DNA of 34,307 nt, taken from Prevotella sp. (lineage in GTDB: Bacteria; Bacteroidota; Bacteroidia; Bacteroidales; Bacteroidaceae). This document shows positions 1 through 34,307 of this stretch, in pieces (position 1 is the first letter of the stretch; each line of letters begins with the position of its first letter). The stretch lies in NCBI GenBank assembly GCA_017428925.1, contig JAFRPY010000112.1, positions 1 to 34,307 of the forward strand, given 5' to 3'. The notes under the pieces are model-generated. The model worked only from the letters and a program-made list of their open reading frames with translations, was not told where the DNA came from and did not search any database. Position numbers and translations under genes: made by a program.

Positions 1-312
1 AAAATCATTCAGATAGAGAGTTTATAGATTTTCGAAATAGATTTTCTTGAGATTATTAGGCCGTGCTCTACCAATAAAGCAAGGGTCGCTTCGCTCAAAA
101 TTATTAAAAAATTGATTAAAAAATCATTCAGATAGAGAGTTGACAGATTTTCGAAATTGATTTTCAAAAGATTTTGACGCCTCTGGCCGACCAATAATTC
201 ATGGGTCGCTTCGCTCAAAATCATTAAAAAATAGGTTGAAAAATCATTCAGATAGAGTGTTGATAGATTTTCGAAATAAATTTTCTTGAGATTTTGAGTA
301 CGAAGTACGACC
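1..312. repeat. Tandem ~109-nt imperfect palindromes (one partial, two complete)
   Basis: Two complete units lie at 84-192 and 204-312, each 109 nt. A truncated unit ends at 72. Each unit starts GGTCGCTTCGCTCAAAAT and ends near ATTTTGAGGCC..GGCCGACC, so its ends are inverted relative to each other, and the A/T-rich middle contains TTCGAA-centred self-complementary sequence. Units are separated by 11-nt spacers (73-83 and 193-203) that begin AAT. The second complete unit directly abuts the promoter and start of the GxxExxY gene. The family resumes at 751. I do not recognise it as a named element; the fold and its bounds are read by eye. Confidence 0.8.
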
Positions 313-323
313 ATTTAACTTTG
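293..323 (+). promoter_or_regulatory. Bacteroidetes-type promoter for the GxxExxY gene
   Basis: TTTG at 293-296 and TAACTTTG at 316-323 match the Bacteroidetes -33 (TTTG) and -7 (TAnnTTTG) elements with 19 nt between them. The -33 box lies inside the palindromic repeat ending at 312, and the -7 box lies in the spacer. Only five bases separate the -7 box from the ATG at 329, so the transcript would be leaderless or nearly so. Confidence 0.55.
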
Positions 324-328
324 AACCC

Positions 329-751
329 ATGAACTTGATCGAAGAACATAATTTAAAATATAAATTCTTTAGTGATATTACAGGTGCTGCCATGAAGGTG
401 CATAGAAAATATCATGCAGGTCTGCTTGAATCAGCATACGAAGCGGCTTTGAAATATCTATTGGAGCAACAAGGATATAAGGTAGAAAGGCAGGCCCTCC
501 TTCCAGTCTATTGGGATGACGTTAAGTTGGATCAGACGTACCGGATGGATCTGGTGGTCAATGATAATATCATTTTAGAGTTGAAGGCCATTAATTTTGT
601 TGACAAAGAGCATCGCAAGCAACTTTTCAATTATATGAATATAACGCATTGTCCCTATGGAATGTTGCTAAACTTTGGCCCCAAGGGGCTGTTCTCAGAA
701 TGGTATAAACGGTTTGATGATGGTAAAATTGAAAAGATAAAATTGTATTAG
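329..751 (+). CDS. GxxExxY family protein (PD-(D/E)XK nuclease-like)
   Basis: The 140-residue protein carries the signature GLLESAY at residues 31-37, which gives the family its GxxExxY name. A PD-(D/E)XK-like core follows: D74 in YRMDLVV, then E84-x-K86 in ILELKA, with Q98 downstream. Length and motif order fit the family (Pfam PDDEXK_3), whose members are scattered as single genes in Bacteroidetes and whose biochemical role is not established. The start is ATG 329, placed just after a promoter; there is no Shine-Dalgarno. The gene fills a spacer between two palindromic repeat units, and its TAG stop (749-751) shares its last G with the first base of the next unit. That arrangement suggests a cassette-like or mobile gene. 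It is not linked by function to the polysaccharide genes. The family call is firm; nuclease activity is inferred. Confidence 0.9.
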   Translation: MNLIEEHNLKYKFFSDITGAAMKVHRKYHAGLLESAYEAALKYLLEQQGYKVERQALLPVYWDDVKLDQTYRMDLVVNDNIILELKAINFVDKEHRKQLFNYMNITHCPYGMLLNFGPKGLFSEWYKRFDDGKIEKIKLY

Positions 752-1093
752 GTCGCCACGCTCAAAAAGCTTGGAAAAACCATTCAATTATAGAGTTGAT
801 AGATTTTTGAAAAAGATTTTCTATAGATTTTGAGGCCTTTGGCCGACCCAAGAAAGAAGTATGGTCGTCGCAATGCTCCTCAAAATTATTCGAAAATTGA
901 ATTTAAAATCATTCAAATAATAATTGGTGGATTTTGGAAAAGATTTTTTATCGATTTTGAGGCCTTTGGCCGACCAATCGTGTAGGGTCGCTTCGCTCAA
1001 AATCATTCAAAAATCAAGAAAAAAATCATTCAAATAAAAGTTGATAGATTTTCGAGACAGATTTTCTTGAGATTTTGAGGCCTTAGGCCGACC
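751..1093. repeat. Three further GGTCG...CGACC palindromic units
   Basis: Units lie at 751-848 (98 nt), 863-975 (113 nt) and 986-1093 (108 nt), separated by spacers of 14 and 10 nt. They carry the same end sequences as the units at 84-312: GGTCG followed by CTCAAAA at the left, ATTTTGAGGCC and GGCCGACC at the right. The left arm varies (CGCCACGC, TCGCAATGC, CGCTTCGC) but keeps a short hairpin. The Fic gene begins 41 nt after the last unit. Half-units are also visible at 2195-2230 and 3339-3400. Confidence 0.8.
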
Positions 1094-1134
1094 AATGATA
1101 AAGAGCATCATCCGTAAGCAGTACGATATATTCC

Positions 1135-1998
1135 ATGAGTAAGCAGTCGATTAGGTTTTATCACGATCATGAGGTCCGAGCCGTTTGGGACGAGGAACGT
1201 TCCAAATGGTGGTTCTCTGTGCTGGATATCGTCGAAGCGATTACTGAGAGCGTGAATCCAAGAAAGTATTGGAGCGTTCTTAAAAACCGATTGAAGAAAT
1301 CCGGTAATGAGTTGACTACACGTTGTAGTCAACTGAAGTTGACGGCTGCTGATGGAAAGAAATATGCAACTGATTGTTTCTCGCAGGATGATATCATGGA
1401 GGTTGTGAAGGTCATTCCGAGCAAAAAGACCACGGAGTTCCTCGAATGGTTCACTTATAGCGACAATACTATCGACGGGCGCAGCAAGAAAAAAGCATAT
1501 ACGTTTATTGAAAGCAACCTGGTGGCCGACAAGGATGTCGGGACCGTGAAGGCATTGCAGCAGATTCATGCCTATATCTTCGGTGGACTCTATGACTTTG
1601 CCGGAAAGATACGTACGAAGACCATTTCAAAAGGGAATACGTTGTTTTGTCTTGCCGAGTACCTGCCTCAGAACCTGAAGACGATTGAGCAGATGCCGGA
1701 GACTACCTTCGATGAGATTGTTGACAAATATGTTGAGATGAACGTGGCTCACCCGTTTATGGAAGGCAATGGCCGAAGCACACGCATCTGGCTCGACCTC
1801 ATCTTCAAGAAACGACTGGGCATGTGTGTCGACTGGAGCAAAATAGACAAGAACGAATATCTCGGTGCGATGGTGGAGAGTCAGATGGATAGCAGCAAAA
1901 TAAGAATGCTCTTGAAGCAGGCCCTTACGGATCGTATTGACGACCGCGAGATCTTCATGAAGGGTATCGACTATTCATATTATTATGAACAGGAGTGA
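1135..1998 (+). CDS. Fic domain protein (probable AMPylase) with Bro-N-like N-terminus
   Basis: This 287-residue protein has the complete Fic active-site motif HPFMEGNGRSTR at 206-217, with catalytic H206 and the nucleotide-binding GNGR. The Fic fold spans roughly 125-265. Fic enzymes usually transfer AMP from ATP to a hydroxyl side chain of a target protein. Residues 5-105 resemble the Bro-N/antirepressor domain found before Fic domains in Bacteroidetes. The last residues contain SYYYE (281-285), which fits the (S/T)xxxE(G/N) inhibitory helix that class III Fic proteins carry at the C-terminus. Here E is followed by Q and then E-stop instead of G/N and a tail, so auto-inhibition may be altered. 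ATG 1135 is the first good start. The gene stands alone, with no antitoxin-like partner beside it. It follows a palindromic unit and is followed by repeats, suggesting an accessory gene. Confidence 0.9.
   Translation: MSKQSIRFYHDHEVRAVWDEERSKWWFSVLDIVEAITESVNPRKYWSVLKNRLKKSGNELTTRCSQLKLTAADGKKYATDCFSQDDIMEVVKVIPSKKTTEFLEWFTYSDNTIDGRSKKKAYTFIESNLVADKDVGTVKALQQIHAYIFGGLYDFAGKIRTKTISKGNTLFCLAEYLPQNLKTIEQMPETTFDEIVDKYVEMNVAHPFMEGNGRSTRIWLDLIFKKRLGMCVDWSKIDKNEYLGAMVESQMDSSKIRMLLKQALTDRIDDREIFMKGIDYSYYYEQE
1310..1334. repeat. Perfect 11-nt hairpin inside the fic gene
   Basis: AGTTGACTACA at 1310-1320 and TGTAGTCAACT at 1324-1334 pair perfectly around a 3-nt loop (CGT). The hairpin encodes residues of the Bro-N-like domain and may be chance, or an mRNA structure. 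Confidence 0.6.
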
Positions 1999-2059
1999 CC
2001 TCACACAGATCTTGACGATCTTATTTGATAGTTGAAAGTTTAGTGTTTAGAGTTTAGAG

Positions 2060-2189
2060 GTGCCGTTGGCGCAGTTCTTTCTCCGTTTTACTACGAAAGC
2101 GCCCCTACGGGTCGAGCGGAGAGTGCGCCGTTGGCGCAAGTTCTTTCTCCGTTTTTCTACGAAAGCGCCCCTGCGGGTCGAGCGGAGAA
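2060..2189. repeat. Two tandem copies of a ~65-nt hairpin-rich element
   Basis: Copies occupy about 2060-2122 and 2123-2189. Each runs: GCC-GTT-GGC hairpin, GTTCTTTCTCCGTTT, CTACGAAAGCGCCCC, a TACGGG or TGCGGG loop, then CGAGCGGAGA. A third, more diverged copy is at 2602-2650. The open frame across the pair only reflects the repeat and is not a gene. The same element is found in reverse orientation, in frame, inside the glycosyltransferase gene at 6737-6782. Confidence 0.75.
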
Positions 2190-2210
2190 GCTTGGGTCGT
2201 CGCTGCGCGA

Positions 2211-2404
2211 GAAATTATTCAAAATTTGATACAAAATTCGACAAAGAAAATGATGAAGTGTTTCTACGAAACTTTAGGTAGATAGGATGATTGAGATGAA
2301 GAACAAGTTCTCCAGTCTCAACCATACTGCCAACCTTGCATTGTAAAAACTTGCAATGTTCATCATTTTCCTGAAAAATTCTGAGTATAATTTGTAAAAT
2401 TTCC
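2211..2404. repeat. ~190-nt A/T-rich inverted-repeat element, copy A
   Basis: The left end 2211-2256 and right end 2360-2404 form an imperfect inverted repeat of about 44 nt. Both ends have the pattern GGAAATT(N)ACAAA...AATTTT...AAAATGATGA. The roughly 100-nt centre has smaller self-complementary segments such as CATTGTAAAAACTTGCAATG near 2339-2358. A second copy with the same ends and a different centre is at 12839-13030. It could be a MITE-like element or a structured RNA. No ORF, no transposase and no clear target-site duplication were seen. Confidence 0.6.
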
Positions 2405-2439
2405 AGCCGTAGGCTGATAATATCTCACACAGATCTTTA

Positions 2440-2800
2440 CCATCTAAACAGATAAGGCTGCTACGCAGCAGTTCAAAGTGTAAAGTCTTTCAGACGTGTA
2501 AAAAGTGTAATGTCCGTTAGACGAGTAATAACTCACACAGATCTTGACCATCTAAACAGAAGTATCAGTTTCTGGATTCTAGTTTCTAGTTTCTGGTTTC
2601 TGGTTCTTTCCCCACTACGTTCTGAAAGCGTCCCTTTGGGCCGAGCGTCTGGTTTCTAGTTGTTTATGATCTGTGAACTTTGAATGTAGCTCTGCTGCAA
2701 TTGCCGCCGTAGGGCTTGAAACTTGAAACTAGAAACAAGGAACTGCGCGAAGCGCTATCTGTGAGATCCATGAGATCCGTGTGACATATTTATATATATA
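2440..2800. repeat. Mixed hairpin units and heptad repeats before the next gene
   Basis: Hairpin units with changing arms occur at 2457-2525: GCTGC-TAC-GCAGC, GTCT-TTC-AGAC and GTC-CGTT-AGAC, joined by GTGTAAA-like linkers. A run of 7-nt repeats (AGTTTCT, GGATTCT, AGTTTCT, AGTTTCT, GGTTTCT) covers about 2567-2603, and a reverse-complement run (CTTGAAA, CTTGAAA, CTAGAAA) lies near 2717-2740. Apart from these, 1999-2809 holds no gene that I can support. Confidence 0.65.
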
Positions 2801-2809
2801 TGAGTATTT

Positions 2810-3271
2810 ATGACGCAATTGACTGATGAACAAAAAAAGATTCAAATGAGTGACATGAAGTCATTCGATGAGCAGATGCCATCCGTAGGAATTTTCTGGT
2901 ATGATCCCGAGGACCATTCATTCTTCGGCGTTCGGAAATCAGAGTTAACTCCTAAGATGGTTGAAGATGCGGCGGAGAAAGGACTCCCATTCATTAATTA
3001 TCCCCATCTTCATCGTCAAGTATGGGCGAAAGAATATTTCCGTGCCCAGGCAAAACATGAAGAGACCAAGTTCAAAGGCGATTATACGCAGATACCCCGT
3101 GGACGAGTGGCTTGGAACATTGATAAGTTCATTGTACTTGTAGGCCACTGGGCAGAGCCAATACAAGATGAACTGACTGCTCTCATCGAGGAGGAGTTTT
3201 CACTTCCCTATTTTGAGTTTGTGTATGATGCACATTGGGATCTCGGTCATGGATGGTCGGGGGATATGTAG
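2810..3271 (+). CDS. Conserved hypothetical protein, 153 aa
   Basis: The predicted protein is soluble and acidic, with no signal peptide, membrane segment or familiar catalytic motif. Distinctive segments are VGIFWYDPEDHSFFGVRKSEL at about 26-46, a central IPRGRVAW near 95-102, and an aromatic, acidic end DAHWDLGHGWSGDM. The composition is well ordered and the codon use is gene-like, so I take it as real. I believe close relatives exist in Bacteroidales, but I cannot name a family or function. The chosen ATG follows a T/A-rich stretch (TATTTATATATATATG); an ATG ten bases earlier is in another frame. It stands alone between repeat-filled regions, and hairpin units begin within about 12 nt of its stop. 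Confidence 0.75.
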   Translation: MTQLTDEQKKIQMSDMKSFDEQMPSVGIFWYDPEDHSFFGVRKSELTPKMVEDAAEKGLPFINYPHLHRQVWAKEYFRAQAKHEETKFKGDYTQIPRGRVAWNIDKFIVLVGHWAEPIQDELTALIEEEFSLPYFEFVYDAHWDLGHGWSGDM

Positions 3272-3649
3272 AAATGTAAAGGCCTGACGGCGTGTAAGGC
3301 AGCGGAGCTGCGGGTAAGGCCTAACGGCGTGTAATAATGGTCGTCGCGTTGCTCCTTAAAATTATTCAAAAATCAAATAAAAAATCGTTCAAACATAATT
3401 ACTCACACAGATCTTTACTATCCTCTTCTACGAGTTTAGAGTTTAGTGTTTAGTGTTTAGAGCCAGTTTAATAGTTTAAAGTATTAAGTTTTTGAACCTC
3501 TTGAACGTGTGAAGCACTATTGAACATTGAACTGCGCTTTCGCGCTTTGGCCGACCCGCTAGTTGTTCATTTGAATTGCAGCTTTGCTACCTAACTCGAG
3601 TTTTCGACTAACTATATATAGATTTCTCATATTGTAAAACATAACTCTC
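3272..3649. repeat. Gene-free repeat region before the polysaccharide operon
   Basis: Hairpin units with GTGTAAGG-type linkers lie at 3282-3291 (GCC-TGAC-GGC), 3299-3311 (GCAGC-GGA-GCTGC) and 3319-3328 (GCC-TAAC-GGC). A left half of the GGTCG palindrome follows at 3339-3400, then a CTCACACAG copy at 3402. Heptads (GTTTAGA, GTTTAGT, GTTTAGT, GTTTAGA) cover about 3434-3461, then TTGAAC-linked units, and a right palindrome end GGCCGACC lies at 3549-3556. I see no convincing TAnnTTTG promoter immediately before 3650, although the operon must start here or be read through from upstream. Confidence 0.65.
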
Positions 3650-4711
3650 ATGATAGTTCTACTATTTATCTTCCTCTTTTTTGTTGTATCAACGTATGCA
3701 CAGAGCATTGTCAATAAGAACACAAGACTGAATGTGTTGTACATGCTATTCTTCATACTAGCTCTCATTGCGGGTTCTCGTGGGTTGGAATTTTCTGATA
3801 CGTCTGCTTATACCTATGCTTTCCAGAATGAGGCACCAACTCTTGCTAATTACTCGATACTGAGTAAGAGTATGTACTATGATGAGAGTGGATTCTTTCT
3901 TTTGGCGGTACTAGTTAAAACGTTTACGTCGAGTCCACGCGTTTATTTGATGACTGTCGCTCTCGTTACGATGTTCATCATGTGCATCAATGACAAAAAA
4001 TACAGTATCTTTCCTTTTGTTGGCCTTTGTGTGTATGTTGCACGTTTCTATATGGGACGTGATTTTATCCAAATACGTGCCTCTCTTTCTTATGCTATTT
4101 TGTTTTGGGCTATTCAGTATATATATGAGAAAAAAATGGCATTGTATTTTCTCTGGGTGTTTATTGCTTATCAATTCCATCATAGTGCAGTTGTTGCTAT
4201 CCCCTTGTATTTTTTATGTAATTGGATAGATTTAAAAAAATGGCATATTGTTGTTGGCCTCATTATTGCATTTATTATTGGAGGATTGTATTCTGATGTT
4301 GTCAGAATGTATGTAGAAGATAATGCAAGTGACTTGAATATTTCGGGCGACTATGTTACTGGTGGTACAGAAGCCTATGTAGAAGGAAAAGGTTTATTGA
4401 ATCCGTTAATTTATTTTCAATGTGCCATTTTATTATTATATACATATTATGAAGAATTGTTAGCTCCACAGAACAAGTATTATTATGTTTTACGAACTGG
4501 GTATTTTTATTCAACGTTGATTCTTATTATATTCTGTACCTATGCAGTGCTATCTGGTCGCACCGCTACTATTTATGCGACACTTGAGATGGCCATTATC
4601 CCATCTCTCCTTGGTATAACAAAAAAGAGTGATAGAAGTTATGCTTATTTTGCAATAGGAGTAGCATTAACTGGAATATTCTATATGAACTATCTGTCTG
4701 TGTTTAAATGA
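3650..4711 (+). CDS. EpsG family (Wzy-like) polysaccharide polymerase
   Basis: This 353-residue integral membrane protein has about ten hydrophobic segments across its length and a highly A/T-rich gene. Near the N-terminus it has AGSRGLEFSDTSAYTYAF (around 41-58), the arginine- and aspartate-containing pattern typical of the EpsG family. Near 130 it has FYMGRDFIQIRASLSYAI, another typical EpsG segment. EpsG/Wzy proteins act in the inner membrane and join lipid-linked repeat units into a polymer at the periplasmic face. It is the first gene of the plus-strand glycosyltransferase run, 22 nt before the next gene. A hydrophobic N-terminus starting at ATG 3650 fits. The exact linkage formed cannot be read from sequence. 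O-antigen ligase is a less likely alternative because the family pattern is EpsG. Confidence 0.85.
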   Translation: MIVLLFIFLFFVVSTYAQSIVNKNTRLNVLYMLFFILALIAGSRGLEFSDTSAYTYAFQNEAPTLANYSILSKSMYYDESGFFLLAVLVKTFTSSPRVYLMTVALVTMFIMCINDKKYSIFPFVGLCVYVARFYMGRDFIQIRASLSYAILFWAIQYIYEKKMALYFLWVFIAYQFHHSAVVAIPLYFLCNWIDLKKWHIVVGLIIAFIIGGLYSDVVRMYVEDNASDLNISGDYVTGGTEAYVEGKGLLNPLIYFQCAILLLYTYYEELLAPQNKYYYVLRTGYFYSTLILIIFCTYAVLSGRTATIYATLEMAIIPSLLGITKKSDRSYAYFAIGVALTGIFYMNYLSVFK

Positions 4712-4733
4712 AAATACATGAAAACAATATGAT

Positions 4734-5714
4734 ATGCCTTTAATAACTGTTATCGTCCCCATATACAATGTGGACAGGCTGATGCGAAAGTGCCTCAACT
4801 CCATACTTGATCAAACTTTCCAGGACTTTGAATGTCTATTGATTGATGATGGTAGCAAGGACGGCTCACCTGCTATCTGCGATGAGTATGCGGCAAAGGA
4901 TGTGCGTTTCAAAGCTTTTCATAAACCCAACGGAGGTCTTAGCGATGCCCGCAACTATGGTTTAGAACGAGCTCAAGGCGACTACACCATCTTCTTTGAC
5001 CCCGATGACTGGGTGGATGCCGACTGCTTGAAGGACCTGTATGCGAAAGCGTTGGAGACCGATGCAGATATGGTAATGTGTGACCTGTATTATAATGATC
5101 CCTATCGCCAGGGTTACTGCAAGCAAGAACCGACCAGTTTGGACCACAATGACGTACTTAAGGATATAATTGTCGGTAAGGTCTATGGTTTCACGGTGAC
5201 AAAACTGCTTCGTCGCAGTCTCTATCAACAATACGACTTACAATATCCTGTAGGCATGTATGGCTGTGAGGATCAGTATACGATGTGTAAATTACTGAAG
5301 AACGACGTTAAGATTGCATATTTGCCGAAAGCGTACTATCATTATATGCATTTTGGGAATGATACTCTTTCCAGGCATTACGACGAAACAACCTATCAGC
5401 ATGACTTGCTGATTCGCCAGAAGTTTTGTGATCTGCTATCGGATACAGAATATAAGCAGTTAGCTTTTGATAGTAAATCTGAGTGGATTTTGTATCGAGC
5501 ATTTATGTATGGAAGAAAAGAATATGCCTCAAAGCAGTTTGTCTCTGTTTTCTCAGAATTTGAGGCGTATACCAATAATACCGAACCAGCTTATTTGTCG
5601 TATTTCTATCGCGCTTCTTTGGCTGGGTATTATCAATTTGCAAGATTTGTTTTTGAAGTGCTATTTCAGTCGAAGCAAATCATTAAGAAATTTAAGTGCA
5701 TAATTAAGAGATGA
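4734..5714 (+). CDS. Family 2 glycosyltransferase (GT-A fold)
   Basis: A complete GT2 domain fills about residues 4-215 of 326: VIVPIYN near 7, DDGSKDGS at 38-45, NGGLSDARN near 66-74, the metal-binding FDPDDW near 89-94, and the acceptor-side GCEDQ near 182-186. These enzymes move a sugar from a nucleotide-sugar to the growing lipid-linked oligosaccharide on the cytoplasmic side. The C-terminal 60 residues are amphipathic with a basic end (IIKKFKCIIKR), consistent with membrane association. The stop overlaps the next start in ATGA (5711-5714), so translation of the two is probably coupled. The donor sugar is not predictable. Confidence 0.92.
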   Translation: MPLITVIVPIYNVDRLMRKCLNSILDQTFQDFECLLIDDGSKDGSPAICDEYAAKDVRFKAFHKPNGGLSDARNYGLERAQGDYTIFFDPDDWVDADCLKDLYAKALETDADMVMCDLYYNDPYRQGYCKQEPTSLDHNDVLKDIIVGKVYGFTVTKLLRRSLYQQYDLQYPVGMYGCEDQYTMCKLLKNDVKIAYLPKAYYHYMHFGNDTLSRHYDETTYQHDLLIRQKFCDLLSDTEYKQLAFDSKSEWILYRAFMYGRKEYASKQFVSVFSEFEAYTNNTEPAYLSYFYRASLAGYYQFARFVFEVLFQSKQIIKKFKCIIKR

Positions 5715-6994
5715 AGATTTTTATCGTACAATCACATCTTGGAGGTGGAGGGGCAGAAAGAGTTGGTGTTATGTTGGCTAATGGCTTTTCTCTTCGAGGC
5801 CATGATGTCACGATTGCAACCGATTTAAAAGCAAAGCAAAATTATATACCTTTATCATCTGTTAAAATAGTTAATATTGTTTCATCGAAAAAGAATGTTT
5901 TAATAAAATGGTGTTATGCTATATGGAATTTAAGAAACATATGTGCAGAAAGTAGACCAGATGTAATTATTGGAATAATGCAACTAAGCTCATTTGTTTC
6001 AAAAGTTTCTACCATAGGATTGGGGATTCCTACTATTATGATGGAGCATTACTATTTTGAGAGTCCAAATGGATTGACATCGTTTGAGAAGTTTTGTAAA
6101 TTTTATCTCAATAAAGTATATCCAATAGTTACAGTATTAACATCAGCAGATAAAATACTTGCCGAACAGTCTTTAAAACATATCGTTATTATGCCAAATC
6201 CATTAGCGCTGAAACCTGTGGTTAATAAAGGTGTTAGAAGTAATGTCTTGTTAGCAATAGGACGACTGGATGCTTGGTATTATAAAGGATTTGATGTGCT
6301 AATCAAAAGTTTTGCTAAACTATTGAATGGTTCAAAAGTGGCAGAGCCACGTTCAAGGTTCAAAAGCAATGACATTGCGTTCAAGATAAGAGAAGAAGGG
6401 TGGAAGCTACAGATTGCAGGAACGGGTAGCGAAGAGAGCTTGAATTATTTGAAACAATTATGTAAGGAGAATGGGATAGAGGACTCTGTGGAGTTTCTCG
6501 GGTTTAGGAAGGATGTTGAAAAACTCTATCAAGAGGCTTCTGCCTTTGTACTCAGTAGTCGTTATGAGGCTTTCGGTTTAGTTTTGATTGAAGCAATGAG
6601 CCAGGGATGCGCGTGTATAGCTTGTGATTACAAAGGACGTCAACGAGAAATTATGAGCCCCACCTCGACCCTCCCCAGTTGGGGCGGGGAAAGTTCCGTT
6701 GAAAGCCCGTCTCTCGGAACTCGAAACATGAACCCTGACGCTCGGCTCAGCCGCTTTCGGAGCTATGACGGAGAAAGAACTCAAAACATTCCTGTTGAAG
6801 CGTGCGAAACAGGAATCCTGTGCGAGCCTGATAATGTCAATGCCTTAGCTGATGCTATGACTAAGATGATTACTGACGATGAATATCGTGAAAGCGTTAG
6901 GAAGAATGCGATTGAACGATCAAAATATTACTCGATTGAGAATACAATGGATAGGTGGGAAAAACTTTTAGGCCAAGTTGTAAACAAGAAATGA
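5711..6994 (+). CDS. Family 4 glycosyltransferase carrying two repeat-derived insertions
   Basis: This 427-residue GT-B enzyme starts MKIFIVQSHLGGGGAERVGV, the usual GT4 glycine loop, and has the EX7E catalytic motif at E286/E294 in YEAFGLVLIEAM. The end, GILCEPDN with following helices, is standard. Relatives are nearer 360-380 residues, and the excess is explained by two unusual blocks. Residues about 206-225 come from two tandem 28-nt hairpin units (6330-6385). Residues about 316-361, rich in Ser, Pro, Arg and Gly, come from intergenic-type repeats (6656-6790) placed between QREIM and the GILCEP segment. The frame stays open throughout and the motifs on both sides are intact, so the enzyme may still work with long surface loops. 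It overlaps both neighbours by ATGA and is a paralog of the next gene. Confidence 0.9.
   Translation: MKIFIVQSHLGGGGAERVGVMLANGFSLRGHDVTIATDLKAKQNYIPLSSVKIVNIVSSKKNVLIKWCYAIWNLRNICAESRPDVIIGIMQLSSFVSKVSTIGLGIPTIMMEHYYFESPNGLTSFEKFCKFYLNKVYPIVTVLTSADKILAEQSLKHIVIMPNPLALKPVVNKGVRSNVLLAIGRLDAWYYKGFDVLIKSFAKLLNGSKVAEPRSRFKSNDIAFKIREEGWKLQIAGTGSEESLNYLKQLCKENGIEDSVEFLGFRKDVEKLYQEASAFVLSSRYEAFGLVLIEAMSQGCACIACDYKGRQREIMSPTSTLPSWGGESSVESPSLGTRNMNPDARLSRFRSYDGERTQNIPVEACETGILCEPDNVNALADAMTKMITDDEYRESVRKNAIERSKYYSIENTMDRWEKLLGQVVNKK
6330..6385. repeat. Two tandem 28-nt hairpin units inside the GT4 gene
   Basis: Unit 1 is 6330-6357 and unit 2 is 6358-6385. Both read GTTCAAAA, a hairpin, then GTTCAAG. 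The hairpins are GTGGC-AGA-GCCAC and GCAAT-GAC-ATTGC: different arms, each perfectly paired, in the same frame-open context. The reverse complement (TTGAACG, hairpin, CTTTTGAAC) matches the units of the intergenic array at 15383-15504. Confidence 0.85.
6656..6790. repeat. Intergenic-type repeats inserted in frame in the GT4 gene
   Basis: The first part, 6656-6692 (AGCCCCACCTCGACCCTCCC, then AGTTGGGGCGGGGAAAG), closely matches the intergenic block at 16715-16755. The last part, 6737-6782, is the reverse complement of the TTCTTTCTCCGT...GAAAGCG...CGAGCG element seen at 2073-2122, 2139-2189 and 2602-2650. In between, GTTCCG and CGGAAC (6694-6720) are inverted. The block encodes about 46 residues absent from normal GT4 proteins. 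Confidence 0.75.
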
Positions 6995-8073
6995 AGATTT
7001 TTTTTCTTACCGCATATTTAGGAGCCGGTGGGGCAGAGAGGGTTGTTTCTTTGCTTGCCAATAAGATGTCACAAATGGGGCATGATATTGGTGTTGTCTG
7101 TTTAAAGTATAATGATGTTTTCTATCAGATTGAACCAAATGTCCAATTAGTGTTTCCTATGGACCATTGCAATAATCGTTTATCGGAGTTGTTTTGGTTA
7201 CGAAGATTTCTCAAAGGTCAGAAGCCTGATGTGGTGATTCCATTTACTGAGGGAGTGTATTGTTTCACCATCCTCTCTCTCTTAGGAACGGGAATACCTA
7301 TTATCGCATCGGAACGATTGGATCCCGCAGCCATGTCGCCAACTCGTAAACTCCTGAAGAAGCTGTTGTTACCATACGCAGACTGGCTGGTGGTGCAGAC
7401 GCAGAGCATTAAGGAATACTTTTCGAAAAAGATACAGAAGAAAACTTCAATCATTTATAATCCAGTTGTCACGGAAGTCTTCCGTGAAATTGATAATGGA
7501 CAATTGAAAATTGAAAATGAGGGGAAGCTCAATCGCATAATATCGGTCGGTAGATTGTATCCGCAGAAGAATCAGGAGATGATGATACGGGCATTTGCAA
7601 AGGTTGCAGAAGAATTTCCTGATTGGCAATTGGTGATATATGGGGAGGGGCCGCTTCGAGCAGAGCTCGAGTTTCTGGTTTCTAGTTTCAAATTACAAGA
7701 ACGGGTGTTGCTGCCAGGTCGGACGGAACACGTGATAGAAGAACTGAGGAAATCGAAGATATTCTGTATGTCGAGTGATTACGAAGGAATGAGTAATTCG
7801 ATGATAGAGGCTATTTGTGTTGGATTGCCAATTATTTCCACAAAGGTTTCAGGGACTGAAGATCTAATTAGGGATGAAGAGAATGGACTCCTCGTTGAGA
7901 TTGGGGAAGAAAGCTGTATGGGGGATTGCATGTCAAAACTAATGTCATCCGCTGTTCTTCGAGAAGATATGTCGATTAGAAATAAAAAGCTTGCAGGGCT
8001 ATTCGATATTGATTTTATTGTCAACCAGTGGACAGAATTGATCAAAAAGGTGAAAAATGAATCCGCAAATTAA
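6991..8073 (+). CDS. Family 4 glycosyltransferase
   Basis: I start the protein at ATG 6991 (360 residues), which gives MKIFFLTAYLGAGGAERVVS, aligned with the N-terminus of the previous gene and overlapping its stop by four bases. An in-frame earlier start at 6955 would add 12 unlikely residues. The GT-B signatures are the GAGGAER loop, a VGRLYPQKNQE segment mid-protein, and EX7E in YEGMSNSMIEA. It would transfer a sugar from a nucleotide donor to the lipid-linked chain. Two heptad-repeat tracts lie within it: 7490-7520, encoding EIDNGQLKIENEG, and 7671-7698, encoding FLVSSFKLQ. They sit at the domain linker and a surface position of the C-terminal domain. It overlaps the next gene by 17 nt. 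Confidence 0.92.
   Translation: MKIFFLTAYLGAGGAERVVSLLANKMSQMGHDIGVVCLKYNDVFYQIEPNVQLVFPMDHCNNRLSELFWLRRFLKGQKPDVVIPFTEGVYCFTILSLLGTGIPIIASERLDPAAMSPTRKLLKKLLLPYADWLVVQTQSIKEYFSKKIQKKTSIIYNPVVTEVFREIDNGQLKIENEGKLNRIISVGRLYPQKNQEMMIRAFAKVAEEFPDWQLVIYGEGPLRAELEFLVSSFKLQERVLLPGRTEHVIEELRKSKIFCMSSDYEGMSNSMIEAICVGLPIISTKVSGTEDLIRDEENGLLVEIGEESCMGDCMSKLMSSAVLREDMSIRNKKLAGLFDIDFIVNQWTELIKKVKNESAN
7490..7520. repeat. Coding heptad repeat (TTGATAA/TGGACAA/TTGAAAA x2)
   Basis: Four consecutive 7-nt units, TTGATAA, TGGACAA, TTGAAAA and TTGAAAA (7490-7517), lie in frame in the GT4 gene. The same words occur in noncoding DNA at 17829-17860 and 18219-18254. Confidence 0.75.
7671..7698. repeat. Coding heptad repeat (GTTTCTG/GTTTCTA/GTTTCAA)
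   Basis: Units GTTTCTG, GTTTCTA, GTTTCAA and ATTACAA run from 7671 to 7698 in frame in the GT4 gene. The intergenic run at about 2567-2603 uses the same words. Confidence 0.75.
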
Positions 8074-8980
8074 AAAAGCATTTAAGAATCCTTTTTATGC
8101 TTGTGAGTTGGTTTTGAACCAAATGGCAAGATATATCAGTGATGAGAATTTTGTAAAGTGGAAATACTATCTTAATTTTCGCAAGAGGCTTAACTTGGAT
8201 AATCCTCAGACTTATAACGAAAAGTTACAGTGGTTAAAGTTAAACTGTCAGCATAAAGAATATACCCAGATGGTAGATAAATATGAGGCAAAAAAAATTG
8301 CTTCTAATCTCATAGGTGAGGATTATATAATTCCAACTATAGGGATTTATGATTCTTTTGATGATATAGATTTCAACAAGCTACCTAATCAATTTGTCTT
8401 GAAATGTACTCATAACTCTGGTGGTGTAGTAATCTGTAAAGATAAAAGTGTTTTTAATGTTGATAAAGCAAGACAATTTATGAATAAGTGTCTGAGGAAA
8501 AATCCATATTGGGCAACACGAGAGTATCCATATAAAGACGTAAAACCGCGTATTATAGTAGAACAATTTCTTTCTGACGGGAGAACAGAGAAAGAAGGTT
8601 TGACCGACTTCAAGTTTTTTTGTTTCAATGGAAAGGCTAAATTTTTATATGTATCACAGGGTTTGGAAGATCATCAAACTGCAGGCATTTCTTTTTTTGA
8701 TTTAGATGGTATGCGCCTACCTTTTAAACGTTTGGATTTTCGGCCAATAGATAGTTTTGTCCCACCGCATAGGTTTGACGAAATGAAATTGTTGGCTGAT
8801 AGTGTAGCAAAAAGGTTAGATTGTCCATTTATTCGGATTGATTTGTATGAAGTTCAAGATAAAATCTTTTTTTCAGAATTCACTTTTTTCCCATGTAGTG
8901 GGATGATTCCCTTTGACCCATTAGAATGGGATGCTAAGATTGGGGAATTGATACATTTACCAATAAGTAATCAATGTTGA
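8057..8980 (+). CDS. TupA-like ATP-grasp protein of polysaccharide locus
   Basis: The 307-residue protein matches the TupA-like ATP-grasp family often found among capsule and exopolysaccharide genes. It has an N-terminal NPQTYNEKLQWLKLN near 50-64, then FVLKCTHNSGG at about 114-124, where the ATP-grasp core begins. DFKFFCFNGK follows near 189, RIDLYEV near 260, and FSEFTFFPCSGM near 272 carries metal- and ATP-site acidic residues. ATP-grasp enzymes form amide or peptide-like bonds using ATP, so it may add an amino acid or other acyl group to a sugar. The substrate is unknown. It overlaps the previous gene by 17 nt and ends 3 nt before the next, so it is in the operon. Confidence 0.85.
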   Translation: MNPQIKKAFKNPFYACELVLNQMARYISDENFVKWKYYLNFRKRLNLDNPQTYNEKLQWLKLNCQHKEYTQMVDKYEAKKIASNLIGEDYIIPTIGIYDSFDDIDFNKLPNQFVLKCTHNSGGVVICKDKSVFNVDKARQFMNKCLRKNPYWATREYPYKDVKPRIIVEQFLSDGRTEKEGLTDFKFFCFNGKAKFLYVSQGLEDHQTAGISFFDLDGMRLPFKRLDFRPIDSFVPPHRFDEMKLLADSVAKRLDCPFIRIDLYEVQDKIFFSEFTFFPCSGMIPFDPLEWDAKIGELIHLPISNQC

Positions 8981-8983
8981 AGC

Positions 8984-9796
8984 ATGTTTTTTTCTGTATT
9001 AATGTCTGTATATTTTCGTGAATCTTCTTTTTTTTTGAAGAATGCGTTGGATTCTGTTTTTAGTCAATCGCAGAAGCCTGATGAAGTAGTATTGGTTAAA
9101 GATGGGAAATTGACTCAAGAATTAGATTCGGTAATAGAAGAGTATGTCCAAAAATATCCAGAGTTGAAAGTCGTGTCGTATGAGGAGAACCGAGGTTTGG
9201 GATATGCGTTGAATTATGGAATGCAATATTGCACATATGATATCGTAGCTCGCATGGATGCAGATGATGTAGCTAAACCAGATAGATTTGAAAAGCAGAT
9301 AAGGGTTTTGGAAGAGCATCCGGAGATAGGGCTGGTGACGGCATGGGTAGAAGAGTTTGTCGGTACTACAGATCATATTACAGCAAAGCGTACTTTGCCT
9401 GAATCTCCAGAGGAATTATATGAGTACGGGAAGTCTAGATGCCCAGCAAATCACCCAGTTACCATGTATAGAAAACAAGCTGTCTTTGATGCAGGTGGAT
9501 ATCAAACAGAACTGTTTCCCGAAGACTATTTTCTTTGGATTAAAATGCTGATGAATGGAGTGAAATTTTATTGTTTGCAGGAGTCATTGCTATATTTCAG
9601 GTATTCACCAGAAACAATCGCTAAGCGCGGAGGTTGGAAGTATGCAATCGACGAACTGAAGATACAGAAGAATATCTATAGAACGGGATATATATCTCTT
9701 CCTCGATATCTTTTTAATTCCGTTTCGAAGTTTACAGTGAGAGTCTTGCCTCTAAAACTCCGCATGTGGGTGTATCTTCACTTGCTGCGCAAATAG
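8984..9796 (+). CDS. Family 2 glycosyltransferase (AmsE-like)
   Basis: The 270-residue protein has the GT2 fold: SVLMSVYFRES at the start, a short LVKDG segment, ENRGLGYALNYGM near 68-80, metal-binding ARMDADD near 89-95, NHPVTMYRK near 157, and EDYFLW near 180-185. These features match the AmsE type of GT2 used in exopolysaccharide synthesis. The start ATG 8984 lies three bases after the previous stop. It is closely related to the next gene (shared MDADD...PDRFEKQ or PNRFEKQ, similar lengths, and similar basic ends LLRK and FLRK), so the pair likely arose by duplication. The sugar donor is unknown. Confidence 0.9.
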   Translation: MFFSVLMSVYFRESSFFLKNALDSVFSQSQKPDEVVLVKDGKLTQELDSVIEEYVQKYPELKVVSYEENRGLGYALNYGMQYCTYDIVARMDADDVAKPDRFEKQIRVLEEHPEIGLVTAWVEEFVGTTDHITAKRTLPESPEELYEYGKSRCPANHPVTMYRKQAVFDAGGYQTELFPEDYFLWIKMLMNGVKFYCLQESLLYFRYSPETIAKRGGWKYAIDELKIQKNIYRTGYISLPRYLFNSVSKFTVRVLPLKLRMWVYLHLLRK

Positions 9797-9874
9797 TAGC
9801 GGAGCTGTGTTCAAAAGGCTTTCTGCCATTCAAGATTCAAAGCTTAAATTCGAAGTGAAGGTATTGAAATCTTG
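9797..9874. repeat. Short spacer with a decayed hairpin unit
   Basis: In this otherwise tightly packed operon, a 78-nt gap holds GTTCAAAA-GGC-TTTCT-GCC-ATTCAAG (about 9809-9835) and a following ATTCAAAG. This is one decayed member of the GTTCAA-type hairpin family. No terminator was seen. Confidence 0.55.
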
Positions 9875-10708
9875 ATGAAACTTACAGTTGTAGTTCCTAT
9901 TTATAAAAATAATGATGCCCAGCAATTGCGAGTGTCATTAGATAGTTTACTGCGTCAAACTTTGCTGCCAAATGAGATTCTTGTAGTGGCTGATGGTCCT
10001 GTTTCTGCAGGGCTGGAAAGGGAAGTTGAAAGGTTAAAGGTTAAAGTTCAAAGTTCAAAATTGCCGATTGAAGTAAGCTATCAGAAATTTGAACAAAACG
10101 AGGGACTTGGTGAGGCAATGCGAAAGGCGGTCTTTGTAGCGAAAGGGGATTATATTGCAAGAATGGACGCAGATGACATTTGTCTTCCAAATAGATTTGA
10201 GAAGCAAATGAAATGTTTTGAAGAAGATGCCACTTTGAGTGTGGTAGGAGGCCAGATCGCTGAGTTTGATGGTGATGTGGAGAACATTACAGGAAGGCGT
10301 GTCGTTCCACTAGAACATGAGGAAATAGTGAGTTACATGAAATCGCGCAACGGGATGAACCATGTAACAACGATTCTCAAGAAAAAGGATTTGGTAGATT
10401 CAGGGAACTATCAATCTTTTTTCTTATTAGAAGACTATTATCTATGGGTAAGGATGATTCAGTGTGGATGCAGATTTAAGAATGTCAACGAAGATGTTGT
10501 TCTTGTAAGAGCTGGGAAAGAACAAATGGATAGACGTGGAGGGCTTGAGTATTTTAAGAGACAGTGTGAGGTGTTTAAGTATATGTTAAAAACGGATTAT
10601 ATTACTCTTCCACGCTTTCTGGCAAGCATCATAGAACGAGGAATCGTTCATGTACTTTTGCCTGTATCAATGAGAAGTCATTTCTATAGTGTTTTCTTGA
10701 GAAAGTGA
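9875..10708 (+). CDS. Family 2 glycosyltransferase (AmsE-like)
   Basis: I start at ATG 9875, giving MKLTVVVPIYKNN; a TTG three bases earlier is possible but less likely. GT2 motifs are VVPIY, LVVADGP near 35, NEGLGEAMRKA near 82, ARMDADD near 101, NHVTTILKK near 167 and LEDYYLW near 190. It is the second member of the AmsE-like pair. A 7-nt repeat tract (10031-10065) encodes ERLKVKVQSSKLP in the loop just after the first alpha/beta unit, where the sister gene is shorter (ELDSVIEEYVQKYPELK). The stop overlaps the next start as GTGA. Confidence 0.9.
   Translation: MKLTVVVPIYKNNDAQQLRVSLDSLLRQTLLPNEILVVADGPVSAGLEREVERLKVKVQSSKLPIEVSYQKFEQNEGLGEAMRKAVFVAKGDYIARMDADDICLPNRFEKQMKCFEEDATLSVVGGQIAEFDGDVENITGRRVVPLEHEEIVSYMKSRNGMNHVTTILKKKDLVDSGNYQSFFLLEDYYLWVRMIQCGCRFKNVNEDVVLVRAGKEQMDRRGGLEYFKRQCEVFKYMLKTDYITLPRFLASIIERGIVHVLLPVSMRSHFYSVFLRK
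10031..10065. repeat. Coding heptad repeat (AGGTTAA x2, AGTTCAA x2)
   Basis: Five consecutive 7-nt units, AGGTTAA, AGGTTAA, AGTTCAA, AGTTCAA and AATTGCC, run from 10031 to 10065 in frame in the GT2 gene. The AGTTCAA word is the linker of the TTGAAC-type hairpin arrays read on the other strand. Confidence 0.8.
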
Positions 10709-11640
10709 CAATCACGGTTTTCACTACAGCTTGTAATAGGCCGGAGGGATTAAGGCGACTGTATAGTTCACTGTTGAGGCAGACTTACAAGGATTTCCTC
10801 TGGCTCATTGTGGATGACAGCACCGATGATCGGGTGAAACGGGTTGCTGAAGAGTTGATAAAAGACAGTCTTGTTAAAATTGATTATCATAAGCAGGAGC
10901 ATCGGGGACGATATTGGGCACAGAAGACAGGATACGGTTTAGTAGATACACCTTATATGGTGGACATCGATGATGATGATGAATTGACTGATGACTGCCT
11001 GGAGATTCTAGCTCAGGAATGGAAACGGATAGAGGAAGAGGGTAGAAGTGACATCGGCGTGGTCTGCGGTCTTTGTGTAGATAAGAACGGAAAGGTTCTT
11101 AGCTATCATGATGAACGTCCGTATATTGACACCGACTATATCGAGATGGAATGGACGAAGAAACACCCAAGCGAGCATCTGCAATCAAGGAAACTGGAAG
11201 TGATCAAGGAGGTAGACATTTTTAATTATGGTGGGAGATGGTTGGCTGATGAGGTGTCGTTTGTACGGGAGTCGGTGTTATGGAATCGTGTAGCCAGGAG
11301 ATATAAGTCCCGATATGTGAATAAGCCGATGAGAGTGTATCATACAGAGTCGTCGGATCGGTTGAGCGTGCCAGTGTTTGGTAAGCAGAAATGCATAGAC
11401 TATACTTTCTCGAACTATGTGATGCTGAATGAACTTGACAATCGTCTTTGGGAAAACCCAAAAGATGCAGTGAAGTATTTAGCTGAATATTTGGCATGTG
11501 GTGCAGCATTGAGGTATTCGTTGCAGATGTTGATAGGACATCTCAATAATCGTATATTAAAAGTGATTGGCGTCATCATCTGGCCATTAGCATTTGTTGT
11601 AGGAACACATTTTCGATGTAAGGATGACTTCTCTCAGTAA
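10705..11640 (+). CDS. Family 2 glycosyltransferase
   Basis: The 311-residue protein begins at GTG 10705, overlapping the previous stop by four bases. GT2 features are TVFTTACNRPEGLRRLYSS, LIVDDSTDD near 34-42, and a metal-binding run VDIDDDDEL near 86-94. GGRWLADE follows near 177-184. The DDDD in place of a simple DxD is distinctive. The C-terminal 45 residues are hydrophobic (VIGVIIWPLAFVVG), implying peripheral or single-pass membrane attachment. It probably adds one sugar of the repeat unit; donor and linkage are unknown. The next gene starts 12 nt downstream. Confidence 0.88.
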   Translation: MTITVFTTACNRPEGLRRLYSSLLRQTYKDFLWLIVDDSTDDRVKRVAEELIKDSLVKIDYHKQEHRGRYWAQKTGYGLVDTPYMVDIDDDDELTDDCLEILAQEWKRIEEEGRSDIGVVCGLCVDKNGKVLSYHDERPYIDTDYIEMEWTKKHPSEHLQSRKLEVIKEVDIFNYGGRWLADEVSFVRESVLWNRVARRYKSRYVNKPMRVYHTESSDRLSVPVFGKQKCIDYTFSNYVMLNELDNRLWENPKDAVKYLAEYLACGAALRYSLQMLIGHLNNRILKVIGVIIWPLAFVVGTHFRCKDDFSQ

Positions 11641-11652
11641 TGTCTCTGTAGA

Positions 11653-12714
11653 ATGAAAGTCGCTTATATTGTTGCTTCTTTAGGTCCAGTTGGGCCAGTT
11701 GTCGTGGTACGAAACCTCGTGGAGAGAATGTTGGCGCATGGGCATGAGTGCGTGGTGTTCTACTTTGATGAGCGGGATAATGGGATGGAGTTTGCGTGTG
11801 AGACTAGGAAGATTTCGTTTTGGAAGAGAGAGGACTTTAGTGAATTCGACTGGGTACATGCGCATTCGTTTAGGCCGATGGTATATGCATCACGTTTGAA
11901 AGGTGTACAGAAGCTTGTGACGATGCATTCTTATTTATTTAAGGAGTATCACTATTCATTGGGTCGATTGGTCGGAAACTTGTTGGGACACTACACTATG
12001 GCTATAGCCAGGAGGTTTGATACTGTGGCTGTGCTCAGTGAGGATGCAAAAGTGTATTATAGCAAATGGATTCCAGAGGAGAAACTGCGGGTGTGCTATA
12101 ATGGTGTGGATGTTGGCAGGGATCCGTCGGAGACAATGAAGACTTCGTTGGCTCAGGATTGGCAGCGAGTGGAGGAATTCAAAGGGGATTCTATATTGAT
12201 AGGATGCATCTGTGAGTTGGTGAAGATCAAGAATCTTGATGTAATGCTTCAAGCAATGGCGTTATTGCCATTGGAATATAAACTGTTACTGATAGGCTCG
12301 GGAGCAGATGAGAAAGCGCTAAAGAATCAAGCCGATCAACTGGGAATCAATGACAGGGTGTTGTTCTTAGGTTATCGTGATGAGGCACATCGGCTGTTGC
12401 CTCTGGTTGACATCTATGCTATGACATCGAGAAGTGAAGGGTTCTGTCTGGCACTGACTGAAGCGGCAATGTATGGGAAGAGAATAGTATGTGCGGATAT
12501 TCCTGGGATGAGGGAGAAATTCTCAGACGAGGAAGTGACATATTTCGATGTGGATAGTCCACAGGCGTTAGCTGAGGCAATCGTAGCGGCACAACAACAT
12601 GAGGAGAAGGGACGCAAAGCAAAGGCTGTAGCGCTGGAACGATTCTCGACAGAGAAGATGTATGAGCAGTACGAGGGGGTGTACGACCGACTAAGGCAGC
12701 AAAGCTGCGTGTAA
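11653..12714 (+). CDS. Family 4 glycosyltransferase ending in a hairpin repeat
   Basis: The 353-residue GT-B protein has an N-terminal VASLGPVGPVVVVRNL loop, a central ICELVKIKNLDVMLQAM, and EX7E in SEGFCLALTEAAM near 258-270. Its length is normal for GT4. The final residues QQSCV and the stop are made of repeat DNA. The hairpin GCAGC-AAA-GCTGC (12696-12708) is followed by the linker GTGTAAG, which gives Val and the TAA stop. The original stop has therefore been replaced, or the gene has grown or shrunk into the array. The array continues beyond it, making this the last gene before a 460-nt repeat-filled break. Confidence 0.92.
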   Translation: MKVAYIVASLGPVGPVVVVRNLVERMLAHGHECVVFYFDERDNGMEFACETRKISFWKREDFSEFDWVHAHSFRPMVYASRLKGVQKLVTMHSYLFKEYHYSLGRLVGNLLGHYTMAIARRFDTVAVLSEDAKVYYSKWIPEEKLRVCYNGVDVGRDPSETMKTSLAQDWQRVEEFKGDSILIGCICELVKIKNLDVMLQAMALLPLEYKLLLIGSGADEKALKNQADQLGINDRVLFLGYRDEAHRLLPLVDIYAMTSRSEGFCLALTEAAMYGKRIVCADIPGMREKFSDEEVTYFDVDSPQALAEAIVAAQQHEEKGRKAKAVALERFSTEKMYEQYEGVYDRLRQQSCV

Positions 12715-12838
12715 GGGCATGCGCCGTGTAAAGCCCTTCGGGCGGATAAAGGCTAACGGCGTGCATAGCACTGAAGCAAGTTGAGAATCTTTCAGACGTG
12801 TGAAGCCCTTCGAGTGAGTAAGTAAACACGCTTTGCGT
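12696..12838. repeat. Hairpin array with GTGTAAAG linkers
   Basis: Successive hairpins have the arms GCAGC/GCTGC, GGC/GCC, GCCC-TTC-GGGC, GCTAACGGC and GTCT/AGAC-like pairs, then CGCTTTGCG. They are separated by CGTGTAA(A)G-type linkers. The first hairpin lies inside the upstream gene. Units are in sense orientation (GTGTAAAG) relative to that gene. Confidence 0.7.
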
Positions 12839-13030
12839 GGAAATTACACAAAATTTATATAGAATTTTACAAAGATCAAAATGATGAGATGTTCAAAAAA
12901 CATCTTTGGCTGACTGATAATTGTAAAGACAAACAAGTTTGTAATTTACCACTACTCAGACAGTTTGGGTTCGCTAATTCTTGCAAACGCATCATTTTTG
13001 AATAATTTTGAATATAATTTATTTAATTTC
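12839..13030. repeat. ~190-nt A/T-rich inverted-repeat element, copy B
   Basis: The left end 12839-12887 (GGAAATTACACAAAATT ... CAAAATGATGA) and right end 12989-13030 (CATCATTTTT...ATTTAATTTC) are imperfectly inverted and match the ends of copy A at 2211-2404. The central 100 nt differ. They contain AAACAAGTTTG and GTTTG...CAAAC pairings. No ORF is supported. Confidence 0.6.
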
Positions 13031-13176
13031 TTTCCCCGTTTCGCTTTGCGCTCGAGCTTGCTCGCTTTCATAACAAAGTGGAGAAAGAAAGCGGCAAAGC
13101 CGAGCGCTCGCCGTAGGCGATTACTTACACGCAACATAGTTGCTTTACACGAGCCAAAGGCTCTTTACATTTTTAG
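13031..13176. repeat. Hairpin units in CTTTACAC orientation
   Basis: Following copy B is a TTTCCCCGTTTCG...GAGAAAGAAAGCGG block related to the 2060-2189 element. Then come hairpins GCC-GTA-GGC, CAAC-ATA-GTTG and AGCC-AAA-GGCT joined by TTACACG and CTTTACACG. These are the reverse complement of the GTGTAAAG linker. The next gene begins 8 nt after the last linker. Confidence 0.65.
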
Positions 13177-14007
13177 ATGACAAAGTCATTGTTCAACTAC
13201 GCCAAGCGCCTGATACGTCCTAGATGGCAGATTGGGATTGTTGAGAATTCGTTGGAAGGGATTGTCAATGGGGAGGAACTGCGGGTGCAATGGCCGGCGA
13301 ATCCTTTTCATGACCGTTGGTTTGCTGATCCGTTTGTACTGTCGGTGAACGGGAATGAGGTGACGCTGCTTGTGGAGGACTTTCGGTATAAGGATGGCAA
13401 GGGACGAATCTCGAGGATTATTGTCGACATGGAGCGGAACTCAATCGTGTCGTGTAAGACGATTTTGGATGGAGGCCATTATAGTTTCCCGGCTATTTTA
13501 AGGAAGGAAGGGAGGATTTTCTTTTATCCGGAGCAGAGCAGACAGGGGAAGTTGGAGTTGTTTGAATATTGTCCTGCAACGGAGACATGCGAGTATGTAG
13601 GGACGCTCAGTGACGAACCGTTGACAGATGCTATAATATATAAAGGTGTCATCTATTCAACACAATTGCCGGAGCCGAATGGAAAAGTACTGAATAGTTT
13701 CTTGTTTCAGGTTTCTTGTTTCAAGTTGGGAAATGAGGAAAAAGAATATTACGTTGAAGAATCTGTTGCACGAAATGCGGGGGATTTCTTTGAGTGTGGA
13801 GGGAAGGTGTATCGGCCTGCACAGGAGTGTAACCGATGGTATGGGAATGCGTTGAGCATACAACTGTATGAGAACGGGGAGTTTAAGGAGGTACGGAGAA
13901 TACCTCGTATGCACACACTGAATAGCTATCAGGGGGTGACGGTGGTGGATAGGAAGATATTTCCGTTCAAGTGGGTGTATCGGTTGCTGCGAAGAACGGA
14001 CAAGTAG
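13177..14007 (+). CDS. Beta-propeller protein of polysaccharide locus (GINT1-N/GH43-like fold)
   Basis: The 276-residue protein shows repeated short beta patterns ending in aromatic or acidic turns: WFADPFVL near 49-56, LLVEDFRYKDGKGRI near 66-80, GGHYSFPAI near 99-107, FFYPEQ near 115-120 and YRPAQECNRWYG near 212. This resembles the five-bladed propeller found in GH43-type glycosidases and in the N-terminal domain of glucosamine inositolphosphorylceramide transferases. In polysaccharide loci such proteins may modify or transfer sugars, but the function here is unknown. No signal peptide is visible, so it is probably cytoplasmic. A heptad tract (13696-13730) encodes SFLFQVSCFKLG. It is bordered on both sides by hairpin arrays. 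Confidence 0.65.
   Translation: MTKSLFNYAKRLIRPRWQIGIVENSLEGIVNGEELRVQWPANPFHDRWFADPFVLSVNGNEVTLLVEDFRYKDGKGRISRIIVDMERNSIVSCKTILDGGHYSFPAILRKEGRIFFYPEQSRQGKLELFEYCPATETCEYVGTLSDEPLTDAIIYKGVIYSTQLPEPNGKVLNSFLFQVSCFKLGNEEKEYYVEESVARNAGDFFECGGKVYRPAQECNRWYGNALSIQLYENGEFKEVRRIPRMHTLNSYQGVTVVDRKIFPFKWVYRLLRRTDK
13696..13730. repeat. Coding heptad repeat (AGTTTCT/TGTTTCA/GGTTTCT/TGTTTCA)
   Basis: Four heptads, AGTTTCT, TGTTTCA, GGTTTCT and TGTTTCA, plus a decayed fifth occupy 13696-13730 in frame. They probably lengthen one loop between propeller strands. Confidence 0.75.
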
Positions 14008-14010
14008 GAG

Positions 14011-14190
14011 GCCCTTCGGGCGTGTAAAGTCCTGCGGACGGGTAAAGCGCAAAGGCGCGTGTAAAGCCTAATGGCGGGTAATGCCCTTCGGGCGGGTAAA
14101 GCGCTAAAGCGCGTGTAAAGTCCTGCGGACGGGTAAAGTTGCTTCGCAACGTGTAAAGCCTGACGGCGTGTGACTTTACACGGATTTATA
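14011..14190. repeat. Nine-unit hairpin array with GTGTAAAG linkers
   Basis: Between 14011 and 14168 I count nine hairpins. Their arms are GCCC-TTC-GGGC, GTCC-TGC-GGAC, GCGC-AAAG-GCGC, GCC-TAAT-GGC, GCCC-TTC-GGGC, GCGC-TAAA-GCGC, GTCC-TGC-GGAC, GTTGC-TTC-GCAAC and GCC-TGAC-GGC. Each is joined by GTGTAAAG or GGGTAAAG. The unit length is about 17-20 nt. A diverged CTCACACAG-type repeat follows at 14174-14201, directly before the next GTG start. Confidence 0.9.
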
Positions 14191-14212
14191 CCATCTATAC
14201 AATTTTTATCGC

Positions 14213-15349
14213 GTGAGCAAGAGTGAGATTGCATTTTTGGAGTTGCTGAATGCGGGCCTTTGGGGAAGAGAGGTCCGTGAGGAGATGTTGCGTGATAGCG
14301 ATGTTGACTGGGAGCGGGTGGTGGAACTGGCTCGTCAGCAGACGGTGGTAGGCATAGTCGGCGAGGCGATGTCGCAACTGCCGCGGGGGGTGATGCCTAG
14401 ATCGCTATACCTGCAGGTGTTGAAGGAGGTGATGGAGATTGAGGAGGAGAACAAACGGATGAACACACTGATTCCCATTCTCTTCCGAACATTGGATCAA
14501 TTGGGTGTACAATCATGGCTGCTGAAAGGACAGGGAGTAGCGCAATGCTACGAGAATCCGCTTCGTAGAACGTCTGGTGATATCGATGTTTTTTTTCACA
14601 TAGATGGTGAATATGAAAAAGCACGTGAGGACTTTTTGCGACATCTGAAACCAGAGGATGTGCATAATGATAATCATCAGACGAAAACGCTTGAGTTTGA
14701 ATACAAAGGTATCTATATAGAACTACACGGGCGGATTTTACCGGAGGTGAATAGGCAAAGTAACCGTTATTTTGTAACATTTCAGGAAGAGTGCAAGGGA
14801 GAGAGAGGTATAGAATGGAATGGGGCGATGTTGCCACCCCTGCGTTTTGATGCGGTGTTTATCTTCATGCACATGGTGCGCCACTATTTCGGTGGTGGCA
14901 TCGGACTCAGACAGGTGAGTGACTGGATGAGATATGTACACAAGCATCATCAGGAGATTCAAGAGGAGAAGTTGAAGGAGGATTTGCAGAAGACTGGCTT
15001 ATTCAAGCTTTGGCAGGCTTTCGGATGTATGGCTGTAGAGTGTCTGGGTTGTCCCAGTGAAAGCATGTTTTTCTATACGCCCAGCTTTTCAAAATATGCG
15101 AGACGTTTGCTGAAGTATATCCTGGAGTCGGGAAACTTCGGTTATTATGATGAACGTACGAAGAGTGACTCTCGCTTCTATTTCGTTAGACGCTTTGTGG
15201 CATTTTGGGGACACCTGCAGATGAAGTTGCGTAATTTCATTATGTTTCCTGAGGAGAGCGTGTATGGTATTCCGTCGTTCATTGTGGACGGACTTATGCG
15301 CACGAAGGCGCAAATTGATAATGAAAAATTGAAAATGGATAATTGTTAG
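14213..15349 (+). CDS. Nucleotidyltransferase family protein (PF14907-like)
   Basis: The 378-residue protein starts at GTG 14213. At 105-127 it has the pattern of the uncharacterised NTP_transf_5 family: KGQGVAQCYENP, then RRTSGDIDVFF, in which D123 and D125 would bind metal. ELHGRIL near 172 and HMVRHYFGGGIGLRQVSDWM near 219-238 also match. Such proteins are common in Bacteroidetes polysaccharide clusters and may transfer a nucleotide or cytidylyl-type group, but no substrate is established. The C-terminal residues QIDNEKLKMDNC are encoded by a heptad-repeat tract (15313-15347), and the TAG stop follows immediately. The family therefore probably ended earlier originally. Confidence 0.8.
   Translation: MSKSEIAFLELLNAGLWGREVREEMLRDSDVDWERVVELARQQTVVGIVGEAMSQLPRGVMPRSLYLQVLKEVMEIEEENKRMNTLIPILFRTLDQLGVQSWLLKGQGVAQCYENPLRRTSGDIDVFFHIDGEYEKAREDFLRHLKPEDVHNDNHQTKTLEFEYKGIYIELHGRILPEVNRQSNRYFVTFQEECKGERGIEWNGAMLPPLRFDAVFIFMHMVRHYFGGGIGLRQVSDWMRYVHKHHQEIQEEKLKEDLQKTGLFKLWQAFGCMAVECLGCPSESMFFYTPSFSKYARRLLKYILESGNFGYYDERTKSDSRFYFVRRFVAFWGHLQMKLRNFIMFPEESVYGIPSFIVDGLMRTKAQIDNEKLKMDNC
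15313..15347. repeat. Heptad repeat forming the gene's C-terminus
   Basis: Units AATTGAT, AATGAAA, AATTGAA, AATGGAT and AATTGTT run from 15313 to 15347, in frame, up to the stop codon at 15347-15349. The same words flank the four-helix-bundle gene. Confidence 0.8.
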
Positions 15350-15382
15350 TAGTGATAGAGAAGACTGCACATGATATGATCT

Positions 15383-15504
15383 TTGAACGGCACGCAGTGT
15401 CTTTTGAACTTTGAACCTCGCGAAGCGTCTTGAACTTTTGAACGGCACGAAGTGTCTTTTGAACGTTGAACGCTGCGAAGCAGCATTTGAACTTTGAACA
15501 TAAA
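15383..15504. repeat. Hairpin array with TTGAAC linkers
   Basis: Four units share TTGAAC(G) on the left and (CTT)TTGAAC on the right. The hairpins are GGCAC-GCA-GTGTC, TCGC-GAA-GCGT, GGCAC-GAA-GTGTC and GCTGC-GAA-GCAGC. The reverse complement matches the two 28-nt units inside the GT4 gene at 6330-6385. The array ends 12 nt before the wecA-like start. Its TTTGAACTTTG spacing resembles Bacteroidetes promoter boxes, but no full TAnnTTTG is present. Confidence 0.85.
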
Positions 15505-15515
15505 AAGAATAGAAT

Positions 15516-16712
15516 ATGGAGATTTTACATTATTTGATTGATCTTGGATGGAGGCTCTGGCTCGTGGGCATTATTCTTCCGTTTGTGATTTCAATGGTGC
15601 TGGTGTTTATGGTGCATCCCTTCGTGGTGAGGGTAGCCAGGAAGATGAGTGCGATGGATGAACCCGATGAGCGGAAGTTGCAGGAGGCACCGGTGCCCGT
15701 GATGGGTGGTGTAGCCGTGATTTGGGGCATCATTATTGGTGCTGGTGCCACCAGCGTGTTTTTCAACAGTTATGCATTGTTTACATCGATAGTCGCAATC
15801 ACGGTGATGCTCTATGTCGGTATGGGCGACGATATCATCGGATTGAGTCCCATCCTACGGTTGGTGATTGAGGTGTTGGTGATTGGTTTTGTTGTGAAGA
15901 TGGACTTGGTGAATATGAATGACTTCCACGGATTGTTCGGAATTCATAAATTGCCAGTATATCTATCGCTGCCATTGGTTGCTTTTGGCGGTTGCGGCAT
16001 CATTAATGCCATCAATATGATTGATGGTGTTGATGGGTTGTCGTCGGGGTTATGCATCATGGCAAGCATGGCATTTGGTGTGTTCTTCTGTGCTTCGCAT
16101 GATGGCACGATGGCAGTGATGTGTGCGTTGTCAGCAGGCGCACTGATTCCCTTCTTCCTACATAACGTGTTTGGAAAGAGGTCAAAGATGTTCATAGGAG
16201 ATAGTGGAACGCTGATGATGGGTATGCTGATGACGATCTTTACACTGCATACGGTGGATAACACTTCGCGAGTGGCCTATAACTTTCCAAATATGGGAGT
16301 GGTGGCATTTTGTATCTCTGTGCTGTCAGTGCCTATCTTTGATACGTTGCGTGTGATGACCGGACGAATCATGAAGGGGGTATCTCCGTTCCATGCAGAC
16401 AAGTCGCACCTGCATCATCTATTCATAGAGATAGGCTTCTCGCATGTGGGTACATCTGCATGTGTGATAATGCTGAATGCCTTGAATATCTTCTGTTGGT
16501 TTGTTAGCTATCAGTTGGGTGCCAATGTAACGGTACAATTCCTTGTTGTTGTGTTCGTCGGATATATGAATACCTCAGGAATATACTATATTGTCAGAAG
16601 GATGAATCACGATCGCCATCCCTATAAGGTGCTGAAGCGTATAGCAGAGTTGAGCCATGTGGAAACGGGGCCCTTCTATAAAGGAATGAGAAGGTTGATG
16701 GATAGGATGTAG
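15516..16712 (+). CDS. wecA: Undecaprenyl-phosphate sugar-1-phosphate transferase (WecA/MraY family)
   Basis: The 398-residue multi-spanning protein (about 11 hydrophobic segments) has every family hallmark: DEPDERKLQEAPVPVMGG at 48-65, MGDD (103-106), NAINMIDGVDGLSSG (164-178, with D170 and D173), FIGDSG (226-231) and the HADKSHLHH loop (293-301). It would move GlcNAc-1-P or a related HexNAc-1-P from UDP-sugar to undecaprenyl phosphate at the inner membrane, starting the repeat unit. MraY itself is unlikely, since the HADKSHLHH loop and DEPDERK form match WecA/TagO. Position at the end of the locus, after a repeat array, means it may have its own transcription. The sugar cannot be read from sequence. 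Confidence 0.93.
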   Translation: MEILHYLIDLGWRLWLVGIILPFVISMVLVFMVHPFVVRVARKMSAMDEPDERKLQEAPVPVMGGVAVIWGIIIGAGATSVFFNSYALFTSIVAITVMLYVGMGDDIIGLSPILRLVIEVLVIGFVVKMDLVNMNDFHGLFGIHKLPVYLSLPLVAFGGCGIINAINMIDGVDGLSSGLCIMASMAFGVFFCASHDGTMAVMCALSAGALIPFFLHNVFGKRSKMFIGDSGTLMMGMLMTIFTLHTVDNTSRVAYNFPNMGVVAFCISVLSVPIFDTLRVMTGRIMKGVSPFHADKSHLHHLFIEIGFSHVGTSACVIMLNALNIFCWFVSYQLGANVTVQFLVVVFVGYMNTSGIYYIVRRMNHDRHPYKVLKRIAELSHVETGPFYKGMRRLMDRM

Positions 16713-16714
16713 GA

Positions 16715-17082
16715 AGCCCTACCCCGGCCCTCCCCAGTAGGGAGGGAGAAGGGGGGCGTTGCGTGTAAGGCGCTAAAGCGCGGGTAAGGGCCTGAGGCTG
16801 GGTAAGGCAACTGTGTTGCGTGTAAGGCGCTAAAGCGCGAGTAAGGTCCTTCGGACGGGTAAAGCCCTTTGGGCGTGTAAAGCAACTTTGTTGCGTGTAA
16901 GGCGCTGAAGCGCGGGTAAGGGCCTGAGGCCGGGTAAGGCAACTGTGTTGCGAGTAAGGCGCTGAAGCGCGGGTAAGGTCCTGCGGACGGGTAAAGCAAC
17001 TACACGCCTGCGGTGCGGTTCAAGAGTTCAATGCTGCTACGCAGCGTTCAAAAAGTTCAAGAGCCTTTGGCTGTGTAGGCCA
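16715..17082. repeat. Long hairpin array downstream of wecA
   Basis: The region starts with a CCCTACCCCGGCCCTCCCC/AGGGAGGG block (16715-16755). Twelve hairpins follow from 16770 to 16988. Their arms in order are GCGC, GGCC, GCAAC, GCGC, GTCC, GCCC, GCAAC, GCGC, GGCC, GCAAC, GCGC and GTCC, each followed by GNGTAAGG or GGGTAAAG. GCAACTGTGTTGC occurs at 16807 and 16939, and GCAACTTTGTTGC at 16882. After 17010 the linker changes to TTCAA-type with GCTGC-TAC-GCAGC and AGCC-TTT-GGCT. No gene is present; the minus-strand frame across it is a repeat artefact. Confidence 0.92.
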
Positions 17083-17122
17083 TATAAAAAAGCGCTGATG
17101 GAGAAATCCATCAGCGTTTTTT
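17083..17122. terminator. Bidirectional intrinsic terminator
   Basis: CGCTGATGGA (17093-17102) pairs perfectly with TCCATCAGCG (17107-17116) around a GAAA loop. An A-run precedes it and a T6 run follows, so it can stop the plus-strand wecA transcript and the minus-strand HAD transcript. It separates two hairpin arrays of opposite orientation. Confidence 0.9.
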
Positions 17123-17128
17123 GTTTGG

Positions 17129-17263
17129 CTTTTACACGCAACGAAGTTGCTTTACTTGCGCTTTTGCGCTTTACACGGTAGAAGGCCCTTACACGCAGCC
17201 TGCTGCCTTACACGGTTGAAAACCCTTACACGCAGCTCGCTGCTTTTCACGGCGCTTCAGCGC
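17129..17263. repeat. Hairpin array in reverse orientation, 3' of the HAD gene
   Basis: Hairpins CAAC-GAA-GTTG, GCGC-TTTT-GCGC, GCAG-CCT-GCTGC, GCAGC-TC-GCTGC and GGCGC-TTCA-GCGCC are joined by CTTTACACG and CCTTACACG. On the minus strand, in the sense of the HAD gene that ends at 17264, these read GTGTAAAG as in the other arrays. Confidence 0.8.
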
Positions 17264-17695
17264 CTACTTGCTCCACCAGTGTTTTTTCTTTGGAGCCTCA
17301 TGGTGTTCGAGACTTCGGCGAGATGCTTGGGCGATGAGGTCCTTCCAAGTTAGCCCTTGTGAGATCATCTGATAGATTTGTCCCCAATCGGGAATGCCAC
17401 CGATATTACGGTCATCGATCCAGACATCGGCCTTGATCTTACGAGAGAAGTGATTGTTCCATTCAACTTTCTCCTCGGGGTAGTCCTTGTTGACGGCATA
17501 GAACTCTACACCGCGCTCACGACACCAGTTGATGGCATCTTCAAGGAGTTGTCCTTCGCGTACGCTCCAGAGGATCAGACGATGCTGGTCCTTGATGAGC
17601 ATGCGTAGGGTCTCGGTGGCGAAGGGTAGTTCCTCACCAATTTCGGGATATTTGTGTTCTACGATTGTTCCGTCGAAATCTACTGCAATAGTCAT
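17264..17695 (-). CDS. HAD-superfamily phosphatase-like protein (BT0820 type)
   Basis: The 143-residue protein opens with MTIAVDFDGTIV, giving the nucleophile D6 and acid/base D8 of HAD motif I. LILWSVREG near 40-48 is motif II, K69 in NKDYPEE is a motif III-type lysine, and VWIDDRNIGG near 90-99 is motif IV. This pattern, and the small size with almost no cap, fit the BT0820-like group described from Bacteroides. Members are thought to act on small phosphorylated compounds such as sugar phosphates, but the substrate here is unknown. It is transcribed toward wecA and ends just before a hairpin array. The C-terminal KKKHWWSK tail is basic. Confidence 0.85.
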   Translation of the reverse strand: MTIAVDFDGTIVEHKYPEIGEELPFATETLRMLIKDQHRLILWSVREGQLLEDAINWCRERGVEFYAVNKDYPEEKVEWNNHFSRKIKADVWIDDRNIGGIPDWGQIYQMISQGLTWKDLIAQASRRSLEHHEAPKKKHWWSK

Positions 17696-17859
17696 AATTA
17701 AATAAATTGTTGAAGTTTCGCAAAACTCACTTCCCCATGGTTTAAAGGGCTTAAAGGGGAGTGGAAGGGGATAAAAGAGACGTATGCTTTATGCTCATTA
17801 TTCCTACTTGCGAAAGTTGTATTAGTTGAGATGGAAAATGGAAAATTGAAAATGGAGAA
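17696..17859. repeat. Purine-rich and heptad repeats between genes
   Basis: GGTTTAAAGGGCTTAAAGGG followed by GAGTGGAAGGGGATAAAAGAGAC (17740-17781) is a diverged copy of the sequence downstream of rny at 24875-24914. The next 40 nt include AACTTTCGCAAG read on the minus strand. Heptads ATGGAAA, ATGGAAA, ATTGAAA and ATGGAGA follow (about 17830-17858). Confidence 0.6.
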
Positions 17860-17862
17860 TTA
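17829..17862. repeat. Heptad tract, left flank of four-helix-bundle gene
   Basis: GATGGAAAATGGAAAATTG then AAAATGGAGAATTATT runs into the gene's 3' end. Its reverse complement resembles the tract on the other side of the gene at 18219-18254, giving inverted flanks of about 30 nt. Confidence 0.7.
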
Positions 17863-18219
17863 TTCTTTTGGGTTGTCTCCTTTGGCTGTTCTTATACTCG
17901 ATATGAGTATTGCGATGATTTCTGTTATATCAGGATAGATAGAATCAAATAGTTCTAAGGAGAGATACCTAGTCCTTTTTAATAGACGTAGCCAATAGGC
18001 AGTTTCATCTGCTTCTTTTAATGCAATATTAAGTTTGCTTATGAAATCACTTTTGCTTTGAGCATTTTCACTCTCAGCAACGTTTGCTCCAACACTGGTA
18101 CCACTGCGGAAAATTTGCCTTGCTATGATGTGTTCATCCCTTTCATTTTCGAGATAAAGAGAGAGATTGATAATCCTAACAGCAAAATCTTCTGATTTCT
18201 GAGCAATAATATTCGCCAT
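17860..18219 (-). CDS. Four-helix-bundle protein (23S rRNA IVP/S23 family)
   Basis: The 119-residue all-helical protein has the family core: RQIFRSGTSVGANVAE near 36-51, then AQSKSDFISKLNIALKEADE near 53-72 and ETAYWLRLLKRTRYLS near 72-87. The family was first seen in intervening sequences of 23S rRNA and includes the Avd protein of diversity-generating retroelements. No reverse transcriptase or template repeat is visible here, so a free-standing member is most likely. Function is unknown, though members are basic and may bind RNA or DNA. The ATG at 18219 is preceded by heptads (ATTGAAA words), and similar heptads in inverted orientation lie just past the stop, so the gene is bracketed by inverted repeats. 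Confidence 0.88.
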   Translation of the reverse strand: MANIIAQKSEDFAVRIINLSLYLENERDEHIIARQIFRSGTSVGANVAESENAQSKSDFISKLNIALKEADETAYWLRLLKRTRYLSLELFDSIYPDITEIIAILISSIRTAKGDNPKE

Positions 18220-18254
18220 TAATAATTTTCAATTTTCAATTATCCATTTTCTAT
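18219..18254. repeat. Heptad tract, right flank of four-helix-bundle gene
   Basis: TTAATAATTTTCAATTTTC then AATTATCCATTTTCTATTTC is the inverted partner of the 17829-17862 tract. It also lies between the wzc stop hairpin and the four-helix-bundle start. Confidence 0.7.
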
Positions 18255-18255
18255 T

Positions 18256-18285
18256 TCAAGCGATAGGCCGAGACCTATCGCTTGA
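18256..18285 (-). terminator. Stem-loop overlapping the wzc stop codon
   Basis: TCAAGCGATAGG (18256-18267) pairs perfectly with CCTATCGCTTGA (18274-18285) around a 6-nt loop. The TAG stop of the kinase gene lies inside the stem. No long U-run follows on the minus strand, so it may slow 3' decay or attenuate transcription rather than act as a strong terminator. Confidence 0.6.
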
Positions 18286-20782
18286 TGGATGTATCGTTCT
18301 TGTCGCCATAGCTGCTCTTGGCATAGCTGCCATAAGAATAGCTGCCATAACTGCCATATGCACCGTAGCTATACTTGCCATACTTACCATAGCTGTACTT
18401 GCCGTAGCGACCATAGCGGCCGTAGCGACCATACTTGCCGTAGCCATAGTAGTAGCCGTACTTCTTCTTCGACATGTCGATACCATTGAGGACGATGGCC
18501 ATCTTAGGCAGTTTCTTATCGGCATCGAGCGAGTTGATGAGGTTGAAGCTTTCCTTCGGTGTGTAGTCGGCACGACACATGTAGACAGTGGCGTCGGCGA
18601 CACGACCAATCTGCAGCGTATCGGTAACCAGACCAACAGGAGCGGAGTCGATGAGAATGTAGTCGTAGTTCTCACGCAGATGCTCGAAGATAATCTCCAG
18701 TGATGTACGGGCGATGAGCTCGGTGGGGTTGGGAGGAATCGGACCTGCAAGCAATAGGTCGAGGTTGTTGTTGATGCCAGAAGGCAACACCTGTGCCTGA
18801 ATCTGTTCCCAAGTGGGGTCGTCGTGGGTGAGCAACGGCGTGATACCATGCTTGTGGTCGTCGATTTCGAAGAGCTCTGCAAGTCGCGGTTTACGAATGT
18901 CGAGACCGACGAGGATGACTTTCTTGCCAAGCAGTGCGAAGCTGACAGCCAGGTTGGCGGCGTTGAACGTCTTACCTTCACCCGACGTACTGGACGTGAA
19001 GAGGATGACCTTCTCGTTCTCAGCCAACATGAACTGAACATTGGTACGCATGGCACGGAAGATTTCCTCCATTTGGTTGTTCTTATTCTCGTGAACCACG
19101 ATGTCGGCCTTCGTCTTGGCGGTTTCGCTGGCCACAGCCACATCGGCGAGGATGGGGAGCTTCGTGAGACGTGCCACATCGTCGTGACCTTCAATCTTAT
19201 AGCGGAAGAAGGACATGAGGAAGAGAATCAAGGCGGGGATAGCCAGACCAAGCAGCAAGGCAATGAGCATAATCATCGAGGACTTCGGGCTTACCTTGCC
19301 TGCAGCTGTAGGCTCATCGATGAGGCGCCCCTTGTCGGCGGTAGCGGCGAGCGAGATGGAGTTTTCCTCACGCTTCTGCAGCAACATCAGATACAAACCC
19401 GACTTCACGTCCTGCTGACGACCAATCTGAGTGAGCATACGCTCCTGCTCGGGAGTTGCACCAACCTGTGCGCTGTACTTGTTGAATTGCTGAGCAATGG
19501 AGTTGCGCTGGATTTCGTAGTTTCTGCGTGTCTGGTTGAGCGAGCTCTGAATGCTGGCCTGCAACTCATCGAGCTGAGCGGTGAGCGGGGTCACCGTGGG
19601 GCTGTTCTCAGAAGCAGAGCGGAGCAGACGGTTGCGCTCGAGTGCTAGTTCGTTATAACGGTTGATCATCTGCTGTGTTCCTGCATCGGCAAGACCAACG
19701 TTGGAAGGCAGGGTCTTGTAGGTGCCGGCTGTAGAATTCATCTCCTCGTTAAGGCTGTTGATGAGTGCGACCTGTGTGTTGGCTTCTGCCAGTTTCTGGT
19801 CGTAGGCACTCTGGTTAGACATGGCCTGTCCAGCATTCATCTTCAACTCCACCATGTTATGAGCGCGCTTGTAAGCTTCAAGCTGACCCTCGGTATTGCC
19901 AAGCTCGGCATTAATCTTCTCAAGACGTGAGTTGATGAAGGCCTCTGTACGCACAGCAACCTCGTTCTTGTCTTCGTTGGCCTGACGGTTGTAGCAGACG
20001 ATGAGCTGCTTCAGGTAGTCGACAGCACGCTGAGGAATCTCATCGTTCAGCACCAGCTGGGCGATGGTGGTAGTCTTCGACGACTGACCGACTGACAAAG
20101 AGCCTGCATACTTATAGGATGCTACTTTCGGCGAACGAATGGTGACCAGCAGTGTTGTTCCGGACTTCACGGGCTCCGTGGTATTGGAGGTGAAGGTGAG
20201 CGTACCCTCGCTGGTGGTGAGGGATGCCGGCAGTTTGGCAATGGTCTTGTCGATGGCGCCAGCCATACCGACAGTTCCCGTCACATGGTAGCTGTTATCT
20301 TCGCAGAGAATCTGCAGGTTGATGGGCGCAGCAAGCTTCTCCAGATGGGCAGGATCCAGGTCTACGGTGATGGGCTGATTCTTGTAAAGCAGCGTTTCCT
20401 TCACTTTTCCTTTTACTCTATAGGTAGTATAGAGCTTCAGATCGCGCACAGCCTGCTCGGCGATGGAGCGCGACTTCAGGATTTCCATCTCGTTGTCGAT
20501 ACCGGCAGAGTTGGTGATGGTACCCAGTGTGGCAGCATTCATGATGCTGTTGCGGCCGCGGCTGCTGTTGTCTTCGTCTTTGATCAGCATCTTGGCATAA
20601 GCCTGATACACAGGAGTTTTGTAACGCAGATAGATGGCTGCGAGTCCCAAACAGATGATGAGTGAGAGCACGAACCATTTCCAGTTGAGAATGAGCGTTG
20701 TGTAGATGGTTTGGAAATCGAATGTTGATTTCTCTTCCAGTTCCAAAGCATTCTCAGTGCTTAAGTTTTTGTTTTCTTCCAT
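18275..20782 (-). CDS. wzc: Wzc-type polysaccharide co-polymerase/tyrosine autokinase
   Basis: The 835-residue protein has the full Wzc layout. There is a cytoplasmic start, TM1 near 33-52 (WFVLSLIICLGLAAIYL), a Wzz chain-length domain with long periplasmic coiled coils (about 280-450), and TM2 near 500-522. A BY-kinase domain follows, with Walker A SSTSGEGKT near 598-607, Walker A' ILVGLDIRKPR near 622, and Walker B YILIDSAP near 705. The C-tail (about 773-825) is a low-complexity Tyr/Gly run with about 20 tyrosines in KYG/RYG/SYG repeats, far denser than in Escherichia coli Wzc. Autophosphorylation of this tail controls oligomer state and polymer length. It lies 51 nt downstream of rmlA, so the two probably form one minus-strand transcript. 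A Wza exporter is not next to it. Confidence 0.95.
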   Translation of the reverse strand: MEENKNLSTENALELEEKSTFDFQTIYTTLILNWKWFVLSLIICLGLAAIYLRYKTPVYQAYAKMLIKDEDNSSRGRNSIMNAATLGTITNSAGIDNEMEILKSRSIAEQAVRDLKLYTTYRVKGKVKETLLYKNQPITVDLDPAHLEKLAAPINLQILCEDNSYHVTGTVGMAGAIDKTIAKLPASLTTSEGTLTFTSNTTEPVKSGTTLLVTIRSPKVASYKYAGSLSVGQSSKTTTIAQLVLNDEIPQRAVDYLKQLIVCYNRQANEDKNEVAVRTEAFINSRLEKINAELGNTEGQLEAYKRAHNMVELKMNAGQAMSNQSAYDQKLAEANTQVALINSLNEEMNSTAGTYKTLPSNVGLADAGTQQMINRYNELALERNRLLRSASENSPTVTPLTAQLDELQASIQSSLNQTRRNYEIQRNSIAQQFNKYSAQVGATPEQERMLTQIGRQQDVKSGLYLMLLQKREENSISLAATADKGRLIDEPTAAGKVSPKSSMIMLIALLLGLAIPALILFLMSFFRYKIEGHDDVARLTKLPILADVAVASETAKTKADIVVHENKNNQMEEIFRAMRTNVQFMLAENEKVILFTSSTSGEGKTFNAANLAVSFALLGKKVILVGLDIRKPRLAELFEIDDHKHGITPLLTHDDPTWEQIQAQVLPSGINNNLDLLLAGPIPPNPTELIARTSLEIIFEHLRENYDYILIDSAPVGLVTDTLQIGRVADATVYMCRADYTPKESFNLINSLDADKKLPKMAIVLNGIDMSKKKYGYYYGYGKYGRYGRYGRYGKYSYGKYGKYSYGAYGSYGSYSYGSYAKSSYGDKNDTSIKR

Positions 20783-20833
20783 TTCTTATTCTAATAATTA
20801 ATTGTTTTCGGAATATATAAAAAGGTGTGGGCG

Positions 20834-21706
20834 TTACTTCGCCAATTGATGGAGATACTGCCCATAGGCATTCTTCTCCATCGGCTTGGCGATTTCGCGC
20901 AGCTGTTCCTTGGTAATCCACCCCTGCAGGAGGGCGATTTCTTCCAGACAGGCAATCTTCAGACCCTGGCGTTTCTCGATGACTTCGATGAACGTGCTGG
21001 CCTCGCTCAGACTGTCGTGGGTTCCGGTGTCGAGCCAGGCAAAGCCGCGCTGTAGCTTCTTCACTTTCAGTTCGCCACGCTTCAGATATTCCTGGTTGAC
21101 GGTTGTAATCTCGAGTTCGCCACGGGCACTGGGTTTGATGTTCTTTGCAATCTCAACAACGCTGTTGGGATAGAAATACAGACCGACGACGGCATAGTTG
21201 CTCTTCGGCTGCTTAGGCTTCTCCTCAATGCTCAGGCAATTGCCCTCGGCATCAATCTCGGCCACTCCATAACGTTCGGGGTCGTTCACATAATAACCGA
21301 AGACAGATGCCTTGCCATGCTGTTCGGCATCGACGACGCTCTCGCGCAGTAGTTCGGTGAAACCTACACCGTGGAAGATGTTATCGCCCAACACCAGACA
21401 GGCACAGTCGTCGCCGATGAACTCCTCGCCGATGATGAATGCCTGGGCCAGTCCATCGGGACTGGGCTGTTCTGCGTATTCGAAATGTACACCGAAGTCG
21501 CTGCCATCGCCAAGTAGACGACGGAAGCCCGGCAGGTCGTGGGGGGTGGAGATAATCAGTATCTCGCGGATGCCTGCCTGCATGAGAGCCGAGATGGGAT
21601 AGTAGATCATCGGCTTGTCGAAGATGGGAATCAGCTGTTTGCTGATACCTTTTGTAATGGGGTAGAGGCGCGTGCCTGAACCGCCTGCTAAAACAATTCC
21701 CTTCAT
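20834..21706 (-). CDS. rmlA: Glucose-1-phosphate thymidylyltransferase RmlA
   Basis: I start at ATG 21706 (290 residues), giving [21 protein letters not shown] longer in-frame form to 21796 would run across the promoter and add 30 unrelated residues. Motifs are GGSGTRLYP near 8-16, the catalytic-site [15 protein letters not shown] near 23-37, LGDNIFHG near 108-115, [18 protein letters not shown] near 161-178 and [10 protein letters not shown] near 223-232. Length and motifs fit RmlA (RfbA), which makes dTDP-glucose from dTTP and glucose-1-phosphate, the first step to dTDP-rhamnose and other dTDP-sugars. rmlB, rmlC and rmlD are not in this window. It is the first gene of the rmlA-wzc unit. Confidence 0.97.
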
Positions 21707-21793
21707 TGTAATGGCAGTTGAAAAAAATGAAAATTGGTGCTTTTGACATGTTGCAAAGATGCCTGGCAACCAACGTTGTTTTATAAAACGGTG

Positions 21794-21824
21794 CAAAGTT
21801 ACGAAAAAAACATGGTTGCGGCAA
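21794..21824 (-). promoter_or_regulatory. Promoter of the rmlA-wzc unit
   Basis: On the minus strand TTG (21824-21822) is followed after 20 nt by TAACTTTG (21801-21794), an exact TAnnTTTG -7 element at the usual spacing. The leader to ATG 21706 would be about 80-85 nt. It is divergent from the next promoter. Confidence 0.75.
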
Positions 21825-21843
21825 GCGATTTTAGCTACTTTTT

Positions 21844-21874
21844 TTTGTTATTTGCTCAGATTGTTGTAATTTTG
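21844..21874 (+). promoter_or_regulatory. Promoter of the conserved gene at 21932
   Basis: TTTG at 21844-21847 and TAATTTTG at 21867-21874 are separated by 19 nt. The leader to ATG 21932 would be roughly 50 nt. Confidence 0.7.
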
Positions 21875-21931
21875 CATGCCGTTCAGTTGATTCTGAGGCA
21901 TAAAATACGTAAAATAATTTGTCAAAACATT

Positions 21932-22555
21932 ATGGGATTTTTATCAAAACTATTCGGAAAGAAACAAGATGAGAAGAAGGCCGGCGGCATTGAAGACTAT
22001 ATGATGCTCGTTAGAGTATACTTTCAATCGGCGATTGCTTCTCAATTGGGTATCAATAATTTAGCAATGCTCCCTGACCTTCGCATGTTTAAGGCTACGT
22101 TGAAGGTGCCTACACAGAATAATAAACTAGGTGTAGGGGAAAAAGCATTTTGTAAGAAGATGATGAAAGAAGTTTACAATGTAGACGACGGCTTCTTTAA
22201 GGAGATCGACCAGAGCGTTCGTAAAAACTGCAACAAATTGCAAGATGCCCAGACTTATCTCGTTCAGTTCCAGGGCTTTTCACAGGATTTGATGATGCTC
22301 ATGGGCAACCTCATGAAGTTCAAGTTGCGTCTGCCTTCATTCTTTAAGAGTGCCATCTACCAGATGACGGAAAAGACCGTAAATGACATCTTTAACAAAA
22401 ACGATTATAAAGATGCCGGCGTGATGAAGACGGTTGTTGCCATCCGCCAGTATGACAAACGCCTCGGCTTCTCGCAGAAATGGGTGACAGACTTTGTCTA
22501 TCAAGTGGTGATGTTGGCCAAGAAGGAACCCAAGAAGAAGGAAGAAAACGCTTAA
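21932..22555 (+). CDS. Conserved hypothetical protein, 207 aa
   Basis: I start at ATG 21932 (MGFLSKLFGKKQDEKK), downstream of a good promoter; an open frame back to 21734 crosses both promoters and is not used. The protein is mostly helical and basic, has no signal peptide or membrane segment, and ends in a Lys/Glu-rich tail (KKEPKKKEENA). Recognisable stretches are IEDYMMLVRVYFQS near 20-33 and LPSFFKSAIYQMTEKTVNDI near 130. I think it is conserved in Bacteroidales but know no function for it. It is followed by a separate promoter, so it is probably monocistronic. Confidence 0.8.
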   Translation: MGFLSKLFGKKQDEKKAGGIEDYMMLVRVYFQSAIASQLGINNLAMLPDLRMFKATLKVPTQNNKLGVGEKAFCKKMMKEVYNVDDGFFKEIDQSVRKNCNKLQDAQTYLVQFQGFSQDLMMLMGNLMKFKLRLPSFFKSAIYQMTEKTVNDIFNKNDYKDAGVMKTVVAIRQYDKRLGFSQKWVTDFVYQVVMLAKKEPKKKEENA

Positions 22556-22601
22556 AGAATTGCTTTAATGCAAGTCCATAAGTAAAAAAAGTTACAAATT
22601 A

Positions 22602-22633
22602 TTTGTGCAATTCAATAAAAACAATTAATTTTG
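22602..22633 (+). promoter_or_regulatory. Promoter of the coiled-coil/zapA/rny group
   Basis: TTTG (22602-22605) and TAATTTTG (22626-22633) are separated by 20 nt. ATG 22652 lies 18 nt downstream, a short leader. Confidence 0.75.
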
Positions 22634-22651
22634 TAACCAAATTGTAGACGT

Positions 22652-22945
22652 ATGGAAGCAAACGAGAAGACTTTAACGCTTTTCACTACCCGCATCAGAC
22701 AGCTGATTCTCCAGTTTAAAGACATGAAGAAGGAGAACGCTGACCTCTATGCGATGGTAGATGAGCGCGATGCTCGCATCAGCGAACTCGAGGCGAAACT
22801 CGCGCAGGCCCAGAACGACTACAATAGCCTGAAGATGGCCAGGATGATTGAAATTTCAGATGGCGACCTTGAAGGTGCCCAGAAACGATTGGCCAAGCTC
22901 ATCAAGGATGTGAACAAATGTATCACGCTATTGAGTGAAAAGTAA
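22652..22945 (+). CDS. Small coiled-coil protein upstream of zapA
   Basis: The 97-residue, highly charged protein has regular heptads of hydrophobic residues through about 5-60 (RIRQLILQFKDMKKENADLY, then ARISELEAKLAQAQ). This predicts a two-stranded coiled coil, followed by a second helix LEGAQKRLAKLIKDVNKCITLL. Size and position directly before zapA suggest a ZapB-like cell-division partner, but no diagnostic residues prove this. The gene ends 12 nt before zapA, so they are co-transcribed. Confidence 0.8.
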   Translation: MEANEKTLTLFTTRIRQLILQFKDMKKENADLYAMVDERDARISELEAKLAQAQNDYNSLKMARMIEISDGDLEGAQKRLAKLIKDVNKCITLLSEK

Positions 22946-22957
22946 AACAGAGCGACG

Positions 22958-23284
22958 ATGGCTGAAGAAAACGACAAGCAGAAAACGACCAGGCAAGACG
23001 ACAGCAAATTGAATATAACGTTGCACTTGTATGATACCGACATGGCGGTGAAGGTTTACCGCGATGAGGAAGAGTATTATCGCAATGCAGCCAAGCTAAT
23101 TTCGGATGTGATGAACACCTATGCTAGCCTCCTCAGGGGCAAGCGTAGTGAGAAGCAGATCCTCTATGCTGCCATGCTCGACATTGCGCTTCGCTACCAG
23201 AAGGAGGCTAAGCGCAATGACACAGCGCCTATCAGCGATATTCTCGGGAAGTTGACTTCAGAAATCGAAGAAGCTCTGAAGTGA
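22958..23284 (+). CDS. zapA: Cell division protein ZapA
   Basis: The 108-residue protein has a short acidic lead, then the ZapA N-terminal beta domain [20 protein letters not shown] near 17-36. A long helix with [18 protein letters not shown] (40-57) and [15 protein letters not shown] (69-83) follows. ZapA binds FtsZ and bundles its filaments at the division site. The length matches the family. It is placed 12 nt after the coiled-coil gene and 28 nt before rny, an order typical of Bacteroidetes. Confidence 0.9.
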
Positions 23285-23312
23285 GAATATTTTTAACAAC
23301 TATAAATTTAGA

Positions 23313-24848
23313 ATGATTGTACTATTGATTACAGCCGCGGTAGCCCTCGTCTTAGGGGGACTCATCGGCTATGCTCTTTTCCGTTATGTCATCAAGGGAA
23401 AGTATAATGAAATGATTGCAGCCGCCGACAAAGAGGCTGAAGTGATTAAAGAGAAGAAACTGCTGGAAGTGAAGGAGAAATTCCTGAACAAGAAGAGCGA
23501 ACTCGAGAAAGAGGTTCAGCAGCGCAATCAGCGCATCCAGCAGAGTGAGAACAAACTGAAGCAGCGTGAGATTTCGCTCAACCAGCGTCAGGAAGAGCTG
23601 GGTCGCCGCCGTCAGGAGGTGGAGCAGGGTCAGCAGCGCATCGATAATGAGAAGAAACTGCTGGCTATCAAGCAGGAGGAACTGGAGAAGATGCAGAGCC
23701 AGGAGCGTGCCAAGCTTGAGGAACTCTCAGGCTTGAGCGCTGAGGAAGCCAAGAGCCGTCTGGTGGAAAGCCTGAAGGACGAGGCTCGTACTGATGCTGC
23801 CAGCTATATCAACGAGATCATCGATGAGGCCAAGCTCAATGCTAACGCTCAAGCTAAGAAGATTGTCATCCAGACCATCCAGCGTGTGGCTACGGAGACT
23901 GCCATCGAGAACAGCGTGTCAGTGTTCCATATAGATAACGATGACATCAAAGGCCGCGTCATTGGCCGTGAGGGTCGTAACATACGCGCTTTGGAGGCAG
24001 CCTGCGGAGTGGAAATCGTCGTCGACGACACCCCCGAGGCTATCGTCATCTCGGCCTTTGACCCCGTGCGTCGCGAGGTGTGCCGTCTGGCCTTGCACCA
24101 GCTGGTCAGTGACGGTCGCATCCATCCCGCACGAATCGAGGAGGTTGTTGCCAAGGTGAAGAAGCAGCTCGATAACGAGATTGTGGAGACAGGTAAGCGC
24201 ACGGCTATCGACTTGGGTATTCATGGCCTGCATCCCGAATTGATTCGCATCGTGGGTAAGATGAAGTATCGTTCCAGCTACGGACAGAACCTGTTGCAGC
24301 ACGCTCGCGAGACTGCGAACCTGTGTGCTGTGATGGCTGCTGAGCTCGGACTGAACCCGAAGAAGGCCAAGCGTGCCGGACTGTTGCACGATATAGGTAA
24401 GGTGCCTGATGAGGATACAGAAGATCCGCATGCCATCTATGGCGCCAAGATTGCCGAGAAGTATAAGGAGAAACCCGACATCTGCAACGCCATCGGTGCT
24501 CACCACGACGAGATGGAGATGCAGACGCTGCTGGCTCCGATTGTGCAGGTGTGCGATGCCATCAGCGGTGCCCGTCCCGGTGCCCGTCGTGAGATTGTGG
24601 AGGCCTACATCAAGCGTCTGAACGACCTCGAGGCCATTGCCATGAGCTATCCAGGCGTCACGAAGACCTACGCCATCCAGGCTGGTCGCGAACTGCGCGT
24701 CATCGTCGGTGCCGACAAGATGAGCGATGCCGAGACGGAGGCCCTGAGCGGCGAGATTGCCACGAAGATTCAGAACGAGATGACGTATCCCGGACAAGTG
24801 AAGATCACCGTGATTCGTGAGACGCGCTCGGTAGCTTATGCCAAGTAA
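23313..24848 (+). CDS. rny: Ribonuclease Y
   Basis: The 511-residue protein has an N-terminal membrane anchor (residues 2-27), a long charged coiled coil (about 30-185), a KH RNA-binding domain with [15 protein letters not shown] near 213-227, and an HD domain with LLHDIGK near 357-363. A GAHHDEME segment follows near 396. This is the complete RNase Y architecture and length. The enzyme is a membrane-tethered endoribonuclease that starts mRNA turnover. It is the last gene of the zapA group and is followed by a strong inverted repeat. Confidence 0.97.
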
Positions 24849-24887
24849 GCCAAGCTGAAGGCTTTGGCTTTAGGACTTAAAGAGCTT

Positions 24888-24984
24888 AAAGGGAAGAAAA
24901 GGGGAGAAAAGGGACAAATGCTTTACTGAAAGTATATTCTGACAGCAAAAGCTATTGTCCCTTTTCTCCCCTTTTCTTCCCTTT
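24888..24984. terminator. Perfect 30-nt inverted repeat between convergent genes
   Basis: The left arm 24888-24917 (AAAGGGAAGAAAAGGGGAGA onward to GGGACAA) pairs perfectly with 24955-24984 around a 37-nt spacer. One strand is all purine apart from one C near its inner end. Lying between rny (+) and the Rid-like gene (-), it may terminate both. A related purine-rich tract occurs at 17740-17781, so it is also a dispersed repeat. Confidence 0.75.
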
Positions 24985-25006
24985 ATACTCTTTTCTCCCC
25001 TTTTAA

Positions 25007-26146
25007 TTAATACTCTGGGAAGTCGGTCTTTTGTGCCTTGATGGCCATGGTTTCCATTTCGATAAGCCAGCCAGGACGGCACACCTTCGCATTCACAATT
25101 ACCCAAGGTTTGTCGGGGAAGCGCTTCTCAAACAGCCGGCGTACGACCTCGTAATCAGCTGGGTCACGCAGGTAGACAATCATCTGAGCTGCATCGTCGT
25201 AGGTGCAGCCAGCCTCTTTCAGCAAAGTCTCTATGTTCTCCCACATGCGGTAGCACTGGGCTACGACGTCACCGTGGTGCATGATCTCACCCTTGTTGTT
25301 GATGCTGGCGGTGCCGGAAACGTAGACGTGGCGGCGGTCGCCGTAGTCGATATACGTTCCGCGCTCAAACGACACACCATAGTCGCTCGTGCGATTGAGG
25401 TGGGTAGGGGCATAGAGGTAGTGAATCTGCTCTTTCTGGATTCCGGCGATGGCATAGGCATCCATCTGCGAAAGCACCTGTGCGTCGGCCTGGCGTCCAC
25501 CGATGCCTGTGCTGGCAATGAAATGCGTGCGGTCGGTGAGGTTTTGCGTGATGAACACCTCGTTGCGTGCCTTCACAACACCATTGTAGTTCAGGTCTAC
25601 ATCGTTCACGAAGAACCACGTGCGGATGCAGTTGTCCGCCAGCGAACAACCTTCGCCGATGAGTTGCATCACGTAGTCGTTCAGCAGGATGCGCGTTTGG
25701 CGCTCAGAGTCCTTCGCGTAGTTGCTGGCCGAGGCGAGCCAGAGGTGGCGGAAGTTGCCATGACTGGCCTCATAGAGTCCACTTGAGAGCGCTCTCGTCT
25801 TCATGCCGGTGGCGAGATAAGCCCACAAGGCAATCTTCGTGCCGTTGAGCGGTGCCTGTTGGATGATGCTCATCGCTCCCTCGGGAGCCTCCATCTCGTA
25901 GTTCATCAGCTCGTCGGCCTGATTGCTGGCATCGCTCAGGAAGAACCGTTTGAAGACCACGCTTGCGCCTGCCATTGCATCTTTCTTTACTTGTGCAAAG
26001 GCATCGAGGAGTGTTTCCAGTTGTTGTTTGTAGGTGAGCAGCGGATTGGTGAGGCTGATCACCACTTGATACTCTGTCACTTCCGTTCCATTGTCGAAGC
26101 AATAGATTTTAGCGACAGCATGTTCAAAAGTAATACAATTATTCAT
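25007..26146 (-). CDS. Rid/YjgF-fold protein, two-domain (chorismatase-like size)
   Basis: The 379-residue protein has a C-terminal YjgF/Rid-type domain (about 255-375): HVYVSGTASINNKGEIMHHG, then AQCYRMWENIETLLKEAG, MIVYLRDPADYEVVRRLFEK, and the end VCRPGWLIEMETMAI. The N-terminal half (about 20-240) looks like a degenerate second copy, with FFVNDV and SERQTRILLNDYVMQLIGEG. RidA uses an arginine about 12 residues before the final EIEAI segment to bind imines; at that place this protein has Ile/Val, so simple RidA activity is doubtful. The two-domain size resembles chorismatases (FkbO/Hyg5 type). No operon partner adjoins. The fold call is firm, the reaction unknown. Confidence 0.75.
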   Translation of the reverse strand: MNNCITFEHAVAKIYCFDNGTEVTEYQVVISLTNPLLTYKQQLETLLDAFAQVKKDAMAGASVVFKRFFLSDASNQADELMNYEMEAPEGAMSIIQQAPLNGTKIALWAYLATGMKTRALSSGLYEASHGNFRHLWLASASNYAKDSERQTRILLNDYVMQLIGEGCSLADNCIRTWFFVNDVDLNYNGVVKARNEVFITQNLTDRTHFIASTGIGGRQADAQVLSQMDAYAIAGIQKEQIHYLYAPTHLNRTSDYGVSFERGTYIDYGDRRHVYVSGTASINNKGEIMHHGDVVAQCYRMWENIETLLKEAGCTYDDAAQMIVYLRDPADYEVVRRLFEKRFPDKPWVIVNAKVCRPGWLIEMETMAIKAQKTDFPEY

Positions 26147-26165
26147 TTAAGTTTCTATTTGCCTG

Positions 26166-26173
26166 CAAAGATA
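26166..26173 (-). promoter_or_regulatory. -7 promoter element of the Rid-like gene
   Basis: On the minus strand TATCTTTG (26173-26166) matches TAnnTTTG, 19 nt before the ATG at 26146. The -33 region is A/T-rich without a clear TTTG. Confidence 0.55.
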
Positions 26174-26251
26174 CAATTTTCTTCTCATTAAAAAAAATAA
26201 CAACAAAACTTTCTTATCTCATCCTGTTGTTTTTCTTTCATACAAACCTTT

Positions 26252-28501
26252 TCAGACGTAGCTGTGCATGCCACCGAGGAAGTAGTTGACACCGAAATAG
26301 GTCATGAGGATGGTGAGGAAAGCAAGCACCATGTAGACGTGGTAGACCATGGGGCGACGGAAGACAGGCAGCGACTGTGTGTGGACGACGACGGCATAGA
26401 CCATGAAGGTGATGAGCGCCCATGTCTCCTTTGGGTCCCAACTCCAGTAGTTTCCCCACGACACATTGGCCCAGATAGCTCCGATGAAGATGCCGAGTCC
26501 CATCGTGGTAAGGGCAGGGTAGAGGAAGATGCGTGAGAGCACTGCCAGTGACTCCATCTGCGTGGCGATGGAGGTTTTCTCTCGGTGACCTCTTAGCTTG
26601 CTGATTCCTTTGAGCAGGAGTGCTACGATGCCGCAGATGAAGGTAAGGCTGACAAGGGCGTATGACATCATGATAATGCTGACGTGGAGCGATAGTAGCG
26701 GCGAGTTCAGGACGGGCATCATGTGGGTAATCTGCGGGTCCATCTGCGAAATGTGGCTGACCAATAGGAAGAAGCCAGAAAGTAGAAATCCGAAGGTGAG
26801 AAGGAGGGAGCTTAGAGTGGAGAGTGGAGAGTATAGAGTGGAGAGGAGGGTGATGGCCATGACGAACCAGGCGGTGATGAGCATGGTCTCATAGCCGTTG
26901 GACATAGGGATGGTACCCTTCGCTATCCAGCGCAAGGCAATGCAAAAGGTGAGGGCGAGGAAAGAAATGAGAAGCAGAATGTTGCCTGTTGTCTCCCATT
27001 TCTTAGAAGATTTCTTCTGGCGTGTCATCATCCAGATACAGCAGAATAATGCAAGAAATCCCAAGGTGAGATTGAACATGAAGAGGATGGTGGCAAAGGG
27101 GATGTGGTTGTAGAGATGTTCAGCTTTGTCCTTGGTAGCCGTGGGCAGCGAGGCTGCTCCGTGTTTCTGCTGATAGTCGCTGATGGTCTTGACAATCTGT
27201 CCGAAATGAGCATAGTTGCCACTGAGTGCATCCTGATAGAGGTTGTTGAAGACGGTTGTGATGTAGGTTGAGTCGGCAGGACTGATGCCGGCAGGCAATG
27301 CATCGGTGGGCGCTATCCACGAAGATGCGTTGGCGGGGAATAGTTTCAATGGCGTGCCACGACGCAGGTCCATAACCAGCGATAGCTTCTCGTCGATCTG
27401 GGCTGCCTGCTTGTGGAATCCGTCCTGCTGGCCGTTGTAGTATTCCTTCAAATATGGGCCGATGATGTAGCCCCCCATGGCTTCGTTGAAGAAGAAGTCG
27501 ACTGAACAATATGTCGGCAGATCGAGTTGGCTCTTCAGGTCGCCACGTTTGACTTTCACAATGGGTTCCTTGCTCCACTCGTCGCCCCAGAAGATGAATC
27601 CCAGCAGCACCTGTGTAGCACTGTATGAGCCGTAATGACGCTTACCATAGAGTTTCTTGGTGAAGTCGAGGGCATAGGTTTCTACGGGACAGATGCGATC
27701 GTTATAAAGAATGTGCAATCGAGCGAAGGCATCGGCCTGCTCACGGGGCAGGGTGGGCGCCGCTGCGCGGCAAGTGAAAAGTGAACAATGAAAAATGAGA
27801 ATAAGGAGGGCGGCACGCTGCAGGAGGGGTGAGCGCAGCAGGCGGCGGAAGGTGCCGCGAGGATCGATGAGCATGTAGACGAGTGAGAAGAAGAGCAGGG
27901 CATAGCCAACGTAGGTGACGGGAATGCCCCAAGGGTCAGCATTCATGGCGAGCACGCTGCCACGTTGGTCTTCATCGTAGCTGCTCTGGTAGAGACGGTA
28001 GCCACGATGCGAGAAGATGTTGTTCATCGACACACGGGCCTCAGTCTGCTGCTGACCTTCGATGATGGTAAAGTGTGTTTCGTAGTCAGCAGCAGCCTGA
28101 GTGCCCTCGTGGTAGATGATGTTAAAGCTTTCGAGACGCAGTTGGAATGGCAAGTGAGCCACGCGCATGCCCGTCTCGGTTGCGGCTTCGTAGTATTCGT
28201 CGGTGGTCACACCCATTCGCAGGTGGATAACGCCTTGCTTCGATGTGAGATGGGTGAGTAACGCTCCGGCGAGAATTAGCACAAACGAAGCATGAAGAAG
28301 AAGAATTGGCCATCGACGCATGCGCCGCTTTACAATCCAGGCTACTCCGAATGCTGCCAATAGTGCCCACAGCAGCGAGAACCACCAGGCTCCATAGATG
28401 TGCTGAAGTGCAAAGTCTCGTCCGTAGCTGTGTTCTACGAATGTAGCCCCTCCGAGTACAATGACAATTAGAGCGTAGAGGGCAATGATAATCTTCTTCA
28501 T
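26252..28501 (-). CDS. ccsBA: Fused cytochrome c biogenesis protein CcsBA (ResB-ResC)
   Basis: I start at ATG 28501 (749 residues, MKKIIIALYALIVIVLGG). An upstream TTG (28522) is possible. The N-terminal half is CcsB/ResB-like: transmembrane helices near 1-90, then a large periplasmic domain. The C-terminal half is CcsA/ResC with the haem-handling motif WGNYWSWDPKETW near 690 and flanking histidines (LHVSIIMM, VVVHTQSL). System II moves haem out and attaches it to CxxCH motifs. The upstream di-heme oxidoreductase gene, 34 nt away, is its likely client. Heptad-repeat tracts lie in two places within the gene: 27772-27806 (LILIFHCSLFT) and 26807-26848 (LSTLYSPLSTLSSLL). Both fall in hydrophobic segments and keep the frame. 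Confidence 0.9.
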   Translation of the reverse strand: MKKIIIALYALIVIVLGGATFVEHSYGRDFALQHIYGAWWFSLLWALLAAFGVAWIVKRRMRRWPILLLHASFVLILAGALLTHLTSKQGVIHLRMGVTTDEYYEAATETGMRVAHLPFQLRLESFNIIYHEGTQAAADYETHFTIIEGQQQTEARVSMNNIFSHRGYRLYQSSYDEDQRGSVLAMNADPWGIPVTYVGYALLFFSLVYMLIDPRGTFRRLLRSPLLQRAALLILIFHCSLFTCRAAAPTLPREQADAFARLHILYNDRICPVETYALDFTKKLYGKRHYGSYSATQVLLGFIFWGDEWSKEPIVKVKRGDLKSQLDLPTYCSVDFFFNEAMGGYIIGPYLKEYYNGQQDGFHKQAAQIDEKLSLVMDLRRGTPLKLFPANASSWIAPTDALPAGISPADSTYITTVFNNLYQDALSGNYAHFGQIVKTISDYQQKHGAASLPTATKDKAEHLYNHIPFATILFMFNLTLGFLALFCCIWMMTRQKKSSKKWETTGNILLLISFLALTFCIALRWIAKGTIPMSNGYETMLITAWFVMAITLLSTLYSPLSTLSSLLLTFGFLLSGFFLLVSHISQMDPQITHMMPVLNSPLLSLHVSIIMMSYALVSLTFICGIVALLLKGISKLRGHREKTSIATQMESLAVLSRIFLYPALTTMGLGIFIGAIWANVSWGNYWSWDPKETWALITFMVYAVVVHTQSLPVFRRPMVYHVYMVLAFLTILMTYFGVNYFLGGMHSYV
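26807..26848. repeat. Coding heptad repeat in ccsBA (AGAGTGG x3 and variants)
   Basis: GGAGCTT, AGAGTGG, AGAGTGG, AGAGTAT, AGAGTGG and AGAGGAG run from 26807 to 26848. On the coding strand this gives the repeated peptide LSTLYSPLSTLSSL in a membrane segment. Confidence 0.75.
27772..27806. repeat. Coding heptad repeat in ccsBA (AAGTGAA x2, CAATGAA, AAATGAG)
   Basis: AAGTGAA, AAGTGAA, CAATGAA, AAATGAG and AATAAGG occupy 27772-27806. They encode FHCSLFT and neighbours on the minus strand, just after the third predicted membrane segment group. Confidence 0.7.
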
Positions 28502-28514
28502 GTTTCGCTTGTAT

Positions 28515-28532
28515 TTCCGCAATAATGCGGAA
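28515..28532. other. Small hairpin between the oxidoreductase and ccsBA
   Basis: TTCCGCA (28515-28521) pairs with TGCGGAA (28526-28532) around ATAA, in the 34-nt gap between the two genes. It is too weak for a terminator and may shape the ribosome-binding region. Confidence 0.5.
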
Positions 28533-28535
28533 TGC

Positions 28536-30302
28536 TTAGATCGACTCGATGAACCTTATGACGGCATCGCGGTCGGCCTTCGGGAGATGATAGAACTTCA
28601 CGGTGCTCGCATAGGCATCCGACTGCTTCGAGTAGCCATGCCACATGATGGCTTCAAGCACAGTACGTGCACGACAGTCGTGCATACGGTCGTCAGCACC
28701 TGTGAGCTGGCGGCTCAGGCCACGTCCCCAAAGTGGAGTGGTGCGGCACCATCCAGTGCGGATGTCGTTAACCATGAACAGGCGGTGTTGCACCATGTCG
28801 GTGTAAGGCCATATGGTCTGGTTAGGATACTTCGGCAACAGTTTCGTATAGTCACCGTCCTTAGCGAGTCCGTTGGCATCGGCATAAGCCTTCACGCTGG
28901 CATCCACCCACATATTGTCCTTACCCGTCTTCCACGACGGACGATGGCACTGGGCACAACCCATCTCGGTGAACAGTTGCTTACCACGCTTCACCTCTGG
29001 ATCGTTCAGGTTGCGGGCGGCAGGCACGGCCAAACCGCGATGCCACACCATGAACTGGTAGTACTGCTTGTCGGTCATCTCTTCCTGACCGTTGTAGGGA
29101 GCGCCCTTGAAGAGGTACTTATCGAAGGTCTCCTTCTTGGCGATGGACGAGCAGCTCAGAATTTCGTTGACACGCTCGCTGATGCCCTCGTTGGTGCCGT
29201 CGGCGAAGTAGGGATGCAGGATGCTCGATTCGGAAGAGCCGTGACGCTTGATGTAGTCGACAACCTCGCTATCTTCGCTCTGAGCCTTTGCCCATGCGGG
29301 CGTGGTATAGAGCCAGTGGCGGTCGCTGCGCGTGACATTGGTGATGTTCCATATGGCATTGGCACCGGCACCGTCTTGCAGTGTGCCACGCGTCATGGCA
29401 TAGGTGAAGCGTTTCAGCGGACCGCGACTGCCGTGGAACGAACCTGTGTCGTTGTAGGGTGCAGTATAGTATGCGCTGGTCTTGAAGGCATTGGCCTCCT
29501 TGTCCCACATGGCAGGGTTCAGGTCGACGTAGGGAGCCTCGGCACGCCACTGTGCCTCGATGTCTTCATCGTCGAGTGCATCGAGCAGGCCTGTGCCATA
29601 GAGGCCGATGGTCGACTCCAGGCGTACATCGTACTCAGTGGGCTTCGGGTTGGTGTTGAAGGCGGTCTGTGGAATGGTCACTACAGGATAGATGAGCGAG
29701 TACTTCTCTCCATCGGCAAACTGCATAGGCAGTCCACTCTCCATCTCCTTCACCTCGGGCCACTCAATCTTTATCTGAGTCTCGTCGATAGGAGCCTTGA
29801 AGGGCGACATGGCCTGTGTCTGCGGCATGCCCGTCACCTCGCTGATGTAGGCATTGTTCGACGGATGATAGACTACGAGCAGATAACCGTTGCCGATCTG
29901 ATTGGCGCGATATTCCGTTTGGCGTTTGCCGTGGCCGTAGCTGGGATGGCAGGCAATACAGCTATTACGCACCCATGCCGGGCCAAGGCCCTTGCGTGGA
30001 TTTTGTTCGAAGGTATAGAGGTGTTCGAAGAAGTCCTCACCAGTGTTGAAGTCTTCCTCCATGCCAGCAATGTTTACAACGGCAGGCGTTGCTGCCGAAT
30101 AGCTGGCTTTCTCGGTGGTGCCGAGTTGTCCACCTGGATACCACTCATCGGCCGAGAACACGTCGTTGGCCTTGCCGAAGGCACTCTCCTCGGGAGTGAG
30201 TGAGCCGAGGTCGATGTCGTCGTTGTCGTGGCATGCTGTGAGCAGCGGCATGGCAAACATAGCTGTGAGAGCCAGCTTTGATAGTCTTTGTAGTTCTTTC
30301 AT
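28536..30302 (-). CDS. Di-heme oxidoreductase lipoprotein (DUF1111/DHOR family)
   Basis: The 588-residue protein has a lipoprotein signal (LLTAC, Cys24) and two haem c motifs: CIACH at 115-119 and CAQCH at about 445-449. Between them GPAWVRNSCIACHPSYGHG and SRGPLKRF-type segments, and later PLWGRGLSRQLTGADDRMHD, match the DUF1111 (thiol oxidoreductase/DHOR) family related to MauG and CcpA peroxidases. It would be a periplasm-facing, membrane-anchored redox enzyme. It needs CcsBA for haem attachment, and that gene follows directly. An imelysin gene upstream repeats the known imelysin-DUF1111 partnership seen in proteobacteria. The substrate is not known. Confidence 0.92.
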   Translation of the reverse strand: MKELQRLSKLALTAMFAMPLLTACHDNDDIDLGSLTPEESAFGKANDVFSADEWYPGGQLGTTEKASYSAATPAVVNIAGMEEDFNTGEDFFEHLYTFEQNPRKGLGPAWVRNSCIACHPSYGHGKRQTEYRANQIGNGYLLVVYHPSNNAYISEVTGMPQTQAMSPFKAPIDETQIKIEWPEVKEMESGLPMQFADGEKYSLIYPVVTIPQTAFNTNPKPTEYDVRLESTIGLYGTGLLDALDDEDIEAQWRAEAPYVDLNPAMWDKEANAFKTSAYYTAPYNDTGSFHGSRGPLKRFTYAMTRGTLQDGAGANAIWNITNVTRSDRHWLYTTPAWAKAQSEDSEVVDYIKRHGSSESSILHPYFADGTNEGISERVNEILSCSSIAKKETFDKYLFKGAPYNGQEEMTDKQYYQFMVWHRGLAVPAARNLNDPEVKRGKQLFTEMGCAQCHRPSWKTGKDNMWVDASVKAYADANGLAKDGDYTKLLPKYPNQTIWPYTDMVQHRLFMVNDIRTGWCRTTPLWGRGLSRQLTGADDRMHDCRARTVLEAIMWHGYSKQSDAYASTVKFYHLPKADRDAVIRFIESI

Positions 30303-30345
30303 AGAGATTGGTTTTGTTTTGTTTTTACGGATTATTTCTTTTTAA

Positions 30346-30398
30346 CGGCTAAAGCGTCCCGCCTGTTTTCTTGTAAAGCAGGCGAGGCGCTCGAGCCT
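30346..30398 (-). promoter_or_regulatory. Long stem-loop between imelysin and oxidoreductase genes
   Basis: GCGTCCCGCCTG (30354-30365) pairs with CAGGCGAGGCGC (30379-30390) with two mismatches or wobbles. The stem can extend outward through GGCT (30347-30350) and AGCC (30394-30397). It lies in a 116-nt gap and could attenuate transcription or protect an mRNA end. No long U-run follows on the minus strand. Confidence 0.55.
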
Positions 30399-30418
30399 TA
30401 GCTAATGGCAATTACTGA

Positions 30419-31684
30419 TTATTCCTCAACGTCCCAGTCCTCGTCATCTTCGAAGGCGATGTTCCAGATGGTGGAGCAGTACTTCACGAAGGGAGCGGGC
30501 ATCTGTCCGATGCGTGTGATAGCGTTCTGGAAGGCATTCACCACACTGGTATTTGTTGCACTCTGACCTACGCTTGTGAAGAATCCGCTGAAGCTGTTGC
30601 TGGCGGCGGTGCCGTTTGTAGAGCCATACCATACGTTACGGATGGAGCGGATGTTGTCCTGGAAATCGGTGATGGAGTTGTAGCTGTAGGGCGACTCCAC
30701 ATAGCTGATGTCACCAGCCGAGAAGGGATTAGCAATCTTGGCGGTTCCTACTTCTGTGGCGATGGCTACACATGAGCCCTCGTCGTCGGAGAGCACCTGT
30801 GCGATGGCGGCCTTCAACGTGGGGAAGGTACTCTTGGCGTTCACACCGGCAGAGGTGAGGTTCTCACCATACGACAGGCCATTTTCTGTCTTGTACTCCA
30901 GTCCGGCAGCCTTCACGGCAGCCATGCGGCTGGCGTTCTTGGCAGTCTCGCCTTCCCATGCTACCTGCAGCTGGAAGCAGCGCTCCTTCAGCAGTTTGCA
31001 AATGGTCTGCGCATAAGCCAGTTCCTTAGCACCGCTCACGCCTGTGAAATTCTTATACGTGTCGTTCGTCTGCAGCTCGGCAACCTTTCGTGGCTGTCCG
31101 TTGCGGAAGAGGATGAACTCCAGTGCGTGGAAACCCAGGATGGTGGCATCTTCCAGCATCTCGTCGTTCATGCCATTGTTGAAGTAGTTCAGCAGGAGGG
31201 CACGGTTCAGCGGCCATGAGTCGATGGTCGGGTCTACGTCGAAATCAGAGGCGGCACCCATGAGGAATGCCTCCGAGCGCTCCCAGTTTTCGCGAGCGTC
31301 TTTGAAATCGTCGCAAGCCTTGTTGATCTGGCTCTGTGTGATGTTGCTAACGGTGAGGCCGTTGAGTGTCTTCTCGAGGTCCTCCACGTCATCGGCCAGG
31401 TCGGTATAGGTAGGAACGATGACGTTGTTCACAAGGGTTGTCAGTACGTTGCGCAGGTAAGTCTCCTGTTCGCTGGTAAGCGTAGCCTTCGCGATGATGC
31501 TGTTGGCAGCTTCAAATTCCGAAACCACGCTGGAACAGGCATCAATGGCCAGATTACCGTATGTGCGGTCCTTGTACTGGTCCTCGGTAGGATCGTCTTT
31601 GTCGTCGTCATCGCAGGCCGTGAAACCTGTCGTGAACGTGCATGCTGCTGCAAAGAGCAGCGCGTACTTGAAAATTTTCTTCAT
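30419..31684 (-). CDS. Imelysin family lipoprotein
   Basis: The 421-residue protein has a lipoprotein signal peptide (MKKIFKYALLFAAACTFTTG...TACDDDD; Cys near 24). It carries the imelysin signature GFHALEFILF with the HxxE pair near 186-189. It is helical throughout, with a duplicated helical-bundle pattern typical of imelysins and EfeO-like proteins. Family members are iron-regulated and thought to bind metal; protease activity once proposed is not generally supported. It lies 46 nt after the porin gene and before the di-heme oxidoreductase, forming an envelope iron/redox set. A function in iron or haem uptake is inferred. Confidence 0.9.
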   Translation of the reverse strand: MKKIFKYALLFAAACTFTTGFTACDDDDKDDPTEDQYKDRTYGNLAIDACSSVVSEFEAANSIIAKATLTSEQETYLRNVLTTLVNNVIVPTYTDLADDVEDLEKTLNGLTVSNITQSQINKACDDFKDARENWERSEAFLMGAASDFDVDPTIDSWPLNRALLLNYFNNGMNDEMLEDATILGFHALEFILFRNGQPRKVAELQTNDTYKNFTGVSGAKELAYAQTICKLLKERCFQLQVAWEGETAKNASRMAAVKAAGLEYKTENGLSYGENLTSAGVNAKSTFPTLKAAIAQVLSDDEGSCVAIATEVGTAKIANPFSAGDISYVESPYSYNSITDFQDNIRSIRNVWYGSTNGTAASNSFSGFFTSVGQSATNTSVVNAFQNAITRIGQMPAPFVKYCSTIWNIAFEDDEDWDVEE

Positions 31685-31730
31685 AGTCTTTTTTTCTTAA
31701 TTTTATGATAAAGTATGTGTAATCTTTTTC

Positions 31731-33035
31731 TTATCTGAAGAAACCCTCGTAGGCAATGCCGATGTTAATGGCGGGTTCGTTGTTATAGAGTTTCTTCAGG
31801 AATCGCTGTGAATATTCCGCCTTTACCACGATTTGTGGCAGTGGGTAGTAGTTCACACCCACGGCCATGCGCTTCACGGCAGTGTAGTCGTAGGGAGTGT
31901 TCTTGGTCTGCGAGGCGTAGGGGTTGTACATCTCGTAGCGGCCGAACACATACATCTTTTTATCTTGCGCGCGCAGGCGCTCGAACTGGGAGAACACGTT
32001 GTAGCCTGCCTCAATGCCGATGGCATAGGCATTCTTAGAGACGAAGGCCGTGTGCTTGAAGGGTGATTTCGAGTTCAGACGGTTGTAGACGTACTTCAGT
32101 TGCGAGGCATCGCTCAGGTAGCCATAGTCGGCCTGACCACGCACAATCCAGTTGTGGGCGTTGTAGCTGAAGTCGAACGAGCCTATCACCACACGTCCTT
32201 TGTATTCAGCATCCACGCCGTTGGCATTGCGAGGATAGCTGTTGCCGATGCTGTGACCGTAGTAGCCGCTGATGGCCATGCGCAGGCCTGGCACTGAGTA
32301 GTTGTCCACTCGTGCTGCAATGCCGTATTTGTTGGCAACATCATATTCCATGGGCGACTTGTGGCCTTTGTGAATCCACCCGGTGTTCGTGAACTGGTCG
32401 GCATTCAAGCCCGCTAGCAGCTGAGCCTCGTAGCGGAAGTCGCCCGAGCGTCCCCAGAACGATACACCCGTCTGGTGCCACGTGCTTGGCAAGATGGTGT
32501 TCTCGCCTTCAGGACGGTACACCGTGAAGAAGTTCAACGGCTCGTGGTGGGCGTTGTTCAAGCCTACCGGCACCACGATGTGTCCGGCGCGGATGTTAGC
32601 AAAGCGGCCGAATGATTTTTGAATCCAGAACTGCTCCAGCTCTACTTCGCCGCCTTTCTCCGTTTCCTGTTCCCATTCGCCGCCTTCCTCATCTTCCTTC
32701 TCGTAGGCGATGCCTGTGCCGCCGTGCTCGAATTCTATCTCCGTGCCCATAGTCCAGCCTTTTCCGAAGTCGTAGCCCATGTAGACAACCACATGCGGAA
32801 TGTCGAACTTCCCGTGCGACGGGTCGTCCTTGTGCTGTTCGGGTTGTGAGTAGCGGCTCACATGGTCGCTGTAAAAGTTACGGCTGAAAGCCACCTCGCC
32901 ATAGCCACCCACGCTTAGTCGGTTGCCGCGGGCATGACTCATCACGCTGTCGCCGGCGTTCACCTGTGCACTCATTTGCATACATGCTGCCAAGGCTGCG
33001 GCAGCCATCCATAGTTTCTTGTTATTCATCCTCAT
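31731..33035 (-). CDS. Outer-membrane porin-like beta-barrel protein
   Basis: I start at ATG 33035 (434 residues; ATG 33029 is equally possible), since longer frames cross the promoter. A signal peptide ends near MSAQV. The rest alternates aromatic and polar beta strands with turns. GYGEVAFSRNFYSD, then GKFDIPHVVVYMGYDFGKGW, FWIQKSFGRFANIRAGHIVVP and PVGLNNAHHEPLNFFTV belong to the Bacteroidetes porin group (phosphate-selective-like). The protein ends in EGFFR, giving the aromatic penultimate residue typical of barrels. It heads the minus-strand operon with imelysin, oxidoreductase and CcsBA. The ligand is unknown; iron chelates are inferred from context only. Confidence 0.85.
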   Translation of the reverse strand: MRMNNKKLWMAAAALAACMQMSAQVNAGDSVMSHARGNRLSVGGYGEVAFSRNFYSDHVSRYSQPEQHKDDPSHGKFDIPHVVVYMGYDFGKGWTMGTEIEFEHGGTGIAYEKEDEEGGEWEQETEKGGEVELEQFWIQKSFGRFANIRAGHIVVPVGLNNAHHEPLNFFTVYRPEGENTILPSTWHQTGVSFWGRSGDFRYEAQLLAGLNADQFTNTGWIHKGHKSPMEYDVANKYGIAARVDNYSVPGLRMAISGYYGHSIGNSYPRNANGVDAEYKGRVVIGSFDFSYNAHNWIVRGQADYGYLSDASQLKYVYNRLNSKSPFKHTAFVSKNAYAIGIEAGYNVFSQFERLRAQDKKMYVFGRYEMYNPYASQTKNTPYDYTAVKRMAVGVNYYPLPQIVVKAEYSQRFLKKLYNNEPAINIGIAYEGFFR

Positions 33036-33074
33036 TGATGTGATTAATGATGATCGTTTTTTCCGTTTCGAGCG

Positions 33075-33105
33075 CAAAATTACGATAAACACTGCGTTTG
33101 CGCAA
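33075..33105 (-). promoter_or_regulatory. Promoter of the porin-imelysin operon
   Basis: On the minus strand TTG (33105-33103) and TAATTTTG (33082-33075) are separated by 20 nt. The leader to ATG 33035 is about 35 nt. The promoter is divergent from the regulator gene. Confidence 0.75.
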
Positions 33106-33204
33106 TACCTAAAAATGGTGGTTCCTCTCCTGAATACCCACATTTGGGGATGATACTATAATGAGTGAAAATGGCAGAATATTGAAAATACCTAATAGTG
33201 ATGA

Positions 33205-33235
33205 TTGCATATCTCAAAGTTTTTTTGTTATTTTG
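33205..33235 (+). promoter_or_regulatory. Promoter of the hemerythrin regulator
   Basis: TTG (33205-33207) is followed after 20 nt by TTATTTTG (33228-33235), one base from TAnnTTTG. The ATG at 33241 is only five bases further, so the mRNA may be leaderless. Confidence 0.55.
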
Positions 33236-33240
33236 CAGCC

Positions 33241-34197
33241 ATGAAGAATCAGAAAATGTATGAGGCGGACGATAAACTCATCTCCATCATCCGCGACAAC
33301 TATAACATCCTGCAGAGCCTCGGGTCGTTCGGTATCAACCTGGGCTTTGGCGATAAAACCGTGCGCGAAGTGTGCGAGGACGAGGGCGTAGATACTTATA
33401 CCTTCCTGGCCGTAGTAAACTTCACCATCAATGGCTATCGCGACTCCGACGATGCCGACCGCCTGTCCGTGCACACCCTCATGAAGTACCTGCGGGCATC
33501 TCATGATTACTATCTCGGATTCCAGCTTCCCTTCATCCGTCGGGAGCTTGCCGACGCCCTCGACCCCGACAATTCGCTGGCAGCCCTCATTCTGAAGCTC
33601 TACGACGAGTATGCTCGCCAGATACAGCTGCATATGAAATACGAGGAGCGAATGGTGTTTCCCTATGTCGAGAGCCTCCTCATGGGACGTACCACCCCTG
33701 GCTACGACATCGAGACCTTCTCGAAGCATCACGGCCAGACCGATCAGAAACTGCGTGAGCTGAAGCAGATTATCATCAAATACCTGCCTGGCGACCCCTT
33801 GCGCAACAACCAGCTCTCCGCTACCCTCTATGACATCTATAACAATGAGGAGTGGCTCGCACAACACGCCGAGGTGGAAGACCATATCTTCATCCCAGCT
33901 ATTAGAAGACTTGAGCAGCGCTCCAAGCAGAGCGATGTGTCGGCAAAGATTTCTAGCATGATTAGTCAGGCGCCCACCAACAACGAGGCACTCAGCGACC
34001 GCGAGAAAGATGTCATCATCAGTGTTGTGCAGGGTATGTCGAACAAAGAGATTGCAGACCACCTGTGCATCTCGGTAAACACCGTCATCACTCATCGACG
34101 CAACATTGCTCGCAAGTTGCAGATACACTCTCCTGCCGGTCTTACCATCTATGCCATCGTCAACAACCTTGTTGATATTTCGAGTGTAAAGCTGTAA
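33241..34197 (+). CDS. RIC/hemerythrin-type sensor with LuxR DNA-binding domain
   Basis: I start at ATG 33241 (318 residues, MKNQKMYEADDK). The open frame from 33205 would overlap the promoter. Residues about 12-58 resemble the ScdA/YtfE N-domain (LGSFGINLGFGDKTVREVCEDEG) but lack its paired cysteines. Residues 80-225 form a hemerythrin-like bundle with H88, H131-xxx-E135, H164 and H209-xxx-E213. This is the di-iron ligand set of RIC/YtfE proteins, which sense or repair oxidative and nitrosative damage. Residues 250-306 are a LuxR-type HTH (LSDREKDVIISVVQGMSNKE, then IADHLCISVNTVITHRRNIA). It probably couples NO, O2 or iron-redox state to transcription, and its divergent position suggests control of the porin-imelysin operon. 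Confidence 0.9.
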   Translation: MKNQKMYEADDKLISIIRDNYNILQSLGSFGINLGFGDKTVREVCEDEGVDTYTFLAVVNFTINGYRDSDDADRLSVHTLMKYLRASHDYYLGFQLPFIRRELADALDPDNSLAALILKLYDEYARQIQLHMKYEERMVFPYVESLLMGRTTPGYDIETFSKHHGQTDQKLRELKQIIIKYLPGDPLRNNQLSATLYDIYNNEEWLAQHAEVEDHIFIPAIRRLEQRSKQSDVSAKISSMISQAPTNNEALSDREKDVIISVVQGMSNKEIADHLCISVNTVITHRRNIARKLQIHSPAGLTIYAIVNNLVDISSVKL

Positions 34198-34233
34198 GAA
34201 CGAATTTCCCAACCATTTTATTTGATGTGTTGA

Positions 34234-34307
34234 TGTAGGGACGCGGCGTGCCGCATTATTGGATTATGCTTTCCCTCTCCAATAACGCGGCACGCCGCGT
34301 CCCTACA
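34234..34307. repeat. Long inverted repeat at the window's right edge
   Basis: Arms 34234-34263 and 34278-34307, each 30 nt, pair with one mismatch around a 14-nt loop. Each arm holds the near-palindrome GACGCGGCGTGCCGCGTC between TAGGGA-type ends. It begins 36 nt after the regulator's stop and could end that transcript. It resembles widespread short bacterial palindromic elements; the window ends at its right arm, so it may extend. Confidence 0.85.

Follow-up and report, generated by a model that had tools for sequence, protein, structure and literature searches.

The window analysed here, 34,307 nt in length, is contig C92 of bin G000 (Prevotella sp., GCA_017428925.1, JAFRPY010000112.1). 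It carries a glycosyltransferase gene with two in-frame repeat inserts, and further repeats lie in frame in two other genes:

5711-6994, plus strand: GT4 glycosyltransferase gene, 427 aa, with two in-frame repeat inserts (ORF, PF00534, homolog alignments)
6330-6357, plus strand: hairpin unit 1, GTTCAAAAGTGGCAGAGCCACGTTCAAG = GTTCAAA + AGTGGCAGAGCCAC + GTTCAAG (sequence)
6358-6385, plus strand: hairpin unit 2, GTTCAAAAGCAATGACATTGCGTTCAAG = GTTCAAA + AGCAATGACATTGC + GTTCAAG (sequence)
~6655-6815, plus strand: second in-frame insert of the same GT4 gene, borders approximate (homolog alignment)
6656-6691, plus strand: dispersed family AGCCCCACC..CCTCCCCAGT..GGGG, in the second insert
6739-6782, plus strand: dispersed family CGCTCGGCT..CGCTTTCG..CGGAGAAAGAACTC, in the second insert
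7485-7518, plus strand: AATTGAAAATTGAAAAT-type dispersed repeat, in frame in the next GT4-type gene (6991-8073)
7667-7699, plus strand: AGTTTCTGGTTTCTAGTTTC-type dispersed repeat, in frame in gene 6991-8073
10025-10059, plus strand: five heptamers (GTTGAAA GGTTAAA GGTTAAA GTTCAAA GTTCAAA), in frame in the GT2 gene 9872-10708

Two repeat-bearing loops in a glycosyltransferase

The protein encoded at 5711-6994 scores as a group-1 glycosyltransferase (PF00534 at 5e-32 in Pfam) and its 427-aa ORF is unbroken, as expected from the preliminary description, which held the frame and the glycosyltransferase character to be intact. The two 28-nt units described there, with unlike and perfectly paired arms, were confirmed in the sequence at 6330-6385. 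Each has a perfect 5-bp stem and a 3-nt loop, the arms differ between the two, and they code for residues ~207-225.

We have aligned the protein with 11 homolog loci (L002-L012), two of which (L005 and L011) seem to be one gene, leaving 10 distinct homologs. The residues proved to be an in-frame addition, present in 0/10 of these. None of the 10 distinct homologs aligned supplied the counter-evidence named in the preliminary description, namely the same residues in distant species. Loop 1, which holds the units, comprises 47 residues here and 27-34 in the homologs. Counted by codons, the two nearest homologs, L002 and L010 (the locus of the uncultured Prevotellaceae bacterium RUG178), have 33 residues, the gain in the window being 14 residues or 42 nt; the excess over most other homologs is 15-20 residues. 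Two units amount to 56 nt, and the proposed insertion with exact unit borders was therefore not supported. The loop of L010 reads GTTCAAG GTTTAAA GTCTAAG GTTCAAG, that is, plain heptamers, and because these are already there, the hairpins may have arisen later, in a loop that had long borne repeats.

Loop 2, which holds the second insert and does not figure in the preliminary description, is 71 residues long here, 24 in 8 of the 10 distinct homologs, 42 in L010 and 77 in L009, a paralog on contig C48 of G000 with yet other sequence at the place of the second insert. Compared with the PDB chains 6eji_A and 2jjm_A, 47-48 more residues separate the aligned blocks. Similar copies of the family at 6656-6691 occur at window 16715-16750 and in L156, L025, L146, L139, L024 and L160, and those of the family at 6739-6782 in L152, L141, L023, L143, L149, L148, L155 and L160. 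Loop 2 of L010 holds GTTCAAA GTTTAAT GTTCAAA GTTCAAA. With heptamers in L010 and other families in the window, either both loops would have been repeat-bearing before the split or uptake would have happened twice. Judging from this comparison, the repeat content of the GT4 loops appears to have changed since the window and L010 genes, whose products are ~51% identical, parted.

A strict whole-window BLAST for in-gene repeats returned nothing. Gene-by-gene BLAST of 29 ORFs flagged 5711-6994, 6991-8073, 13177-14007, 14213-15349 and 26252-28522, and left the GT2 heptamers unflagged. In gene 6991-8073, the Pfam alignment passes the repeat at 7667-7699 without a large gain in length.

Variable hairpins on GTTCAA linkers

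Related stretches lie between genes of the window:

3492-3525, minus strand: intergenic GTTCAA-GTTCAA stretch, stem <4 bp
15383-15499, minus strand: intergenic GTTCAA-hairpin array, between an NTP_transf_5 gene and a Glycos_transf_4 gene
17018-17051, plus strand: intergenic GTTCAA-hairpin unit

The likeness drawn earlier between the GT4 units and the minus-strand array held for the linkers, which are the same, and failed for the arms, which differ and are not all perfect; two of the intervals of this array pass a 4-bp stem test. We have examined GTTCAA-GTTCAA intervals of 17-24 nt for stems of at least 4 bp, with 300 base shuffles of the intervals for comparison. Such a stem was present in 28 of 34 intervals in the five G000 stretches (the window and L023-L026; shuffles mean 2.1, maximum 7), in 52/55 in the RUG178 stretches examined (mean 4.2, maximum 11) and in 22/37 in those of G047 (mean 1.5, maximum 6). 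The 28 stem-bearing G000 intervals contained 14 distinct arms. Because the arms differ, the linker can be taken as the fixed part and the palindrome as the variable part.

The linkers are often heptamers, also 8-9 nt, and the modules between them consist of a 4-5-bp stem with, usually, a 3-nt loop. GTTCAA direct repeats thereby flank each hairpin, and the insert borders relative to homologs are not sharp. Five of the six frames of the GTTCAA linker have no stop, the sixth reading TGA, which should make survival inside genes easier; all five stop-free frames are used by in-gene arrays. The rsmD in-gene array of contig C106 and RUG178 mixes GTTCAA with GTGTAA/GGGTAA linkers, the latter being the linker of the other main hairpin family of the window. 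Rfam, run on the window at gathering scores, gave no match.

A second linker family, GTGTAAAG/GGGTAAAG, has variable hairpins and a similar build, and is found at window 12725-12821, 13124-13162, 14003-14171, 16758-17017 and 17132-17196.

Host genes, insert-free relatives and array turnover

Matches to PF03602 are taken here to be RsmD, those to PF01131/PF01751 presumably represent TopB, and those to PF02719 presumably CapD. The G000 stretches fetched contained 12 clusters with a stem of at least 4 bp. Four of these lie in frame inside Pfam-supported genes (GT4, topoisomerase-type, RsmD-type and NTP_transf_5), one lies between the halves of a CapD-like gene, and seven are not within a Pfam-supported domain. 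Pfam matched no ORF over the array at L023 4986 or over that at L024 8624; the L026 array, which precedes the AIRC domain, was not counted as in-gene.

For RUG178, the matches listed among 334 pattern hits (control 26) gave 22 arrays in 17 stretches, and 2 of these 22 are in frame in Pfam-supported genes: one between DUF4011 and AAA_11, the other inside DUF6080, with profile positions 4-131 before the array and the match running on to 444 after it. The RsmD and topoisomerase genes of RUG178 bear arrays as well. Two further candidates were set aside, L146 with its array before the GH130 domain and near an uncertain start, and L151 with its array after the HNH domain at a contig end. Pfam matched none of the array ORFs scanned in L140, L142, L143, L144, L149, L152 and L153, and the single match in L145 fell below the cut-off. 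Two genomes thus have repeats in frame in several of their genes. Such entry is not universal, because in G047, which has similar units, 22 of 23 hairpin units (17 stretches among the matches listed) are outside ORFs of at least 100 aa, the remaining one being near an ORF start.

The CapD-like polysaccharide gene (L024 12370-14426, contig C106) is split by a GTTCAA array beside GAGAGAG-type repeats, its halves matching PF02719 profile positions 1-157 and 159-291 in different frames. Such a gene, out of frame across its array, would also fit regulated switching, that is, phase variation in which slippage of a 7-nt linker shifts the frame and turns surface-polysaccharide genes off and on. Several hosts are indeed of polysaccharide type (GT4, GT2, CapD-like), and a 7-nt linker joins the two GT4 units. 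Yet the hosts also include RsmD, topoisomerase and AAA-type genes, the only steps seen in the topoisomerase and NTP_transf_5 arrays are multiples of three (9, 18, 21 and 27), and the GT4 array, with few tandem identical heptamers, should slip slowly. Phase variation of surface-polysaccharide genes is possible for some hosts; as an account of the inserts at large we think it improbable.

Linker spacing was a multiple of three in 17 of 27 cases in genes and in 55 of 128 elsewhere (p = 0.09), with the CapD-like array set apart, gene regions assigned by hand and an "elsewhere" class that may include coding sequence. Codon-phase selection on linker spacing was rejected on this result.

Both the RsmD-type and the topoisomerase gene are present in two copies on different contigs of G000, which indicates a mixed bin of at least two related genomes. 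The C38 topoisomerase shows 97% protein identity to that of RUG178 and the C106 RsmD 91%, so that these contigs would come from a close relative of RUG178. Contig C92 may have the same origin, to judge by repeat families in common. A mixed bin could also produce inserts as assembly artefacts. However, RUG178, a separate genome record, shares the topoisomerase array and has an RsmD array that is related, and genome G172 has a shorter topoisomerase array; we regard an artefact as very improbable.

The sites have insert-free relatives as well as insert-bearing close ones. The RsmD search matched 183 of 200 genomes, and of the 29 other loci fetched and compared, 28 join both sides of the insert directly; G172, the closest genome by this search, carries an insert there too, but a different one. 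The NTP_transf_5 loop measures 76 residues. Of 29 homologs fetched, 22 have 13-35 residues there and seven did not fit the pattern. In 32 topoisomerase loci, loop 1 ranges over 7-44 residues and loop 2 over 18-44. At one and the same topoisomerase codon there are four hairpin units in C38 and RUG178, a shorter array of one unit in a third genome, G172, and none in G047.

We have compared codons between C38 and RUG178. Outside the inserts, the topoisomerase genes had 5 nonsynonymous and 74 synonymous codon differences (673 codons), whereas the two inserts had 7 and 6 (70 codons; Fisher p = 1.1e-4), in raw counts from one gene with 13 differing insert codons. The GTTCAA array alone accounted for 4 nonsynonymous and 2 synonymous differences (p = 8e-4), and the second insert, of another family, for 3 and 4 (p = 0.016). 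For RsmD, C106 and RUG178 differed outside the insert by 1 nonsynonymous and 14 synonymous codons (181 codons). These counts place the RsmD and topoisomerase genes under constraint and the topoisomerase inserts under much less. GT4 itself, for which no strain pair was found, would likewise carry its inserts as nearly neutral.

Across the topoisomerase loci of the genus (L032-L061), the two loops hold unlike low-complexity peptides in many species, SRDSRNSRDSR, SPNPSKGGEG and SENSENSE being examples.

That unlike low-complexity peptides fill two topoisomerase loops in many of the 32 loci could mean that the inserts are useful, a disordered loop being added to many proteins under selection. Against this, the nonsynonymous to synonymous ratio is 7:6 in the inserts and 5:74 in the rest, the residues differ by gene and by frame, and relatives without the inserts exist. 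We consider selection for a useful loop unlikely. Most likely the inserts do nothing useful: repeat DNA would be translated since the linker is mostly stop-free and loops are tolerant. Translation of the inserts and their position on the surface of the folds are expected on this account.

Arrays also differ in length between close relatives. Around rsmD, outside the gene, pieces of 58, 31, 19, 17, 15 and 12 nt differ between C106 and RUG178, and the 58- and 12-nt ones contain GTTCAA units; array-sized indels are among the differences. Inside rsmD the net difference is 15 nt. Turnover does not affect every in-gene array, as the topoisomerase array has equal length in C38 and RUG178.

An ordered block is common, in inverted orientation, to the rsmD gene and a nearby spacer array. 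In RUG178, 122 nt of unlike hairpins in the rsmD insert match the upstream intergenic array inverted, in the same order and at 94%; in C106, 84 nt of the rsmD insert match at 90%. The RUG178 pair in L160 is arranged as follows:

1831-2112: rsmD insert
1147-1267: other copy, inverted relative to the insert, ~0.6 kb away

We read this shared block, together with the mixed linkers of the in-gene array, as a probable sign that blocks are copied from one array to another, in either direction, through recombination or template switching and that duplication follows.

A candidate for the copying agent is a tyrosine transposase of the Y1 (RAYT/IS200-like) type that would recognise the hairpins, making the units REP-type mobile elements. 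The dispersed hairpin units, their fixed flanking sequence and their occurrence in both orientations fit such an origin, and Y1_Tnp matches are present in G000, RUG178, G172, G059 and G033. However, a GTTCAA..GTTCAA unit was found in the flanks examined of 0/12 Y1_Tnp loci (11 over cut-off), and locus L030 shows another repeat at its ends. Moreover, the pattern hits in G047, G008 and G019 are well above the control (247 vs 82, 94 vs 8 and 65 vs 10) and these genomes gave no Y1_Tnp match, although, being 90-92% complete, they may have had a Y1 gene missed. The arms also vary from unit to unit. Y1 transposases are thus unlikely as the copying agent, and a REP-type mobile element is an unlikely explanation of the units.

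Origin of the inserts and relation to known repeats

We consider it likely that the inserts are near-neutral coding repeats, akin to REPs and to Rickettsia palindromic elements (RPEs), which spread by block copying, gain and lose units, and are kept where the frame survives. The units would be a dispersed repeat family of this Prevotella lineage, with arrays mainly intergenic. Blocks of an array would be copied between spacers and genes, also inverted, and the arrays would then gain or lose units through recombination or through slippage during replication. A copy that leaves the frame intact at a residue-tolerant place could persist as nearly neutral peptide, and copies not so placed would break the gene or be lost.

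More tentatively, and with considerable doubt, the units could form a linker-defined repeat class, in which interchangeable hairpin modules on GTTCAA/GTGTAA-type linkers are copied as ordered multi-unit blocks, inverted too, between neighbouring intergenic arrays and coding loops. Spacers would then supply new sequence to the loops of housekeeping enzymes, and different families would replace one another there with time.

The kind of element is already known: RPEs read in frame in Rickettsia, and REPs within genes of other bacteria, are in print. RPEs are described as palindromic repeats ~105-150 bp long that form long stem-loops and end in inverted repeats, both intergenic and in frame in conserved protein genes, and one RPE-bearing enzyme that was tested stayed active (PMC2229807, PMC10969869). 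The parallel with RPEs drawn in the preliminary description stands in so far as the Prevotella units are likewise palindromic, intergenic and in frame in conserved genes. It fails in unit size, variable arms and tandem linkers: the Prevotella units are of 21-28 nt with one small hairpin each, far below the size of RPEs, and their hairpins, with varying arms, form tandem series on GTTCAA linkers at a spacing of ~18-22 nt.

Intragenic GTAG/CGTC REPs are reported as small stem-loops, single, paired or grouped, in functionally unrelated ORFs, to which they contribute 20-30 and up to 43-82 residues; for CGTC repeats, Bacteroidetes are one of the phyla reported (PMC3733652). The text of that REP paper holds no mention of Prevotella. 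Unlike these REPs, the 21 perfect units listed, read by eye, all (21/21) have a stem foot without GTAG or CGTC, the flanks are GTTCAA, in one array mixed with GTGTAA/GGGTAA, and no RAYT gene is linked, given the flanks of the Y1_Tnp loci described above. Identity with either RPEs or GTAG/CGTC REPs was ruled out by the features tested. The MITEs ERIC/RU-1 and Correia are dispersed short repeats that occur as in-frame fusions within genes (PMC2229807); the Prevotella units share these properties, but are much shorter.

As the preliminary description supposed, such elements appear to be undescribed in Prevotella: no report was found in the open-access literature, a coverage outside which most subscription journals fall. 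What looks new is the combination: hairpins that vary while their linkers stay fixed, several unrelated families using the same loops, and ordered inverted blocks common to gene and spacer.

In-frame palindromic repeats are most familiar from Rickettsia and from certain bacteria rich in REPs; Prevotella offers a case with close relatives at hand, in which insertion, expansion, block copying and tolerance can be traced directly in the rsmD- and topoisomerase-type genes. How intergenic repeats turn into protein sequence hence becomes testable, and such loops should not be taken for functional domains.

The window contains other repeats. At 1-312 and 749-1093, repeats spaced ~117-120 nt have a variable hairpin beside a more constant A+T-rich part. 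The GAAAGCGCCCCTACGGGTCGAGCGGAGA repeats at 2073-2188 and 2602-2651 appear to be related, in reverse orientation, to a portion of the second GT4 insert. At the contig end, 34234-34307 is an inverted repeat whose 30-bp arms are 97% complementary and stand 14 nt apart.
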